Below, piece after piece: positions 1-64,000 of a stretch of DNA of 64,000 bases. The stretch is from an uncultured Caproiciproducens sp. (GTDB lineage Bacteria > Bacillota > Clostridia > Oscillospirales > Acutalibacteraceae). The stretch is taken from positions 186,001-250,000 of the forward strand of contig NZ_OY761810.1 in assembly GCF_963664915.1 (NCBI RefSeq), written 5' to 3'. Below the pieces are notes generated by a model, which ran no database searches, was not told the origin of the DNA, and was given only the letters and a program-made list of their open reading frames with translations. A program made the position numbers and the translations under genes. Numbering within the stretch: position 1 is the stretch's first letter; each line of letters opens with the position of its first letter.

Positions 1-6
1 GCCTTT

Positions 7-160
7 AAGGGGCTGTTGCAAAACAGCTCCGAAAAATAGAAATGCACAAAGAATCAGCCCGAAAGAACGTTTTACAACGCTTTTTCGGGCTTCTTTCTTG
101 GCCAATTAAGAAAATATTTGTGCAAATTGCTATCGCAAATTCGTTTTGCAACAGCCCCTT
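7..160. mobile_element. MITE-like element with 17-bp perfect terminal inverted repeats
   Basis: The ends AAGGGGCTGTTGCAAAA (7-23) and its exact reverse complement (144-160) bound 154 bp with no coding capacity of its own. CTTT occurs directly outside both ends (3-6 and 161-164), as expected for a 4-bp target-site duplication. The ends resemble those of insertion sequences, so this is best read as a non-autonomous, internally deleted derivative. It sits inside the reading frame of a decayed transposase. Confidence 0.7.
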
Positions 161-332
161 CTTTATCCGCTTTAGCAGGATCGCCAAACACCTTGCCGCT
201 TGGAGACCGAAAATCTACCAGGTCTTTCACTGCCTCTTTAGTGCGACCCGAACGAAATCGGGCGAAAGTGCTGTAATCCGGTACCGGCTCATCCTGCGGT
301 ATTATAATTTCCATATTCATTGGTAACTTCAA
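72..332 (-). pseudogene. Decayed transposase remnant (IS1182-like N-terminal part)
   Basis: An 86-residue frame begins MNMEIIIPQDEPV and continues into PDYSTFARFRSG, which resembles two separate pieces of IS1182-type transposase N-termini (the IPxDDPVR start and the later PDxxTFARF motif) joined by an internal deletion. No catalytic domain remains. The last third of the frame is the MITE at 7-160, so the fragment is both deleted and interrupted. Family assignment rests on short motifs only; what is clear is that this is not a complete gene. Confidence 0.45.
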
Positions 333-359
333 CTGTTGAATTCACCATTTTGCATCTGT

Positions 360-797
360 TTAGTCAGTGTCATTCTTGACTGTTCGTATTTTTCCGAGCA
401 GCCCGGAGAGCGTTGCTTTGAGCTGCAGAGCCTCTTCTGGGTTCAATCCTGTACAGCAAAACATTTTTTGCGGCAGTCCAAGAAAATTTTCTTTCAGCTG
501 TTTGCCCTTTTCTGTTAAACGAACCAGCACGCTGCGCTCGTCATGCGCGCTTCGCACACGTTCAACAAGCTCCAGCTTTTCGAGCTTTTTTAATAGTGGC
601 GTCAGTGTTCCTGAATCAAGCAGCAGCTTGCTTCCCAGTTCTGAAACACTGAGATTATCCTGCTCCCACAGCACCAACAGCGTAATATACTGCGTATAAG
701 TCAGTCCGTATGGATCAAGATACGGCTTGTACAAACGAATGACTTCCTTGGAACAGGCATAAAGTGCAAAGCACAGCTGGCTGTCTAGCTTTAACAT
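360..797 (-). CDS. ohrR: OhrR-type MarR-family organic-peroxide sensor repressor
   Basis: A 145-aa winged-helix MarR protein. The N-terminus SQLCFALYACSKE matches the one-Cys OhrR signature, with the peroxide-sensing cysteine at about residue 9, followed by conserved tyrosines in YKPYLDPYGLTYTQY and the recognition region LDSGTLTPLLKKLE. The wing carries DERSVLVRLTEKG. It lies just downstream of the glutathione peroxidase gene on the same strand. The start is ATG 797; an in-frame TTG at 818 sits about 10 nt after AAGGAG, which is itself the last codons of the peroxidase gene, so translation may begin there instead. A palindrome matching the known OhrR operator overlaps the promoter of this operon (1390-1404), pointing to autoregulation. 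Confidence 0.88.
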   Translation of the reverse strand: MLKLDSQLCFALYACSKEVIRLYKPYLDPYGLTYTQYITLLVLWEQDNLSVSELGSKLLLDSGTLTPLLKKLEKLELVERVRSAHDERSVLVRLTEKGKQLKENFLGLPQKMFCCTGLNPEEALQLKATLSGLLGKIRTVKNDTD

Positions 798-819
798 ATC
801 GTCGGGCTGCGAGTCCAAA

Positions 820-1362
820 TTACAAACACTCCTTAATGACGGATTCCATTTCTTCGGGCGTGGTAGTCGGTTCAAAACGTCCGGCGATTTTTCCCTCTCT
901 GTCAATCAGAAATTTTGTAAAATTCCATTTGATAGAGCTGTCACCGAACTCTTTGCCGTATTTCTGTTTCAGCATCAGCTCCAGCGTCTTGTTTTTAACG
1001 CCCTTTCCGAACCCTTGAAATGTTGTGTGATCGGTAAGGTAACGGAAGATCGGATCAGCATTTTCGCCGCGAACGTCAATTTTAACTGAAAGTGGAAAAG
1101 TTACTCCGAATCTTAATTTGCAGAACTCCTGTACTTCGCTGTTCGTACCCGGCTCCTGTTCAGCAAACTGATTACAGGGAAACCCGATCACTGTCAGCCC
1201 TTGATCGCGATAGGTTTTATAGAGTTTTTCAAGTCCTTCATACTGCGGAGTAAACCCGCACTTGCTTGCCGTATTAACCAGAAGCATAACATTGCCCTTA
1301 AATTCCGAGAGCGGAACATTCTTTCCCTCGATTGTCTGAATTGCATAATCATAAATTGTCAT
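820..1362 (-). CDS. Glutathione peroxidase family thiol peroxidase (Cys type)
   Basis: A 180-aa GPx-fold protein reducing hydroperoxides; in Clostridia these usually use thioredoxin rather than glutathione. The peroxidatic Cys35 lies in NTASKCGFTPQ, the Gln/second-Cys block is GFPCNQFAEQEPG, and the Trp-Asn pair is in IKWNFTKFLID, so the catalytic tetrad is complete with Cys in place of selenocysteine. The start is ATG 1362 behind AAAGGTG; the longer frame would need a GTG inside that ribosome binding site. It is the first gene of an operon with ohrR, with a promoter at 1399-1427. Confidence 0.9.
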   Translation of the reverse strand: MTIYDYAIQTIEGKNVPLSEFKGNVMLLVNTASKCGFTPQYEGLEKLYKTYRDQGLTVIGFPCNQFAEQEPGTNSEVQEFCKLRFGVTFPLSVKIDVRGENADPIFRYLTDHTTFQGFGKGVKNKTLELMLKQKYGKEFGDSSIKWNFTKFLIDREGKIAGRFEPTTTPEEMESVIKECL

Positions 1363-1389
1363 ATAAATCACCTTTCAAATTATATTGTT

Positions 1390-1404
1390 TACAATTTGAT
1401 TGTA
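1390..1404. promoter_or_regulatory. Probable OhrR operator
   Basis: TACAATTTGATTGTA is a perfect dyad (TACAAT / ATTGTA, 3-bp centre). It closely matches the TACAATT-AATTGTA half-site pattern known for Bacillus OhrR. It covers the -10 hexamer of the GPx-ohrR promoter, an ideal position for repression. Confidence 0.72.
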
Positions 1405-1427
1405 TGATATTTATTTTTTTTTGTCAA
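1399..1427 (-). promoter_or_regulatory. Sigma-A promoter of the GPx-ohrR operon
   Basis: On the minus strand TTGACA (1427-1422) is followed after exactly 17 bp by TACAAT (1404-1399). The start codon lies about 37 bp downstream of the -10. Confidence 0.75.
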
Positions 1428-1911
1428 GTATAATATTATTTTTATCAGCCCACTCTGTGATGGACTTTCTTGCGATATCAGGAGCAATGACGCTTTTCAT
1501 GACAGTTTGAATGAAAAAACTTCCAGCCACTTTCCCGCCGCTTTTCTCCACTCTTTGCGTAATTGTCTGGAAAACAGCCTGTGGTTCATGATCGTCCGCC
1601 TGCGTAATAAATAGATACACGTTCTTTCCCGAAAAATCAGCTTTCTCCAAAAAAGCGTTGATGGCGGGTGTGCTTTTACTTGCCCAAACGGGCCCGCCGA
1701 GAAAAACGGAATCATAGCCGTTCATGGAAAAATCCATCGGCCTGATTTTGCTCTTGCGCCCAAACACCGCCGAGCATGCTGCCATTGGGAAAGACTTTCG
1801 CGGCTTCGTCTCTTCAATTCTTTTTAAATCTCCGCCGATGAATGCCGCCAGCTCTTTGGCAGCAACCTCCGTGTTTCCGTTCCAGGAATAATAGACAACC
1901 AAATTTTTCAT
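1411..1911 (-). CDS. Flavodoxin-family protein
   Basis: A 166-aa flavodoxin fold. The FMN phosphate-binding loop is YSWNGNTEVAAK near the N-terminus (the usual SxTGNT pattern as SWNGNT), and the 80-100 loop has LGGPVWASKSTPAINAFL, typical of the FMN isoalloxazine-binding region in the flavodoxin_4 group. It probably serves as an FMN electron carrier or NAD(P)H-linked reductase subunit. It lies just upstream of the GPx-ohrR operon on the same strand, but the OhrR-controlled promoter lies in and beyond its 3' end, so it is transcribed separately. A GGAGGATAC-type ribosome binding site precedes ATG 1911. Confidence 0.82.
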   Translation of the reverse strand: MKNLVVYYSWNGNTEVAAKELAAFIGGDLKRIEETKPRKSFPMAACSAVFGRKSKIRPMDFSMNGYDSVFLGGPVWASKSTPAINAFLEKADFSGKNVYLFITQADDHEPQAVFQTITQRVEKSGGKVAGSFFIQTVMKSVIAPDIARKSITEWADKNNIILDKKK

Positions 1912-2226
1912 TTTTCAGTATCCTCCTCACATCTTCATCTTATTTCTCTACCATCAATTGTATAAAAAGAGCAAGAAAAAAATCCGTCTACAACATTAAA
2001 AGCAGAAAAATTGCACGCCAAACTCTATAGCAGCATCATTCTTTTACTCACAATATCAGCTCCCGCTTAGAAGATGCCCCCGCAGTATAATCAACGCAGC
2101 ATATTCAAGTAAGATTATTTAGATTTTAGCACATTTGAAAGATTTATGATACAATAAATTTAATTTCTTATTGATCGGTCAGCAACAAAAAACGCCCTTG
2201 CGAAAGCAAGAGTGTTTTTTAACACA
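1912..2226. other. 315-bp intergenic stretch between flavodoxin and pflA
   Basis: AT-rich, no credible ORF. It holds the upstream region of the flavodoxin gene and the pfl terminator at 2187-2220. No riboswitch or repeat was recognised. Confidence 0.5.
2187..2220 (-). terminator. Intrinsic terminator of the pflB-pflA operon
   Basis: A 15-bp stem with a GAAA tetraloop, one wobble and one mismatch, ending in six T on the minus strand, a few bases after the pflA stop. Confidence 0.8.
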
Positions 2227-2934
2227 TTAATGATATTCTTTGAGCAGAGTGTAAAGATTTTGAATTTCCTCTTCCGGACATTCGTCATAGTCGCGCAGCG
2301 GAAACGGAATTTCCATACGATCATACTTCGAACTACACAATTTTCTAAATGGCAGAAGCTCTATTCTTTGCAAATTTGAATATTCTCCGGCAATAGAGGC
2401 GATTTTTAAGATGTGGCTGCGGCTGTCTGTTAATTTCGGTACGACGACATGCCGGATCCAGAGCGGAACACGCATGGTTTCTGTCAGCTTTAAAAAATCT
2501 GTTACCTGATCCATGTTTCCTCCGCTGTAATGCAAGTAGTCATCCCCGCCGGAAAATTTCAGATCACACAGAACCAAGTCCGTAGAATGCAGCACGGTAC
2601 GGACTCCGTTGATATCCCCGATTCCGGCGGTGTCCAGCGCAGTGTGAACACCCGCTGCTTTCAGCCGGCGAAACAATTCCGCAACAAATTCCCATTGCAT
2701 CAGCGGTTCCCCGCCGGAAACGGTCACGCCTCCGTTTTTTTCGAAATACGGTTGAAATCGCATGATCTTATCAAAAATCTCATCCACGCTGTGTTCCTGC
2801 CCCGAGGTGCTCCACGTATCCGGATTGTGGCAATACGCACAGCGCAGGGAGCATCCTTGCATAAACACGACACAGCGCAGTCCGGGTCCGTCAACCGCCC
2901 CCAGACTTTGAATGGAATGAACAACCCCTTTCAT
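2227..2934 (-). CDS. pflA: Pyruvate formate-lyase activating enzyme (radical SAM)
   Basis: A 235-aa radical-SAM glycyl-radical activase. Cys28, Cys32 and Cys35 (GCSLRCAYCHNPDTW) form the CX3CX2C motif that binds the SAM-coordinating 4Fe-4S cluster, and VSGGEPLMQ is the SAM-contacting GGE motif. It installs the glycyl radical on PflB. Only the radical-SAM cluster is present; there is no extra ferredoxin insert as in other activases, which supports the PFL assignment. Its ATG overlaps the pflB stop (TAATG), so the two are translationally coupled. Confidence 0.95.
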   Translation of the reverse strand: MKGVVHSIQSLGAVDGPGLRCVVFMQGCSLRCAYCHNPDTWSTSGQEHSVDEIFDKIMRFQPYFEKNGGVTVSGGEPLMQWEFVAELFRRLKAAGVHTALDTAGIGDINGVRTVLHSTDLVLCDLKFSGGDDYLHYSGGNMDQVTDFLKLTETMRVPLWIRHVVVPKLTDSRSHILKIASIAGEYSNLQRIELLPFRKLCSSKYDRMEIPFPLRDYDECPEEEIQNLYTLLKEYH

Positions 2935-5165
2935 TACATCACCTCGTGAAAGGTTCTCGAAATTACTTCCATCTGCTGCTGTTTTGAAAGCTTGTGGAAA
3001 TTAACGGCATAGCCCGACACACGAATCGTAAGATTTGGATAGCATTCAGGATTTTCGTACGCTTTTATCAGGGTCTCCTTGTTCAGTACATTCACATTGA
3101 GGTGATGCGCCTTTTGCAGAAAATAACCGTCCAGAATGGAAATCAGGTTGCCGTAGCGCTGCTCATCTTCGTGTCCCAGCGCCTGCGGAACAATGGAAAA
3201 TGTATTTGAAATTCCGTCTTTGCAAACATCATAAGAGAGCTTCGCGACCGAATTCAGCGCAGCAAGCGCGCCGTTCTTCTCCCGGTTATGCATGGGGTTG
3301 GCACCGGGTGCAAAGGGCGCTCCCGCTTTTCTTCCGTCCGGCGTTGCGCCGGTCTTTTTGCCATAGACCACATTGGACGTGATCGTCAGGATGGACAGTG
3401 TGTGTTCGGCATCGCGGTAGGCTTGGTTCTTTTTCAGTGCTTCATAAAACAGCTTCACCTGCTCCTGTGCTATGGAGTCTACACGGTCGTCATCATTGCC
3501 GAAGGCGGGATACTCCCCGACAGTTTCAAAATCCGTAATCAGCCCGGTTTGATCGCGGATGCATTTCACTTTTGCATATTTGATTGCGGAAAGCGAATCC
3601 GCCAGCACAGACATTCCTGCTATGCCAAACGCCATAAAACGGTGTATGTCGGTATCGTGCAGAGCCATCTGCGTTTTCTCATATGCATATTTATCGTGCA
3701 TATAATGGATGATGTTCATCGCGCCGACATAGGTTTTGGCCAGCCATTCGCGATAAATATCCAGCAGCCGCAGCACTTGATCGTATTCGAGATATTCACC
3801 TTCGTAAGGGGCGTGTGCCGGCGCAATCTGTTTGCCGCTCTTTTCATCCCTGCCGCCGTTCAGGCTCATCAGAAGCAACTTTGCCAAATTAGCTCTTGCG
3901 CCGAAGAACTGCATATCCTTGCCGACCCGCATTGCGGAAACACAGCAGGCGATTGCGTAGTCGTCCCCAAATACCGGACGCATGATGTCATCATTTTCAT
4001 ACTGAATCGCATCCGTATCGCAGGAAACCTTTGCGGCAAACCGTTTAAAGCTTTCCGGAAGGCGGCCGGACCACAGCACAGTCAGATTCGGCTCCGCCGA
4101 AGAACCCAAATTATAAAGTGTATGCAGGATTCGATAGGAGCTCTTTGTGACTAAGGTTCTGCCGTCTTCCCCCATTCCGCCGACCGCTTCCGTAATCCAC
4201 ATGGGGTCTCCCGCGAAAAGCTCGTTGTATTCCGGTGTGCGCAGATGCCGTGCCATGCGCAGTTTCATGACAAAATCATCGAAAATTTCCTGTACCTGCG
4301 GCTCCGTCAACAGGCCGCTCCGAAGATCTCTTTCAAAATAAATATCCAGAAACGTACTCACGCGGCCCAGGCTCATTGCGGCGCCGTTTTGTTCCTTGAT
4401 TGCCCCGAGATAGGCAAAGTACAGCCACTGCACCGCCTCTTTTGCATTGGCTGCCGGCTGTGAAATGTCATAGCCGTACATGGACGCCATATCCCTGAGA
4501 TATCCCAAAAATGTGATCTGCTGATACAGTTCTTCCAGCAGACGGACATTTTCAGCAACCATGCTTTGCGCGGCAACATGCTGCTTGTCTTTTTTCTTTT
4601 CCTCAATCAGACGGTCAATTCCATAGAGCGCGACCCTGCGGTAGTCGCCGATGATTCTCCCTCTGCCGTAGGCATCGGGCAGTCCTGTAATAATTCCGCA
4701 GTGACGGGCGGCTTTGATATCGTCGCTGTACGCGCGGAAAACGCCTTCGTTGTGGGTCGTTCTGTACTGAAATTCATTTTCAACCTTCTCCGAAAGTTTA
4801 TAGCCATATGCCTCGCACGCTTTGCGCGTCATATTCAGCCCTCCGAAAGGATTCACTCCTCTTTTCAAAGGACGGTCGGTTTGAAGACCGACAATAATTT
4901 CTTTTTCTTTCTCCAAATAACCGGGCTGATAACTTGTGAGTGAACTGACCGTCTGCGTGTCAATATCCAGCACACCGCCGAACTCCTGTTCCAGCTCCAG
5001 CAGATGATTGAGTTTTTTCATCAACCCGCAGGTGCGCTCCGTGGCAGGCGCAAGAAACGCTTCATCGCCCTCGTATGGTGTGTAATTCATCTGGATAAAG
5101 TTTCTGACATCAATTTTTTCCTGCCAGCTTCCGTCGTTGAAATCCTTCCATGCCTGATGGTTCAT
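2934..5165 (-). CDS. pflB: Formate C-acetyltransferase (pyruvate formate-lyase)
   Basis: A 743-aa glycyl-radical enzyme converting pyruvate and CoA to acetyl-CoA and formate in the cytoplasm. The adjacent catalytic cysteines are Cys407-Cys408 (AIACCVSAM), and the radical glycine is Gly718 in [10 protein letters not shown] near the C-terminus. Length and both motifs match PFL rather than glycerol or choline lyases. The start is ATG 5165 behind GGAAGGAG; an upstream in-frame ATG lies in the leader without a ribosome binding site. The gene follows a riboswitch/terminator leader (5213-5320) and a strong promoter (5341-5370). Formate made here can feed formyl-tetrahydrofolate synthesis. Confidence 0.96.
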
Positions 5166-5189
5166 AAATGACTCCTTCCGATTAACCAA

Positions 5190-5243
5190 AGCATTTGGCT
5201 GCTCTTTTCAATAAAAAAAGAGCAACACTCGGTAATACCAAAT
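5190..5243 (-). promoter_or_regulatory. Second hairpin in pfl leader, overlapping the terminator
   Basis: Just after the terminator the leader repeats its motif: AGCATTTGG inside the terminator 5' arm can pair perfectly with CCAAATGCT close to the pflB ribosome binding site. The two structures are mutually exclusive. This could be a read-through structure shielding the start region or an alternative fold; its role is inferred. Confidence 0.4.
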
Positions 5244-5250
5244 GCTGCCC
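5213..5250 (-). terminator. Riboswitch-linked intrinsic terminator upstream of pflB
   Basis: In the minus-strand RNA, GGGCAGCAUUUGGU pairs along its full 14 nt (with G-U pairs) with ACCGAGUGUUGCUC around an AUU loop and is followed by seven U. The 5' arm begins within the conserved UCUGGGCAG of the aptamer, so aptamer folding and terminator folding compete. Confidence 0.8.
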
Positions 5251-5320
5251 AGACGGTCGGCTGAAAGAAGACTTTTATTCCACTGTGGTTGATCCACAAT
5301 TATCCGTCAGTAATAAAAGC
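5245..5320 (-). ncRNA. ZTP riboswitch (pfl motif) aptamer
   Basis: In the minus-strand RNA: P1 CUUUUAUU (5319-5312) pairs with AAUAAAAG (5279-5272); inside it lies ACUGACGGA, then hairpin UGUGG-AUCAA-CCACA (5298-5284) and GUGGA; 3' of P1 comes CCGUCUGGGCAG (5256-5245). This follows the known ZTP riboswitch order GACUGGCG / hairpin / GGGGA / CCGCCUGGGCA. The pseudoknot GACGG-CCGUC replaces the common GGCG-CGCC by compensatory changes. ZTP (ZMP) rises when 10-formyl-tetrahydrofolate is short; binding should prevent the overlapping terminator and raise PFL, supplying formate. Confidence 0.82.
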
Positions 5321-5340
5321 CTTTATGTTGTTGTAGATTG

Positions 5341-5370
5341 ATTATAATATACACACGCAAAGTCTGTCAA
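5341..5370 (-). promoter_or_regulatory. Promoter of the pflB-pflA operon
   Basis: TTGACA (5370-5365), an 18-bp spacer and TATAAT (5346-5341) on the minus strand. Transcription would begin a few bases before the riboswitch, leaving a leader of about 165 nt. Confidence 0.8.
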
Positions 5371-5439
5371 TAAAGTTTTTGTTTATTTTAGGTTTATATT
5401 TTTGAAATGTTAAATAAATATAAAAAAATCGTCGAATCT

Positions 5440-5468
5440 CTTTGATCCTTATAAAAATATGCTATAAT
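5440..5468 (+). promoter_or_regulatory. Likely promoter of desulfoferrodoxin
   Basis: TATAAT at 5463-5468 is preceded by weak -35 candidates (CTTTGA at 17 bp or TTGATC at 15 bp). No clear PerR or Fur box was found nearby. Confidence 0.45.
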
Positions 5469-5599
5469 ACAAATAGAATATTTTTAATGTACAGGCCGGT
5501 TTTTTTAACGAAGACAGAGGTTATAATCAAACTGATTAGATGGCACACAACAAATCATGCCATTTAATATAAATAAAAAAATGAAAAGAGGTTGTAAGA

Positions 5600-5974
5600 A
5601 TGTCCAAAGTTGTTTTTTACCGCTGTGAGATTTGCGGAAATATGGTAGCACTGATTAGGAGCGGCGGCGGCACACTCACCTGCTGCGGGCAGAGCATGAC
5701 AAAGCTTGAACCGAACACAACCGATGCCGCAACAGAAAAACACGTTCCGTTCATCACAAAAGAAAACGGAAAAATCAAAGTTCAGATTGGTTCGACCATT
5801 CATCCAATGCTTCTTGAGCACCACATCGAATGGATTGCACTGGATACCGGCGAGAAGGTCGAAATTGTGTATCTAAAACCCGGTATGGACCCGAAAGCAG
5901 AATTCAATGAAGTTGAATCCGGCACAGTTTACGAGTATTGCAATCTTCATGGTCTTTGGAAAGCTGAATTTTAA
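5600..5974 (+). CDS. dfx: Desulfoferrodoxin (superoxide reductase)
   Basis: A 124-aa two-domain protein that reduces superoxide to peroxide without making oxygen, typical of anaerobes. The N-terminal desulforedoxin centre uses Cys9, Cys12, Cys28 and Cys29 (CEIC...CC). The C-terminal superoxide-reductase centre has histidines in EKHVPF and HPMLLEHHIEWI and the Cys-His pair in CNLHGLW. Both iron centres are complete, so this is the two-iron class. AGAGG precedes ATG 5600. It is transcribed alone, divergently from pflB. Confidence 0.95.
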   Translation: MSKVVFYRCEICGNMVALIRSGGGTLTCCGQSMTKLEPNTTDAATEKHVPFITKENGKIKVQIGSTIHPMLLEHHIEWIALDTGEKVEIVYLKPGMDPKAEFNEVESGTVYEYCNLHGLWKAEF

Positions 5975-5993
5975 TCTTTTTGATATCGCTTTT

Positions 5994-6033
5994 AAAGAAT
6001 GGCTTTGCGGAAAAATCCGCAAAGCCATTCTTT
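5994..6033. terminator. Bidirectional terminator between dfx and lysA
   Basis: A perfect 17-bp inverted repeat (5994-6010 / 6017-6033) with a 6-nt loop and A/T runs at both ends, between convergent genes. Confidence 0.88.
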
Positions 6034-6074
6034 ATAGTGATAAAACAACCCCAATTACATTTTGACCGTGACAA

Positions 6075-7328
6075 TCAATCAAAAATCCCTGTGAAATCCA
6101 GCGTTGCAAAATAATCTTCCGGGGTTTCCGCACGGCGGATCAATTCTGCCGATCCGTCTTCCCTGAGAAGTACTTCCGCGGAACGCAACCGGCCATTATA
6201 GTTATATCCCATGGCATGACCGTGCGCTCCGGCATCATGGATGACAAGCAGGTCCCCTTTGTCAATTTTCGGGAACATACGGTCAATGGCAAACTTATCG
6301 TTGTTTTCACACAGACTGCCGACAATGTCGTATTTGTGGTCGCAGTCGTCATCTTCCTTGCCCATCACCGAAATGTGGTGGTATGCCCCATACATGGCAG
6401 GACGAAGGAGATTGGCCGCACAGGCATCCACACCGATATATTCTTTATAGATGTGTTTTTCATGGATTGCGGTCGTCACAAGGCAGCCGTACGGTCCAAG
6501 GATGAAACGGCCAAGCTCGGTATAGATGGCGACATCTCCCAGTCCGGCAGGTACAAGAATTTCTTCATATGCTTTGCGGACGCCTTCTCCGATTTTTGCA
6601 ATATCAGCCGGTTTTTCTTCGGGACGATATGGAATTCCCACCCCGCCGGACAGATTGATGAAAGAAACTCCTATGCCCGTTTTGTGGTAAAGATCGACAG
6701 CCGTCTGGAACAAAATACCGGCAAGCGTTGGATAGTACCCGTCATCCGCCGTATTGCTGGCAAGAAAAGCATGAAGCCCAAACCGTTTTGCGCCGAGTCC
6801 CCGCAGCTTTGTGTAACCTTCTTCAAGTTGGTCATAGGTAAAGCCGTACTTGGCGTCGCCGGGATTGTCCATAATCGCATTGCTGATTTGGAAAGTTCCG
6901 CCCGGATTGTAACGGCAGCAGATGGTTTCGGGGATACCGGCCACCGATTTTAAAAAGTCAATGTGAGTAAAGTCATCGAGGTTGATCAATCCCCCCAGCT
7001 TTTTTGCCAGAACGAATTCTTCCGCCGGTGTATCGTTTGATGAAAACATGATGTCCTCCGCCTGAAAGCCCACCGCGTTTGAAAGCATCAGTTCGGTCAG
7101 CGAGGAACAGTCAACTCCGCAGCCCTCTTCTTTTAAAATGCGCAATATGGTTGGATTTGGTGTTGCCTTCACGGCGAAATATTCCCGGAAGCCGCTGTTC
7201 CATGCAAAAGCCTTGTACAGCCTGCGTACGTTTTCCCTGATTCCTTTTTCATCGTAAAGATAAAATGGAGTCGGAAATTGAGCCGTGATTTTTTTCAGTT
7301 GTTCCAAATGTACGAAGGTATTTTTCAA
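6075..7328 (-). CDS. lysA: Diaminopimelate decarboxylase-like PLP enzyme
   Basis: A 417-aa fold-type III PLP decarboxylase. Lys54 in FAVKATPNP is the Schiff-base lysine, LSGGVGIPY is the glycine-rich phosphate loop, ELGRFILGPYG is the substrate-specificity helix, and GSLCENNDK plus HDAGAHGHAMGYNYNG carry the Cys and Tyr of the dimer active site. It most likely makes L-lysine from meso-diaminopimelate; related carboxynorspermidine decarboxylases are less likely because the HDAGAHG block is DAPDC-like. It starts 7 bp after the TrmB regulator and ends at the terminator 5994-6033. Confidence 0.85.
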   Translation of the reverse strand: MKNTFVHLEQLKKITAQFPTPFYLYDEKGIRENVRRLYKAFAWNSGFREYFAVKATPNPTILRILKEEGCGVDCSSLTELMLSNAVGFQAEDIMFSSNDTPAEEFVLAKKLGGLINLDDFTHIDFLKSVAGIPETICCRYNPGGTFQISNAIMDNPGDAKYGFTYDQLEEGYTKLRGLGAKRFGLHAFLASNTADDGYYPTLAGILFQTAVDLYHKTGIGVSFINLSGGVGIPYRPEEKPADIAKIGEGVRKAYEEILVPAGLGDVAIYTELGRFILGPYGCLVTTAIHEKHIYKEYIGVDACAANLLRPAMYGAYHHISVMGKEDDDCDHKYDIVGSLCENNDKFAIDRMFPKIDKGDLLVIHDAGAHGHAMGYNYNGRLRSAEVLLREDGSAELIRRAETPEDYFATLDFTGIFD

Positions 7329-7335
7329 AACAGTT

Positions 7336-8031
7336 TCAGCTTCCTTTCGTGACAGTAATCAGTGTTATTTCATTTTTCAGCGCTTCTTTAAAGAGCTCTA
7401 TCAAGTTGCGCTTCTGAGAATACAGACAGGTGGACTCGGAACCCGCCGCGATATCACCGGTCAAAACATTTTTCGAGTCGGCAATCAGACGAATCTGGTG
7501 CTGCTCGGTTTTCGTGTGATACACCAGCGCACCTTCCAGTACAAACGGAGGATCGGTGATGATAACCACTTTCAGCCCGCGCATCAGCGCCGACTGTATC
7601 TGCGGCAGCAGCACCAAAAGCATCTGTTCTGACACGGAAAGATAGATGCGTTCTTTCGCCGCGTCAATCATATTCTTCATCTTATCAAAAATATTGGATT
7701 CGCCTTTAATCGTGATATATCCTTCGCTCGCTTCTCTCTGCTTCGGCGCAGCTTTTAAAAGCAGTTCCCGATATTCCTGCATGCGCCGTATGCGATTGTC
7801 GCAAAATTCTTCAACCGGTACCGGAAGGTAATGCGTTGCAGTGTCTTCCTCGACATAGGCCGCACCTTTTTCAACAAGGCCGGCTAACGCCGTATAGGTA
7901 TTTGAACGGGATATCCCGGACGCTTTCGCGGCTTCATACCCTGTCAATTTCCCTTCGGAGCAGAGCAGCAGATACAGGGCCGACTCCTGGCGTGTAAGAT
8001 TATAATATCCAAGCAATTCCGCCAGATCCAT
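7336..8031 (-). CDS. TrmB-family transcriptional regulator
   Basis: A 231-aa protein with an N-terminal winged helix (about residues 5-75; KASGISRSNTYTALAGLVEKG is the recognition helix region) and a C-terminal ligand-binding domain (IYLSVSEQMLLVLLP, VVIITDPPF). It is the first gene of a two-gene operon with lysA, so lysine or a precursor is a plausible effector, though that is inference. A dyad overlapping its -10 (8048-8073) fits autoregulation. GGGAGG precedes ATG 8031. Confidence 0.8.
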   Translation of the reverse strand: MDLAELLGYYNLTRQESALYLLLCSEGKLTGYEAAKASGISRSNTYTALAGLVEKGAAYVEEDTATHYLPVPVEEFCDNRIRRMQEYRELLLKAAPKQREASEGYITIKGESNIFDKMKNMIDAAKERIYLSVSEQMLLVLLPQIQSALMRGLKVVIITDPPFVLEGALVYHTKTEQHQIRLIADSKNVLTGDIAAGSESTCLYSQKRNLIELFKEALKNEITLITVTKGS

Positions 8032-8047
8032 TGTCCCGCCTCCCGCA

Positions 8048-8073
8048 ATAGTGTTTCTCTATAGGAACACTAT
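8048..8073. promoter_or_regulatory. Candidate operator of the TrmB regulator
   Basis: ATAGTGTTTC and GGAACACTAT form a 10-bp dyad with one mismatch around a 6-bp centre. It overlaps the -10 box and transcription start of the trmB-lysA promoter. Confidence 0.6.
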
Positions 8074-8097
8074 ACTTCATACAAACGGATTTGTCAA
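8069..8097 (-). promoter_or_regulatory. Promoter of the trmB-lysA operon
   Basis: TTGACA (8097-8092), 17-bp spacer, TATAGT (8074-8069) on the minus strand; a near-consensus sigma-A promoter. Confidence 0.82.
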
Positions 8098-8124
8098 CAT
8101 CTCAGAAAAATTTATGTCATTTTT

Positions 8125-9900
8125 TTAGTATTTCTGATTCGCAGGTACATCTTGCCGTTCACCCAAATCTCCTGAACCGACACTTCCGTCCTGCGCCCTT
8201 GTGTCAGCGGCATAAGAACCCTTCGCTTTCAACTTGAAACTGCCAACCAGCTTGCTGAGCATTTCCGCCTGAGCCGACAGCTCCTCACTTGCAGCCGCGC
8301 TTTCCTCCGCTGTGGCGGAATTTGTCTGTACTACTGCAGACACCTGGTCCACGCCGCTTGTAATCTGCTCGATCGCGGTAGCCTGGTCTGAAGAAGCGAT
8401 ATCGATTTTTAAAATAGTTTCCCCTACAAGCTCCACCTTAGCCGCAATTTCGTTCAGCCCTTTTGCAGTTACGTCGGCAATCGCAGTACCATTCCTGACA
8501 CTTTGGATGGAACTCTCTATCAGATCGGTGGTTTGTTTGGCCGCATTGGCGGATTTGCTTGCAAGGTTGCGGACTTCATCGGCCACCACAGCAAACCCTT
8601 TTCCGGCGCTTCCCGCCCTTGCCGCTTCAACAGCAGCATTTAAGGCAAGAATATTGGTCTGGAATGCAATGTCATCGATTACTTTGATAATTTTTCCTAT
8701 TTGGCTGGACGAGGTGCTTATTTCCTCCATGGAGGAAAGCATCTGCTGCATTTGCTCGTTTCCATGCTCCACCTGTGTAACTGTTTCTTTTACGTAACCT
8801 GCCATAACCTTGACATTTTCGGCGTTTTCACTGACTTTATTGGAAACTTCACTGGCGGAAGCGGCAAGCTCCTCCACAGAGCTCGCCTGTTCGGTAGCGC
8901 CCTGCGCCAGCTCCTGCGCTCCATCGGAAACCTGCACCGCGCCGCTGTTGACCTGTTCCGCCGAAGTGTTGATTGCTGAAAGCGTTTGGTTTAATCCATC
9001 CGATATCTTGATCAGCGCCTGCTTAATCGGAATAAAATCGCCGATATATTCCTGTGTGATATCGGCGGTCATATCTCCCTGCGCCATACGGCCCAGTTTA
9101 TCTGAAATATCCGCAACATACAATTTAAGGGTCGAGGCGGCCGACTGGAGCGATTTGGCGAGAGAACCGATTTCATCTTTGGACGTATATGTAATATCGA
9201 CATCCAGCTTTCCTTGCGCGATTCTTTCGGCGGCGTCGGCCATTTCATTAATCGGTTTGCTCAACGCTCTTGAAAGCCAGATCCCCCATACAATGGAAAC
9301 ACAGACGCCAAAAACAATAATGGCTATTAGGGCAATCATCATGGCATTGGCAAGCTGATTATTGGAGTCATTGTTTGCTTTCGCATTATTTACACGGTTC
9401 TGCATGCATTGCGTGTAATTGTCGGTTACTTTTTTATTGATTTCAACCAATTTACTAAGGTTGGTCATTGCGTCATTGATATTTTTTTCTTGTGTGTCCT
9501 TCACAATTGCTTCAAATGTCGGCATAAATGATTCATCAAACATTTTGCTGGTTTCATCAAACAGAGTTTGGGTTGCTGCCGTCGATATGGTCGGCTCATA
9601 CTGCTCGACCGCATCCTGATACAGTTTTTTATATTTTTCAGTGTTTTCGACAACTGTTTTTAATTCCTCTGAGTTGTCATAATACAGAATATAATCTCTT
9701 GACAATCCCCTTAAGCGGTCCAAATTCAAAAGAATATCAGACATGACCGGTAACGGTACTGTTTGTTGTTCATAGAGTTTTGTACTGGAGGTTTTCATTT
9801 GCAGCATACTGTAAATTCCGGCCGCTCCAATGATCGCTGTGATCAATGAAATCGCCAGAAATGAAAAAATTAATTTTTTTGCAATTTTTAAATTCTTCAT
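8125..9900 (-). CDS. Methyl-accepting chemotaxis protein
   Basis: A 591-aa membrane chemoreceptor. Order: TM1 (about residues 9-30), a four-helix-bundle sensor domain outside the cell (30-185), TM2 (188-210), HAMP (212-265) and a long cytoplasmic coiled-coil signalling domain (about 300-560). The hairpin tip [21 protein letters not shown] contacts CheA/CheW, and flanking Glu/Gln-rich helices carry methylation sites. No C-terminal CheR-tethering pentapeptide is seen. No other chemotaxis gene is in the window. A sigma-D-like promoter lies about 235 bp upstream (10136-10163), matching control with the motility regulon. Confidence 0.93.
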
Positions 9901-10274
9901 ATTCTATCCTTCTTTCCAAATTATATTACGCCTGTCCTTTGAAGCCATGCTTCCCGTTTACTATTCCATTTCTGTCCGTATCTCCATGCTGAATACAACT
10001 GTCTTATTCACTCTTGTTTTCATCCACGCAAAAATGCGAATTCTAATTAATTCACCATAGAAATTTCACCATTTCCCTTTCAGTCACATATTTTTTTAAA
10101 ATTATGGCATACTGATTTCTATCTCCTTTTTCTATTTATCGGCTAAATTATAAATTATATTTATATATTAATTTAATTATTTTTTATTTTATTTATATAT
10201 ATAAGTTTTATTTATATATAGTTTACCTTTTTCTTCAAGACAATTAAAATTTACAATGAAAGGGGTTGATATAT
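9901..10274. other. 374-bp AT-rich intergenic region between divergent MCP and S24 regulator
   Basis: It holds the long MCP leader (to about 10130), the sigma-D-like promoter, and a very AT-rich block (10144-10225) with TATATA runs that probably contains the promoter of the S24 regulator. No riboswitch was recognised in the MCP leader. Confidence 0.5.
10136..10163 (-). promoter_or_regulatory. Sigma-D (FliA-type) promoter for the MCP gene
   Basis: On the minus strand TAAA (10163-10160), 16 bp, GCCGATAA (10143-10136). The Bacillus/Clostridium sigma-D consensus is TAAA-N15-GCCGATAT, so only spacing and the last base differ. Confidence 0.65.
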
Positions 10275-10880
10275 ATGAATCGAATTAAAATATTAAGATT
10301 AAAGAACAAATTGAAGCAGGAAGAGCTATCCAAAATCATTAATGTAAGCCAAGCTTCCCTGTCCGGATATGAAAACGGAAAATATGAACCCGATAATAAA
10401 ACCTTACTTAATTTGGCGGTTTTTTTCGGAGTAACAACGGATTATCTATTAGGAAATGACCATATTCCCGAACCCTTTTTCAAAGCCGTGAAAAAAATAC
10501 CCGTACTTGGAAATCTCCGCGCCGAAGTGTCTGCTGAATCTATAAGAGATATCGTGGGTTATGAAGAGATTACGGATGAAATGGCAAAACAGGGACAGTA
10601 TTTCGCCATCAAAATGCATGGTGACAGTATGGAACCACGCATTCAGGACGGTGACACAGTGATCGTACAAACCCAATCTTCAGTTGAAAACGGCGATGTG
10701 GCAGTCGTTTCTATCAAGGGTGATTTGGCAACCATCAAAAAAATAGCAAAATACGAAAGCGGCATAACGCTAATCCCTTATAATCCTAAATATAATTTAA
10801 TTTCGTTTACGGAAGAAGAATTAGCCAAATTCCCAGTCATCATTATTGGCAAAGCCGTGCAATTAAGGGGAAAGTGTTAG
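10275..10880 (+). CDS. XRE-family regulator with LexA-like S24 domain
   Basis: A 201-aa protein: an N-terminal helix-turn-helix (about residues 4-58, QEELSKIINVSQASLSGYENG) and a C-terminal S24 self-cleavage domain with catalytic Ser118 (HGDSMEPRI) and Lys155 (ATIKKI). The expected scissile Ala-Gly is Ala83-Glu84 (NLRAEVS), so autocleavage may be altered. ATG 10275 follows AAAGGGG; the longer frame needs a TTG inside the spacer. It is monocistronic, with no phage genes nearby, so it looks like a stand-alone stress-responsive repressor rather than a prophage CI. Its target is not evident. Confidence 0.85.
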   Translation: MNRIKILRLKNKLKQEELSKIINVSQASLSGYENGKYEPDNKTLLNLAVFFGVTTDYLLGNDHIPEPFFKAVKKIPVLGNLRAEVSAESIRDIVGYEEITDEMAKQGQYFAIKMHGDSMEPRIQDGDTVIVQTQSSVENGDVAVVSIKGDLATIKKIAKYESGITLIPYNPKYNLISFTEEELAKFPVIIIGKAVQLRGKC

Positions 10881-10892
10881 CATTGAAATATA

Positions 10893-10925
10893 AACGCCGC
10901 ACAGGTCTATGACCAATGCGGCGTT
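10893..10925 (+). terminator. Terminator-like hairpin after the S24 regulator
   Basis: AACGCCGCA (10893-10901) pairs with TGCGGCGTT (10917-10925); an inner GGTC/GACC extends the stem. There is no strong T run. Confidence 0.55.
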
Positions 10926-10958
10926 GGCGTTTATGAGTAAACATAAAGAGAATTTATT

Positions 10959-11006
10959 AAGACATCAGACATCCTACTTGAAAAGTGATGTCTTTTATTG
11001 TATAAT
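10959..11006 (+). promoter_or_regulatory. Promoter and possible operator of the GntR gene
   Basis: TTGAAA (10978-10983), 17 bp, TATAAT (11001-11006). AAGACATCA (10959-10967) and its reverse complement (10986-10994) form a dyad around the -35, with one arm in the spacer. The same AAGACATCA recurs in the spacer of the ilvD promoter, so it is a candidate GntR site. Confidence 0.6.
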
Positions 11007-11038
11007 TATTTCAAATGGAATTTGCGGAGGAAAGATGA

Positions 11039-11725
11039 ATGAAAATAAAAGGGAAAAGCCTTGCCGAAAATATTGCGGACGATATTCTCGCAAGAATTAC
11101 CATTGATAAAAAATATACGGTCGGGGATAAGCTCCCCAATGAAAATGAGCTTTCCGCTGATTTACAGGTCAGCCGAACCACACTGCGGGAAGCAATCCGC
11201 ATTTTGGTGACGCATAACGTTCTGGAAATCAAACGCGGAAAAGGCACCTATGTAAAAAACAATCAAGCTTTGAATAAAGGAATTGATTTGAATGACCTTG
11301 CAACAATTCCTCTGGATGTGAAGGACTTGTATGAAATGCGTCTGATTTTCGAGCCGCAGTCCGCCTATTATGCCGCGAAGCGCGCGTCAGACAAAGAATT
11401 GGCCCGCATTTTGTATTATGGCATACTGGAGGAGGAGCTGATTCTAAAGAAAGAAAACCGCACTGAGGTGGAGCAGGCTTTTCATAAATCAATTGCAAAA
11501 GCAACGCACAACGAGTTTATGAACCGGCTGATGCCCATCCTGTACCAGGCTATTGACAAGGGCGTTATTTTATCCGACACGAAAGAGGAAATTGTTCAGA
11601 ATACGCTGAATGATCACCGGATGATTATGGAGTTTTTGTCAAAACGGGACGCTCAGGGGGCAAAGACCGCAATGAAGCTGCATATCATCCATGCAATGCG
11701 CGGCTTTGGGATAACTGAAGACTGA
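11039..11725 (+). CDS. GntR/FadR-family transcriptional regulator
   Basis: A 228-aa regulator with a winged helix at about residues 8-75 (GDKLPNENELSADLQVSRTTLREAIRIL, then the wing RGKGTYV) and an all-helical FCD effector domain (about 95-215) that binds a metal and usually a carboxylate. ATG 11039 is 8 nt after GGAGG; an overlapping ATG at 11035 opens only a shadow frame. It sits directly upstream of ilvD, and similar sequences occur in both promoters, so control of ilvD by a branched-chain or sugar-acid-type carboxylate is the simplest inference. Confidence 0.85.
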   Translation: MKIKGKSLAENIADDILARITIDKKYTVGDKLPNENELSADLQVSRTTLREAIRILVTHNVLEIKRGKGTYVKNNQALNKGIDLNDLATIPLDVKDLYEMRLIFEPQSAYYAAKRASDKELARILYYGILEEELILKKENRTEVEQAFHKSIAKATHNEFMNRLMPILYQAIDKGVILSDTKEEIVQNTLNDHRMIMEFLSKRDAQGAKTAMKLHIIHAMRGFGITED

Positions 11726-11742
11726 AAGATACTTTTTTCCGG

Positions 11743-11781
11743 TTGACATAAGACATCATACAATGTATAATTTATTATACA
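11743..11781 (+). promoter_or_regulatory. ilvD promoter with overlapping palindromic operator
   Basis: TTGACA (11743-11748), 17 bp, TATAAT (11766-11771). The -10 lies inside the dyad TGTATAATTTATTATACA (11764-11781; 8-bp perfect arms), and AAGACATCA (11750-11758) fills the spacer. A repressor binding here would block polymerase. Confidence 0.72.
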
Positions 11782-11864
11782 ACTATCACAGTCCAACAAA
11801 TCAAGCGGACTGTAAAAAACTTGTGTATTTAGAAATATTAAAATAATAGTGAGGTGCTTGTAAA

Positions 11865-13520
11865 ATGAACAGTGATGCAGTAACAAAAAGCGTACCGCAG
11901 CGTGCGCTGTTTCACGCGCTGGGTTTGACCAACGAAGAACTGGAGCGTCCGCTGATCGGCATTGTCAGCTCCATGAACGAAATTGTTCCGGGACATATGA
12001 ATTTGGACAAAGTCGTGGACGCTGTAAAGATGGGCGTTGCCATAGCAGGGGGAACTCCGATCGTTTTCCCAGCCATCGCAGTGTGCGACGGCCTTGCCAT
12101 GGGGCATCGCGGAATGAAATATTCGTTGATTACAAGGGAACTGATAGCAGACTCAACCGAAGCGATGGCTCTTGCCCACGCTTTTGACGCTTTGGTTATG
12201 GTACCGAACTGTGATAAAAATGTACCCGGATTATTAATGGCGGCGGCGCGAATCAACATTCCAACCATATTTGTAAGCGGCGGGCCGATGCTTGCCGGTC
12301 TGGTAGATGGTCAAAAGACCAGCTTTTCCAGCGTTTCGGAAGCTTCCGGCGCATATCATGCAGGAAAAATCACAGTGGAAAAACTGTTGGAGTTTGAAAA
12401 CAAGGTCTGCCCAACCTGCGGCTCTTGTTCCGGCATGTACACGGCCAACAGTATGAACTGCCTGACGGAAGCCCTTGGAATGGGATTAAAGGGCAACGGC
12501 ACCGTTCCGGCCGTCTATTCGGAACGTCTTCAGCTTGCAAAACACGCCGGTATGAAGATTATGGAACTGCTGAAAAGGAATATACGTCCCAGGGACATTA
12601 TGACGGAAGATGCATTCAAAAATGCTCTTACCATTGATATGGCACTGGGCTGCAGTACAAACAGCATGCTTCATCTTCCCGCAATCGCCCACGAGTGCGG
12701 CATTTCCATTGATTTGAACATAGCAAATGAAATCAGCGACAAAACGCCGAACCTCTGTCACCTTGCCCCTACCGGACATACATACATGGAAGATTTGAAT
12801 GTTGCCGGCGGCGTTTATGCCGTGATGAATGAGATCAGCAAATCAGGCCTTCTCAAGACCGGCCTGATCACCTGTACGGGCAAAACAGTCGGGGAAAACA
12901 TTGCGGACAGCACTGTCAAAGATAATCAAGTAATCCGTTCGGTCGAAAATCCTTACAGCAAAACAGGCGGAATCGCCGTATTAAAGGGAAATCTGGCCCC
13001 GGACACCTGTGTTGTCAAACGTTCCGCAGTTGGCCCCGAAATGCTGAAGCACGAAGGCCCGGCGAGGGTGTTTGACTGCGAAGAAGACGCCATTGAGGCG
13101 ATTACCTCTGGTAAAATTGTAGCAGGCGATGTCGTCGTCATCCGGTATGAAGGCCCGAAGGGCGGACCGGGAATGCGGGAAATGCTGAACCCGACCTCCG
13201 CCATTATGGGAAGCGGGCTGGGCTCAAGCGTCGCACTGATTACCGACGGCCGGTTCAGCGGCGCCACCAGAGGCGCGGCAATCGGCCATGTATCACCGGA
13301 AGCCGCTGTGGGCGGAAATATTGCTCTGGTCGAAGAAGGCGACATCATCCGGATCGACATTATGGCGAAACAAATCGATTTTGTTATCAGTGATGAAGAG
13401 CTGAAAAAACGCAGAGAAAACTGGAAACCGAGAAAGCCCAGAATTACAGAAGGATGCCTTTCCCGATACGCCGCTCTGGTTACATCGGCAAACAGAGGCG
13501 CCGTTCTTGAAATAAATTAA
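11865..13520 (+). CDS. ilvD: Dihydroxy-acid dehydratase
   Basis: A 551-aa IlvD/Edd-family Fe-S dehydratase making 2-oxo acids for valine, leucine and isoleucine (and pantothenate). Cluster cysteines lie in [10 protein letters not shown] and [17 protein letters not shown], the latter also binding substrate; the C-terminal [17 protein letters not shown] block is typical of true DHAD. Length equals the family norm. No other ilv gene is adjacent, and it follows a FadR-type regulator, so a dehydratase of another sugar acid is possible, but the motifs favour IlvD. GTGAGGTG precedes ATG 11865. Confidence 0.88.
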
Positions 13521-13533
13521 CCCACACTAAAAA

Positions 13534-13568
13534 CAGCCTGTGAACTGATTTCATCAGTCCACAGGCTG
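13534..13568 (+). terminator. Terminator of ilvD
   Basis: A 16-bp stem with one mismatch (13534-13549 / 13553-13568), 3-nt loop, followed by CTCTTT. Confidence 0.75.
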
Positions 13569-13691
13569 CTCTTTGATTTAACATGAAGCCAGTAATCTAT
13601 TAACCGCTGTTTTGGGCCGGAAAACCGCCAGTATCAGAATATGCGACCCAGCGTGAACTGGTTCCTGTTATTTAATTAATTCTGTAAAAAA

Positions 13692-14420
13692 TTAAATCAG
13701 ACTGAGCGTATTGACATTCATTTGATAAGTGACATCCTTGCGTTCCACAATGACCGTAAATTTTTCTTTCAGCTCATCGTCGTTCTGTATATGGGAGAGC
13801 AGTTCGCGCGTCGGATTGATTGCAAACGGGTTTCCCACAAGCCGCAGCATGGAGTAATCACCGTTCGTGTCGCCATACGCATAGCTTTGAGATAGGTCGA
13901 TGTCATGCTTTTCAGCCATCTCAAAAATCGCTTTGCGCTTGCTTTGGGAATCCCACATGGGAGTAATCTCTCCGTTGTAAATTCCGTTGCTTCCCACCTG
14001 ATAAATTGTGCCCCTGTAATCATCCATTTCGTATTTTTTAGAAACTTCACTTACCAGTTCAATCGGCGAACCCGAAATCGCAATGACGACATGCCCCTGT
14101 TCTTTGTGCCATTTAATCCGCTCACGGGAATACGTATAAACGCGCTCTCCTTTTTGCTCAATCACTTTTTTCGCAATATAAGCGATATGAAACGCATTGG
14201 TGTTCTTCACTGTTTCCGTGTAAATATCCACCATTTTCTGTAAATAGATATCGTAATCGCCCACACGTTTATCCCATTTGGTAAAAGCGGGTTCCACCTC
14301 TTTGTACCATTTGCTGTTGTCTATCAGTTCATATTTAATCATCTTTTTAAACATTTCGCTGATCAGGCCTTCACGTGAAATCGTGCCGTCGATATCAAAA
14401 AAAGCTGCTATTTTTCTCAT
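13692..14420 (-). CDS. HAD-superfamily phosphatase (SerB-like, subclass IB)
   Basis: A 242-aa cytoplasmic hydrolase. Motif I FFDIDGTIS carries the nucleophile and acid Asp, motif II is AISGSP (Ser), and motif IV is YGDTNGDYSML with Asp residues for magnesium. The helical cap lies between motifs I and II. These are the marks of the HAD-IB phosphatases (phosphoserine-like or lipid head-group phosphatases); the substrate cannot be told. No gene partner is evident: the downstream side holds ilvD on the opposite strand. Confidence 0.82.
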   Translation of the reverse strand: MRKIAAFFDIDGTISREGLISEMFKKMIKYELIDNSKWYKEVEPAFTKWDKRVGDYDIYLQKMVDIYTETVKNTNAFHIAYIAKKVIEQKGERVYTYSRERIKWHKEQGHVVIAISGSPIELVSEVSKKYEMDDYRGTIYQVGSNGIYNGEITPMWDSQSKRKAIFEMAEKHDIDLSQSYAYGDTNGDYSMLRLVGNPFAINPTRELLSHIQNDDELKEKFTVIVERKDVTYQMNVNTLSLI

Positions 14421-14524
14421 GGTAAATACTCCTATTTCACAGATTATTTGCTGATTGTTTTCACAGGTTTTAAAAAAACAAATCGTATAATTTATATAAT
14501 ATATTACGTAATGTACACGACCAT

Positions 14525-15055
14525 TTAGGATTGATCCTGATTTTTGGTCGTATTTTTGCCCTGCTTCACTTTCCTTACCGACATATTGCTGAATTCATTG
14601 GAAAGCACGCTGATATTCCCATCCACCTCCAGTACAGCCAAGTCCACCTCTTCTATTTTGGAAACACCGTGTTCCCTGATTGCTTCCATAATTTCATTGA
14701 TAGTGAGTTTCGCTTTTACCACATTTTTTCGAATCAGCTTTCCCTTATAGATCAGCATCAGTGTTTCGCCTTGAACCAGCCTGCCAAATTTCGGGAAATG
14801 ATACAGAAACAATTTAAAAACATAATTGACAATAAACAGAGAGGCCGCGGCGACCAGTCCTCCCATCAGAGTAGAATTAGAGCCTACCATTGCATTTTGA
14901 ACAGCATTGCTGATCAGCAAAACAAAGACCAAATCCACTACTGAAAGCTGAGAAAGTTCTTTTTTCCCAAATAACCGAATCGCAATGATAATGAATAAAT
15001 AGACCGTGACCGTACTGATAATAATTTGTACATACCCGTTTTCAAATAGTTTCAT
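14525..15055 (-). CDS. DUF421 (YetF-type) membrane protein
   Basis: A 177-aa protein with three N-terminal membrane segments (about residues 7-27, 37-55, 60-82) and a cytosolic C-terminal domain. The signature IRLFGKKELSQLSVVDLVFVLLISNAVQNAM belongs to the YetF/DUF421 family found in sporulating Firmicutes, and GETLMLIYKGKLIRKN begins the soluble domain. Molecular function is poorly defined. ATG 15055 follows AAGGAG at a good distance; the upstream ATG does not. It lies 49 bp after the acetyltransferase gene and may be cotranscribed. Confidence 0.85.
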   Translation of the reverse strand: MKLFENGYVQIIISTVTVYLFIIIAIRLFGKKELSQLSVVDLVFVLLISNAVQNAMVGSNSTLMGGLVAAASLFIVNYVFKLFLYHFPKFGRLVQGETLMLIYKGKLIRKNVVKAKLTINEIMEAIREHGVSKIEEVDLAVLEVDGNISVLSNEFSNMSVRKVKQGKNTTKNQDQS

Positions 15056-15104
15056 AACATGGCTCCTTACGGCTGAAACAGCAGGATACAGCATGCTGTC
15101 TCAT

Positions 15105-15614
15105 TCAAACATTCCTGATTCTTGCCATTATGTACTCATCCGCGTACTGCCCGTTTCTGATTGCCGCCTTTTGTTTGATGCCTTCCGATACAAACCCCAT
15201 TTTTTGATACAGCTTGATTGCCTTTTCATTATCCGTATAAACGGTCAGTTCCACCCTGACAAGCATCAGCCAGTTGTCCGCCATATCAAGCAAGGTTTCC
15301 ATCAGCTTTTGGCCCACGCCCATTCCCTGATACTCTTTATGTACCATAATGCCGATTCCAGCCGAGTGGCGCAAACGCGGACTTGCGTAAACACTCAGGC
15401 CGGCACAGCCGATTGCTTTTTCATTCCCGCTTTCGTCCGTAACAACCGCGACAAACTGGTGGGAATTGCTGTCTTGATTCGTAATAAAATTCTCACTTTT
15501 CTGAATGGTTTCGGACGGGACGGCGAGGATGTTTTCCATCACACCGCTCATGCGTCTGATTTCATTAATATCCTGCGCGTTTTTTAAGCAAATAGGACGA
15601 ATTGAAAATTCCAT
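15105..15614 (-). CDS. GNAT-family N-acetyltransferase
   Basis: A 169-aa single-domain acetyltransferase. The acetyl-CoA pyrophosphate loop is HKEYQGMGVGQKLMETLLD (Q/RxxGxG/A pattern QGMGVG), followed by beta-5 (RVELTVYTDNEKAIKLYQKMGF), typical of the YhhY/RimI-like branch. Substrate is unknown; small amines, amino acids or a toxic analogue are possible. It is followed 49 bp later by the DUF421 gene and preceded 34 bp by msrAB, so the three may form one transcription unit. Confidence 0.82.
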   Translation of the reverse strand: MEFSIRPICLKNAQDINEIRRMSGVMENILAVPSETIQKSENFITNQDSNSHQFVAVVTDESGNEKAIGCAGLSVYASPRLRHSAGIGIMVHKEYQGMGVGQKLMETLLDMADNWLMLVRVELTVYTDNEKAIKLYQKMGFVSEGIKQKAAIRNGQYADEYIMARIRNV

Positions 15615-15648
15615 ATGATCCCCTCTTATCTCTTGAATATAAACTTAC

Positions 15649-16668
15649 TCATTTTATTGAACCGATATACTTTCCGTAACCCTTTTCTTCCATTTCATTG
15701 AGTGGAATAAAACGAAGGGATGCACTGTTGATGCAGTAACGCAGTCCGCCTTCTGTTTTCGGGCCGTCGTTAAAAACATGCCCAAGATGGGACTCCCCAA
15801 ACCGGCTGCGCACTTCGGTTCGCACCATGGAATGGCTGCCATCCTGCAGTTCAACCAAAACGTCTTCACTGATTGGACGTGTGAAACTCGGCCAGCCGCA
15901 GCCCGAATCGAATTTATCGCTTGAAATAAACAGGGGCTCTCCCGTCGTTACATCTACATAAATACCTTTTTGATGGTTGTTCCAGTATTCATTTTCGAAC
16001 GGAGGTTCCGTCGCATTTTGCTGTGTCACACGATACTGCATCTCCGATAAGGTCTCCTTCAGCTTTTCCGGCGCGGGTTTGCGATACGTTGAAGAATCCG
16101 ATGGGGATGTTTGCCCTCTTAATGAAGAAAAATCGACATGGCAGTAACCGCCCGGATTCTTTTCCAGATAATCCTGATGATATTCCTCAGCCGGATAATA
16201 GTTCTCGAGTAACTGCACCTGTGTGGCAATGGGAGCGTCATATTTTTTCTGCTCCGTTTCAACATACGCCTGAATCACCGTGAAATCCGTCTCATCACGA
16301 TAGTAGATTCCTGTGCGGTACTGTGTGCCGGTATCGTTTCCCTGACGGTTGACGCTGACAGGATCAATGATTTTGAAATAGTAGTAAAGCAGCGTTTGCA
16401 GACTGAGCTTTTCCGGGTCATAGAGGATATGAACCGTTTCCGCATGACCGGTTTCGTGCAGATCATGATAGGAGGGATTCACTGTTCGTCCGTTTGCATA
16501 TCCGACATCCGTTTTTGCCACGCCGTAGATACGGGCGAAATAAGCTTCTACACCCCAGAAGCACCCGCCCGCTAGCCAAATTTCCTTCAGATTGCTTTTG
16601 CTGAAATCCATACCGGTATTGGGGTTTTCCGGCAGTCCTGAATTGCTTTTATTTTTATGTTCCTGCAT
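15649..16668 (-). CDS. msrAB: Fused peptide-methionine sulfoxide reductase MsrA-MsrB
   Basis: A 339-aa fusion repairing both diastereomers of oxidised methionine. The MsrA half (about residues 28-185) has catalytic Cys36 in [11 protein letters not shown] and the substrate block GYANG plus [12 protein letters not shown]. The MsrB half (about 205-330) has GCGWPSF, SHLGHVF and catalytic Cys312 in [11 protein letters not shown]. The zinc-binding CXXC pairs of some MsrB proteins are absent. No signal peptide is seen, so it acts in the cytoplasm. ATG 16668 has AAGGGACAGGA in front of it; the first in-frame ATG (16686) does not. Confidence 0.93.
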
Positions 16669-16857
16669 TGTATCCTGTCCCTTCATCTTAACTGATAAAC
16701 AATATCATTTCTTAATAAACGGAATTCTTAACTGTAAAATCGTCTCTATAAAGATATTATACACAAATATAGCACAAATTGTATGACATAGATCATTTTT
16801 TTTACATATCAATAAAAATCATGAATGATAAAGAAAAAATTTCTATAAATTCAAAAA

Positions 16858-16888
16858 CAAGGCCCTGCTTTTCATTGGCAGGGTCTTG
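16858..16888 (-). terminator. Terminator of the GH65/pgmB operon
   Basis: An 11-bp stem with one wobble (16858-16868 / 16878-16888), followed on the minus strand by TTTTTG. It is 21 bp beyond the pgmB stop. Confidence 0.8.
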
Positions 16889-16909
16889 TCGTCATTTTAT
16901 CATTAAAGT

Positions 16910-17557
16910 TTAAAAATACCGGTCTATCGGAATTTGTGCTAAATTCTCATAGACCGCATTCGCACTCGGAAGATTTTTTCTGTCACCGATTCCAATCCCC
17001 GTCATTCCGGCACGCTTCGCGGCTTGAAGCCCCGCCTCGGAATCTTCAAACACCGCGCACTCCGGATAAGAAATTGACAGGCGGCCGGCGCCAAGCGTAA
17101 ACACCTCGGGGTCGGGCTTTGCCCGGGACACGTCGTTCCCGTCTACAATTACATCAAACAGGGATGCGATACCGACTTTTTTAAGAATCAGCGGAGAATT
17201 TTTGCTTGCAGAACCAAGCGCGATTTTTACCCCGCGTTTTTTCAGTTCATTTAAAAGCGCCAGTGCCCCGTTCAGCAACTCAGAGGAATCCATCTTTGAG
17301 ATATACTCCACATAACGCGCATTCTTTTCCGCCGCCATTTTCTCTTTTTCCGCATCGGAAAAGTGGTTTTCCATCCCGCCGATTTCCAGAAGAATATTCA
17401 GCGAATCCATGCGTGACACGCCTTTCAGCCGTTCATTCTGCTCCGTAGAAAAGTCGAATTCCAGCCTGTCGGCCAGTTCTTTCCACGCGAGGTAATGATA
17501 TTTTGCAGTGTCCACCAGAACGCCGTCCAGGTCAAAAATCGCACAGCAAAGATTCAC
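16910..17557 (-). CDS. pgmB: Beta-phosphoglucomutase
   Basis: A 215-aa HAD enzyme converting beta-glucose 1-phosphate to glucose 6-phosphate. Asp9 and Asp11 (FDLDGVLVDTAKYH) are the nucleophile and acid/base, with the cap-domain LKGVSRMDSL signature, motif II GSASKNS, and magnesium-binding VFEDSEAG. Its ATG overlaps the stop of the phosphorylase gene by 4 bp, so the two products are made together: the phosphorylase releases beta-glucose 1-phosphate, which this enzyme channels into glycolysis. Confidence 0.93.
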   Translation of the reverse strand: MNLCCAIFDLDGVLVDTAKYHYLAWKELADRLEFDFSTEQNERLKGVSRMDSLNILLEIGGMENHFSDAEKEKMAAEKNARYVEYISKMDSSELLNGALALLNELKKRGVKIALGSASKNSPLILKKVGIASLFDVIVDGNDVSRAKPDPEVFTLGAGRLSISYPECAVFEDSEAGLQAAKRAGMTGIGIGDRKNLPSANAVYENLAQIPIDRYF

Positions 17558-19854
17558 TCGGACCTCCCCCGTTCTTCCAGCGGAAGGTGTAGACTGTCCC
17601 GCAGCGTATAGCTTTTTCCGTATACTGAAATCTCTTTCTCGTCACCGTTCAGAAGGGTAATTTCACAGCCCTGCCGCCGCACGACAACCTGTATCAGACT
17701 ATCGCCATCATGCACCTTGAAGTCATACTCCGTCCACCGCCCTGGCAGGGCCGGGGCAAGATGCAGCCCGTTCTCCTTGATACGCAAACCGCCGAAACCA
17801 TACACGATCGCCATGTAGGTGCCGCCCATGTTGGCGGTATGTATGCCGTCCTTGGTATTTTTATGCGTGTTAAACAAATCGAGTTTGGAGGATTCCCCAA
17901 AATACGCGTACGCTTTTTCCGGCATGCCCAGCCGGGACGCCATGATGCTGAAAATACAGGTGGAAAGCGACGAATCGTGGGTTGTGACTTTTTCGTAATA
18001 CTCAAAGGAATGTTTCATTGTGCTGGGCGCCTGCGCATCCTCCAGTATGAAATGGGCCAACACCGTATCCGCTTGTTTACAGACCTGGGACCGGTAAAGG
18101 CTGAGCGGATGATAGTGCAGCAAAAGCGGAAAATCCTCTTCCGGCGTATCTTTTAGGTTCCAAACTTTTTTAAACAGAAAAGAGTCATCCTGCGGATTGA
18201 TGTCAAGTTCTTCGTCATACGGCAGGTACATGGACTGAGCCGCCTGCGTAAACGCGGCAATTTCCGTTTCCGTCAGCCCGATTTTTTTCTCAACGGGCGC
18301 GAGAAGATTTTTTTCTTCCAACAGATGATAAAATTTTGCCGCCCATTTCAGATTGTACTGTGCGAGAACATTCGTGTAGTAATTATTGTTGACAAGGCAG
18401 GTGTACTCATCCGGGCCCGTCACGCTGTTAATGCGAAATTTTCCGCCGCTGTAATTTCCCGTATCAAGCCACAACCGCGCGGTTTCAAATATAATTTCCG
18501 CACCGCACCGCGCGATAAACGCCAAATTTCCCGTTAAAAGATAGTAGCTGATGATGGAATACGCAATATCCCCGTCAATATGATACTGCGCGCTTCCGGA
18601 CGGAAAGTAACCGGAGCACTCCTTTCCCATGATGGTTCTCCATGGAAACAGCGCGCCCTTTTGATGCCCCATGATGCGTGCGTTTTCTCGCGCCGCATCC
18701 AGAGTGGTATAGCGGTACTCAATCAGATTTTTGGCAATTTCCGGCATGGTCAGCAGAAAGAACGGCTGAATGTACATTTCCGTATCCCAAAAATAGTGAC
18801 CCTCATACCCTTCGCCGGAAAGCCCTTTTGCCGCAATATTGCTGTGGGGGTCTTTTCCTACGGATTGAATCAGTTGATACAGATTATAGGTAATTGCATT
18901 GCTCAGCTCGTCATCGCCTTTTACATGGACGGCACAGCTCTCCCAGTATTTTTTCAGATACTGCTCCTGCATGTCATACCAGTATTTCAGCGGAACCGAC
19001 ACGGCCTTCTGCATATGTTCCAGCGCGGAAGAACGGCTGTCTTCGTAACGCACCGAGTCGCAGAGAACCGTGTACTTGGTCAGCGTGACGGCTTCTCCTT
19101 CTTCGATAAAAGTGGAAAACCGATGCAGTGCGGCGCTGTTGCGCGCTTTCAATCTTTGCTCGGCCGGTTTGGAAAGCAAATTTTTCACCGCGCTGGTAAC
19201 GGAAAGATCGGATTTTGAAGTCCGCGAGGTGATGACTGAAATATCGTCCTTGTACTCCGCGTTTCCGGAAAGAATATGCTGAAAGGTTTCTCCTGCGACG
19301 CGGGGATCACCGGGGTCGCAATAATTCAGCACACTTCCGATATGGGTGGACTCAAAGCATAGCTCCGCGTCGAAATTAAGTGCCTTTACACGGTACTCAA
19401 TGGTAAAAAGTGGCAGCATGTCGAAGGAGACCATCCGCGAAATGGATAGTTCCACTTCCTTCCCCTTTGGGGAACGCCATACCACACGGCGGCGCGTAAC
19501 TCCTTTTTCCATATCCAGTGTGCGGGAACGCTCCAGTATTTCGCCCGTAAACATGCTGAACTCCTCACCGCCGAGTATGAGTTTGATTCCCTGTGTATCG
19601 GCGACATTCAGCATGGTCTGTTTTTCTTCAGTAAGGCCGACCAGCTTTTCCGCCTGCTTCATCTCAACAAAATCATAAAACCCGTTGATATATTCGCCCC
19701 GGATGGACTGCATGTTGATGGGATACCCTTCTTCGAAATTGGAACGCACGCCAAGGTATCCGTTTGCATTGTGAAAAAGCGTTTCATTCAGCATCAATTC
19801 GTCGTTACCAAGGCCGAAATCTTTGACCTCATATAGATATTTATTTTGCTCCAT
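17554..19854 (-). CDS. Glycoside hydrolase family 65 disaccharide phosphorylase
   Basis: A 766-aa inverting phosphorylase of the maltose/kojibiose/nigerose/trehalose phosphorylase family. The catalytic acid is Glu483 in VTGPDEYT, followed by NNNYYTNV; GHYFWDTEMYIQPFFL is the (alpha/alpha)6-barrel active-site block; and HQKGALFPWRT is a conserved subsite segment. It cleaves an alpha-linked glucosyl disaccharide with phosphate to give beta-glucose 1-phosphate. No signal peptide: the sugar is imported first by the adjacent ABC system. Linkage preference cannot be fixed by eye. It starts 3 bp after the MalG-type permease gene. Confidence 0.92.
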   Translation of the reverse strand: MEQNKYLYEVKDFGLGNDELMLNETLFHNANGYLGVRSNFEEGYPINMQSIRGEYINGFYDFVEMKQAEKLVGLTEEKQTMLNVADTQGIKLILGGEEFSMFTGEILERSRTLDMEKGVTRRRVVWRSPKGKEVELSISRMVSFDMLPLFTIEYRVKALNFDAELCFESTHIGSVLNYCDPGDPRVAGETFQHILSGNAEYKDDISVITSRTSKSDLSVTSAVKNLLSKPAEQRLKARNSAALHRFSTFIEEGEAVTLTKYTVLCDSVRYEDSRSSALEHMQKAVSVPLKYWYDMQEQYLKKYWESCAVHVKGDDELSNAITYNLYQLIQSVGKDPHSNIAAKGLSGEGYEGHYFWDTEMYIQPFFLLTMPEIAKNLIEYRYTTLDAARENARIMGHQKGALFPWRTIMGKECSGYFPSGSAQYHIDGDIAYSIISYYLLTGNLAFIARCGAEIIFETARLWLDTGNYSGGKFRINSVTGPDEYTCLVNNNYYTNVLAQYNLKWAAKFYHLLEEKNLLAPVEKKIGLTETEIAAFTQAAQSMYLPYDEELDINPQDDSFLFKKVWNLKDTPEEDFPLLLHYHPLSLYRSQVCKQADTVLAHFILEDAQAPSTMKHSFEYYEKVTTHDSSLSTCIFSIMASRLGMPEKAYAYFGESSKLDLFNTHKNTKDGIHTANMGGTYMAIVYGFGGLRIKENGLHLAPALPGRWTEYDFKVHDGDSLIQVVVRRQGCEITLLNGDEKEISVYGKSYTLRDSLHLPLEERGRSE

Positions 19855-19857
19855 TCG

Positions 19858-20682
19858 TTACTCCTTTACCGCTCCTGACACGAGACCGGAAACGATCTTT
19901 TTCTGGAATATCAAGACAATAATCATGGTTGGAATCGTTACAATAACGGTCGCAGCCGCAACTTCGCCCCAGAGAATCTGGAACTGTGTGCGCAGGAACG
20001 AAATAGCAACCGGCACCGTCTGCATGTTGATTTCCGTATTTAAGGTTGCCGTCAGCAGATATTCATTCCATGCCGCAATAAAGGTAATGATCGCAGTTGT
20101 AAACACGCCCGGTGCGGCGAGCGGAAACACCACACTCCACAACGTGCGCATGGCGGACGCGCCGTCAATTTTAGCCGACTCTTCTATGGAAATCGGTATT
20201 TTCCCAAAATGCGCAACCATAATCCATACCGCCATGGGAATGGTGATGGTCGAATAAGGCAATACGATAAAATAGCTGTTGGCCCAGTGCAGTGAAGTAA
20301 ACAAATTGAAAATCGGACCAACAATAATCATTTGCGGAAACATCGAAATGACGAGGATCAGGCCCAGCAGCAGATTTTTAAACCGGAAATGGAAACGTGA
20401 GATTGCGTAGGCGGCCAAAGTCGCCACGAAAATCACATAAATAGTCGTCACGGCTGAAACGACCAGGCTGTTTTTGATAGAACTCAGAATATTTTTTCCC
20501 GTCAGCACCGCACCGTAATTCTGCATGGACGGATGGTCGCTGAACACTCGGAAAGCACCCGCTCCGAAAATTTCATTAGAGGGTTTGAAGGACGTAATCA
20601 AAATCCAGAAAAACGGAAACAGGATAACAATCAGAAAAACGGCCGTCACCAGATAAAAAACAGTTTTCTCACTTTTTCTCAC
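19858..20682 (-). CDS. Sugar ABC transporter permease (MalG type)
   Basis: A 274-aa inner component with six membrane segments. The EAA loop SIEESAKIDGASAMRTLWSVVFPLAAPG contacts the ATPase. It begins with GTG 20682 behind GAGGGGG. It pairs with the MalF-type permease just upstream to form the import channel for an oligosaccharide. No ATP-binding gene is in this operon, so a shared MsmX-like ATPase elsewhere in the genome is expected, as known for many Firmicutes CUT1 importers. Confidence 0.92.
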   Translation of the reverse strand: MRKSEKTVFYLVTAVFLIVILFPFFWILITSFKPSNEIFGAGAFRVFSDHPSMQNYGAVLTGKNILSSIKNSLVVSAVTTIYVIFVATLAAYAISRFHFRFKNLLLGLILVISMFPQMIIVGPIFNLFTSLHWANSYFIVLPYSTITIPMAVWIMVAHFGKIPISIEESAKIDGASAMRTLWSVVFPLAAPGVFTTAIITFIAAWNEYLLTATLNTEINMQTVPVAISFLRTQFQILWGEVAAATVIVTIPTMIIVLIFQKKIVSGLVSGAVKE

Positions 20683-20696
20683 AACAACATCCCCCT

Positions 20697-21923
20697 CTAA
20701 TCAGAATTCAAAACATTTGCACCCAGTACCTTCACAAACAGGGTGGCGATAATCAGTACGCAGATGAACATAAACATAACGATTACAGACCCATAGCCGA
20801 AATTCGTCTGTGAAAACATCGTCTTGTAGGCATAAACAGAAAGCGTTTCTGTGGAACCGCCGGGGCCTCCGCCCGTCAGTACGGCAATCAGGTCGTAAAC
20901 ACGGAAGGCGTCCAGTGTGCGGAACAGCACCGCCACCAGAATGGACGGCTTTAAGAGCGGTAATGTAATTTTAAAGAAGGTCTGCAATCTCCCGGCACCG
21001 TCGATGGAACTGCTTTCATACAATCCCTTGTCAATCACCTGCAAGCCCGCCAGAAGAAGAAGCGCCATATAGGGCGTTGTTTTCCACACATCCGTCAGAA
21101 TCGCGGCGGACATGGCTCCCGGCCCGGTCAGCATCATGGTCTCCGGTGAGGAAATGAGGCCGAGCTCAGCAAAAATATGGGAAATGATGCCGTTGGAACC
21201 GTCATAAAGATAGCTCCAGATGAGCGCGGACACCGCGGTCGGAATGGCCCACGGAATCAGCGCGTTCGCGCGGATCAGCCCGATGCCCCGAATCGCCCTG
21301 TTCATAATGAGCGCGAGTCCAAGCCCCAGAATAAACTCCGCCGCTACGGAAACAAGGGTGAAGTACAGGGTGTGGCCCAGTGCCGAAAAAAGCCTGCTGT
21401 CGCTGAATATCTTCTGATATCCCTGAAGTCCGATAAAGTTTGAGGGGGCAATCGATTTATTCAGCTCTTCGAAAATCTTCGGCAGAGATTCCGCATTGGC
21501 ATACTGCGAATTGGGGTGCTTTTGATACAGCGCGCTCACTTCCGACTGAAGCTTGGCGGTCGCGTTGATAAAATCGCTGCCCTGCTGTGCGGAAAGCTTT
21601 CCATCCGGCAAAGTGGCAAACTGTTTCGCATAAACCTCCGCATGCGCTATTGCAGCAGCAAAGTCATTTGCAGCCGCACTGTCGTTCGCCGCAGCTGCCG
21701 CGTCGTCATTCAGGAATATTTTGACGTACTCGCTGTTTTCTTTAAACCCGGCGGCCGAAAAGCTGGAGTTAAAGCTCAATTTGGATTTTTGGGTATTATT
21801 GAGCTGGTAATCGAAAAAAGTGTAGGAAAACGAAGTCAGTATCGGCCAGATGGAAAAAACAGCAACAATAATTAGCAGCGGGACAATAAACAAAAATTCC
21901 CTGAATGTCATTTTCTTTTTCAT
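20697..21923 (-). CDS. Sugar ABC transporter permease (MalF type) with extra extracellular domain
   Basis: A 408-aa CUT1 permease, about 100 aa longer than usual. After TM1 (about residues 12-32) comes an extracytoplasmic insert of roughly 110 residues rich in Ala, Ser and Asn, comparable in place to the MalF P2 loop but of different, low-complexity sequence. Five further membrane segments follow. The EAA loop YESSSIDGAGRLQTFFKITLPLLKP is intact. GGGAGG precedes ATG 21923. The insert may contact the binding protein; that is inference from position. Confidence 0.9.
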   Translation of the reverse strand: MKKKMTFREFLFIVPLLIIVAVFSIWPILTSFSYTFFDYQLNNTQKSKLSFNSSFSAAGFKENSEYVKIFLNDDAAAAANDSAAANDFAAAIAHAEVYAKQFATLPDGKLSAQQGSDFINATAKLQSEVSALYQKHPNSQYANAESLPKIFEELNKSIAPSNFIGLQGYQKIFSDSRLFSALGHTLYFTLVSVAAEFILGLGLALIMNRAIRGIGLIRANALIPWAIPTAVSALIWSYLYDGSNGIISHIFAELGLISSPETMMLTGPGAMSAAILTDVWKTTPYMALLLLAGLQVIDKGLYESSSIDGAGRLQTFFKITLPLLKPSILVAVLFRTLDAFRVYDLIAVLTGGGPGGSTETLSVYAYKTMFSQTNFGYGSVIVMFMFICVLIIATLFVKVLGANVLNSD

Positions 21924-21994
21924 AGTAACCCTCCCGTATCAGGAATCCGAAAAAAGGAGCGTGCATCGGCTTCGGTGCACGCCTCCCATCAAAC

Positions 21995-23260
21995 TTATTT
22001 CAAAGCGTCCTGAACAGCTTTTTCGGTAGCGCCAATATCCTGGCTGCCGGAAAGATATTTATGAACGTTGATTTGAATGGTGTCACTCGCCTTGGAATAT
22101 TGAGCAGAAACCGGTCTTGCAATGGTTGTGCTCAGTGCTTTTTGAAAGCCCTCCAAGCCAAGCAGCGGGTTTGCCTTAGCAATATCCTCGTCTTTTAGCA
22201 GGGTGTTGTAACCCGGAAGATAGGAACCTTTTGTGGACATAATCTTTTGTCCGTCCGGCCCTGCGAGATATTTAATAAATTCCCATGCGCCGTCAAGATT
22301 CTTGGATTTTGCATTCATGCTGAGCAGCCAGCCGCCCACGCAGCCGCCCTTTGGCAGCGGAGCAATTCCAACCTGAGTGGTTTTCACAGCCACGTCTCCG
22401 GCGTTAATCAAACCGAACTGATACGGCCAGTTGCGGGAGAAGACGCTTTTTCCGTCCTTAAAGCTGGCGTCGGTGGAGCCTTCATTGTAGTTCAGCACAT
22501 CACTGGGAACGACTTTGGAAGAGGTGAATTTCTTCATCGTTTCCAGTCCGCCCTTAATATCCTGAAAATTCGCGGTAAATTCATTTGCGTTGCAGGTCAG
22601 ACCTTCGTATTGCTTTGCCTGGAACGCATAGCCGTCGGTTGTACCCTTTTGGCCCTTGTATTTTTCCGCCATTTTGTAAAGATCGTCATATGTATAGTCT
22701 CCGCTGACAAGCTTTGCGCCGTCTTCCTTAGAAACAATATCGGAGCGGTAGTACAGCATTGCTACGTCTGGGAAAAACGGAAGCGTATACTGCTTGCCCT
22801 GATAGTTGCCGGAATCCATGGAACCCTTATTGAAATCTGTTTTCTTGTAGCCGGCTTCGCTCATCTTGACGTCGAGCGGAGAAAGGTATCCGGCCGCCGC
22901 GAATTCACCGGCCCAGACAACGTCCAGCGACATCACATCATAGTCGGAAGAACCGGAAGAAAGGGATGTCAGAAGCTGGTCGTGCATTTGTGCGGAATCA
23001 TTCGTAAACTGTTCCCATTCCACCTTATATTTTGTCTGCGAAGCATTAAACGCATCCACTGCCGCCTTTGTAGCCGGAGTGGAATCCGCCTGTGCTCCGA
23101 ACTTCAGGGTAACGGGTCCGGTTGAGGCAGGCGCGGTTTTGGATTCAGTCGCCGCACTTTGCGGCTCTGCCGCTTTCGATGTGGTCGCAGCCGGCGCAGA
23201 GCAGGCGGTCATGCCCGCCACCATTCCAAATGCCAATAATGCTGATAATATTTTTTTCAT
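21995..23260 (-). CDS. Sugar ABC transporter substrate-binding lipoprotein
   Basis: A 421-aa CUT1 solute-binding protein anchored by Cys20 (lipobox MTAC after a short hydrophobic helix), then a Ser/Ala/Thr-rich linker and a two-lobed domain (DYDVMSLDVVWAGEFAAAGYLSPL, GGWLLSMNAKSKN). It captures the oligosaccharide for the two permeases that follow. ATG 23260 lies behind CAGGAGG; the longer frame depends on a TTG. It is the first gene of the five-gene phosphorylase operon; a 70-bp gap before the permease pair allows differential expression. Confidence 0.92.
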   Translation of the reverse strand: MKKILSALLAFGMVAGMTACSAPAATTSKAAEPQSAATESKTAPASTGPVTLKFGAQADSTPATKAAVDAFNASQTKYKVEWEQFTNDSAQMHDQLLTSLSSGSSDYDVMSLDVVWAGEFAAAGYLSPLDVKMSEAGYKKTDFNKGSMDSGNYQGKQYTLPFFPDVAMLYYRSDIVSKEDGAKLVSGDYTYDDLYKMAEKYKGQKGTTDGYAFQAKQYEGLTCNANEFTANFQDIKGGLETMKKFTSSKVVPSDVLNYNEGSTDASFKDGKSVFSRNWPYQFGLINAGDVAVKTTQVGIAPLPKGGCVGGWLLSMNAKSKNLDGAWEFIKYLAGPDGQKIMSTKGSYLPGYNTLLKDEDIAKANPLLGLEGFQKALSTTIARPVSAQYSKASDTIQINVHKYLSGSQDIGATEKAVQDALK

Positions 23261-23414
23261 ATACAATCCTCCTGGAAATTATTCATTCTCCCTTTGAGAA
23301 CAATTTTATAATATACTGAAAAAGCAAATCCGTATTTTAAAATATTAAGATTTATGATATAATTTTAATAAGGTACAAAAAAATAAATAAAAATAGTTTC
23401 GTAAGGTGTTGATT

Positions 23415-24617
23415 ATGCTTGAATTTGATTTATCAGAGCCGATGAATACTTTTTATTATGCGGCGCAGCTCCCCATTATGATCTTGAAAAACGGCCGGAT
23501 TGAACAGTCGCTTCCCGAGAACCTTCTGACGGCGGAACAGCTCATTACGGGTGAATCTGCCCTCAATGTCAAATACAGCCCACAGGATTACAATACCGTA
23601 CAGTATTTGTCCAGTGAATACAAAGAACTTTTTGTGGTATATGTGATTGATGACACCTATATTGCGGCCGCCGGACCGTTTCTGACCGAGCCGGTACGCA
23701 GCGGCGCGATTGTGAATATGATTCAGGATGAAAAAATCTCCATTAAGCTAAAACCGAAACTGGAAGAATATTATCAGAGTATAAAAGAAATCAGCTCACA
23801 AACATATTACTACAGCGGGAAATTAATTTCCATGCTTTTCGGTGCAAAAAATGCCGGAGCTCCCCCTGAACCCCATCCGATTGGCCGGGAAGTGGGCTTT
23901 ATTCAGGAATATTTTCAAAACACCTATAAAAACCGTGAAAAGATGTTTACGCATCCCCCGTTCTTTTTGGAAAAAAAAATTGTCAATCAAATCAAAATCT
24001 GCGATATGGACGGTGCGATGAACACGCTCAGAGAAATCAATCTGCTTAACCGTGCCGTTTTGGCCAAAGATTCCCTCCGCTCTCTAAAAAATTCAATTAT
24101 CTGCTCGTGCGCTTTTTTTACGCGAGCGGTCATTGAGGCAGGTGTATTCCCGGACATTGCGTTTACATACAGCGATACGTTCATTCAGCAGATTGAAAAA
24201 ATGAACAGCCAGGCGGATGTGCGTAATTACGAGCAGGAAATGCTCCGCGAGCTGATCAACCTGACTAAAGAAAAGAATTCTGCGAAATATTCCCACCCGG
24301 TATTTGCCGCCCTCCAGTATATTAACAATAATCTGACGCAAAATCTGAGTCTGGATGAAATCGCAAAACACGCCTATATTCATCCCAATTATCTCAGCAG
24401 CATATTTAAAAAAGAGGTGGGCTGCCCAATGACCGACTTTATTGCTCGCCGGCGGATTGAGGAGTCCACCTACTTTGTCGCTTACACTGACTATGAAATC
24501 GCGGATATCGCAAGCTTTTACCACTTCTGCAATCAAAGCTACTACTGTACGATTTTCAGACGGTTTCTGTCCGTCTCACCGAACGAATACAGGAACAGCG
24601 CAAGGCCTTCTTGCTGA
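23415..24617 (+). CDS. AraC-family regulator of the disaccharide operon
   Basis: A 400-aa protein with an N-terminal sensory part of about 290 residues and a C-terminal AraC double helix-turn-helix (residues about 300-395: NLSLDEIAKHAYIHPNYLSSIFKKE, then EIADIASFYHFCNQSYYCTIFRRF). The N-terminal region shows no recognised domain by eye but contains short Leu/Ile-rich helices typical of YesN-like sensors. It is transcribed divergently from the sugar-binding protein across 154 bp, so it most likely activates that operon in response to the sugar. ATG 23415 follows AAGGTG. Confidence 0.87.
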   Translation: MLEFDLSEPMNTFYYAAQLPIMILKNGRIEQSLPENLLTAEQLITGESALNVKYSPQDYNTVQYLSSEYKELFVVYVIDDTYIAAAGPFLTEPVRSGAIVNMIQDEKISIKLKPKLEEYYQSIKEISSQTYYYSGKLISMLFGAKNAGAPPEPHPIGREVGFIQEYFQNTYKNREKMFTHPPFFLEKKIVNQIKICDMDGAMNTLREINLLNRAVLAKDSLRSLKNSIICSCAFFTRAVIEAGVFPDIAFTYSDTFIQQIEKMNSQADVRNYEQEMLRELINLTKEKNSAKYSHPVFAALQYINNNLTQNLSLDEIAKHAYIHPNYLSSIFKKEVGCPMTDFIARRRIEESTYFVAYTDYEIADIASFYHFCNQSYYCTIFRRFLSVSPNEYRNSARPSC

Positions 24618-24655
24618 AAAAGCGGACGCTTTCTTTAAAGCGTCCGCCTTTTCAG
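24614..24655. terminator. Bidirectional terminator between AraC regulator and lipase
   Basis: A 19-nt stem with one mismatch (24614-24632 / 24637-24655) flanked by A and T runs on both sides. It overlaps the araC-type stop codon and abuts the lipase stop. Confidence 0.85.
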
Positions 24656-25918
24656 TTAATCCACAACGGGCAGATTTCCCGCGCGCCGGGCAATCTCCAT
24701 GAACCGGCTCTCGGCGTTCCCGAATCTGCCGATAATATCTTCGTGGTCCATATTCTGCATAGTGCCGATAAAATTCCATTTCCCGATTTGCGCCGTCCCG
24801 TCGTAATCCACAATTTCATCGGTGGAGTTGAGCTTTGGCCCGTCTTCCGAAATGGTATTGACCCATCCGTCATTCGGCCACCAGCTGCTGTCAATCACGG
24901 CGCGCCCCCCTTCGCTGCGCTGGAACCTGCCCAATATAATCGAATTTGCGCTGAACAGTGTATTCATATACAGCGGATTCGGAATCTGGTACTCCGTAAT
25001 CGGGTTTTCCATGGTTGCGCAGGCCGCGTAGGAAAAATAGTAGACATCCGGAGCAGCTTTCACCCAACCGTTTTCCACCGCTGCGCCGTCCGTGCTAAGA
25101 TCATAAAAGCTGAAATCCAGATTGCTCTGATCCCATACGGAGCTGTTCCATACCCGGTCCGCGTAGTCGATATAACACTCTCCGGCATTGCGTTTCAGTC
25201 CCCACTGGTCAAGCTTAAAATCGAATACAAGATTGTAGCCGAGACCGGCAGCGGCACCGACTGAGGCAATTGCCTGTTTTGCATACTGTTTCAATTCATC
25301 CGTGTTAAAGTCGGAAACCGTCGTCCCGTCATGCGGGGAAACCAGCGTTGTTAAACTGGCGACCCACGCTTTTCCCCCGGTGAAAAGCGGACTGACATCC
25401 GACGGCGACGCAGTTTTTTCCTCCGCACTGCCCTGCTCCAGCAGCTGAATCAGAACGCGGGTCGTCTGTCCTCCCTGACTGTGGCCGACCAGATGAATTT
25501 TATTGATTTTTCCGTCTACCTGATTGCCCCAGCTTGTGTAAAGCCCGGGATACGTCTTACCGTACCGCGCATGGCCGTACTCTTCCGAATGCGCCTTTCC
25601 GTAATCAACCGTCCCGCCTTTGATATACGCATAAAGCTCGCACGCCCGGTCCCAGTTGCTGGAATAAGGGCCGACCGCAGCCGTGTACGTCGTATATCCG
25701 GCATCGGTCATTTTCTTCTGAAGGTCATCCACCCCGCCCCAATACTTGTAGCCGAGCATTTCATCCCTGCCCCATCCGCCGTTTCCATGGCACAATACAA
25801 TCGGATAGGTATTCTGCCTGGATGAAACAGACGCGGATGCCGGCGGACAAACCGACAGTGCGAACGCACACGCTAAAATCAGTGCCCCTATTTTTTTGAT
25901 TCGTAACCTCTTTGCCAT
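24656..25918 (-). CDS. Secreted lipase (family I.5-like)
   Basis: A 420-aa secreted alpha/beta hydrolase. The signal peptide ends near ASA-SVSS at about residue 30. The oxyanion region is VLCHGNGGWGRDE, the nucleophile is Ser147 in VGHSQGG, and the late MDHEDIIGR carries the catalytic His. The pattern, the length and the long lid/zinc-domain insert resemble thermophilic Bacillus and staphylococcal lipases. It is monocistronic, with its own promoter (26045-26072), and converges on the AraC gene. Confidence 0.85.
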   Translation of the reverse strand: MAKRLRIKKIGALILACAFALSVCPPASASVSSRQNTYPIVLCHGNGGWGRDEMLGYKYWGGVDDLQKKMTDAGYTTYTAAVGPYSSNWDRACELYAYIKGGTVDYGKAHSEEYGHARYGKTYPGLYTSWGNQVDGKINKIHLVGHSQGGQTTRVLIQLLEQGSAEEKTASPSDVSPLFTGGKAWVASLTTLVSPHDGTTVSDFNTDELKQYAKQAIASVGAAAGLGYNLVFDFKLDQWGLKRNAGECYIDYADRVWNSSVWDQSNLDFSFYDLSTDGAAVENGWVKAAPDVYYFSYAACATMENPITEYQIPNPLYMNTLFSANSIILGRFQRSEGGRAVIDSSWWPNDGWVNTISEDGPKLNSTDEIVDYDGTAQIGKWNFIGTMQNMDHEDIIGRFGNAESRFMEIARRAGNLPVVD

Positions 25919-26044
25919 TTCAAAATCCCCCTTTTCAAATTGTTGGATATTTCACTGCTGCAGGACAGTCAAGACAAACGAGTAAACGCGGATACGACAC
26001 CTTTCTACATATTTCCTATTTGGAATTAATTCTGCTATAAGAGG

Positions 26045-26072
26045 ATTATAAAACTTGTCTGATAAAAGTCAA
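26045..26072 (-). promoter_or_regulatory. Lipase promoter
   Basis: TTGACT (26072-26067), 16 bp, TATAAT (26050-26045) on the minus strand. Confidence 0.65.
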
Positions 26073-26150
26073 GAAGCATTTTGTCATTTTTGTATAGAAG
26101 AATTATAATACGCCATAAACAGATAAAATATTTTAAATTAAGCATAAAAA

Positions 26151-26203
26151 ATCAGAGAAACCATCCGGGCGAAAAACAGTTAAGCCCGAAAAATCTCTCT
26201 GAT
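26151..26203 (-). terminator. Terminator of the PAP2/diacylglycerol-kinase operon
   Basis: Outer ATCAGAGA/TCTCTGAT and inner CGGGC/GCCCG pairs form an interrupted stem followed by six T on the minus strand. Confidence 0.7.
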
Positions 26204-26228
26204 ATTATTTTTAATTTCCCCACGGGGT

Positions 26229-27005
26229 TCAGCTGATGAACCGGAAGATCACCGCGTTGACAAGCACGCCGATGAAGCCCCAGAAGGTGCCCAGAATCGC
26301 GCCCGCCAGAACATCGCGGGGATAGTGCATACCCATATACATGCGCGTAGTGCCGACCAGCGCGGCAATCACATAGAGCACAATCGCAATCAGAAGATTG
26401 GCTTTAAAATACTGGAGCAGCAGCGTTGCCATGTAAAACGCCTGACTGGTATGTCCGCTGGGAAACGATTTTCCCCGGGCACGTTCGCCGACAACACGGA
26501 CATCCTCCAGATGAGTGAACGGCCGTGGCCTCCTGATTAAAGACTTCATCAATTCTACAATCAGCCATAAAGTTAACGTCCCCAAAACAAATTCATAAGC
26601 CAGATGAGCATTCACGGCAAAATAGAGGACGAACGAAATGACCAGTGTTGCAATACCGTTTCCCAGTTCAGTCAGGATCAGCATGCTGCGGTCCAGCCAG
26701 CGCGGGCGCTTTCCGTGTCTGTTGAAGAATGAAAACACATAGGCGTCAATGCTTTGCCCTGTTGACCACACCAGTGAGAGCAGCAGCAGGCAAAACACAA
26801 TAAGCATGCAGATCAGCGGCGTGTTTCCCCTGATGGTAATCCATACATGCCGCCAAAACGTGTGAGGTACAAAAACAACGTAGAGTGCCAGTGCGACAGC
26901 AAGAACGGGTACCCAAAAAACCGGCCTGAGATGACGGATCCTGCCGACAGCCCGCTCACATAGCTTGGCTTTTTTGCTGTTTTTTAAATCATCATATATC
27001 TTCAT
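26229..27005 (-). CDS. PAP2-superfamily membrane phosphatase
   Basis: A 258-aa integral membrane lipid phosphatase with about six hydrophobic segments. The three PAP2 signature motifs are complete: KSLIRRPRP, SFPSGHTS (catalytic His) and the RMYMGMHYPRD block (second His). Likely substrates are phosphatidate, undecaprenyl diphosphate or phosphatidylglycerophosphate. The upstream diacylglycerol-kinase-like gene overlaps its start by 14 bp, suggesting a coupled lipid phosphorylation/dephosphorylation pair. Confidence 0.88.
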   Translation of the reverse strand: MKIYDDLKNSKKAKLCERAVGRIRHLRPVFWVPVLAVALALYVVFVPHTFWRHVWITIRGNTPLICMLIVFCLLLLSLVWSTGQSIDAYVFSFFNRHGKRPRWLDRSMLILTELGNGIATLVISFVLYFAVNAHLAYEFVLGTLTLWLIVELMKSLIRRPRPFTHLEDVRVVGERARGKSFPSGHTSQAFYMATLLLQYFKANLLIAIVLYVIAALVGTTRMYMGMHYPRDVLAGAILGTFWGFIGVLVNAVIFRFIS

Positions 27006-27960
27006 TGTTCACCGCTGGTTTTTTCACGGCTTTTGGCTCAGGCGTTTTCATCATCACCGCCAGCGCCCGACGCTTTGACTCGACATGAATTGTCCCTTCA
27101 CCCAGTGCAACGCCGTCTGCCATAAGCTGCATGGCCGGAGTCGTTTCAATATCCACCTTCTGAACGTGGAAATGCTCAATGCCCGAATCTTCCAGTTCAC
27201 TCATATTCGTGCCTTTAAACGCACGTCCCAATAAATTCAGCTTTGACAAGTTGGAAAAAATCAGCACGTCCAGCAGGCCGTCCTTGTATGCCGTCGCACC
27301 GCCTACCTGATAATGCCTCCCGACATACGGCATGTTGGAGATGAGCACCAGATGCCCCATTCTGACGATATCACGCTTTTCATCAAGAACCAACTTCATC
27401 TTTGACGGAGTTAATGATACAAGTGTAGCCAAAAAATCACCCACCCGTTCCAAATGGCCGTGCTGAATATCATCGCCCGCCGAAAACAGCGACGACATAA
27501 GGCCCACCGAGCATATTTCCAAAAAAGACGACTGCCCCTTTGCGCAGTCAATCTGGCCAACATCAATCTTGGTGCGTTCCCCACTGCGCAAAATTGAGAT
27601 AGCGGAGGGGATGTCACGCGGTATATTCAGGCTGAGAGCAATATTGTTCTGCGTCCCCGTCGGAATGATACCCAAGGTTGCCGGCAAACCTGTGATCGCT
27701 TTTGCAACAGAGGATATGGTGCCGTCGCCGCCGCAGACAACAAACATATTGATTCCCTGCGACATTGTGTCTTTCACCATCTGCGAAAAATCGCTGTCCG
27801 GCTCTGTCAAATACACCTCCGGCATAAACTTCCATTGCTGCAGCATGCTGATGATGTCCATCAGCTGTACGGGAGATGCATTTGTTGAACCGGAAACCGG
27901 GTTGAAAATAAGCTTGACGCGTCTGCGCCGTTTCTCAGTAAAATATATTTCTTTATCCAT
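26992..27960 (-). CDS. Diacylglycerol/lipid kinase (DagK/YegS family)
   Basis: A 322-aa lipid kinase. It has the N-terminal NPVSGS loop, the ATP-binding VVCGGDGTISSVAKAI motif and the IPTGTQNNIALSLNIPRD segment typical of DagK/BmrU/YegS proteins, and a C-terminal beta-sandwich domain with DGVALGEG. It phosphorylates diacylglycerol or a similar lipid at the membrane. Its last codons overlap the start of the PAP2 gene by 14 bp. The upstream 190 bp up to the next cassette contain no recognised gene. Confidence 0.87.
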   Translation of the reverse strand: MDKEIYFTEKRRRRVKLIFNPVSGSTNASPVQLMDIISMLQQWKFMPEVYLTEPDSDFSQMVKDTMSQGINMFVVCGGDGTISSVAKAITGLPATLGIIPTGTQNNIALSLNIPRDIPSAISILRSGERTKIDVGQIDCAKGQSSFLEICSVGLMSSLFSAGDDIQHGHLERVGDFLATLVSLTPSKMKLVLDEKRDIVRMGHLVLISNMPYVGRHYQVGGATAYKDGLLDVLIFSNLSKLNLLGRAFKGTNMSELEDSGIEHFHVQKVDIETTPAMQLMADGVALGEGTIHVESKRRALAVMMKTPEPKAVKKPAVNNEDI

Positions 27961-28153
27961 TTAACCACGCAAAAACCTTTCTTTATGCATTGGTACTGTT
28001 TTAAACAGGAAATGCTTTGATAGGATTATTATGGATAAAATGATAAAAATTATGTTCTGATGTTTCGATAATTAATGTCTGGGATGGGCTTCACTGACCA
28101 CAACACTGCCTGCGTATGGATGAGTTAAAAAGCGCTCATAGGTCATTTTCCGG

Positions 28154-28819
28154 CTACATGTGCAGTCGGCGTCTTAACTCTCCGCGCATATTTTCCCCTT
28201 CAAAAAGGAGGAGAGCCGTCAGAAAGATAATGCTTGCACCTGTGCAGATTAAAGACGGAAACTGTATGCGCACAATGCCTGTGATAACCAAAATAACAGG
28301 AATGATCCCGAACATGCCGTCGATAACAAGATAAATGATATAATCCCTTGCGTGAAGATTTGCTATCTTAGCAATAATCGCCATGGACAGCATGGCAAGC
28401 GTGCAGATGACCGGAATGACATAATCAACTGACCAAGCCCTCCATCCCATACAGAGGTCCCACACAACCGCCAGTACGGAAATGACAACGACCTGATACA
28501 AAATATTTTTAGGTATGTTTCTTCGTTTGGAAACAGCGATGGCCATGCTGATCCAAAAGCAGACAATGCCGGCGGCCACAAAAAATGACCACCAGATCTT
28601 TGCAGGATACATTGCGTTAATCACCACACTGATTACGGAAACGGCAACCGATGTCAAAATCAGAATACGAAAAAATAAATTATACAGATGAAACATGGTG
28701 GGGATTTCCGGAAACACCTCATCCTGAGCATCATCGGAATATTCCAGTTCATTTTGACACAGGGGACAGTATTTTCTTTGCCCTTTAACCGACAATTTAC
28801 ATTTACTACAATACATCAT
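28154..28819 (-). CDS. Zinc-ribbon membrane protein of unknown function (DUF6320-like)
   Basis: A 221-aa protein: an N-terminal zinc ribbon with two CxxC knuckles (MYCSKCKLS...YCPLCQNELE), then six or so hydrophobic helices and a short basic C-terminal tail. The architecture matches a family seen in Clostridia near esterases and acyltransferases, but the name is from memory and unverified. It is the last gene of a tight three-gene cassette, 9 bp after the acyltransferase-like gene. A regulatory or scaffold role for the cassette enzymes is possible; nothing in the sequence proves it. Confidence 0.7.
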   Translation of the reverse strand: MMYCSKCKLSVKGQRKYCPLCQNELEYSDDAQDEVFPEIPTMFHLYNLFFRILILTSVAVSVISVVINAMYPAKIWWSFFVAAGIVCFWISMAIAVSKRRNIPKNILYQVVVISVLAVVWDLCMGWRAWSVDYVIPVICTLAMLSMAIIAKIANLHARDYIIYLVIDGMFGIIPVILVITGIVRIQFPSLICTGASIIFLTALLLFEGENMRGELRRRLHM

Positions 28820-28828
28820 GATTATTCC

Positions 28829-30091
28829 TTATTCATCATCAATCTTATTAGCCGCAAGCTCCACAAAAATGCCCATTTCCGTCAAAGTTCTGAAAAAGTT
28901 CTTCTGAATCTCCGCACTGACAAAAGGTGATGTAAAACTGATTGTCAGATGATCGCCAAAGGAACACATGCATATCTGCACCTTTTTTGTGCTGACAAAG
29001 ACATCAAACAGGCGAATATAAGATGCGATCTGCTCCGGCATATCCACTCTGCCGACATTGGACAAGGAGGCGGTGCTTTCCGAAGCGGAACGGTCATACG
29101 CTATTTTTAAGATGATATCTTTTACAACAAGGGGCGTCGCACGTGCAAAAATATTATGTTCCAGCGACGCAAACGTATTCAGTCTTGCTCCCAGACGTTC
29201 CGCTGTCAGTTCACGGCTGAAGAAATCGCTTAAATAAGCAATCACGTCCGTTAAGGCTTCACTGTTTTGCTGAAAGTCATAATCCACATCAACTACACTG
29301 AAAAAGTTTCGGGTCGTTTCAGAAGCAAAATATTTCCGCAGATTTACGGGAACTGACAAAACAACCGGTCTTTTTTTATCCTGCTGTGACATCTCCCTGC
29401 TGATGGAACACAACAGAACCGCAGATAAAAACACAGTCAATGTTGTATGGTATCTGTGCGCTTCGTTCAGCACACTTTTTACAGACACCACACCCTCAAT
29501 CACACGGATGCGGTTTTCAGATATTTTATAGCCCTTGAGTTTATAGGCAAAGCGTTTTTTTCTTTCATGTTTTTTTACTGCTGAATAATATTTCTGAAAG
29601 CTATCGTCAGATTTTTGCATCATGGACGCATCATATTCAAAAACAGGCTGGCTTTTAAAATCAGCCGCATGCACGTTCACCAAATAATAAAAAACCAAAA
29701 AGCGCAAAAATTGCAGCGCACCTGTACCATCCGTTAATGCGTGGTAAACCTCGAAATTGATTCTGTTCCGATAATAGCTGACCTCAAAAAGCAGTCCTCT
29801 ATGGTTTGGGTCATAGATAACGCTGCAGGGCGGGTTGCTTTCCGTCTTTACCAAGGGCCGGATATCGCTGCGCTCAAGATAATACCAAAACAGTCCGCCT
29901 TTCAAAATGGAACGAAAAAAAGGGAACACATCCATTGTCTGATTTAGCGCTGTCTGCAAAGCTTCCGGCTGAACAGGCTCAAACAGCTCACAGGCAAAAC
30001 GGAACACTTTTGTGTCCCGTTTGTCGCTCGTGGGCGGAAATATTTTCGCGGCATTGTCCAAACTATTCCAACCAACCGTTTTTCGGCTCAC
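28829..30091 (-). CDS. Condensation/acetyltransferase-like protein (CoA-dependent acyltransferase fold)
   Basis: A 420-aa cytosolic protein. FEVYHALTDGTGALQFL holds the HxxxDG active-site motif (His117, Asp121) of the chloramphenicol-acetyltransferase/NRPS-condensation/alcohol-acetyltransferase fold, and VVLSVPVNLRKYF matches the second-lobe block of that fold. The C-terminal half has the SNVGRVDMP segment that resembles the floor loop of such enzymes. It is not part of an NRPS: no carrier or adenylation domain is near. It overlaps the upstream esterase gene by 4 bp. Likely an acyl transfer to an alcohol, amine or sugar; donor and acceptor unknown. Confidence 0.75.
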   Translation of the reverse strand: MSRKTVGWNSLDNAAKIFPPTSDKRDTKVFRFACELFEPVQPEALQTALNQTMDVFPFFRSILKGGLFWYYLERSDIRPLVKTESNPPCSVIYDPNHRGLLFEVSYYRNRINFEVYHALTDGTGALQFLRFLVFYYLVNVHAADFKSQPVFEYDASMMQKSDDSFQKYYSAVKKHERKKRFAYKLKGYKISENRIRVIEGVVSVKSVLNEAHRYHTTLTVFLSAVLLCSISREMSQQDKKRPVVLSVPVNLRKYFASETTRNFFSVVDVDYDFQQNSEALTDVIAYLSDFFSRELTAERLGARLNTFASLEHNIFARATPLVVKDIILKIAYDRSASESTASLSNVGRVDMPEQIASYIRLFDVFVSTKKVQICMCSFGDHLTISFTSPFVSAEIQKNFFRTLTEMGIFVELAANKIDDE

Positions 30092-31020
30092 TGCTCCGAT
30101 CCCTCACTTAAAAAGTCATTGATGATCCGATAACACTCCCTAACCTGCGGAAAAACCGAGGGCAAGGAAAAAAAGCCATGCAGCGCGTCCGGAATACGGT
30201 GGACTTCCACCTCGTTACCGGCACTCTTCAAACGCATACCATAATCCTCCCCTTCATCGCGAAGCGGATCATATTCTGCCGTGATAATCAAAGTTTTTGG
30301 CTGGAGGCTGAAATTTTTGGACGCCAGCGGAGCAAAGTAAGGGTTTTTTAAATCTTTGTCACTCGCCATATACAGTGCCATATAATCACAGATCCGTTTG
30401 GAAGTCAGCAGATAATCGGTGCCATTTTCACGAATAGAGGCATACGGCGACTGCTCCGTATGATCGAAGTAGGTCGCCGGATAGATCAGTATCTGCCGCA
30501 TGGGCAGAAATTCTCCTCTGTCACGCGCCATCAAAGATACGGCTGCTGCCAAATTGCCGCCTGCGCTGTCGCCAATAATTGTGATTCTATCCGCAGAGAT
30601 TTTCAGAAGATTCGTATGCAAGAAAATTTCCTGGACTACACGGTAACAATCTTCAGGCGCGGCCGGAAAATGGTACTCCGGCGCAAGTCTGTAATCGACT
30701 GACACCACAATATGGCCGGTCATATTTGCCATGTTCGCGCATACCTCATTATAGCTGTCGATATTTCCGGTAACCCAACCGCCTCCGTGAAAAAAGATCA
30801 AGATGGACTGAGCCCCCCCTGCATCCGGGGCGAATATTCTTACCGGAATATTGTGGTTCTCAAAGGATACGACATGGTCCCATGTTCTGTAGAAGTATTT
30901 CCTAATGTGAAAATTTTTCATATTAATAATTGCACGGTAAATTTTATAGGTTTTCTTCATATCGATATCGGGATAGGAAAGCGCCTTTAAAGCAACGCGC
31001 ATAATCCTGTTAATTGCCAT
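30088..31020 (-). CDS. Alpha/beta hydrolase, hormone-sensitive-lipase (family IV) esterase
   Basis: A 310-aa esterase without a signal peptide. The oxyanion motif is HGGGW at residue 78, the nucleophile is Ser152 in GDSAGGN, and Asp251 (EYDPLRD) with His281 (DALHGFF) complete the triad. It is the first gene of the cassette, overlapping the acyltransferase-like gene by 4 bp (ATGA), so the two enzymes are coupled in translation. An acyl hydrolase beside an acyltransferase suggests making and trimming the same ester, which is inference. Confidence 0.88.
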   Translation of the reverse strand: MAINRIMRVALKALSYPDIDMKKTYKIYRAIINMKNFHIRKYFYRTWDHVVSFENHNIPVRIFAPDAGGAQSILIFFHGGGWVTGNIDSYNEVCANMANMTGHIVVSVDYRLAPEYHFPAAPEDCYRVVQEIFLHTNLLKISADRITIIGDSAGGNLAAAVSLMARDRGEFLPMRQILIYPATYFDHTEQSPYASIRENGTDYLLTSKRICDYMALYMASDKDLKNPYFAPLASKNFSLQPKTLIITAEYDPLRDEGEDYGMRLKSAGNEVEVHRIPDALHGFFSLPSVFPQVRECYRIINDFLSEGSEQ

Positions 31021-31178
31021 TATATCTCACGCCTTCCAACGATTGATAGCAATTCCCTACATAACCGGGATTTTTCTGCCGATTCAATCGCTATAATAGT
31101 ATTCACTATTTTAATTATATTATTGTGAAAGTTGAAAAAGCGGCATGGAGTTTACAACGTCTCCTTACCGCCGCAATT

Positions 31179-33824
31179 TCATATTTTAAAATCCGGCATC
31201 TCAGAATAAAACTCAAAACAATCCTTGCCCCGATTTTTCGCTTTGTAAAGCGCACTGTCCGCTTTCGGGTAAAGCTCCTGATATGTTTTTCCATCGTCCG
31301 GATACAAGGCGATACCAATACTTCCGGAAATTTTATAGCCCAAATGCTCGCCGACATGCGTATTCCGAAAAACATCACACATTGCCGTCGCTTTTTCTGA
31401 GATCAAATCATCCGTGGAAATATCACGAAGAAAGACAATAAATTCATCTCCGCCAATACGGCCGACAACATCCGAAGTGCGGAACAGCTTTTGGAGCTTG
31501 CCGGAAATTTCACTGATTACTTCATCCCCTGTCATATGCCCGAACTGGTCATTGATGGCTTTGAAGTTGTCAATATCAATCATCATCAGCGCGTGTTTTC
31601 CCAGTGCATTTGTATTGATCAAATGATCTTCAATCTGGGACTGTGTTGAAGTTTTGTTGAAAAGATTTGTCAACGGGTCTCGCTGCGATTTATCCATCAG
31701 CCTTAGCATTTCTTTTTTCTGAATATCAATGTTATAAGCTTTTCCGACCGCCTTACTTGGCTTTCCATAGGAATCATACATGATTTTGGCTCTTACGCGA
31801 TGCCAAATGTGCTGCCCCATTTTGGTTATAAAACGGAATTCGATTCCATATTCCGAATTCCCCAGCCGGAATTCATTTAAAAGCGCTTTTAATTGGGGCA
31901 GGTCCTCAGCGCAGATGCTTTGATTTTGCAGGATATCCTTCAGAAAATCGGAAATGTGCGGATACTGTCCGGTAAGGGCGGTAAAAAGAGGAGAAAAGTC
32001 CATATGGTCTGTAACAATGTCATATTCAAACAGAATATCATCGGAAAGATTTTCGGCTATCTGATAGCGCTCCTTTTCCACTTCCAATTCTTCCTGTGTC
32101 TGTTTCAGCGACGTAATATCCGTATAAACGCACTGGTAAATAACCTGCTGGTTTTGGTTGACCGTGCGGGAACCGCTTAAAGAAACCCAAATCACACTTC
32201 CGTCTTTTTTAACCATGCGATACTCTGCGGCAACAGGCTCGCTCTCCGCCATTTGCTTTTGTATTACAGTCGTTACGCGATGGGAATCCTCCCTATGAAT
32301 ATTTCGGATGCCTTCTTCTCCGAGAAGCAGCGCATATTCGGCTTTTGAATACCCTGACAGCTTGTAGAATCCGTCGCTTGCGTAGATCAGCTTAAGTGTA
32401 CCGTCATAAAGATACTGAGCCACTCCGCCGGGTATGCTGTTTGCCAGAGTCTGAAGCTGCGTCATAACATCATTTGCTTTTTTATGGGCTTGTTTTGACT
32501 CGGTAATATCAACCACAACCGCATAAAACTCCCGGTAACCGTCTTCATGCGTTACAATCTTTGCCCGGTTCAGAAGCCAGCGAATTTTTCCTTCCGCCGT
32601 TACAATCCGGTACTTTACCTCTGCAAAATTCTCTTTGGCAATCTGATGGTGTATGCTGTTGATCGTTTGCAGGCGGTCTTCTTCATAGATCATATTATAA
32701 AAAGAATTTTTATATTTGCCGAGAAATTGTTCCCTCGTATATCCCAGCATTTTTAAAAGCCCGTTGCTCACAAACTGAAATTCCGATTTCTCGTCCGCGC
32801 TAAAGCGAAATGCGCCGCCCGGCAGATTGGCAATAAAAGCCTCGAGTTCCAGCTTGGTACTCTTCAGTTCCTGATTTTTTTTCCGAAGCTGTTCCCTGTT
32901 TTTCCTTTCAGACATGAGAACATAGGCCGCAAACAGCATCAGCGCGATTGCAAGCTTAATAACCAGAGAGATGGTATAATTTAAAATTTTGTTGGATTTT
33001 GACGTGACGGCATTAATGGAAACCGTGCCGATCGTATACCAGCCTTCAATGCCGATCGGCGTATAATAAACGTAATACTCACCCATATTTGAATAATAAT
33101 GTGCATTGCCCGATTGTCCATTTTTCATGGCAGCTTTCATCTGATTGAGAGAATCCGAACTTTCCAATGCCAAATTCGTATCCGTAAAGATATTCGCATA
33201 TGTATGCTGGGAATTCGGTGACATTATGATCGTCCCATCTCCCTGAGTAATCCAGTTGTCTCCCTTTTCAGAGTCCTTTACCGCAAACAGCTTGCTGAAC
33301 GCCTGTGTCTGAATAATGGTGCTGATTGTCCCGGAAACCCTGTTTTCGCACCGGACAGGCACCGTGACGACAATGCTGCTGGTGCCGTCAACCCTTGACT
33401 GTGATACCTGAGAAATGGCGACGTTTCCACCCATTGCCTGCTTGAAATAAGGGCGATCCGCGATCTGGATAGTTTGTCCCCCATCCAAATAACAGGTTCC
33501 GTTGGGCAGGCCTACCGCCACTGCTGAATATTGGTTTGTTGTTTTTAATTCGGAGAGAAGACTGCCGATACATGCCTTATCCAACCCGTTATTCTCCGCA
33601 CCAATAACCTGGGCAGCAAATTCCATTGATGAAACCGTTTTATTTAGTTCCGCATTTATGATTTCGGCGTTATGTAGGGTATCAGCCGATAAATTTTCCT
33701 GTACTTCATCGGTAAAAGTCTTATTAATCAAAAAGGAATATCTGCTGAAAGACAGAATCATAAACACAACAAAAATAGCGATTATAAAAACAGCCGTTAT
33801 GGGTGCATTGATTCTTTTTTTCAC
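31179..33824 (-). CDS. Membrane sensor diguanylate cyclase (Cache-PAS-PAS-PAS-GGDEF)
   Basis: An 881-aa protein making cyclic di-GMP. TM1 (about residues 10-30), an extracellular double-Cache sensor (about 35-280), TM2 (about 288-308), a short coiled coil, three PAS domains (about 325-445, 455-575, 585-705) and a C-terminal GGDEF domain. The active-site GGDEF is intact at residues 791-795, and the product-inhibition I-site RTSD lies five residues before it. No EAL domain. No riboswitch or PilZ target was found in the window, so its output acts elsewhere. GGAGAG precedes ATG 33824. Confidence 0.93.
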   Translation of the reverse strand: MKKRINAPITAVFIIAIFVVFMILSFSRYSFLINKTFTDEVQENLSADTLHNAEIINAELNKTVSSMEFAAQVIGAENNGLDKACIGSLLSELKTTNQYSAVAVGLPNGTCYLDGGQTIQIADRPYFKQAMGGNVAISQVSQSRVDGTSSIVVTVPVRCENRVSGTISTIIQTQAFSKLFAVKDSEKGDNWITQGDGTIIMSPNSQHTYANIFTDTNLALESSDSLNQMKAAMKNGQSGNAHYYSNMGEYYVYYTPIGIEGWYTIGTVSINAVTSKSNKILNYTISLVIKLAIALMLFAAYVLMSERKNREQLRKKNQELKSTKLELEAFIANLPGGAFRFSADEKSEFQFVSNGLLKMLGYTREQFLGKYKNSFYNMIYEEDRLQTINSIHHQIAKENFAEVKYRIVTAEGKIRWLLNRAKIVTHEDGYREFYAVVVDITESKQAHKKANDVMTQLQTLANSIPGGVAQYLYDGTLKLIYASDGFYKLSGYSKAEYALLLGEEGIRNIHREDSHRVTTVIQKQMAESEPVAAEYRMVKKDGSVIWVSLSGSRTVNQNQQVIYQCVYTDITSLKQTQEELEVEKERYQIAENLSDDILFEYDIVTDHMDFSPLFTALTGQYPHISDFLKDILQNQSICAEDLPQLKALLNEFRLGNSEYGIEFRFITKMGQHIWHRVRAKIMYDSYGKPSKAVGKAYNIDIQKKEMLRLMDKSQRDPLTNLFNKTSTQSQIEDHLINTNALGKHALMMIDIDNFKAINDQFGHMTGDEVISEISGKLQKLFRTSDVVGRIGGDEFIVFLRDISTDDLISEKATAMCDVFRNTHVGEHLGYKISGSIGIALYPDDGKTYQELYPKADSALYKAKNRGKDCFEFYSEMPDFKI

Positions 33825-33983
33825 TTATACTCTCCTCCAAGATAACGTTTCCACCATATTCCCAGCAGGATTGCTAAAGATAATTCCCGTCAAAATATAT
33901 AATACCACAAAATGGCATTAAATAAAACCATTTATTTCCATTTGTAACTTAAAACAAAGCTAAAAATTTAACTCAGCAAAATA

Positions 33984-36900
33984 TCAGCTACGCACTAACC
34001 CGCAGATACTTTTCGTCACCGCATCCAAGCCTTCCTGTTCCGCCAAGAGTAGAATGTTTTTATGACAGGTAAAAAGAATAATCTGCGAACCCGAGCCCTC
34101 ACGGGCATAATCGACAAGGAATTTTAAGCCCTGACGTGTTCTGTCATCGTCGTACTGTAAAAAAACATCATCCAGCATCAGCGGCAGCTTTGGGCCCTCT
34201 TCCGACAACAAGCCCGCAACCGCCAGCCTCAGTGCGAGATAAGCCTGATCGATTGTGCCGCTGCTTAAATACTGCCACTCATGTGAAACTGAATTTTCCG
34301 CATCCTGCACATTGATATCAAAATTTCTTGAAATGATTACATTCTGGTATCTACCGTCCGTTATTCTGTTAAAAACCGCCGCTGTCTTCTCATTGAGAAG
34401 AGGACCGAAGCTTTGGCGAATCTCATTAAAAGCTTCTACCAGCGTCGTTTGGGCAAGATCAAGACATTCATAATCGTTCTCTTCTTCCAAAATCTCTTTT
34501 TTCAGCAATGCCGCTTCTTCTTCCAGCTCACTGACATTTTTTTTGCCCGCGAACTGGTTTTTAATACTGGAACTCAATTGAATCAAAGCCTCCGTGGCCT
34601 TTTGAAGCTGCTCAAAACTTTCATTGCTAAGCTGTTTCAGCTGTACGATTTGCCGGTCGTCAAGCATCTCCGGTAAAATTCCCCCGCAGGCGCTCAGTAT
34701 CTGCTCACGAACGGCGCCGGCCTCCCGTTCAAGCTGCTCAATGGTTTTACCGTGCATTTCCTCTTTCAGGTAATCCGACTGGCTTTTAATCCTCAGGCGC
34801 ACAGAATTGATTTCATCAATCAAGGTCTTTAAGCCGTGTATTGCTTCTGCCGCTTCCTCATAGCAGGAAACAGATTGATAACTGCTGACAAACAAGATGA
34901 ATGCCTGTATTGCCGCATGGAGGCTCTCTTTGGCCTGTTCCTGAGCGGCTTTGGCTTTGTTCAGCCCCTCCTGTTTTGCAGTCATTTTACTTTGATAGTT
35001 TTGGAACTGCATATGCTTATTCTGAAGTCCCTCTATTGTTTCACATCCCAGATTGGACAGCTGGCTTTTCATGTTGTTGGCAAGCGCGGACTCATAGGCA
35101 GATTTTGCATTTAGCTGCTCGTGTAAGCTCTGAAGATCGTACTCCTGCACCGAACCGCTGCCCTGAAATTCCGAGCGTTTAGCCTGGATTTCCTTTGAAA
35201 TGTCGGTGAGCTTTTCATTGATAAATCCCAGCTTCAGCTTCAATTCATTTTTCCCGCGTTCAAGCGCGGACATCTGCTCCATCGCCATTTGACAGAGTTC
35301 TTCCGCCTGAGCAGCCGATTTTTGCGCCTGCCCAGCCTCGGCAATTGCTTGCTCTAACTCAGCTGCGGTTCGCTGCTCCCTCCGCCCGGCTTCTTCCGTT
35401 TCGCGTGCCACGGCAAGACGCACATCTTCCATATTGGATTTTGCCTTCGCAGCTTCGGCCTCATCCACAACAGTGGTGGCTACAGCCCTTGTTTTGGTTT
35501 TGCGAAAAGCCAAAACACCCATTACAGCCGCAGGAGCCAAACCGGCAAAACAAAGAGGAACGATGATTCCTAAAACGATTGACATCGCAGCAATCAGAAT
35601 CGCCGCGATTAATATTCCTTTGTTCAGTTCGCGTCCCGCGTTTTCGTTGACAATAACCTGTTTGGGGGAAGAAGCCTGTTTCAGCCGTTCATCAGCCATT
35701 TCTAATTTTTGTGCGGAAAGCATTCGTACGGATTCCAAGTGTTGTAAGGCACTCTGATGCGCGGTATTTGCACTTTCCTTCCGTTGTCTGGCAGTGTCAA
35801 GTTGACTGTTCTTGCGGTCGGAATCTGCCTTGTAATCCAGATACGAACCTTGAGCTTCGTCCAGATTCAGCAAAACTTTGCGGAAAGTATTTTCCTGTTC
35901 CTGTTTTTGTGCCGTTGTCTCACGCAGCAGCTTTTCCGTTTCCATCAGTGCGGATTGTTTTTTCTGCGCTTCGGCGAGTACACGGATTGACTCTTTTATA
36001 GAAATGATGTTTTGCTGTGCTTGAATCCGTTCCTTTTCCTGATTTTTAACTTTTTCCAATATTTCCGGTGCAATCTCCGGAGCGGGTTGTTTGTTTAAAG
36101 AAAGATTCTCGTCCTCCAGCGCCTGCACATTTCTGTTTCTTTCAGACAGAACCTCATCAAGAGATTGAATGCGGGCAATCATTTCCTCTCCGCTGTTGAC
36201 AAACCCGTCATTAAAAGCAGTATCGCCCGCAGTAAGAAGACCTTTTCTTGCTTCACACTCTTCTGTCTGCCTGTCAATTTCTTTTTTCTTCTGAATAATT
36301 TTGTCCAGACCCTGAAGCTGAGCAAGTTTTCCCTGTAAATCATATCGAGATTTATAATTCTGATAGTCTTTCTCCAAAGTATCTTTTTTTTCGGCCAATT
36401 CAGCGTGCTGGAGTTCCATCTGCTTTTTCTTTTCTTCTTCTATCAGAGCGACGGCACGTTCCTCTGCAAGCCGGTCGAGCTGCTGATGTTTTCTATCTAA
36501 AACGCCGATCCGGCCGCTTCTGGATTTCAGTTCATCTTTGGCAGCCTGCAAGCGGGTTTCAACCTTCCTCTGAGACACGCTCTCGTCCCCTGTTGAAACC
36601 AAATTCAAAAGCTTCTGCGTTATTTCATCGTCTCTATCTGCACCGGGGCCTGCCAGGCTTCCCGCTTGTCCAATAAATACGCTCTTTTCAAATGCCGCGG
36701 CCCCAATACCAAAAAAGCGTTGACCAAGGTCGGTTCCGCTCGCAATTTTCTCCTTTTCCCCCGTTGCCGTGTTCCATAAGCTGATTTTATCCGTCGCATT
36801 GGAAGCTCCGAACAGCTTCTCAATACGGTAAACAATCCCATTGTCTTCAAACTCAATAAATCCGGACATTTTGGCCCCGTCCCAAGGCAAATATTTTTTG

Positions 36901-37085
36901 CGTATATTTCTTGCCAAGTCACCGCTTCTTCCCTCAGAACCGTAGAACATCATTTTGATGAAAGCCATAATAGTGCTTTTTCCATCTTCATTGTTACCGT
37001 ATATGATTTGGAAGCCGTTCTCCAAATCCAGTGAATATTCTTTCAGCCTGCCAAAATGGCCGATGTGAATTCTGTTAATTTTCAT
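33984..37085 (-). CDS. SMC/Rad50-type ATPase, YhaN/SbcC-like
   Basis: A 1033-aa protein. Walker A is GNNEDGKST (residues 30-38); Walker B and the signature-like LSSGTIDQAYLALRLA and LPLMLDDVFLQYDD lie near the C-terminus, separated by long coiled coils. In the middle (about residues 495-535) sits a strongly hydrophobic double segment, as in Bacillus YhaN, so the coil may be membrane anchored. There is no CXXC zinc hook. It overlaps the SbcD-like nuclease gene by 11 bp and should form a complex with it for DNA end processing. Confidence 0.87.
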   Translation of the reverse strand: MKINRIHIGHFGRLKEYSLDLENGFQIIYGNNEDGKSTIMAFIKMMFYGSEGRSGDLARNIRKKYLPWDGAKMSGFIEFEDNGIVYRIEKLFGASNATDKISLWNTATGEKEKIASGTDLGQRFFGIGAAAFEKSVFIGQAGSLAGPGADRDDEITQKLLNLVSTGDESVSQRKVETRLQAAKDELKSRSGRIGVLDRKHQQLDRLAEERAVALIEEEKKKQMELQHAELAEKKDTLEKDYQNYKSRYDLQGKLAQLQGLDKIIQKKKEIDRQTEECEARKGLLTAGDTAFNDGFVNSGEEMIARIQSLDEVLSERNRNVQALEDENLSLNKQPAPEIAPEILEKVKNQEKERIQAQQNIISIKESIRVLAEAQKKQSALMETEKLLRETTAQKQEQENTFRKVLLNLDEAQGSYLDYKADSDRKNSQLDTARQRKESANTAHQSALQHLESVRMLSAQKLEMADERLKQASSPKQVIVNENAGRELNKGILIAAILIAAMSIVLGIIVPLCFAGLAPAAVMGVLAFRKTKTRAVATTVVDEAEAAKAKSNMEDVRLAVARETEEAGRREQRTAAELEQAIAEAGQAQKSAAQAEELCQMAMEQMSALERGKNELKLKLGFINEKLTDISKEIQAKRSEFQGSGSVQEYDLQSLHEQLNAKSAYESALANNMKSQLSNLGCETIEGLQNKHMQFQNYQSKMTAKQEGLNKAKAAQEQAKESLHAAIQAFILFVSSYQSVSCYEEAAEAIHGLKTLIDEINSVRLRIKSQSDYLKEEMHGKTIEQLEREAGAVREQILSACGGILPEMLDDRQIVQLKQLSNESFEQLQKATEALIQLSSSIKNQFAGKKNVSELEEEAALLKKEILEEENDYECLDLAQTTLVEAFNEIRQSFGPLLNEKTAAVFNRITDGRYQNVIISRNFDINVQDAENSVSHEWQYLSSGTIDQAYLALRLAVAGLLSEEGPKLPLMLDDVFLQYDDDRTRQGLKFLVDYAREGSGSQIILFTCHKNILLLAEQEGLDAVTKSICGLVRS

Positions 37086-38217
37086 TGAGCTTCACCTCAC
37101 TGTCAAACGCTTTTAATCCGATGTAAAGAGCGCGCCGGTACTGTGCCGCCTGTGCTTCATCTTTCAGGCCGGCGTTAATTTTCTCAAGCATTTTTCGGAC
37201 AAAAATCCCTTTTAATGAGGTTTCTTTTGACAATGCATTTACGTCCACTTGTATATGCGTTTCATCCTTTATTTTAACAAAATACAGTTCATCTTCCAAT
37301 CTGACCGCAATCGCGGCACAATCCGGCGAGAAGGTTGCACCAAGCGCACCTTCCAGAATCACTTTATATAAATTCTCCGAATAAGTTTCGCCGAATTTCT
37401 GTTTCAGCGTATGAAGGATGATCGCAGCCACTTCATTGTTTGCCGACGCCCCGCTGACATCAACACGAACCTCAAGGTTCATTCTTCTGCACACCGGCCG
37501 AAAAACGAGGTCGGACTTGTCTTTCAAGACCGTACCGATATAGACGCCTTTTTCATTCAGTTCGTCAAAGCCCCTTCCTTCGGGGCAGCCGCAGTAGGCA
37601 TAAGCGGTTCTGCCGCTATGCAAAAGTTCGGTACGCATATGAATATGGCCAAACGCAATATAATCCATACCGCTGAATCGAATTTGCGAAGGAGTCACCG
37701 GATTGTAGTTGCTTGTCTGATTTTCTGCAACCAAATCGCCGTGCATAACGCAAATATTCACCATATCATCTTCAGGTACATTGACTTCTTTTAGCAGAGA
37801 TTCTGTGACATAAGTCCCAGTAAATCCCGCGCCCCACACGCGTACTCCTTTATCGGGGAGTTCAAAAAAGTCAATTCCGGACTGAAAAATATGTACGTTG
37901 GCGGGCCAGTCCCCATCGGCATACGGGGAGTCCAACGACACATAGTCGTGATTTCCGGGTGCGATGGCAACCACCGCGTCAGGAATTTCAGACAAAGCTT
38001 TTTTCACGGAATGGACGGCCGCACTGTCTGTATTGGAGCTTTCAAATAAGTCTCCGGCAATCAGAAGCAATTCCACGCTTTCCGTTTTGCACATGGAAAC
38101 GATTCTGTCAAAAGTCATCAGCATTTCTTCCCTGCGCTGTCTCGCTTTATTGCCAACAGACGCAAGTTCTGCGCCAAGGTGCAAATCCGCACAGTGAAGG
38201 ATTTTTATTTTATTCAT
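37075..38217 (-). CDS. SbcD/Mre11-type metallophosphoesterase (YhaO-like)
   Basis: A 380-aa nuclease subunit. The metallophosphoesterase motifs are complete: HCADLHLG (Asp11, His13), IAGDLFE, APGNHDY, VMHGDL and FGHIHMR. The C-terminal third is the capping and partner-binding region. It is the upstream partner of the Rad50-like ATPase, with which its reading frame overlaps by 11 bp. The family acts as a 3'-5' exonuclease/endonuclease in break repair; YhaO is a close relative in Bacillus. Confidence 0.88.
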   Translation of the reverse strand: MNKIKILHCADLHLGAELASVGNKARQRREEMLMTFDRIVSMCKTESVELLLIAGDLFESSNTDSAAVHSVKKALSEIPDAVVAIAPGNHDYVSLDSPYADGDWPANVHIFQSGIDFFELPDKGVRVWGAGFTGTYVTESLLKEVNVPEDDMVNICVMHGDLVAENQTSNYNPVTPSQIRFSGMDYIAFGHIHMRTELLHSGRTAYAYCGCPEGRGFDELNEKGVYIGTVLKDKSDLVFRPVCRRMNLEVRVDVSGASANNEVAAIILHTLKQKFGETYSENLYKVILEGALGATFSPDCAAIAVRLEDELYFVKIKDETHIQVDVNALSKETSLKGIFVRKMLEKINAGLKDEAQAAQYRRALYIGLKAFDSEVKLNEN

Positions 38218-38341
38218 ATATTCACGCTCCCTGGCAGGAATTTTATGTTTTTATTGCTTCAATTATATCAAAATAATTGAAGTAAATCAATCGCTACACC
38301 GGCGCCGTGATGGATTTGAAGTTTTAATGGAACAAAAAACT

Positions 38342-38372
38342 GGACGCCTGAGATTTCGTCTCAGGCGTCCAA
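38342..38372 (-). terminator. Terminator of hsp20
   Basis: A perfect 13-bp stem (38342-38354 / 38360-38372) with a 5-nt loop, followed by six T on the minus strand. Confidence 0.88.
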
Positions 38373-38385
38373 GCTTTTCATTATT

Positions 38386-38811
38386 TTACCGAATTTCAAT
38401 TCTGCGTGTTTCAGGCACTGCGGTTTCCATCTTCGGCAAACTAAGTTCCAAAATACCATCCTTGTATTCCGCGGAAATTTCACTGCCTTTGATATTTGAG
38501 ATATCAAAGCTGCGGGAAAACGAACCGTATCTGCGCTCCCTGCGAATGTAGCTGTCCTTTTTTTCTTCGGTTTCATCGCTGTGCTCTGCGCTGACGGTCA
38601 GGCTGCTGCCCTCAATATCAATTTTGATATCTTCTCTTTTAAAGCCCGGCAGTTCCGCTTTCAGAACATATTTGTCTCCATGATCGATAACATCCGTACG
38701 GAATGATGAAAAACCCTGCGATATATCGCCAAAGAAGTTTTTCTCCATGTTATCAAAATAATTGAAGAGATTACTTTCCCTGCGTCCAAACGGCATTAAA
38801 TCAAACATCAT
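38386..38811 (-). CDS. Small heat-shock protein (Hsp20/alpha-crystallin)
   Basis: A 141-aa holdase chaperone. The alpha-crystallin domain spans about residues 35-135 (DKYVLKAELPGFKREDIKIDIEG, the RRERRYGSFSRSFDI loop, and YKDGILELSLPK), ending in the C-terminal IEIR tail, similar to the I/V-x-I oligomer anchor. ATG 38811 follows GGAGG; a longer frame overlaps the ribosome binding site. A perfect CIRCE operator lies 115 bp upstream, so HrcA should repress it at normal temperature. It stands alone, next to the surface-protein cluster. Confidence 0.94.
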   Translation of the reverse strand: MMFDLMPFGRRESNLFNYFDNMEKNFFGDISQGFSSFRTDVIDHGDKYVLKAELPGFKREDIKIDIEGSSLTVSAEHSDETEEKKDSYIRRERRYGSFSRSFDISNIKGSEISAEYKDGILELSLPKMETAVPETRRIEIR

Positions 38812-38841
38812 AAAAACCTCCAAAATAATTATTTGTCTTCC

Positions 38842-38856
38842 GGAAGCTTTGCTTCC
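38842..38856 (-). other. Hairpin in the hsp20 5' leader
   Basis: GGAAGC-TTT-GCTTCC. It lies about 30 nt before the start codon and does not cover the ribosome binding site, so it is more likely an RNA-stability element than a thermosensor. Confidence 0.35.
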
Positions 38857-38925
38857 TTTAACAATTATTACTATATCTAAAGATTATGAAAAAAATTCAG
38901 ATAAAATATGATCAAAATGTTAATT

Positions 38926-38952
38926 TTAGCACTCTATATGTAGGAGTGCTAA
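38926..38952. promoter_or_regulatory. CIRCE element (HrcA operator)
   Basis: TTAGCACTC-N9-GAGTGCTAA, an exact match to the CIRCE consensus, upstream of hsp20. Confidence 0.93.
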
Positions 38953-38966
38953 AATTTAAGAAAAAT

Positions 38967-38998
38967 CTCTGCTTCCGGAATAAAAGCCGGAAGCAGAG
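38967..38998 (-). terminator. Terminator of the surface-fibre operon
   Basis: A perfect 12-bp stem (38967-38978 / 38987-38998) with an 8-nt loop followed by TTTTT on the minus strand, just after the last surface gene. Confidence 0.8.
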
Positions 38999-39008
38999 CT
39001 CATTTCAA

Positions 39009-39869
39009 TTATTTTGTTCTTGTTTCAGATTTCATTTTTCTTTTCGTTACAATGAAGACAACTGCGGCCGTCAATGCAACAATCACAAACACCCAGACAT
39101 ACATTGAGCTTTCACCGGTTTTCGGTGGATTAGAAAGCGGAACGTCCTCATTCCCAATTGTCTCTGCCGGCACAGGTTCGGATGAAGCCGGACCTATCTG
39201 CGGAGTAGACTCCGGGTTGATGCTCTCAAAAACAATTGAATTATTTGCGTTACCGCCACCGCCACCGCCACCGCCGCCACCGCCGCTGCTGCTGGAGGTT
39301 TGTACGTCAAACTGAATGTTCCATGCTATTTTTGCATTGGCCGATTGAAACTCGTTATCCATTTTTTCAGGGGCTGTCAGCGTAGCGAAAATTTTTCCGG
39401 TTACGCTGTTTCCGTAAACATAGCCCAATGAGATTGGGTTTGTAACGATATCTTTGTCGGCCGTTTTCCCGGATGCAGGCCCAACATACAGCGTCTGCTC
39501 CGCAGTATTATCATCCAACTTGAAGGTGACCGTTAAAATCAATCCGTCAAGAAGTTTTTTGGAAATTACTTTGTTTGGATTTTCCTCAGAGGGATTTGCC
39601 TGAAAATAAACCTGCATTTTCTGGCTGCTGTCGTTCTGAATAACAATGCTTTGCCTGCCGGTTGTTTCCCCCGGCATCAGGTCGGCAAATGTGTTGAGGT
39701 TAACCGGATTTTGAACCGTCACGGTCTTCGTCGTTCCGGTGTAAATGACTTTCGCTTCCGGCGTTGATACCGCGGCAAAAGCAGTGAACGAGCTGCAAGC
39801 CATTAACGCCGCAACTGCTATTGAGATGAGTGCAATCCGATTCAGTTTTTTTAATACTTTGTTTTTCAT
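39009..39869 (-). CDS. Cell-wall-anchored surface protein with NPPKTG-type sorting signal
   Basis: A 286-aa exported protein. A signal peptide (about residues 1-33, ending AFA-AV) leads into a beta-rich domain (VQNPVNLNTFADLMPGETTG). An unbroken run of 11 glycines follows at about residues 203-213, then a Pro/Ser/Glu-rich stalk, a sorting motif NPPKTGE, a hydrophobic helix and a positively charged tail. NPPKTG is a variant of LPxTG; the window holds no sortase. ATG 39869 follows GAGGG. It ends the sipW-tasA operon. Confidence 0.82.
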   Translation of the reverse strand: MKNKVLKKLNRIALISIAVAALMACSSFTAFAAVSTPEAKVIYTGTTKTVTVQNPVNLNTFADLMPGETTGRQSIVIQNDSSQKMQVYFQANPSEENPNKVISKKLLDGLILTVTFKLDDNTAEQTLYVGPASGKTADKDIVTNPISLGYVYGNSVTGKIFATLTAPEKMDNEFQSANAKIAWNIQFDVQTSSSSGGGGGGGGGGGNANNSIVFESINPESTPQIGPASSEPVPAETIGNEDVPLSNPPKTGESSMYVWVFVIVALTAAVVFIVTKRKMKSETRTK

Positions 39870-39941
39870 TGCATCATTCCCTCTTAACATGGCAGCCGGT
39901 TTTCTCCGCTTTTCCACGTTGCTTATTTGGCCTTGTACTGG

Positions 39942-40583
39942 TTATGACAAAGGCGTTGCTGACTGTACTGCAACTTCTCCGCTGTCGAGGTACTTCCAAC
40001 CGTCTATGACATCTTTTGTTCCATTATTCGTGCTGTGCGGAGTAAAGTTATCCGCCTGAATTGCTTCGGCAACAATGCCGATCGTAAACGTTTTGTCAGC
40101 AAATGAATTGTCCCATTTTTCCGGAACTGTAAACTTTGTGAAGAATTGAACGGAATGATCCGCATCTGACTGATTCTTCAGAACCTTCTGATAGTAGTAA
40201 TAATGATCAGTCGGGTTAAGAACCCAGTCTTTATCAATATTTAATCCTGCTAACAAATCTTGTTCTGAAGTAGTTGAATTTTCTCCAGTGTATTGCGGAA
40301 GGTCTTTCACCGTAATCTTGCAACGGATATACGCGTCATGGTCACCGGTGTTGGTAATGGTAGGATCTTTATCGATTACATCTTTCGGCATTACATTAGT
40401 CAATGTGAAGGTGTTGTCTGTCCATTCACCAAACCCCGGCTCTTCCAGAGAGATACGCACATTGCCCATGGTAACGACGTTGGAGGCAGTTCCTTTGTCG
40501 GTAAAGTATGCTAATGTTCCTCCAACAACAAGCGCAGCCGCAACAATCGCCGAAGTGGCAATCAATGCTATTTTTTTCTTCAT
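39942..40583 (-). CDS. TasA/CalY-like SipW-dependent exported protein (paralogue 3)
   Basis: A 213-aa secreted protein. The N-terminus is MKKKIALIATSAIVAAALVV followed by GGTLAYFTD, the SipW-type signal region in which cleavage occurs near the LAYFTD. The rest is beta-rich with the TasA-family DPTITNTGDHDAYIRCKI block. It most likely forms surface fibres or matrix. It is one of three tandem relatives with low mutual identity, and this one is closest to TasA proper. GGAGG precedes ATG 40583. Confidence 0.85.
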   Translation of the reverse strand: MKKKIALIATSAIVAAALVVGGTLAYFTDKGTASNVVTMGNVRISLEEPGFGEWTDNTFTLTNVMPKDVIDKDPTITNTGDHDAYIRCKITVKDLPQYTGENSTTSEQDLLAGLNIDKDWVLNPTDHYYYYQKVLKNQSDADHSVQFFTKFTVPEKWDNSFADKTFTIGIVAEAIQADNFTPHSTNNGTKDVIDGWKYLDSGEVAVQSATPLS

Positions 40584-40668
40584 TTCTGGGTCCTCCTAAG
40601 CAGGATTTTATCCTTTGACAAGGGCTGAAACCAGCCCGTGCCTTTTAATAAACCATTGGGTATTTTGC

Positions 40669-41334
40669 TTATGCCATTGCTGTATCCAAAGCTGTTTTTG
40701 CCTGATCGTAAGTTACATTCGCGGCCTGAACCATATAAGCGGTAGCAGTGATGGTAAATCCATGCATGACCTTTGCGGTCCCTACGCTGACTGCATCATT
40801 GTCAATCGTTACGTGATTAAACAGAGTAGCTGTTTTTGCGGCTGCGGCAAGTGTCGTCTTGTAATAGAAAACAGTATTGGTTGCGTCTTTTGCTTCCCAA
40901 TTTGTTGTGTTAAAATCAATTGTAGCGAAGTCGTCAATTTTTGCAAAAGTATTAGCGGCACCAGAGTATGCAAGCTTAATGGCTACCCATACTGTTGAGG
41001 ATTTCTGCTCATCCGTTTTGCCTGGTGTTGTATCGGCAGGTGTTAAATTGGCAACCGCCGGGTCCTTGTCAATAACGGTACCCGCTGTAAATTTTTGAGC
41101 CATCACTTCGCCAGGAATATGGCTAGTCGGAATCGTTACTGCATTTGGTGTTGTAAAATTGTCAATTGTCGTGTTATAGAGCGGTTCTTTGAGTTCACCG
41201 GAAAGACCTGCGCCTACGGTAAATACATTGGTCTTTGTGTCTGTTTTCGCTGTCATTAATGCCATGGTTCCCCCAATTGCAAGTGCCGCTACGAGCACTA
41301 AAGAAGTTACCCCGATTACAAGTTTTTTTTTCAT
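40669..41334 (-). CDS. TasA/CalY-like SipW-dependent exported protein (paralogue 2)
   Basis: A 221-aa secreted protein with signal MKKKLVIGVTSLVLVAALAI and GGTMALMTAKTDTKTNVFTVG, the SipW-substrate pattern. The mature part is Ala/Thr-rich and beta-prone. AGGAGG stands 10 nt before ATG 41334; the longer frame has no ribosome binding site. It differs from its two neighbours in length and content and lacks the DPTITNTG block, so fibres may be heteropolymers or the paralogues minor subunits. Confidence 0.82.
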   Translation of the reverse strand: MKKKLVIGVTSLVLVAALAIGGTMALMTAKTDTKTNVFTVGAGLSGELKEPLYNTTIDNFTTPNAVTIPTSHIPGEVMAQKFTAGTVIDKDPAVANLTPADTTPGKTDEQKSSTVWVAIKLAYSGAANTFAKIDDFATIDFNTTNWEAKDATNTVFYYKTTLAAAAKTATLFNHVTIDNDAVSVGTAKVMHGFTITATAYMVQAANVTYDQAKTALDTAMA

Positions 41335-41404
41335 TTCTGATTTCCTCCTAAAATAATAATTTATTTTCAGCTGTTTCCTCAGCAAGTCAACATAACGTAA
41401 TATA

Positions 41405-41986
41405 TCAAGCAGATTTCCATGTCCCGCCGCTGTAAACAAGACCCCACGCTTCCTTCGAAGCAGCTCCGACGATCTGGATAGAATCGGCGATCACCTGAAT
41501 TTCAACCTTTTTGCCCGACGGAATTCCAGCCGCAATAGTAGCTGATTTTATCAGGTCTTCCGTCGTAGCACCCGGCTGTAAAATCCCTTTGTAATAGTAA
41601 TACTCGCCGACTGCCTGCCATTTGGAAATGTTTAAATTCGGATAGGTAACCGATACCGGATCGCCTGTTCCGTTTCCGTCGCTGTCGATTACAACCGGTA
41701 CAAGACGCACCCGAACATAGACTGGAATTGCATTCGGTGTAGTCTTTTTATCATTGGTGACATACACTTCTTTGGCAACCGTATTGCTGCTATCAATGGT
41801 GTAGGTTCCGTCACCCGGTTCGCTTACTTCAATATCAGCGTCGCCTTTGGTGAACGTGTTGGTTTTTTGATCCGATTTCGCCAGCATATACGCTCTTGTA
41901 CCGCCAACGGCAAATGCAGCCAGCATGATCAGCGCAAGAGAAAGCGGCACGAATTTTCGGAAGATTTCTTTTTGGGGAAATTTCAT
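41405..41986 (-). CDS. TasA/CalY-like SipW-dependent exported protein (paralogue 1)
   Basis: A 193-aa secreted protein with a Phe-rich signal (FVPLSLALIMLAAFAVGGTR) and the AYMLAKSDQKTNTFTKGD start of the mature chain, again the SipW-substrate pattern. The mature part keeps the family motif of a conserved TNDKKTTPNAIPVYVRVRL strand. AAAGGAGG precedes ATG 41986, and it begins 3 bp after the sipW stop, so both are coupled. Confidence 0.82.
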   Translation of the reverse strand: MKFPQKEIFRKFVPLSLALIMLAAFAVGGTRAYMLAKSDQKTNTFTKGDADIEVSEPGDGTYTIDSSNTVAKEVYVTNDKKTTPNAIPVYVRVRLVPVVIDSDGNGTGDPVSVTYPNLNISKWQAVGEYYYYKGILQPGATTEDLIKSATIAAGIPSGKKVEIQVIADSIQIVGAASKEAWGLVYSGGTWKSA

Positions 41987-41989
41987 GCT

Positions 41990-42529
41990 TTAACCCTCCT
42001 TTGACTCTCCATCAATTTTGGTTTCGCCCCTGTTTTGTCCTATCTTCATAAGCAGATCTGGTAAAAACGTGAGGATGATCAGGCAAAATAAAATGGTTCC
42101 AACAATAATCATTCCCCGTCTTGTATTCAAAAAAGAAGTAAAATAGCCTAACCCGGGGATGGAAAACACCGGTTTCCCAACCAGCCTTGAAAACGGCGTC
42201 GCACCGCCGTCCTCCACTTTATTCGCATCACCTTTGGTGTAAAAAAGCTTGTTCTGCGCGTCTATTTTCACCACACGGTGTGTTACAATCGTTGTGCCGT
42301 CGCTCATAAGGAATGTTATGGGATCGTTTACGCTCACATTTTGCGCGGCGGTCTTGTTTACATAAATAACACTGCCAACATGATACGTGGGTTCCATACT
42401 GCCGCTGAGCACCTCATACGGCTGCCAGCCGATAATCCTCGGCCCAGCAACAATCACGGCTACCACCACCACGCACAGGAGGGTGATTGTTGAAATGATT
42501 TTTCCAATAATTCCTGTCGTTTTTTTCAC
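41990..42529 (-). CDS. sipW: SipW-type signal peptidase I
   Basis: A 179-aa ER-type signal peptidase. The catalytic Ser44 lies in VLSGSMEPT, and His84 (VTHRVV) replaces the lysine of ordinary SipS enzymes. One TM at each end (about residues 8-28 and 145-165) gives the known two-pass topology. It should process the three downstream TasA-like proteins. The start is taken as GTG 42529 with GGAGG five nucleotides upstream; a TTG 12 nt earlier would overlap that site. Confidence 0.92.
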   Translation of the reverse strand: MKKTTGIIGKIISTITLLCVVVVAVIVAGPRIIGWQPYEVLSGSMEPTYHVGSVIYVNKTAAQNVSVNDPITFLMSDGTTIVTHRVVKIDAQNKLFYTKGDANKVEDGGATPFSRLVGKPVFSIPGLGYFTSFLNTRRGMIIVGTILFCLIILTFLPDLLMKIGQNRGETKIDGESKEG

Positions 42530-42573
42530 ATTTTCCTCCAAAGCGCATTCATTGTATTTTGCATGCCGCAGTC

Positions 42574-45500
42574 TTACACAGCGGGTACCGCTGCTGAAAT
42601 GGTATTCACTTTAACGGTTGTATCGCCGAGCCATTTGCCTTTTGCAAGCGTGTTTGTAAAACTGATCTCCGCCGGATTCGGTGTAACATGATAGTCATTT
42701 GCTGCTGCACCATAGTAAGCCTTAGAGGCACCCGCAACGCTTGTTAGTCTGCCGATATACATCTTTTGGTCGGCTGAAGTGCTGGAATAGTCAGCAGTTG
42801 TAACTACATCTGTATCATTAACCGCAGTCTGTGTATACCTCCACGCATCGCCGGTTTCTTCCGTTACCTTGTAGAACCCTTTTTTCAGCCCGGTAATGGT
42901 CTTGGATCCACTTAAAGAACTATCCAGAGTAATCACTTCATAGAAAGTATCGGCGGGAGTTACGTCGCTCAAATGATCGCGGCGTTCAACCTTAAACACA
43001 AAGCTTTGCTTTGCGCGGACACTGTCCGGCGCGGGGTATTTATTGGTAATGGTTTTTCCAATCAATAATTGGCCTTTTACGACATTCGCAGTATAAACGC
43101 CGTTCGGCTGATCCTTATCATTCGGAACCGTCTTATTTGGGGTATCCCCCGCAATATAATCACCGCAATTGTCTGCGGAAGCAGTCCCGTCTGCACTTGG
43201 GTCAAAGGTGGCGACCAACATATAGAATGTGCTGTCGTCGGGAGTAATCGCTGTGGGGAAGGCCGCGCTACTGGCCAATGCGGTATCATTCTTAGCCCAC
43301 GCTCCATTTTGCCACTCCGCCTTGAACCACTGGTAACTGAAGTCCCCTGTGGAACCTTTCCCGCAGAAAATGTCACCACCCGTAACTTTATGTCCGTCGC
43401 GGTCAAGCGTATACGGTGCTAATGTGGAATCTGGAACTTCCTCTCCGCGGAAAATGGTAGTTTCTTCATTGTCAAGATAGAAAACCGGCTTTACATTCAC
43501 AGTGGGAATATCAAAGCTCTTCAGCTCTGCATCATTTTTAAAGACGCCCGAACCATCGGCATTGGTCGGAATGTCATTTCCGCCTATGAATTCAGGTTTG
43601 GCCTGAACTTTGAAATCCGCTTCCCACGCGTCCGGGTCGTCTTCCGTGCTTACCGGGATGGTCTGATCCGTCCAGACAATATAAGCGTTGCCGCTGCCCG
43701 GTATATGGAGAATCCCGTCGTCAGCAACAGTATCCCCATCCTCTAACGCATCATTATCGTCATCAATCAACATAAATCTTGGATCAATATAGTCTTTGAC
43801 GGTTGCGCCTTCCACCGTTCCGTCTGTTGAACCGCCTGTGCTGTCACCAGCATAAATATTGTCCGGCTGTGGGTTTAATCGGGTATCCCCCTTGTACCAG
43901 ACTTTTTCCTTTACTTCCTCTATTGTTGCTTTAAAATAAACCCGAATATATTTGCCGCCACTTAAAATATAATAGTTTGTTCCGGAAACCGGCGGATAGG
44001 GAACTTCATCAAGCGCTGCATAGGTGTCAACCGTAGTGGTTCTGTCATAAAACTGGTAATGGCTACTGTTAGTATCGGTTGACCTTGTCTTTGGCGTATA
44101 CGTAGAGTTGTAATTATTGATGTCACGCCATTTTCTACTCCTATAAGAAACTTCTGTTTTTGAAGTTCCGACATAGTAATGCTTGCTTGTACTCAGAGCT
44201 GATGAATAAATTGGGGTATCAGTCTGACTTGCTTCAGCCGTTTTAATATAAAGGGGGGTTGAATCACCTTTGGCAGTTACCTGCACCTCAGATCCGGAAA
44301 AATCAGCCTCTTTATACCACTTGTAGACCGTATTCTGCTGGGTGCCTTCCAATTTATACTTAATTTCCGTCTCGCCGTCATCGTCTAAATAATAAGGCCC
44401 GTCTTCTGGCGGATGCTGCGGATCATAAGGCTTGTAGGTGCCTGTAACGGTCGCCGGATTAGCCCATGCTTTCAGGTTGATATTGTACGTACGATCCGCT
44501 ATTTCTTTCGCTGTCGCCGTCGCGGTTTTCGCAGTACTGATTCCGCCATCCGTCACAGCTGTGGTAGTCGGAATGTTAAATCTGATGTTACAGTTTGAAC
44601 CGCCGTCGCCGCGCTCCATATAAAATATTTTTATTGTGTGTTTGGTAGTCGGATCGCTGTTGTCCACCCCTAAATCATCATAAATATTTTGTTCTACCGA
44701 ACCATAATGGCTAGTATTCACACTGCCATTTGCGTTTAGACTCGGCACATAATCATCCACACGTGCAAGACCTGAATTAAAATTAATGGAGCCAGACCGG
44801 GGTCTGTGTATCCCGCCGATATCCAAGGCCAACTTTCCATCAACGAACACCCAGACATCGTCATCACCGGAAAATTGAAACACCATATTGTCATCATTGA
44901 TCTGGCCATCTTTTGGAATGAGGAATTCCATTCCCATGCTCAATCCAAATGAACATTCTTGGCTTCCAAACGGCCAGAAGCCACGGGCGTCTCCAGTAGT
45001 TCCTTCCTCTTGTTCTGCTATTTCAATCTTTTTCTTCGTAGCGTCAAAAGTTGCACTATCCTCTTCACTGTCATATGAGTAATATCCATCCGTACCAAGG
45101 CGGAACTGAAACTTTGAATTTTCATAGACTGTTTTATCAGGATGATTAACATTATTCCTGTCTTTTATAGTTTTTGCTGCTCCAAAGAAATCGGATTGAA
45201 CATATTTCGAATCAAATCGTAATTGCCCGTTCACCGTTGCATCTGTAAGTTCAGTCTGCACAATTCCCGGATAAACAAAACCGTCTATTGATCCGGAGCT
45301 GTTATAAGTATTCCAAGCACCTTGACCGTTACCGCTTCCAGTCAAACTGCTGCCGAGGTTACTGCCGCCAAAATACAATGCCCGTTTACCCGATGTGTAC
45401 AAAGCCCGTGTGGCAAGATTAATCGCTCTTTCTGTCTTGTTGCCTGATCCGGTTATGGGAACGGTTATGGAATCTGTATTGTACTTATATACATTAACTG

Positions 45501-45711
45501 GAAAGGTGACGATCCCGGCCTGAATGGACTGATCTTCTGCTACGCCAAGCAGTCCCATAACATTACCTGAATCATGCCCGGAATCGTGCCCGGAATCACT
45601 CGCAGCGAAAGCCGACCTCGTAACAGCGGTGGTAAATACACAGCCCGTCAGAATTGCGAAAGTCAAGATTAATGAGGTTGTGCGTAATTGCAGTTTTTTA
45701 ATTGCGCTCAT
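42574..45711 (-). CDS. Large fibro-slime/adhesin-like surface protein
   Basis: A 1045-aa exported protein. A signal peptide (about residues 1-37, AFA-AS cleavage; an LTGC lipobox-like site lies within it) is followed by a HDSG-type short repeat. The fibro-slime domain has FQFSGDDDVWVFVDGKLALD (about residues 280-300) and a following ERGDGGSNCNIRFN block, resembling the PA14-like beta-sandwich that binds carbohydrate. Several beta-sandwich segments follow; a Cna-B-like domain (SFVFKVERRD...GFYKVTEETG) lies near the C-terminus. No sorting signal is seen at the end. It is the first gene of the operon, and is probably an adhesin or fibre-associated protein. Confidence 0.82.
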   Translation of the reverse strand: MSAIKKLQLRTTSLILTFAILTGCVFTTAVTRSAFAASDSGHDSGHDSGNVMGLLGVAEDQSIQAGIVTFPVNVYKYNTDSITVPITGSGNKTERAINLATRALYTSGKRALYFGGSNLGSSLTGSGNGQGAWNTYNSSGSIDGFVYPGIVQTELTDATVNGQLRFDSKYVQSDFFGAAKTIKDRNNVNHPDKTVYENSKFQFRLGTDGYYSYDSEEDSATFDATKKKIEIAEQEEGTTGDARGFWPFGSQECSFGLSMGMEFLIPKDGQINDDNMVFQFSGDDDVWVFVDGKLALDIGGIHRPRSGSINFNSGLARVDDYVPSLNANGSVNTSHYGSVEQNIYDDLGVDNSDPTTKHTIKIFYMERGDGGSNCNIRFNIPTTTAVTDGGISTAKTATATAKEIADRTYNINLKAWANPATVTGTYKPYDPQHPPEDGPYYLDDDGETEIKYKLEGTQQNTVYKWYKEADFSGSEVQVTAKGDSTPLYIKTAEASQTDTPIYSSALSTSKHYYVGTSKTEVSYRSRKWRDINNYNSTYTPKTRSTDTNSSHYQFYDRTTTVDTYAALDEVPYPPVSGTNYYILSGGKYIRVYFKATIEEVKEKVWYKGDTRLNPQPDNIYAGDSTGGSTDGTVEGATVKDYIDPRFMLIDDDNDALEDGDTVADDGILHIPGSGNAYIVWTDQTIPVSTEDDPDAWEADFKVQAKPEFIGGNDIPTNADGSGVFKNDAELKSFDIPTVNVKPVFYLDNEETTIFRGEEVPDSTLAPYTLDRDGHKVTGGDIFCGKGSTGDFSYQWFKAEWQNGAWAKNDTALASSAAFPTAITPDDSTFYMLVATFDPSADGTASADNCGDYIAGDTPNKTVPNDKDQPNGVYTANVVKGQLLIGKTITNKYPAPDSVRAKQSFVFKVERRDHLSDVTPADTFYEVITLDSSLSGSKTITGLKKGFYKVTEETGDAWRYTQTAVNDTDVVTTADYSSTSADQKMYIGRLTSVAGASKAYYGAAANDYHVTPNPAEISFTNTLAKGKWLGDTTVKVNTISAAVPAV

Positions 45712-45810
45712 TTTTAATCACTGCTCCTTTTTTCTTATATCAAAGGCTCATTTTGCGATACCATTTCAATTTCATACTTATTTGTAAAATATTGTTAACT
45801 TCTGCTTTCG

Positions 45811-45842
45811 ATTATATTCCCCTCCGGTCACGCCCCAGTCAC
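45811..45842 (-). promoter_or_regulatory. Probable regulated promoter of the surface-fibre operon
   Basis: TATAAT (45816-45811) lacks a good -35; instead GTGAC occurs twice with an 11-bp period (45842-45838 and 45831-45827) in the -35 region. The GC-rich repeats stand out in AT-rich surroundings. One-turn direct repeats are typical of response-regulator or activator sites. Confidence 0.5.
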
Positions 45843-46001
45843 AGAATTTGCAGATTTAAATTTGTTTTAAATAACTTTTATTTGTAAACGATTTTATTTG
45901 TATATAAAGCTATAAAATAAGATATTATTCCTCAATTTAAGATAGAATTCGACCAGTGTCCAAGCTTCAAATTATTTCATGCTTTTTCGACTTATCACCT
46001 T

Positions 46002-46047
46002 TAAAAAAACGGATAACCGGCGATTAAAACAATCACCGGGTATCCGT
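46002..46047 (-). terminator. Terminator of the hcp operon
   Basis: A 17-nt stem with two mismatches (46009-46025 / 46031-46047) followed by seven T on the minus strand. Confidence 0.78.
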
Positions 46048-46063
46048 TATCATTACAGCTCTA

Positions 46064-46405
46064 TCAATTTGGGAAAACAACAATTAAGAACATTTTAAAC
46101 TGCTGTGAAGCATAAACCGCGTGAGGTATGTTCGCTGGCATAATAATGGTTTGGCCCGCTTTTACAATATGCTTTTCCGAGCCAATCGTAATTTCAGCCT
46201 CTCCGTCCAGTGCAATCATCATGGCGTCCCCGCTCGATTCATGGGAACTGATTTCTTCCGCCTGATCAAAAGCGAAAACCGTCAAACTGACCGCCGGATT
46301 CTGCGCCAGCGTTTTGCTGACGACCTGCCCCTGCTGATAAGCCACCAGATCCGCCAAAGTCAGCGCAGTTGAAAAATCTATATTTTTTATAAAATTCTTT
46401 TTCAT
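46064..46405 (-). CDS. Small cupin-domain protein
   Basis: A 113-aa one-domain cupin. The family blocks GDAMMIALDGEAEITIGSEKHIV and AGQTIIMPANIPHAVYA are present; several canonical metal ligands are replaced (no HxH in motif 1), with one His kept in motif 2. The barrel may bind a small ligand without metal. It is the last gene of the hcp operon, 12 bp from hcp, so a role in nitrosative-stress or redox handling is suggested by context only. Confidence 0.8.
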   Translation of the reverse strand: MKKNFIKNIDFSTALTLADLVAYQQGQVVSKTLAQNPAVSLTVFAFDQAEEISSHESSGDAMMIALDGEAEITIGSEKHIVKAGQTIIMPANIPHAVYASQQFKMFLIVVFPN

Positions 46406-46417
46406 CGGGGAACCCTC

Positions 46418-48004
46418 CTATTTCAACATGGCCGCCAAATCCTGCTCGGGTGTAGTGATCGGCATTATGTTGAATTTCTCCACCAGTATTTTAAAGACAT
46501 TCGGCGAAACAAAGGCCGGGAGTGTCGGGCCTAAACGAATATCGCGGATGCCGAGTGAAAGCAGGGTCAGCAGGATGCAGACTGCCTTTTGCTCATACCA
46601 CGACAATACAATGGACAGCGGCAATTCATTGATGCCGCAGCCGAAAGCCTCTGAAAGAGCAACCGCAACCTTGATTGCGGAGTACGCATCGTTGCACTGC
46701 CCCATATCCATGATGTGCGGCAGCCCGCCGACCGTTCCCATATCAAGATCGTTAAAACGGTATTTTCCGCAGGCGCAGGTCAGGACGGCAGTATCCGGTG
46801 GTGTAAGTTCTACCAGTTTAGTGAAGTAATTTCTGCCGGGCTTCGCACCGTCGCATCCGCCAATCAGGAAAATGTGTTTTAAAGCGCCCGATTTTACTGC
46901 TGAAATCACCTGATCGGCAACCGACAGCACCGTATTGTGCCCAAAACCCGTCATCAGCTTTTCTCCGCCGTTGATACCCGGCATATGCATATCCTGCTCA
47001 TATCCGCCAAGCTCCAGTGCCTTTTGAATAACAACGCTGAAATCTTTTTTTCCATTTACTTCCTGAATATGAGGCATTTCCGGATAGCCGACAACGGCAG
47101 TTGTATATACCCTGTCGGAATAGGACGGCATGGGGCGCATCAGGCAGTTTGTCGTAAACAGGAACGGAGCGGGAACGTTGGCAAATTCCTTCTGCTGATT
47201 CTGCCAGGCAGTCCCGAAATTCCCTTTCAGATGAGAATATCTTTTCAGTTCCGGATATCCATGTGCGGGAAGCATTTCCCCATGGGTATAAATGTTGATG
47301 CCTTTGTCCTTTGTCTGTTCCAAAAGCTGTTTCAGATCATAAAGGTCATGGCCTGTTATGACAATAAACGGGCCTTTTTCGATCATATTGGGAACTTCGG
47401 TCGGAACGGGATTGCCAAACGACTCGGTGTTGGCCTTATCCAATAACGCCATGCACTTCAGATTCACCTGTCCAAATTCCATGACAAGTTCCAAAAGGCG
47501 GGAGGCATCCTGCTCAAAGTCAATGGCGGTGAGACCCTTGTAAAACCATTCGGTCACTTCGTCATCAGTATATCCCAAAACATAAGCATGATACGCGTAA
47601 GCAGCCATTCCCCTCATTCCCAGCAGAAGCAGGGATTTCAGCGAGCGGATGTCCTCGTCGCCGTTCCAAAGCTCTTCCATGTTCAGGTTGTCGGTACCGC
47701 CGCAGTGCGAAGCACAGGCAGCGCATCCGGGCGCCAAAGAATCTTTTTCCCTCTTAATTTCATCGGTAAGCGACTGAATTGCCTGATTGTCAAAATTAAC
47801 ATTGGTGATGCACATAAACAGGCCTTGCAGAATCAGCTCATCTGATTTTTTGGTGCGGCCGCCGTTTCCCGCGGCCTTGGCCAGACCAACCAACGCGCCG
47901 GTCAGTTCATCCTGAAAATTCGCTGTAACATTGCTCTTGCCGCACACCCCCATTTTCGTGCAGCCGGTTCCCCCTGCGGTTTGTTCACATTGAAAACAAA
48001 ACAT
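46418..48004 (-). CDS. hcp: Hydroxylamine reductase (hybrid-cluster protein)
   Basis: A 528-aa protein with a 4Fe-4S and a hybrid Fe-S-O cluster. The N-terminal ligands are Cys3, Cys6, Cys15 and Cys21 (CFQCEQTAGGTGCTKMGVCG), the class I strict-anaerobe spacing; hybrid-cluster ligands lie in the C-terminal half (GGCDGAKPGRNYFT, CACGKYRFND). Hcp reduces nitric oxide and hydroxylamine. The neighbouring ferredoxin-like gene (16 bp upstream) is its likely electron donor. GGAGG precedes ATG 48004. Confidence 0.95.
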   Translation of the reverse strand: MFCFQCEQTAGGTGCTKMGVCGKSNVTANFQDELTGALVGLAKAAGNGGRTKKSDELILQGLFMCITNVNFDNQAIQSLTDEIKREKDSLAPGCAACASHCGGTDNLNMEELWNGDEDIRSLKSLLLLGMRGMAAYAYHAYVLGYTDDEVTEWFYKGLTAIDFEQDASRLLELVMEFGQVNLKCMALLDKANTESFGNPVPTEVPNMIEKGPFIVITGHDLYDLKQLLEQTKDKGINIYTHGEMLPAHGYPELKRYSHLKGNFGTAWQNQQKEFANVPAPFLFTTNCLMRPMPSYSDRVYTTAVVGYPEMPHIQEVNGKKDFSVVIQKALELGGYEQDMHMPGINGGEKLMTGFGHNTVLSVADQVISAVKSGALKHIFLIGGCDGAKPGRNYFTKLVELTPPDTAVLTCACGKYRFNDLDMGTVGGLPHIMDMGQCNDAYSAIKVAVALSEAFGCGINELPLSIVLSWYEQKAVCILLTLLSLGIRDIRLGPTLPAFVSPNVFKILVEKFNIMPITTPEQDLAAMLK

Positions 48005-48019
48005 TTATATTTTCCTCCT

Positions 48020-48721
48020 TTAATTATTTTCTAAAATTTCGCCGTCGGTAGCAATCGTGATGACATGCCACGGAATTATTTTTCCTGAATTTTGCAGGGC
48101 GGTTTTCACATGATTGACGATTCCTCCACAGCAGGGAACCTCCATACGTACAACAGTGATACTTTGAATATCATTCAGATTTAAAATTTCCGTCAGTTTC
48201 TCACTGTAATCTATATTGTCCAATTTCGGGCATCCAATTAAGGTCACTTTATTCTTCATAAACTGATGAATGTTCGGGCAGGCGTAGGCTGTGCAGTCCG
48301 CGCAGATCACGATGTGCGCCTGATTGAAATACGGTGCATTCGGCGCGACCAGCTTCAGCTGGCACGGCCACTGGCGAAGCTCCGAACTGACAACCGAAGA
48401 AACATTTGACTCCGTTCTGGCGGGAGCACGGTCAAACACTTTCGCTCTCATGGATGGACACCCACCGGCGTGAGGTTGCTCATTCAGCTTCATTTTCGCT
48501 TCCACAAGCTCCTTGTCATATTCTTTCGCGTCGCGCTCAATAATCTCGATCGCACCGGTCGGGCATTCCGGCAGACAGTCGCCCAGACCGTCGCAGTAAC
48601 TGTCGCTGATGAGTTTTGCTTTTCCGTCTATTAATTGTAAGGCTCCTTCATGGCAGGCATTTACGCACAATCCGCAGCCATTGCACTTTTCAGAATCAAT
48701 ATGAATAATTTTTCTTTTCAT
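48020..48721 (-). CDS. Ferredoxin-type 4Fe-4S protein, Hcp partner
   Basis: A 233-aa protein. Two ferredoxin cluster motifs at the start (CNGCGLCVNACHEG and CDGLGDCLPECPTG), the second with irregular spacing; then a linker and a C-terminal half with more cysteines (CADCTAYACPN, GCPKLDN, VPCCGGI) that may hold another cluster or metal. It is cotranscribed with hcp and should carry electrons to it. Such proteins are widespread in Clostridia next to hcp. GGGAGG precedes ATG 48721. Confidence 0.86.
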   Translation of the reverse strand: MKRKIIHIDSEKCNGCGLCVNACHEGALQLIDGKAKLISDSYCDGLGDCLPECPTGAIEIIERDAKEYDKELVEAKMKLNEQPHAGGCPSMRAKVFDRAPARTESNVSSVVSSELRQWPCQLKLVAPNAPYFNQAHIVICADCTAYACPNIHQFMKNKVTLIGCPKLDNIDYSEKLTEILNLNDIQSITVVRMEVPCCGGIVNHVKTALQNSGKIIPWHVITIATDGEILENN

Positions 48722-48806
48722 TTTCGTTCCTCCCTTTCTTTTGTTGGCATCAGTATATCATTTGTTTGCAGGAATATCGGTAACCATAGCTACAGAATCA
48801 CATTTT

Positions 48807-48824
48807 CTTGAAATTTTTATCAAG
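48807..48824. promoter_or_regulatory. CRP/FNR-like dyad upstream of the hcp operon
   Basis: CTTGA-N8-TCAAG on either strand, 85-105 bp upstream of the ferredoxin start and upstream of the divergent Kelch gene. It resembles FNR/HcpR-type sites but with longer spacing, so the assignment is tentative. Confidence 0.35.
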
Positions 48825-48894
48825 ATGGAATATACTGGATTTATGATTCCAATTTCAAAAAAACACATACTGCGAAACGGGATAGAGGGATTAT

Positions 48895-49983
48895 ATGAGA
48901 TATTGCAATGCAATGAAAAAAATGATAGTTCCGGTATTAGCGGCGATATTAATTTTGTCTTTGTTCGGATGTGAATCTGCTCAAACTTTTACGGGCTGGA
49001 CGGCAAAATCAGACATGCTCACACCCAGGGAGCAGTTTCAAACCCAGGCAGTAAACGGAAAAATTTACGTGCTGGGCGGTTTGGATCAGTATTCTAACAG
49101 CCTGTCTTCGGTGGAGGAATATGACACGGAAACCAACAGATGGACCCCAAAAGCCTCCATGTCCACACCGAGGGCGGATCTTCAAACACAAGTGATAAAC
49201 GGAAAGATCTACGCCATGGGCGGTTGGAACAATACGGCCAATAACAGTCAAAACACGATCAATCAATTATCCTCCGTCGAGGAATATGATCCCGCAACCG
49301 GCGTTTGGACAAAAAAGCCTTCCATGTCTGTCACAAGAAGTATTTTTCTTACTGAAACAGTCGGTGGAAAAATATATGCAATGGGCGGCACGGGCAGCGG
49401 AAATACGGTGGAAGCATATGACCCGGCAGCCAACACGTGGACGGTAAAAGCCCCGATGCTTGCCACCGGATCAGCTTATAATAGTCAGACCGAAGTAATC
49501 GAAGGTAAAATTTATGTGATTGGCGGCACAGTGGAGATCTACGACCCCACAACTGATACATGGTCTAGAAAAGCATCCATGCCGGAATCAAGATATAAAT
49601 TTCAGGTACAGGCAATCAAAGGTAAAATTTACGCGCTGGGCGGAGTGGACGCAAATGGGCACGTGCTGTCTTCCGTAGAAGAATATTCCCCCGAAACGGA
49701 CAAATGGACGGCGAAATCACCGATGGCTCAGCAAAGAATGGAATTTCAAACGGAAGTTGTCGGCGAAAAAATATATGCATTCGGTGGAAGTGATGAAAAG
49801 GGCGCCCTTTCCTCCTCGGAGGAATACGACCCGGCGGCGGACAAATGGACGGAAAAATCATCGATGATCACGCCAAGAAACTGGTTTCAAATAAAAGCCG
49901 TGGATGGTAAAATTTACGCGCTGGGCGGTTGGAGCAACGGAAAAGCCGTACCCTCGGTGGAAGTATATACTCCGTCTATATGA
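48895..49983 (+). CDS. Kelch-repeat lipoprotein
   Basis: A 362-aa exported protein. A lipobox SLFGC with Cys26 anchors it to the membrane. Six or seven Kelch repeats follow, each with GKIYxxGG and a WTxKxxM strand, giving a beta-propeller facing the outside. Consecutive repeats share VNGKIYALGG and VEEYDP wording, which shows internal duplication. Likely a binding or adhesion module; ligand unknown. GAGGGATTAT precedes ATG 48895. Divergent from the hcp operon. Confidence 0.88.
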   Translation: MRYCNAMKKMIVPVLAAILILSLFGCESAQTFTGWTAKSDMLTPREQFQTQAVNGKIYVLGGLDQYSNSLSSVEEYDTETNRWTPKASMSTPRADLQTQVINGKIYAMGGWNNTANNSQNTINQLSSVEEYDPATGVWTKKPSMSVTRSIFLTETVGGKIYAMGGTGSGNTVEAYDPAANTWTVKAPMLATGSAYNSQTEVIEGKIYVIGGTVEIYDPTTDTWSRKASMPESRYKFQVQAIKGKIYALGGVDANGHVLSSVEEYSPETDKWTAKSPMAQQRMEFQTEVVGEKIYAFGGSDEKGALSSSEEYDPAADKWTEKSSMITPRNWFQIKAVDGKIYALGGWSNGKAVPSVEVYTPSI

Positions 49984-50028
49984 AAGCAGGACGGCCCGGA
50001 ACGATTCTCGTTCCGGGCCGTCCTGCTT
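49984..50028. terminator. Strong bidirectional terminator after the Kelch gene
   Basis: A perfect 21-bp stem (49984-50004 / 50008-50028) with a 3-nt loop, between convergent genes. Confidence 0.85.
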
Positions 50029-50052
50029 AATATGGCTGATAAAAGTGAGAAA

Positions 50053-51222
50053 TCAGAATGTTACATCCTCGCCGTAATATGCACAGGTAAGTACCTTCAG
50101 CATATTTTCAGCATCGGTCGCTCTTGGGTTGGAGCCTGTGCAAGGATCGCCCACGGCGTTTTCAGCAATAGCCTTGCAGTGCGCCTTGAAATCTTCCTCG
50201 CTGACGCCATTGGCCTGATAGGTCGGCGCAATGTTCAGCTTTTTATTCAATTCACGAACAGCGTCCACCAAGGAAATGGTGAGTTGCTTGTCCGTGGCAC
50301 CCGGCAGCCCAATTTCTTTTGCAATTTGGGCGTATCTTTCCATACAGACTCTGGAATTGTATTGAATGACATTCGGCAGCAGAATTGCATTGCATAAGCC
50401 GTGCGGAATATGGAACACCGCGCCGGTTTTATGAGCCAGGCTATGCGAAATGCCGAGCAGTGCGTTGGAAAACGCCATGCCGGCAAGGCATTGGGCTATG
50501 TGCATTTTTCCGCGTGCTTCGGCATCGCCGTTATATGAATCAAGGATGCTGTCAAAAACGCTGGAAATCGCTTTGAGTGCCAGCGCGTCGGAAAAGTCCG
50601 AACGGGCGGAAGCGACGTACGCTTCAATAGCATGGGTCAAAGCATCCATACCGGTATGCGCGGTCAGCATTTTCGGCATTGTCATCGGTATATCGGTATC
50701 CAGAACAGCAATGTCCGGAGTAATTTCAAAGTCGGCAAGAGGATATTTAATATCGGTTGAATAATCCGTAATAACAGAGAACGCCGTTACTTCCGAAGCG
50801 GTTCCGCTTGTGGAAGGAATGCCCACAAAAATTGCTTTTTTTCTGAGTTTCGGCATGGTAAACGGATTTTTGATGTCTTCAAATGTCTTCTCAGGATATT
50901 CATAAAACACCCACATCGCTTTTGCCGCGTCCATTGGAGAACCGCCGCCGATGGCAACAATCACATCCGGCTCGAATTCGCGCATTGCTTTGGCACCGTC
51001 ATACACTCTTTCAATGGACGGATCGGGTTCAACACCGTCATAGATAAAGGTTTTCAGACCGGCATCTTTCAGGACATCATCCAGCTTCTGCAAAAATCCG
51101 GTTTTTCTCATGGAATGGCCGCCGGTAACAATAAAAGCTTTCTGATAACCTTTCAGGTTTTTCAGTTCGCTGATCGCATCGGGCCCAAAGTAAATATCCC
51201 TTGGTAAAGTAAATCGCGCCAT
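50053..51222 (-). CDS. Iron-containing alcohol dehydrogenase
   Basis: A 389-aa type III dehydrogenase like the C-terminal half of AdhE, or butanol/1,3-propanediol dehydrogenases. The NAD loop is AIGGGSPMDAAKAMW, and the metal ligands lie in HTGMDALTHAIEAY and HSLAHKTGAVFHIPHG. It reduces an aldehyde to an alcohol to recycle NADH. It has no aldehyde-dehydrogenase partner in the window. A near-consensus promoter lies 70-98 bp upstream (51292-51320), and AGGAGG precedes ATG 51222. Confidence 0.9.
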   Translation of the reverse strand: MARFTLPRDIYFGPDAISELKNLKGYQKAFIVTGGHSMRKTGFLQKLDDVLKDAGLKTFIYDGVEPDPSIERVYDGAKAMREFEPDVIVAIGGGSPMDAAKAMWVFYEYPEKTFEDIKNPFTMPKLRKKAIFVGIPSTSGTASEVTAFSVITDYSTDIKYPLADFEITPDIAVLDTDIPMTMPKMLTAHTGMDALTHAIEAYVASARSDFSDALALKAISSVFDSILDSYNGDAEARGKMHIAQCLAGMAFSNALLGISHSLAHKTGAVFHIPHGLCNAILLPNVIQYNSRVCMERYAQIAKEIGLPGATDKQLTISLVDAVRELNKKLNIAPTYQANGVSEEDFKAHCKAIAENAVGDPCTGSNPRATDAENMLKVLTCAYYGEDVTF

Positions 51223-51291
51223 AAGTATTCCTCCTAAATTTAAATTTTATTGCTAATTTGTTAAAATAATATCAATCTTTGTCTGATTATT

Positions 51292-51320
51292 ATCATACCA
51301 TGTCGTTGCGCCCTTTTCAA
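51292..51320 (-). promoter_or_regulatory. Promoter of the iron alcohol dehydrogenase gene
   Basis: TTGAAA (51320-51315), 17 bp, TATGAT (51297-51292) on the minus strand. Confidence 0.65.
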
Positions 51321-51417
51321 GAACCTTTGCTAATTTTATTATTATTGTTTATTGCTGTATAATTATGTAATTCCAATCAAAAGAACTTAATTTGGTTTTC
51401 AAGGACCAACTGCATCT

Positions 51418-51531
51418 GTGCAGAATATTTTAGGAAAGCGTTTTATCATTGAAGCGTTTAATCCTAAAGAATCTGATAACAATATCAATATTTCGGTATG
51501 GATATTCAACCTTGTTAATTATAGATTATAA
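51418..51531 (+). pseudogene. Possible small ORF or gene remnant upstream of gldA
   Basis: A GTG-started frame of 37 codons (open from 51391) reads like protein sequence (NILGKRFIIEAFNPKES, then VWIFNLVNY) with normal codon use. There is no ATG, and AAGGA lies 12 nt upstream of the GTG. It may be a decayed gene 3' end. Not recognised. Confidence 0.25.
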
Positions 51532-51582
51532 TAAATATATTGTTAAATTTCAGATTATTATGAAAAACGGAGAGATGAAACG

Positions 51583-52674
51583 ATGTTAAAACTGATGAGA
51601 GCCCCTTCTAAATACGTACAGGGAAAAGATGCGTTGCTTGAGCTGTACGGTCACGTAAAAGATCTTGGCAATTCATTTTTATTTATTTGCAGCAAGAGCG
51701 GATTTAAAGCGGCACAGCCCAAAATCGAAAAAAGCTTCGACGGAAAAGACTCAAAAATTATGTTTGAAGTATTCGGAGGAATCAGTTCCACCGGAGAAAT
51801 CGCAAAAATGCAGAAAATTGCAAAGGACAATCACATTGACGTAATCTGTGCAATCGGTGGCGGCAGCGCCATTGACACCGCGAAGGCAACCGCGTATTAC
51901 GAGAAGCTTCCCGTTGTGATTATCCCAACTGTTTGTGCAACTGATGCGCCCTGCACAGGTTTATCTGTCATCTATCATGACGACGGCACATTCTCCAACT
52001 ATATTTTCTACCCCAAAAATCCGGATGCTGTCATTGTTGACTCTTCCATTATCGTAAATGCACCAGTTCGCTTTCTGATCGCGGGCATGGGTGACGCTCT
52101 CGGCACCTACTTTGAAGCAAGAATGTGCCTGAAAACAAATTCTCCCAGTCTAGAAAACGGAGGCATTACAAAATCGGCAATGGCGCTTTGCGAGCTATGC
52201 TACGATACGCTTTTGGAAGACGGATACAAGGCAAAAAAATCAGCTGAGCTGGGCGTCCTCACTCCGGCTGTGGAAGCAATTATCGAAGCAAACACCTACC
52301 TCAGCGGTGTAGGTGCGGATAATGGCGGACTTGCAACATCCCACTCGGTTTACAACGGTTTTACCGCGCTGGAAGAATGCGAGAAAGCCATGCACGGTGA
52401 GCTGGTCGCTTTTGGCACTCTTGCTCAGTTGATTTTGGAAGACGCTCCAATGGAAGAAATCGAAGACGTAATGGATTTCTGTGATTCTGTCGGGCTGCCT
52501 GTCACGCTGGAGCAAGTCGGTGTCACTGATAAAACGAGGGTGATGATTGCGGCGGAAAAAGCATGTGCGCCAGGTGAGTCCATTCACAATATGCTCGGTG
52601 ACGTTACTCCTGAACAACTTTATCACGCCATCCTCGCGGCAGATGCAATCGGTATGGAATACCTCGGCAAATAA
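51583..52674 (+). CDS. gldA: Glycerol dehydrogenase
   Basis: A 363-aa zinc/iron-type (family III) dehydrogenase oxidising glycerol to dihydroxyacetone with NAD. The NAD-binding loop is AIGGGSAIDTAKATAYY, followed by PTVCATDAPCTGLSVIY. The metal ligands correspond to Asp in GMGDALGTYFEAR and His in TSHSVYNGF and HGELVAFG. Length equals the family norm. It may also work on related diols. GAGAG precedes ATG 51583. Divergent from the iron alcohol dehydrogenase; both serve NAD/NADH balance. Confidence 0.92.
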   Translation: MLKLMRAPSKYVQGKDALLELYGHVKDLGNSFLFICSKSGFKAAQPKIEKSFDGKDSKIMFEVFGGISSTGEIAKMQKIAKDNHIDVICAIGGGSAIDTAKATAYYEKLPVVIIPTVCATDAPCTGLSVIYHDDGTFSNYIFYPKNPDAVIVDSSIIVNAPVRFLIAGMGDALGTYFEARMCLKTNSPSLENGGITKSAMALCELCYDTLLEDGYKAKKSAELGVLTPAVEAIIEANTYLSGVGADNGGLATSHSVYNGFTALEECEKAMHGELVAFGTLAQLILEDAPMEEIEDVMDFCDSVGLPVTLEQVGVTDKTRVMIAAEKACAPGESIHNMLGDVTPEQLYHAILAADAIGMEYLGK

Positions 52675-52695
52675 TAAGTATTTATGTAAAAATTA

Positions 52696-52727
52696 AGCCG
52701 GACTGTTTTACTCTGAACAGTCCGGCT
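52696..52727. terminator. Bidirectional terminator between gldA and dppF
   Basis: A perfect 12-bp stem (52696-52707 / 52716-52727) followed by CTTTTT on the plus strand and TAATTTTT on the minus strand. Confidence 0.85.
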
Positions 52728-52739
52728 CTTTTTAAACGA

Positions 52740-53717
52740 TTATAATGATTGCTCATAAAGGCGGCAGGATACAAAGTGCCCCGGGGTAATCTCGCGCAGC
52801 TGAGGCACATACCCGTCGCATGCGTCTGTTTTCTTAAAGCAGCGCGAACAAAAACGACAGCCCTCCGGGGGATTGATCGGGCTTGGCACATCGCCGCTCA
52901 GAATGATGCGCTTTTTTGCTTTTGTCGGGTCTATGGACGGAATCGCAGAAAGCAAAGCCTGCGTATAGGGATGCAGCGGATTGGCATATAGCTCTTTTTT
53001 CGGTGCAATTTCCACCAGCTTGCCCAGATACATCACCCCGACGCGGTCGCTGATGTGTTTGACCACGTTCAGTCCATGCGCAATAAATAAATACGTGAGG
53101 CCAAATTCCGCTTTCAGGTCATCTAAAAGGTTCAGTACCTGCGCCTGAATGGAAACATCCAGCGCGGAAACCGGTTCATCACACACAATCAGCTTAGGCT
53201 GTACGGCAAGCGCGCGGGCAATGCCGACGCGCTGGCGCTGCCCGCCCGAAAATTCATGCGGATAGCGGTTGCGCAGATGGTTGGCAAGACCGACGCAGTT
53301 CAAAAGATAGGTTACCCGGTTCTCAATTTCGTTGTTCGGAAGCAGTTTATTGATTTTGATCGGCTCAGCAATAATATCCCCGATCGTCATTCTGGGGTTC
53401 AGTGAAGCGTACGGATCCTGAAAGATCAGCTGGATATCCTTGCAGAAGCCGCGGCGCTTTTCTTCAGATAATTCGGTCAGGTCGGTGCCTTCAAAAATAA
53501 TCTGTCCGCGCGTGGGGGTGTAAAGATTCACCAGCATTTTGCCTATTGTCGTTTTTCCGCATCCGGATTCCCCTACAAGCCCAAAAGCTTCTCCCTTGTG
53601 AATTTGGAAGGAGACGTCGTCCACTGCTTTTAGAATGGTAGTCGGACGGCCGAAAAAGTCGTTTTCCAGATTGAAATATTTGGCTAAATTTTTAACCTCT
53701 ACCAATACCTCACTCAT
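52740..53717 (-). CDS. dppF: Dipeptide/oligopeptide ABC transporter ATPase (DppF/OppF)
   Basis: A 325-aa ATPase with Walker A GESGCGKTT, signature FSGGQRQRVGIARALA, Walker B LIVCDEPVSALD and H-loop IAHGLN (the usual IAHDL as IAHGL). The C-terminal oligopeptide-ABC extension (GCRFCSRC...) carries a cysteine cluster typical of the DppD/DppF family. It is the last gene of the five-gene importer, overlapping dppD by 4 bp. Confidence 0.93.
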   Translation of the reverse strand: MSEVLVEVKNLAKYFNLENDFFGRPTTILKAVDDVSFQIHKGEAFGLVGESGCGKTTIGKMLVNLYTPTRGQIIFEGTDLTELSEEKRRGFCKDIQLIFQDPYASLNPRMTIGDIIAEPIKINKLLPNNEIENRVTYLLNCVGLANHLRNRYPHEFSGGQRQRVGIARALAVQPKLIVCDEPVSALDVSIQAQVLNLLDDLKAEFGLTYLFIAHGLNVVKHISDRVGVMYLGKLVEIAPKKELYANPLHPYTQALLSAIPSIDPTKAKKRIILSGDVPSPINPPEGCRFCSRCFKKTDACDGYVPQLREITPGHFVSCRLYEQSL

Positions 53718-54697
53718 GCTTTTTCCGCCTCCTCTGTTTCAGTCTCGTAAAGGAAGCAGCGCACCTTATGACCGTCTTTTTCAATCAATTCGGGCATTTC
53801 CTTACGGCAGCGTTCCACGCACCGGTCACAGCGGTCGGAAAAAGGACAGCCGGCCGGCATTTTGAGCGGATTGGGCACCATGCCCTTAATCATATAAAGA
53901 GGCTCGTCACTTTCATCTTCCAGTTTTGGAATGGAGCGCAGCAAACCAAGCGTGTAGGGATGCATCGGATTTGCAAACAGGGTCTTCACATCCGCTTCCT
54001 CCACAATTTTGCCGCAGTACATTACAATGACGCGGTCGGCAGCCTCGGACACCACACCCAGATCATGGGTGATGAGCAGAACAGCCATGTTGAACTTTTC
54101 ACGCATGTGGTACAGCAGATCAAGAATCTGCGCCTGAATCGTCACATCGAGCGCAGTGGTCGGTTCATCAGCAATCAACAGTTCCGGCCGACAGGCAAGC
54201 GCCATCGCGGTCATCACTCTCTGCCGCATTCCGCCGCTCATCTGGTGCGGATAGTCTTTCGCCCGCTCTCTCGGTGAAGGGATTCCGACAATATCCAGCA
54301 TGTGAACAGCCCGTTCCCATGCATCTTTTTTAGAGAGTTTCATATGTGTCATGATACTCTCCATGATTTGGTCCTTAATCCGGTATACGGGGTTGAGCGA
54401 AGTCATCGGTTCCTGAAAGATCATGGAAATCTGATCGCCGCGGATTGCCTCCATCTGCGTTCTGTTCTTCTTCAGCAAATCCTCGCCCTTAAATAGTATT
54501 TCACCATGCGTCACCTTGCCGGGTGCCTGCACAAGGCCCATCACAGAAAGGGAAGTCACGCTTTTACCGGAACCGGACTCTCCCACGATTGCCAATATCT
54601 CGCCTTTATTTAATGAGAAGCTAATATCATCCACGGCATTGACGGTGCCATGTTTCAGCTGAAATTCCGTTTTTAAATGGTTTACTTCAAGCAACAT
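53714..54697 (-). CDS. dppD: Dipeptide/oligopeptide ABC transporter ATPase (DppD/OppD)
   Basis: A 327-aa ATPase with Walker [10 protein letters not shown], signature [16 protein letters not shown], Walker [13 protein letters not shown] and H-loop ITHDLG. The C-terminal [15 protein letters not shown] cluster is the family's iron-sulfur-like extension. It forms a heterodimer with DppF to drive import of short peptides. It begins 15 bp after the dppC stop. Confidence 0.94.
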
Positions 54698-54712
54698 AAA
54701 ACTTCACCGCCT

Positions 54713-55627
54713 CTAATTCTTTCTAAATTTCGGGTCAAGCGCGTCGCGCAGGCCGTCACCAAGCAGATTAAACGCCAGCACCGTAAGGGTAATGGCAATG
54801 CCCGGGAAAATAAGCGTATAGGGTGCGGTGAAAATGAAGCCCCTCGCTCTGCCTAACATATCGCCCCACTCAGCCGCCGGCGGCTGCACGCCAAGACCCA
54901 AAAAGCCCAACGCAGCGGTGTCAAGCACAGCGGTGGAAATGCCCAGTGTAGCTCTTACCACAATGGAGGAAAGCACATTCGGCAGAATATGCTTGAAAAT
55001 GATGCGGCTGTTTTTATTGCCGATCACACGGGCCGCCTGTACATAATCGTTCTCTTTAACGGACAGGATACAGCCGCGCACGATGCGTGCGTATTCGGGG
55101 ATAGAAACCAATCCGATAGCGATAACCGCCTTATCGATACCTTTGCCCAGAGCCGCCATAAAGGCGATGGCTAAAAGGATGGAGGGAATTGCAAGCATCA
55201 TGTCCATCAGGCGCATGATGATGGTGTCCGTTTTTCCCCCACGGTAACCCGCAACGGAACCCAGCACCACGCCGACCGTCAGGGATATGGCAACCGCGCT
55301 TAGTCCGACTGTCAATGAAATGCGCGTTCCGGCAATAATTCTGCTGAAAATATCGCGGCCCAACTGGTCGGTACCGAACCAATGCGCAGAATTCGGCTGA
55401 ATAAAGCTCTTGGTCATATCTGAAAAATTAGGGTCATACGGCATAATAAAGGGACCCAGAACAGCGACAAGAACAAGGAACAGGATAACAAATAATCCTG
55501 TGACAGCTGCTTTGTCTTCCCAAAGCGCTTCCCACATTTCTTTCAACTGGGACTCCGGTTTTTCGAGAACGACGGCTGCCTGTGATGAGGATTCAGTCTG
55601 TGGCTGCTTCGCTTTTTCCATTTTCAT
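54713..55627 (-). CDS. dppC: Dipeptide ABC transporter permease (DppC/OppC)
   Basis: A 304-aa permease with six membrane segments. The N-terminal cytoplasmic tail is long and charged; the family motif FGTDQLGRDIFSRIIAGTRISL is intact, and DYVQAARVIGNKNSRIIFKHILPN is the EAA loop. The tail (about residues 1-40) differs from typical DppC. ATG 55627 has a second in-frame ATG two codons on; either may be used. It is 6 bp downstream of dppB. Confidence 0.93.
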   Translation of the reverse strand: MKMEKAKQPQTESSSQAAVVLEKPESQLKEMWEALWEDKAAVTGLFVILFLVLVAVLGPFIMPYDPNFSDMTKSFIQPNSAHWFGTDQLGRDIFSRIIAGTRISLTVGLSAVAISLTVGVVLGSVAGYRGGKTDTIIMRLMDMMLAIPSILLAIAFMAALGKGIDKAVIAIGLVSIPEYARIVRGCILSVKENDYVQAARVIGNKNSRIIFKHILPNVLSSIVVRATLGISTAVLDTAALGFLGLGVQPPAAEWGDMLGRARGFIFTAPYTLIFPGIAITLTVLAFNLLGDGLRDALDPKFRKN

Positions 55628-55633
55628 AACAAG

Positions 55634-56650
55634 CTAACCTTCTTTCTTGGAGAATTTGATACGGGGATCAATAAACGCATAGATGACATCCACCACAAGA
55701 TTGATCAGTACAAAGATGCATGCAATCAGCAGCACCACGCCCTGTACCACCGGAAAATCGGATTTCAGAATACATTCCACCGTATAATTGCCGATTCCCG
55801 GCCAAGAAAAGACCGTTTCCGTCAGAACAGCGCCGCCAAGAAGGGAACCGAGCTGAAGGCCGATTACCGTCGTAACGGGAATCATCGCGTTGCGCAGAGC
55901 ATGGTGCGTGACCACCTTGCGTTCGGGAACGCCCTTTGCCCTTGCAGTGCGGATGTAGTCTTGATTCATTGTATCCAGCATGCTGGAGCGTGTCATTCTG
56001 GTGATGATTGCCATGGAATACATTCCAAGGGCAAGCGCCGGCAATATCAAATGTTTCACCACATCGCCAAAGGCTTCCGTATCACCGATTGCAAGCGTAT
56101 CGAACAGGTAGAAACCCGACGCCGCGACAGGCTGCAAAAGGGGGTCGATTCTGCCGCCGGAAGGCAAAATGTGCCATACGCCGGCAAACAGGATAATCAG
56201 CAAAATGCCAAGCCAGAAAATCGGCATGGAAACGCCGACCAGCGCAATCACCATTCCGGCATGGTCAAAAATGGAATTCTTTTTTACAGCGGAAATAACA
56301 CCGATGATGATGCCGAAAAGCGATGCGAAAATAATGGCGGCAATCGCAAGCTCGATCGTAGCCGGAAAACGAGAGAAAATTTCAGTGGTTACAGGCGTCT
56401 TCGTATAATAGGAAGTTCCCATATCTCCTGTGACAGCGCCTTTTATGAAATTAAAAAACTGAATGTACAGCGGAGCGTCCAGTCCATTTGCCGCACGCCA
56501 TGCGTTAGCCGCCTCCACCGTTGCGTGCTGCCCCAAAACAATCGGGGCAGGGTCCGGTGAAAAAACCCGCATGATTAAGAACACGATGACAGAAACTCCC
56601 AGTAAAACGGGAATCAGCATCAAAATGCGCTTGATGATATACTTGAACAT
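55634..56650 (-). CDS. dppB: Dipeptide ABC transporter permease (DppB/OppB)
   Basis: A 338-aa permease. The N-terminal FKYIIKRILMLIPVLLGVSV helix, the GDMGTSYYTKTPVTTEI block and the EAA loop DYIRTARAKGVPERKVVTHHALRN all fit DppB. ATG 56650 follows GAAAGG; the longer frame starts in the leader. It is separated from dppA by a hairpin (56692-56724) that should lower read-through, as is usual for such operons. Confidence 0.93.
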   Translation of the reverse strand: MFKYIIKRILMLIPVLLGVSVIVFLIMRVFSPDPAPIVLGQHATVEAANAWRAANGLDAPLYIQFFNFIKGAVTGDMGTSYYTKTPVTTEIFSRFPATIELAIAAIIFASLFGIIIGVISAVKKNSIFDHAGMVIALVGVSMPIFWLGILLIILFAGVWHILPSGGRIDPLLQPVAASGFYLFDTLAIGDTEAFGDVVKHLILPALALGMYSMAIITRMTRSSMLDTMNQDYIRTARAKGVPERKVVTHHALRNAMIPVTTVIGLQLGSLLGGAVLTETVFSWPGIGNYTVECILKSDFPVVQGVVLLIACIFVLINLVVDVIYAFIDPRIKFSKKEG

Positions 56651-56691
56651 TTTAAACAACCTTTCGTTGTATTCATCATAACAAAACAATG

Positions 56692-56724
56692 ATGCCGGAA
56701 GTCGTAATGAACAACCTCCGGCAT
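56692..56724 (-). terminator. Intercistronic hairpin between dppA and dppB
   Basis: ATGCCGGA / TCCGGCAT with a 17-nt loop. No T run of note follows. It probably stabilises dppA mRNA or partly attenuates dppB-F, giving more binding protein than transporter. Confidence 0.55.
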
Positions 56725-56774
56725 TTTATAGAATCATTTCAAACAGATATCTCTGTGTTATCTACAAACACCAG

Positions 56775-58379
56775 TTAGCTTTTGGAAACACCGGAAAGGA
56801 ATACAACGCCGGTCATATGGAAATAGAAATCTTTCACATTGCTCCTGTAGCCGCAAAGTGTCTTACCATGGGAAATCGGAAGCCATACGGCATTTTCAGC
56901 AGCCATTTTTTCAGTATCTGTGTAGATCTTATTGCGTTCGTCGCCGGACTTAGTGACAAGACCTTTGGCAATCAGTGCTTTAAAATCGGCATTGTCATAA
57001 CGGGCGACATTCATTGTCGGGTCTTTGTCAGCCATCAGGTTCATAAAGTTGTCCGGGTCGCCGTTGTCGCCCGTCCAGCCGTAGAAGCAAATGTCATAAT
57101 CTCCCGCTTTAACCTTCGTCTTATAGGTGGTCCAGTCATAAGCATCGATGGTTGCTTCCACACCTGCGTTGCGCAGATAGCCCTGAATGGCTTCGGCAAG
57201 TGCCTGGCCGTTTGCTGTGTTGTACGGTCTTGGATTGGTGTAGGTAATAATATGTAAGGACTTCACGCCGGCTGCGGACAGTGCGGACTTTGCAGCCGCC
57301 TGATCAAAAGCAACCTGCTTGATGCTTGCGTCATAGCCCGGCATAAAGGAAGGCATGACGGAAGTAGCCGGATCAGCATAACCTTGATACAGGCTCTTTA
57401 CCAGCTCAGGAACATTAATCGCCTGAGAAATCGAGGTACGCACTTTCACGTCTGTAAAAGGTGCTTTGGTGGTATTGTAAGCCATATAGTTGATGTTCAT
57501 ACCGGGTGCTTCATAGATTTTATTGCCGGCGCCTTCAATTTGACTGACAACTGTCGCATCGATGCCGTCAATCATATCCGCTTCGCCGTTGTTCAGGGCA
57601 ACCACTCTTGCGGAGTTGTCTTTAATGAATTTAAAAATGACATTTTTAGTCAGGGCCTTCGTGCCCCAATACTCGTCGTTGCGCGTCAGAACAACGTTCT
57701 GGCTTTTGGTCCAGCTCACAAATTTATATGGGCCGGTGCCGACCGGATGCTCATTCACATTGTTGTTATTGTCCTTGAGCGCCTTGGGGCTGATCATTGG
57801 TGCGCCCAGGCACATGGCAAGATTGTTCAGGAACGGTGTGCAGGCAGCTTTCATGTTGATGGTAACCGTGTTTTCATCCACTACTTTAACATCTTTCACG
57901 GAACCAAACACAAAACCGGCATAACCCATGTCTTCTGTCACATTCGGAGGAAGCTGGCGGTCGATGTTGAATTTAACAGCGTCCGCGTTAAAGTCAGTAC
58001 CATCCTGGAACTTAACGCCTTTTTTCAGGTGGAATGTGTATGTAAGGCCGTCATCGCTGACATCCCAGCTCTCCGCAAGGGAAGGCAGAACTTTTGTGGA
58101 GTCTTTATCATACTTCAAAAGGCCTTCATAGATATTGACCATAATCTTCGCCGATTCACCGTCGTCAACCAAAGCCGGATCCAATCCTCTTGGGTCAGCG
58201 CCCTGTGCATAGATCAAGGTGTCCTGCGCTCTGCTTTTGGTGGTATCCGCAGCGGATGCCGCACCGCTCGCCGCCGGGGTCGCAGTGCTGTTTTTGCTGC
58301 CGCCGGAACAGGCCGTCAGGCCGGCACAGGCGATTACTGCCGCAAGGGCGGCTGCCAGCAATCTTTTGCTCTTTCTCAT
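56775..58379 (-). CDS. dppA: Dipeptide-binding lipoprotein (DppA/OppA family)
   Basis: A 534-aa extracytoplasmic solute-binding protein (SBP family 5). Lipobox LTAC with Cys24; after a Ser/Thr/Ala linker the mature domain begins [22 protein letters not shown], with the [20 protein letters not shown] block typical of the family. It captures short peptides and delivers them to DppB/C. A Gly/Ser-rich stretch sits directly after the anchor. It begins behind GAGGTA. Substrate range is not certain. Confidence 0.92.
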
Positions 58380-58469
58380 TGATAATACCTCTCTTCATAA
58401 ATTCTCTCATTCAGAATTCGCTTTTACACCAAAACACTTTAACTTGGAAAAGCATCGAGATAAAAAGAC

Positions 58470-58499
58470 AGGCGCCTAACACAATTTAGTCAAGCGCCT
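58470..58499 (-). terminator. Leader hairpin before dppA (or terminator of the upstream operon)
   Basis: AGGCGC / GCGCCT with a long loop, followed by GTCTTTTTAT on the minus strand. Because a promoter lies upstream of it, it may be an attenuator in the dppA leader. Confidence 0.5.
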
Positions 58500-58517
58500 T
58501 TGCTTTAAAACGTATTC

Positions 58518-58546
58518 ATTTTATCATTTTATTTGCAAGTTTGCAA
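58518..58546 (-). promoter_or_regulatory. dppA promoter
   Basis: TTGCAA (58546-58541), 17 bp, TAAAAT (58523-58518) on the minus strand. Confidence 0.6.
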
Positions 58547-58687
58547 TAGTAAAGTTGCAGAATAATGCTAATTGTTTCTGTAATATAGAGATTTATGTTG
58601 GTTATATGCACAAACAGGCGGTCAATAATTTGTTCTATTTGTTACTCGAGACAGTATCGACAAAATACAATTAGTTGCCAATCACGG

Positions 58688-59314
58688 TTAATAAACCGAA
58701 AGGTTAAGACTGGCAGCGGCTTTCGTTACGGGGTCTATCGCGTAGATCACCGCGGTGCCGCCGCCGACGGCTGTAATCTTGCCTGTAGAGGTATCAACAG
58801 TCGCCACTGAGGCAGAAGAGGATATCCATAAAAGCGAAGCGGCTTCAATTTTCGTCCCGTTCAATGTAATGTCGGAAGGGGTGTAATCTCCGAATTTTAC
58901 GATTTTTACGTTGTTCTGCGTAAATACAAGTCCGGACGATGACACCGCAGGAGAAACTGCTGTTCCGGTTACGGTAACAGGAATAGTCGCACTGGTCCAA
59001 CCATCTCCCGCAAGCAACTTATAGTAGTAGTGCACCTTCGTTGTACCGGCGGCGACGGCGGTTATTACAACATGGCTGTCCGAATCCGTCGTGGCCTTGA
59101 CAATGCTGTCGTCATCCACTCTCAAGTAAATAACCCCGAAATAATCATCGCTTACATAGCTGGTATTTTCCGCCAGTGAAACGGCGCTCAGTGTAACCGA
59201 CGAGGTACTGTTTTCTTCAATCTGTGCCGAATCTGCAAAAGCCGCGGCGGAAAAGCTCGCTAAAATCAGTGCAATAACCGGAATTAATACTGCTGTTTTC
59301 ATTTTTTTTATCAT
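58688..59314 (-). CDS. Secreted Ig-like (BIG_2-like) protein
   Basis: A 208-aa exported protein with a signal peptide (cleavage near AFA-DS at about residue 28). Two Ig-like beta-sandwich repeats follow; the second ends in IDPVTKAAASLNLSVY and contains VATVDTSTGKITAVGGGTAVIYA, the BIG_2 signature. It could bind sugar or another surface protein. It is the last gene of the MacAB-like operon, 24 bp after the ATPase, which is unusual company. Confidence 0.78.
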   Translation of the reverse strand: MIKKMKTAVLIPVIALILASFSAAAFADSAQIEENSTSSVTLSAVSLAENTSYVSDDYFGVIYLRVDDDSIVKATTDSDSHVVITAVAAGTTKVHYYYKLLAGDGWTSATIPVTVTGTAVSPAVSSSGLVFTQNNVKIVKFGDYTPSDITLNGTKIEAASLLWISSSASVATVDTSTGKITAVGGGTAVIYAIDPVTKAAASLNLSVY

Positions 59315-59338
59315 GACAGTTACTCCTCCAATCTTCTT

Positions 59339-60025
59339 TTACTGAGTTATCTCGTGTTCAAAAAGCTCGCCGTCGACGATATTAATGACCCGTTTCGCAT
59401 GGGATGCCACGTGCAGGTCATGGGTAATCATCACAATGGTATTTCCCAAATCATTCAACTGGCTGAACAGTTTCAGAACTTCTTTGCCGGTTGCGGAGTC
59501 AAGAGCTCCGGTCGGTTCGTCTGCAAGCAGCAGCTTCGGATTTCCGACAAGCGCGCGGGCAATCGCCACTCTTTGCTGCTGACCGCCGGAAAGCTCGTTG
59601 GGTTTATGGTGAATTCTATCGGACATTTCAAGCATTTCTAGCTTTTCCATTGAAAGGGCTTCCGCTTTCTTACGCGTCTCTCCTCGAATTAAGAGAGGGA
59701 GCATGGTGTTTTGCAGCACATTATACTTTTGTATCAGATGATATTTCTGAAAGATAAATCCAATCTGCTGATTTCGCAGATGCGTTAGCTTTGCGTCGTT
59801 CATTTGATGTACCGGCTGACCTGTCAGAAAATATTCCCCGTCCTGAAAACTGTCCATACAGCCGATAATATTCATCAGCGTACTTTTTCCGGAGCCGGAA
59901 GGTCCCAGAACGGCAAGGTACTCGCCCGACTCCACATCCAGTGAAATCTTCTTCAGTACATCAAGGGTGCCGCCGCCGACTTGATACCATTTATGGATTT
60001 TATTCATTGTTATAATGTTTTCCAT
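59339..60025 (-). CDS. ABC exporter ATPase (MacB/LolD type)
   Basis: A 228-aa ATPase. Walker A GPSGSGKST, Q-loop, signature LSGGQQQRVAIARALVG, Walker B LLLADEPTGALD and H-loop ITHDLH are all intact and typical of the LolD/MacB group. ATG 60025 follows GAAAGGCG; the longer frame would begin inside the upstream lipoprotein gene. It pairs with the FtsX-like permease two genes upstream, forming a split MacB with separate ATPase and permease, as in Gram-positives. Confidence 0.92.
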   Translation of the reverse strand: MENIITMNKIHKWYQVGGGTLDVLKKISLDVESGEYLAVLGPSGSGKSTLMNIIGCMDSFQDGEYFLTGQPVHQMNDAKLTHLRNQQIGFIFQKYHLIQKYNVLQNTMLPLLIRGETRKKAEALSMEKLEMLEMSDRIHHKPNELSGGQQQRVAIARALVGNPKLLLADEPTGALDSATGKEVLKLFSQLNDLGNTIVMITHDLHVASHAKRVINIVDGELFEHEITQ

Positions 60026-60041
60026 ATTAAGCGCCTTTCGC

Positions 60042-60707
60042 CTATTTTGAAACAACAGCCACTTTGACCACCGTCAGTGTCCCGTTAATTTCTTTCTGTG
60101 TAATTCGCAAAATCATTCCCTGTGTAATGCTGGAAAATCCGGTTGCCCGTTTAATGGTCGAACCCGCCGTAGCCGTTCCGGCTGTTGTTTTTGTTGCGGA
60201 AGCGGATTTGGTTGAGGTTGATTTTCCGGTTGACGTACCCGTCGCCGACCGCCCCGTAGCGGTACCTCCCGCAGCTGTTCCGCCGCCTGGTGCTGCACCG
60301 CCCGCTGCCTCGGCTCCCGCTTCTGCGCCCGCCGTACCTGCTCCTGCCGTTGTGCCTGTGCCCATTAAAGAAAGTCCAACGGGAATCAAAAGCGTTTTTG
60401 TGTCGCCGGAGGATACAAATTCATTTGAGGAGGAACTGATATCACTTGACATTGTTCCGACATCAAGCTCCACTTCATTTCCGATAATGGAAGTTACTTT
60501 TCCAATAATCTGTGTCTGTGATTTCGATTCCGAGGCGTCCTGCACGCCGCTGTCTTTCACATCGCGTGTGCCCCGTCCGGATTCTCCTCCCTGACCGGAC
60601 TCCGCTTTTCCCGCAACCCCCGAGGAACTCTTGTTTGATGAACATCCGATGAACGCAGTAGCCGTAATCAATAATACTATCACAAAACATAGTGTTTTTT
60701 TAATCAT
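60042..60707 (-). CDS. Low-complexity lipoprotein of the MacAB-like operon
   Basis: A 221-aa lipoprotein (Cys22, FIGC). After a Gly/Ser-rich stretch come a small beta-rich domain (IIGKVTSIIGNEVELDVGTM) and a 90-residue run of Gly, Ala and Thr, then a short C-terminal domain (ITQGMILRITQKEINGTLTVVKVAVV). The two flanking pieces look like one OB-type or beta-barrel domain split by the low-complexity insert. It lies between the permease and ATPase genes, 14 bp from the former. Function unknown; perhaps an extracytoplasmic accessory of the exporter. Confidence 0.65.
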   Translation of the reverse strand: MIKKTLCFVIVLLITATAFIGCSSNKSSSGVAGKAESGQGGESGRGTRDVKDSGVQDASESKSQTQIIGKVTSIIGNEVELDVGTMSSDISSSSNEFVSSGDTKTLLIPVGLSLMGTGTTAGAGTAGAEAGAEAAGGAAPGGGTAAGGTATGRSATGTSTGKSTSTKSASATKTTAGTATAGSTIKRATGFSSITQGMILRITQKEINGTLTVVKVAVVSK

Positions 60708-60721
60708 CTTTCACCCTCCTT

Positions 60722-62062
60722 TTATTCCTGCTGCAAGGCTTCAATCGGTGTCAATTGAGCTGCCTTATATGCAGGATAAAATCCAAATGCCGTTCCGGTC
60801 ACTACTGCGAAAACAATCGCAAGAACGCCGCCGACGGCAAGCGGTTCCACCGTCATTCCGGTCATACGCACCGCCGGTACAAGAGCAAATCCGGCAATCA
60901 CGCCGATAATCCCGCCAAAAACACTCATAAAGTTGGCTTCCGCAAGAAATTCAAGCAGAATCTCCCTTTTGCTGCATCCGAGGGCCTTTAAAATCCCTAT
61001 TTCCTGTGTACGCTCTTTGACCGATACAAAAAGCACATTCATAATGCCAATGCCCCCAACGATAAATACGATGACTGCGACGGCGATCAGAAGCATTGAA
61101 AGCGTGTTTGCCGAGGTAGTCGCCACTTCCATTTCGCTGCCTGCGTCCGCCAAGGTAAATTGACCGCTTGGATAATTTTCTGTTAAAACCGCTTTAATAT
61201 TAGCCATTACCGTTGAAACTTCTTTAACATCCGAAGCGATTGCCGTTATGGAAGGAGTCGCAGTACTTCCAAGCACAAATTTCTCTGCTGTCGAATAAGG
61301 CAAGTAAATTGAATCATCAGGGCTGACGCCGGATGAAACCGTACCCATTTCGGAAAGCACACCCACAACCGTGTAGGTTTTCCCTTCAATTGTCAGCACA
61401 TCGCCATACGCGGCGTAAGCACTTCCGAAAAGCGTTTTTGCAAGGCTGTTGCCAATAACTGCCACCTTGTTTTTACTGTCCTGATCGTCCTGCGTAATAA
61501 AGTCACCCTGCAGCAGCTCCAGATTACTGATACTCTGATACTCGGGCAGACAGCCGACAATTGTCTCATCCGTCTCCTCATCCAGATTATCCGTGAGTAC
61601 CGCGCCTGTTCCGTTGATGATGATTGACGCGGACGTGAGGTCCGGCACGTAGGAAATAATATCATCCACATCCGTGGTGGTAAGGGTCACACCCTTTTGT
61701 GCGGTAGTTCCTCCGCCCATCTGACCGCCACCACCGCCTATACCGCCACCCACGCGGCCACCCGTGCGGCCGCTCGTGCCGCCACCCATACCGCCGCTCG
61801 TGCCGCCGCCCATGGCGCCGGGCGGCATCATGCCGGCAAATGCGTCGGCCATATCGGCCTGAGTGCTGACGGTAACGTTGATTGCACCGACATTCAGGGT
61901 TTTAAACTGTTCCTGAACATCCACCTCGCCACCGTGGCCGATTGCTATAACCAGCACAATGGTCGCAGCACCCACGATGATGCCAAGAGAAGTAAGCATT
62001 ACCTTTGTTTTACTTTCCAATATATTGATCCATACCAAATGGAGTATTTCACTGAATCTCAT
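60722..62062 (-). CDS. MacB-like ABC exporter permease (FtsX family)
   Basis: A 446-aa permease. TM1 (about residues 18-40), an extracellular MacB core domain (about 45-300), then three membrane segments ending with ALGCSKREILLEFLAEA and the C-terminal PxxxA block YPAYKAAQLTPIEALQQE. Near residues 75-115 the core domain carries a Gly/Met/Arg-rich run, unusual for the family. It works with the ATPase (59339-60025) and the adaptor. Its start overlaps the adaptor stop by 4 bp. Confidence 0.9.
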   Translation of the reverse strand: MRFSEILHLVWINILESKTKVMLTSLGIIVGAATIVLVIAIGHGGEVDVQEQFKTLNVGAINVTVSTQADMADAFAGMMPPGAMGGGTSGGMGGGTSGRTGGRVGGGIGGGGGQMGGGTTAQKGVTLTTTDVDDIISYVPDLTSASIIINGTGAVLTDNLDEETDETIVGCLPEYQSISNLELLQGDFITQDDQDSKNKVAVIGNSLAKTLFGSAYAAYGDVLTIEGKTYTVVGVLSEMGTVSSGVSPDDSIYLPYSTAEKFVLGSTATPSITAIASDVKEVSTVMANIKAVLTENYPSGQFTLADAGSEMEVATTSANTLSMLLIAVAVIVFIVGGIGIMNVLFVSVKERTQEIGILKALGCSKREILLEFLAEANFMSVFGGIIGVIAGFALVPAVRMTGMTVEPLAVGGVLAIVFAVVTGTAFGFYPAYKAAQLTPIEALQQE

Positions 62063-63888
62063 TTTGTCACCGCACTTTCAACCAATACGGTGTCCCCCTC
62101 CTTCAGGCCGCTTGTAATTTCAACGTACTGCCCATTGGAGAACCCTGTCGTTACCGTTGTCTTTTTTGTTGTTCCGTCAGAACTTTTCACAAGGACGCTG
62201 GAAATTCCGTCCTCAAAGGTAACGGCCTGATCGGAAACATATAATACATCCTTTTTCTGTTTTTTAATAAATTCGACTTCTCCGCTCATGCCCACAAATA
62301 CTTTTTTTGTATTGGGATCGGTCATTTTTGCTACGACCGCATATGTAACGGAAGCAGACCCGCTGCGCGAAGGGGAAGCGGCAATACTTTCAATCGTCGC
62401 GGCAAACGTCTGACCTTCATAGGAAGTGAGGCTGATTTCGGCATTCTGGCCAATTGACAGATCGGTAACATCATCTTCCGAGAGTGAAACGGACATACTT
62501 ACCGCTGAAGTTTTGGCAATCGTTACAATTGTCTCACCGGCTTTTACATCGCTCCCATCGGAATAGCCAACCGAAACAACGATTCCGTCACAGGGAGCGG
62601 TCAGAGCACCCTCGCCGTTAATTGCGCTGTTCACATCGGCCAGTTCTCTATTCAGGCTGTCGTAAGTCGCCTGCTGTGTGGTGACCGCCTGTGCGAGCTG
62701 GTTCGCCGTCAACTCATAGGTCGACCCGGCGCTTGAACCGTCAATCAGGCTGCTCTGCAATGCTTCTTCTGCGTCATCAGCACTTCCTGTTGAGGACTTC
62801 TGCGCTTTTTCCAAGGTAAACTGAGCTGTTTTCACTTCGTCCCGGAGTGACGTTACTTTGGAGTCGATCTCGTCGGAGGAGGAAGCTGCTGTATCGCTGT
62901 CATCACCGCTGTTACTTGTTGAACTTGATCCGTACTTGTTTTTAAATGTTTCATTGTAGTCGTCATACGCTGAGGAGTAATTGTTATACTCGGCGGTGTA
63001 TAGGGATACTTTGGATTCCAAGTCCTTCTGCCCCGTGACAACACTGGAAATGGTATCCGAATATTTGTCATATGCGTCCTTGGCATCATCATATTCGCTC
63101 TTTTCGCCTTCATCGTCGTCCAAAGCTTTTGCGGTGACCCACGCGGCATATTTGGAATTCATGTCCGATTTCAAACTGCTCAGGGCGCTCAGTTGTTTCG
63201 AGTATTCGTCATTATAGCTGGTAAGTTGGTCGCTATAGTTGGTTTTCGTCGTTTCTGTATCATCCCGCCATTTCTTCAGCTGTTTGAGTTTTGCATAATC
63301 AGTTGGATAACTTTTTTGCAGTGCCAGATATTTTGCAAGGTCATCCTGCTTTTCTTTTAAATCCGCCTTCGCTGAGGTGATGTTATTCTGTATTTCCGCT
63401 TTTGCCAAGTATTCCTCGGTATACGCATTGGCGGCAGTCGCTCTGCTCGTCTGATAAGTGAGCTTTGCGGTTTTTAGTTTGTTTTCCTGATCGGCAACAG
63501 CCTGCTCAAGAGAAAGCTTTGCCTGTGCCAGCTTTGTTCTTGAATCCAGTGTTCCGTCCGTGATGCTGTCCTGGTCAAGCTTCACCAGTGACTCGCCCGT
63601 CTTAACGGAATATCCCACTTTCACAAGGACGCTGTCAATTGTTACATCGACCGGAAATGTTACCGTCGTTTCATCCAGAGCAACCGTTCCGCTTTCGCTG
63701 GTTCCCACGGTCACGTTTCCCTTTGCTACGGTATACTCGCGATAGTTGGCGGTGCTCTGCGATGCCTTCATCTGGTTGATGTAAAGCAGAACAGTCGTTA
63801 AAATTGCCACGCCCAGAACTGTGCTTGAGGCGATAACAATACACATTTTCTTGTGGGTCTTAATCATGTTTAGTACTTTATCTTTCAT
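62059..63888 (-). CDS. MacA-like membrane-fusion/adaptor protein
   Basis: A 609-aa adaptor (usual length 350-450). One TM (about residues 12-32), a lipoyl half (GYSVKTGESLVKLDQ), a very long coiled-coil hairpin (about 120-430) rich in Lys, Asp and Tyr, then the second lipoyl half (CDGIVVSVGYSDGSDVKAGETIV) and a beta-barrel (VKAKMTDPNTKKVFVGMSGEV-like). The hairpin is much longer than in MacA, as in other Gram-positive adaptors reaching across a thick wall. GGAGG precedes ATG 63888. First gene of the operon. Confidence 0.88.
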   Translation of the reverse strand: MKDKVLNMIKTHKKMCIVIASSTVLGVAILTTVLLYINQMKASQSTANYREYTVAKGNVTVGTSESGTVALDETTVTFPVDVTIDSVLVKVGYSVKTGESLVKLDQDSITDGTLDSRTKLAQAKLSLEQAVADQENKLKTAKLTYQTSRATAANAYTEEYLAKAEIQNNITSAKADLKEKQDDLAKYLALQKSYPTDYAKLKQLKKWRDDTETTKTNYSDQLTSYNDEYSKQLSALSSLKSDMNSKYAAWVTAKALDDDEGEKSEYDDAKDAYDKYSDTISSVVTGQKDLESKVSLYTAEYNNYSSAYDDYNETFKNKYGSSSTSNSGDDSDTAASSSDEIDSKVTSLRDEVKTAQFTLEKAQKSSTGSADDAEEALQSSLIDGSSAGSTYELTANQLAQAVTTQQATYDSLNRELADVNSAINGEGALTAPCDGIVVSVGYSDGSDVKAGETIVTIAKTSAVSMSVSLSEDDVTDLSIGQNAEISLTSYEGQTFAATIESIAASPSRSGSASVTYAVVAKMTDPNTKKVFVGMSGEVEFIKKQKKDVLYVSDQAVTFEDGISSVLVKSSDGTTKKTTVTTGFSNGQYVEITSGLKEGDTVLVESAVTK

Positions 63889-63920
63889 AGCTGACCTCCG
63901 ATTTCGCCTTTCTATTTCCA

Positions 63921-63952
63921 ATTATAGGAATTTATTCTTAACTAAACCTTAA
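63921..63952 (-). promoter_or_regulatory. Probable activator-dependent promoter of the MacAB-like operon
   Basis: TATAAT (63926-63921) has no clear -35, but TTAAG occurs twice with an 11-bp period (63952-63948 and 63941-63937) in the region where an OmpR-type activator would bind. The upstream regulator is not in the window. Confidence 0.45.
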
Positions 63953-64000
63953 AATGTTGCCGTTTCACCTAAATTTAAGCGCTTCTTCACAAGACCATCA

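Follow-up and report, generated by a model that had tools for sequence, protein, structure and literature searches.

A ZMP/ZTP riboswitch ahead of pflB-pflA in an uncultured Caproiciproducens and a recurrent complementary arm past its terminator

Described ZTP switches and related systems

The 2010 study of pfl RNAs is reportedly by Weinberg et al., and the ligand of the ZTP class was named a few years after it. In the available part of that study (PMC2864571), terminators overlap pfl RNAs, activation by ligand is expected, and a logic running from Pfl through formate, Fhs and formyl-THF to PurH is given for these RNAs. The Thermosinus RNA is presented in the excerpted text of PMC7337938 as an ON switch in which, without ligand, P3 residues pair into the terminator. 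As far as the available source goes, the pfl riboswitch of C. beijerinckii (RF01750) has the same aptamer, pseudoknot, CUGGGC core, terminator reusing the core strand, pfl target and ON logic as the locus described here. A further likeness lies in its ZMP-bound read-through RNA, where, according to the excerpt of PMC10687018, an alternative hairpin arises from the downstream terminator strand and is said to preclude terminator nucleation; this hairpin comprises nucleotides 101-127, taken from that excerpt to fall inside the terminator strand ahead of the U tract, whereas the partner here lies past the U tract.

B. subtilis vmlR is similar, in the available portion of PMC9226507, in that antitermination frees residues whose pairing in the read-through RNA alters the structure at the start site; it differs in using an antibiotic-stalled leader peptide and no aptamer, and in opening a dedicated Shine-Dalgarno hairpin (SL-4). 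In a synthetic ZTP OFF switch with a 'flipping domain' (PMC10085676, available in part), a segment likewise pairs with the invader strand that is left when ligand blocks strand displacement, but this segment is engineered, precedes the poly-U and makes a new terminator, whereas the natural arm follows the U tract. The fluoride (crcB) riboswitch RF01734 is also an ON switch whose terminator overlaps the aptamer; it differs in lacking an excess of complementarity past the terminator in the 22 usable loci (z 0.2).

The pflB leader and its predicted switch

All coordinates refer to the window, i.e. the whole stretch of 64,000 nt that was analysed. Along its minus strand, positions 5370-5163 hold in this order a promoter, aptamer, terminator, spacer and the start codon of pflB (ATG, 5165-5163), and transcription is expected to start a few bases ahead of the aptamer (Table 1). 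Both pflB and pflA score above their NCBIfam cut-offs, the TIGR01255 scan of pflB having been run from 5174, three codons ahead of the true start. Purine or one-carbon genes are the usual gene context of RF01750, and pflB-pflA downstream agree with it; a formate-THF ligase (fhs) is also encoded in the genome (PF01268, 898 bits). The divergent neighbour at 5600-5974 (plus strand) encodes a desulfoferrodoxin-like protein, for which the full-length model gives 135 bits, under its cut-off of 147, with both domain models above theirs. Downstream of pflBA lie glutathione-peroxidase-like (820-1365) and flavodoxin-like (1411-1911) genes, both on the minus strand and neither reaching a curated cut-off.

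Table 1. Features of the pflB-pflA locus, in window coordinates
Feature	Position	Strand	Basis
Putative sigma-70 promoter, TTGACA-18-TATAAT	5341..5370	-	12/12 consensus match by pattern scan
ZMP/ZTP aptamer (RF01750)	5240..5324	-	69.4 bits (gathering score 39); full-length match
Pseudoknot 5' strand, GACGG	5304..5308	-	Sequence; usual form in 229/246 leaders
Pseudoknot 3' strand, CCGUC	5252..5256	-	Sequence; complementary to 5308-5304
Intrinsic terminator hairpin, 14 bp	5220..5250	-	-19.8 kcal/mol; pattern scan; 5' arm in aptamer core CUGGGCAG
U7 tract of the terminator	5213..5219	-	Sequence
Post-terminator arm, GAAAAGAGCAGC	5198..5209	-	Can pair with terminator 3' strand and U tract, GUUGCUCUUUUU (5226-5215)
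CAAAUGC segment	5191..5197	-	Could pair with upper terminator 5' arm, GCAUUUG (5245-5239); weaker evidence
Shine-Dalgarno of pflB, AAGGAG	5172..5177	-	Sequence
pflB, formate C-acetyltransferase	2934..5165	-	ORF; TIGR01255, 1145 bits, cut-off 994
pflA, pyruvate formate-lyase activating enzyme	2227..2934	-	TIGR02493, 260 bits, cut-off 232

In an Rfam covariance search, RF01750 at 5324-5240 was the sole match at gathering level in the window and the sole RF01750 match reported in the 3.1-Mb genome at E <= 0.001. It runs over model positions 1-86, end to end, with E 3.5e-9 and no non-standard pair flagged, and P1/P2, the J1/2-L3 pseudoknot and the CUGGGC core are all present in the Rfam alignment. 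A search of 2000-8500 at permissive E returned it together with seven others, all seven under their gathering scores. The preliminary description had recognised the parts of a ZTP aptamer in the right order; all of the elements it named were found on the minus strand, and the covariance match is significant. Among 11 genomes of the genus, seven carry an RF01750 match, which stands ahead of pflB in six, the seventh (L015) having no recognised gene; Faecalispora jeddahensis and Caproiciproducens galactitolivorans are named species among the nearest pflB loci.

The terminator (GGGCAGCAUUUGGU-AUU-ACCGAGUGUUGCUC; z -7.9, 0/200 shuffles as good) has GGGCAG in common with the aptamer core. Its 5' arm starts at the first G of GGGC inside CUGGGCAG (5252-5245), and aptamer and terminator are therefore mutually exclusive. 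The 14-bp hairpin with seven U that had been reported to start in the aptamer's 3' core is confirmed. For comparison, 246 distinct leaders were used, the window's among them, which BLAST assigned to 141 pflB, 77 purE, 4 pflA and 24 other genes. By our rule a terminator was found in 206 of them, its 5' arm starting at the same G in 160; the 40 leaders without one by this rule comprise 20 pflB, 13 purE, 2 pflA and 5 other.

The GACGG/CCGUC pseudoknot had been singled out as a notable variant. It does depart from the Rfam consensus GGCG/CGCC and still pairs, but among the 246 leaders, whose entry required a match to permissive core and junction patterns, 229 (window included) have CUGACGG with CCGUC, and 10 have CUGGCGG with CCGCC. 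Because 229 share the pair, the variant is unremarkable, and its standing as a notable departure was rejected; by this comparison GACGG/CCGUC is a signature of the clade and the normal state there.

We infer ligand response and termination at this locus as follows. Without ligand, the terminator 3' strand would invade the CUGGGCAG strand of the aptamer, the 14-bp terminator would form and polymerase would stop in U7. With ZMP/ZTP bound, at low formyl-folate, the aptamer would hold the core strand and transcription would enter pflB-pflA, read-through of which would provide formate for formyl-THF. An ON switch for formate supply had been proposed at the outset, and is supported, since the pfl/ZTP class is read in this way in print; the family had been called a known one, and its ON-switch interpretation was indeed published in 2010. 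Judged from sequence, aptamer and platform make up a ZMP/ZTP riboswitch of the kind usual for clostridial pflB, and the observation as first described adds an ordinary case to a known class.

Complementarity past the U tract

When the leaders of relatives were read, the sequence past the U tract was found often to repeat the complement of the terminator 3' strand, a pattern first seen in a set of 73 leaders (of 80 loci). In the window the arm lies 31-42 nt beyond the Rfam end of the aptamer, and 5209-5198 with 5226-5215 gives a 12-bp hairpin of -14.4 kcal/mol (0/200 shuffles as good). Its helix score was matched by 6 of 5000 spacer shuffles; against the 3' strand alone, with the U tract excluded, the arm is marginal (shuffle p 0.05-0.06). 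A long-range helix of 5245-5239 with 5197-5191 is possible as well; across pflB leaders the last 10 nt of the 5' arm show excess pairing with the downstream sequence (z -4.3), a weaker signal than that of the 3' strand. The block GAAAAGAGC(A/G)GC is kept in the four nearest leaders of the genus, and related arms occur in L022, L031 and L034. A nine-leader multiple alignment misplaces the arm in L011, L022 and L032, and no pair counts were drawn from it. In the pflB ZTP leader L044, upstream of position 2501, a GGGGUCAGGCCCC repeat sits between the U tract and the complementary arm.

For a test at group level, the last 12 nt of the terminator 3' strand were paired with the leader's own downstream sequence and, for comparison, with the downstream sequences of other leaders. 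Requiring at least 20 nt of N-free downstream sequence reduced the 121 pflB leaders with terminator to 117, and the 64 purE leaders to 56. The 117 pflB leaders gave -8.79 kcal/mol with their own downstream sequence and -7.07 kcal/mol with swapped ones (sd 0.18, z -9.4, 0/10000 permutations), and z was -9.3 after dereplication (n=108). As a strict hold-out we used L137-L264, which were fetched only after the idea of the arm had formed; it begins at L137 because L111-L136 had already been fetched and were in the first tests. Its pflB leaders gave z -3.9 (n=31, 1/10000 permutations), and z -3.5 once near copies of earlier leaders were removed (n=29, 10/10000); the looser hold-out L111-L264 gave z -3.6 (n=41).

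No excess of own-downstream pairing was found in the 56 purE leaders (z +0.6), in the 15 other and pflA leaders (z -0.7), or for the first 12 nt of the terminator 5' arm in pflB leaders (z +0.6). The reversed 3' strand in pflB leaders was not quite null (z -3.2), and part of the arm signal may therefore be composition. Downstream length does not explain the signal: pflB leaders with 20-45 nt downstream gave z -5.4 (n=69), and purE leaders with at least 30 nt gave z +0.5 (n=29).

A strong arm was defined as an ungapped helix score of at least 12. By this measure 27 of the 117 pflB leaders have one, against 5.5 expected with swapped and 1.9 with shuffled sequences; at a score of at least 13 there are 25, against 3.5 and 0.8, respectively. 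The strict hold-out contains 4 in 31 (0.3 expected), and the purE leaders 0 in 56; at a threshold of 10, purE reaches 3/56 against 3.9 expected from shuffles, which is chance level. In the 27 strong-arm leaders the median loop is 11 nt and the median distance from arm end to start codon 29 nt. Pair types vary along the helix, position -6 being U-A in 11, C-G in 10 and U-G in 6, a count that leans towards pairing because the helices were selected for pairing. The arm may have originated by copying of the terminator 5' arm: of 236 positions compared, 194 are identical in the two; among the 42 that differ, the arm is Watson-Crick where the 5' arm is G-U 25 times and the reverse holds 17 times, a count biased by the same choice of helices. 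Recurrence of the putative arm in part of the pflB ZTP leaders is statistically supported. The arm was also considered as a second terminator, which was ruled out by the lack of a U-rich stretch after it in all of the 27 strong cases (0/27).

Candidate roles of the arm

As the arm is transcribed after the U tract, it cannot steer termination itself; its function we infer from its pairing. After ZMP-driven read-through, 5209-5198 would capture the unused terminator 3' strand and the U tract, and this capture would block re-formation of the terminator and keep the ON fold, a lock for which the C. beijerinckii hairpin offers a precedent. The 3' strand has CUC followed by several U at its end, and capture would also hold it away from the Shine-Dalgarno; ends of the 3' strand and U tract such as GCCCUUUU resemble the anti-Shine-Dalgarno. 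A ZTP/ZMP-responsive transcriptional ON switch for pflB-pflA, with a post-terminator arm that captures the unused 3' strand after read-through, is in our judgement the probable reading of the locus.

The hairpin might instead lie outside the switch and serve to stabilise the 5' end of the read-through mRNA or to mark it for processing. A compact 12-bp hairpin shortly ahead of pflB would suit such a role, pflB is expected to be highly expressed, and arms occur in T-box leaders too (14/58). A stabiliser would, however, have no need to pair with the terminator strand, yet the partner of the arm tracks that strand across species, and a strong arm is found in 0 of 56 purE leaders; we regard this explanation as unlikely, though still worth serious weight.

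Accessibility of the Shine-Dalgarno was predicted for 114 pflB and 50 purE leaders. With the 3' strand free, it was 0.54 in the strong-arm leaders (n=27) and 0.37 with shuffled spacers (p 0.0009), with a smaller gain in the remaining 87 pflB leaders, which have no strong arm (0.45 vs 0.38, p 0.010), and none in the purE leaders (n=50; 0.42 vs 0.42, p 0.89). In these predictions the gain would follow partly from any strong helix of arm and 3' strand. For the window, the predicted value rises from 0.23 when the terminator is formed to 0.71 when the strand is free, which would fit a dual switch in which the formed terminator leaves the U tract free to mask the Shine-Dalgarno of leaky transcripts and, with ligand, capture of the U tract by the arm exposes the Shine-Dalgarno; the available part of PMC9226507 proposes such coupling for B. 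subtilis vmlR. Over the 27 strong-arm leaders, however, accessibility is alike in both states (0.52 with the terminator formed, 0.54 with the strand free, p 0.61), and dual control of transcription and translation was rejected as a general rule. The genus members L006 and L008 go the opposite way; their accessibility with the strand free is only 0.03 and 0.02, and the translation benefit is therefore not conserved. For the window itself we hold the dual switch to be rather improbable.

Less probable again is a plain ZTP ON switch beside which the downstream complementarity is a chance match without function. By helix score 90 of the 117 pflB leaders are without a strong arm, and purE leaders manage without one (0/56), which speaks for this reading; against it stand the rarity of the window's helix score among its shuffles (6/5000), the permutation tests on the pflB group and on the later-fetched leaders, and the conservation of the GAAAAGAGC(A/G)GC block among the four closest leaders of the genus, together with the related arms of L022, L031 and L034. 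That the aptamer has decayed and lost ZMP binding is scarcely credible, given a 69.4-bit full-length match without non-standard pairs and the presence of the aptamer ahead of pflB in six of the 11 genomes from the genus.

Other leader classes were compared as well. Of 70 T-box loci fetched, 68 were entered (L321 was too short and L365 a repeat) and 58 used; 14 of these reach a helix score of at least 12, against 1.4 from shuffles, and 8 of 49 do so after dereplication, against 1.1 expected (z -4.0). A single orthologous leader accounts for eight of the 14, and its product resembles TyrRS. T-box leaders with an arm are L302 (from the same genome as the window, G000:C1:2611920-2612156), L297, L306, L308, L309, L310, L312, L319, L320, L340, L342, L353, L362 and L363; CAGGGGG with CCCCCUG is an example of such pairing. 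Fluoride leaders (RF01734; 22 of 30 loci usable) showed no excess of post-terminator complementarity (z 0.2). The genome studied here has eight RF01734 matches outside the window (G000:C1:70863-75851, 175405 and 1102621), seven of the eight above cut-off and six lying within 5 kb and on both strands.

We offer as a tentative generalisation, which we would sooner doubt than assert, that antitermination leaders may often have a third, post-terminator arm directed against the terminator 3' strand, acting after read-through only, when it would capture the unused strand, lock the ON fold and leave the ribosome site open; that it may have arisen separately in ZTP-pflB and T-box leaders; and that it may have been missed because models of expression platforms reach no further than the U tract. 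In the parts of the open-licence literature that were covered, an arm past the U tract is described for no ZTP leader, the closest descriptions being the C. beijerinckii hairpin, the vmlR attenuator and the synthetic flipping domain. In the available part of a 2026 covariation study of whole riboswitches (PMC13273304), the sequence after the ZTP aptamer is limited to 5-35 nt, so that an arm at 31-42 nt could hardly have been seen in it.

The switch and its interpretation were already known for the class, and the added finding is the recurrent post-terminator arm. The switch itself is one more pflB example of a class whose logic dates from 2010. If the arm is real, the expression platform of a riboswitch would extend past the U tract, and cells would manage the fate of the read-through RNA besides the decision to terminate.
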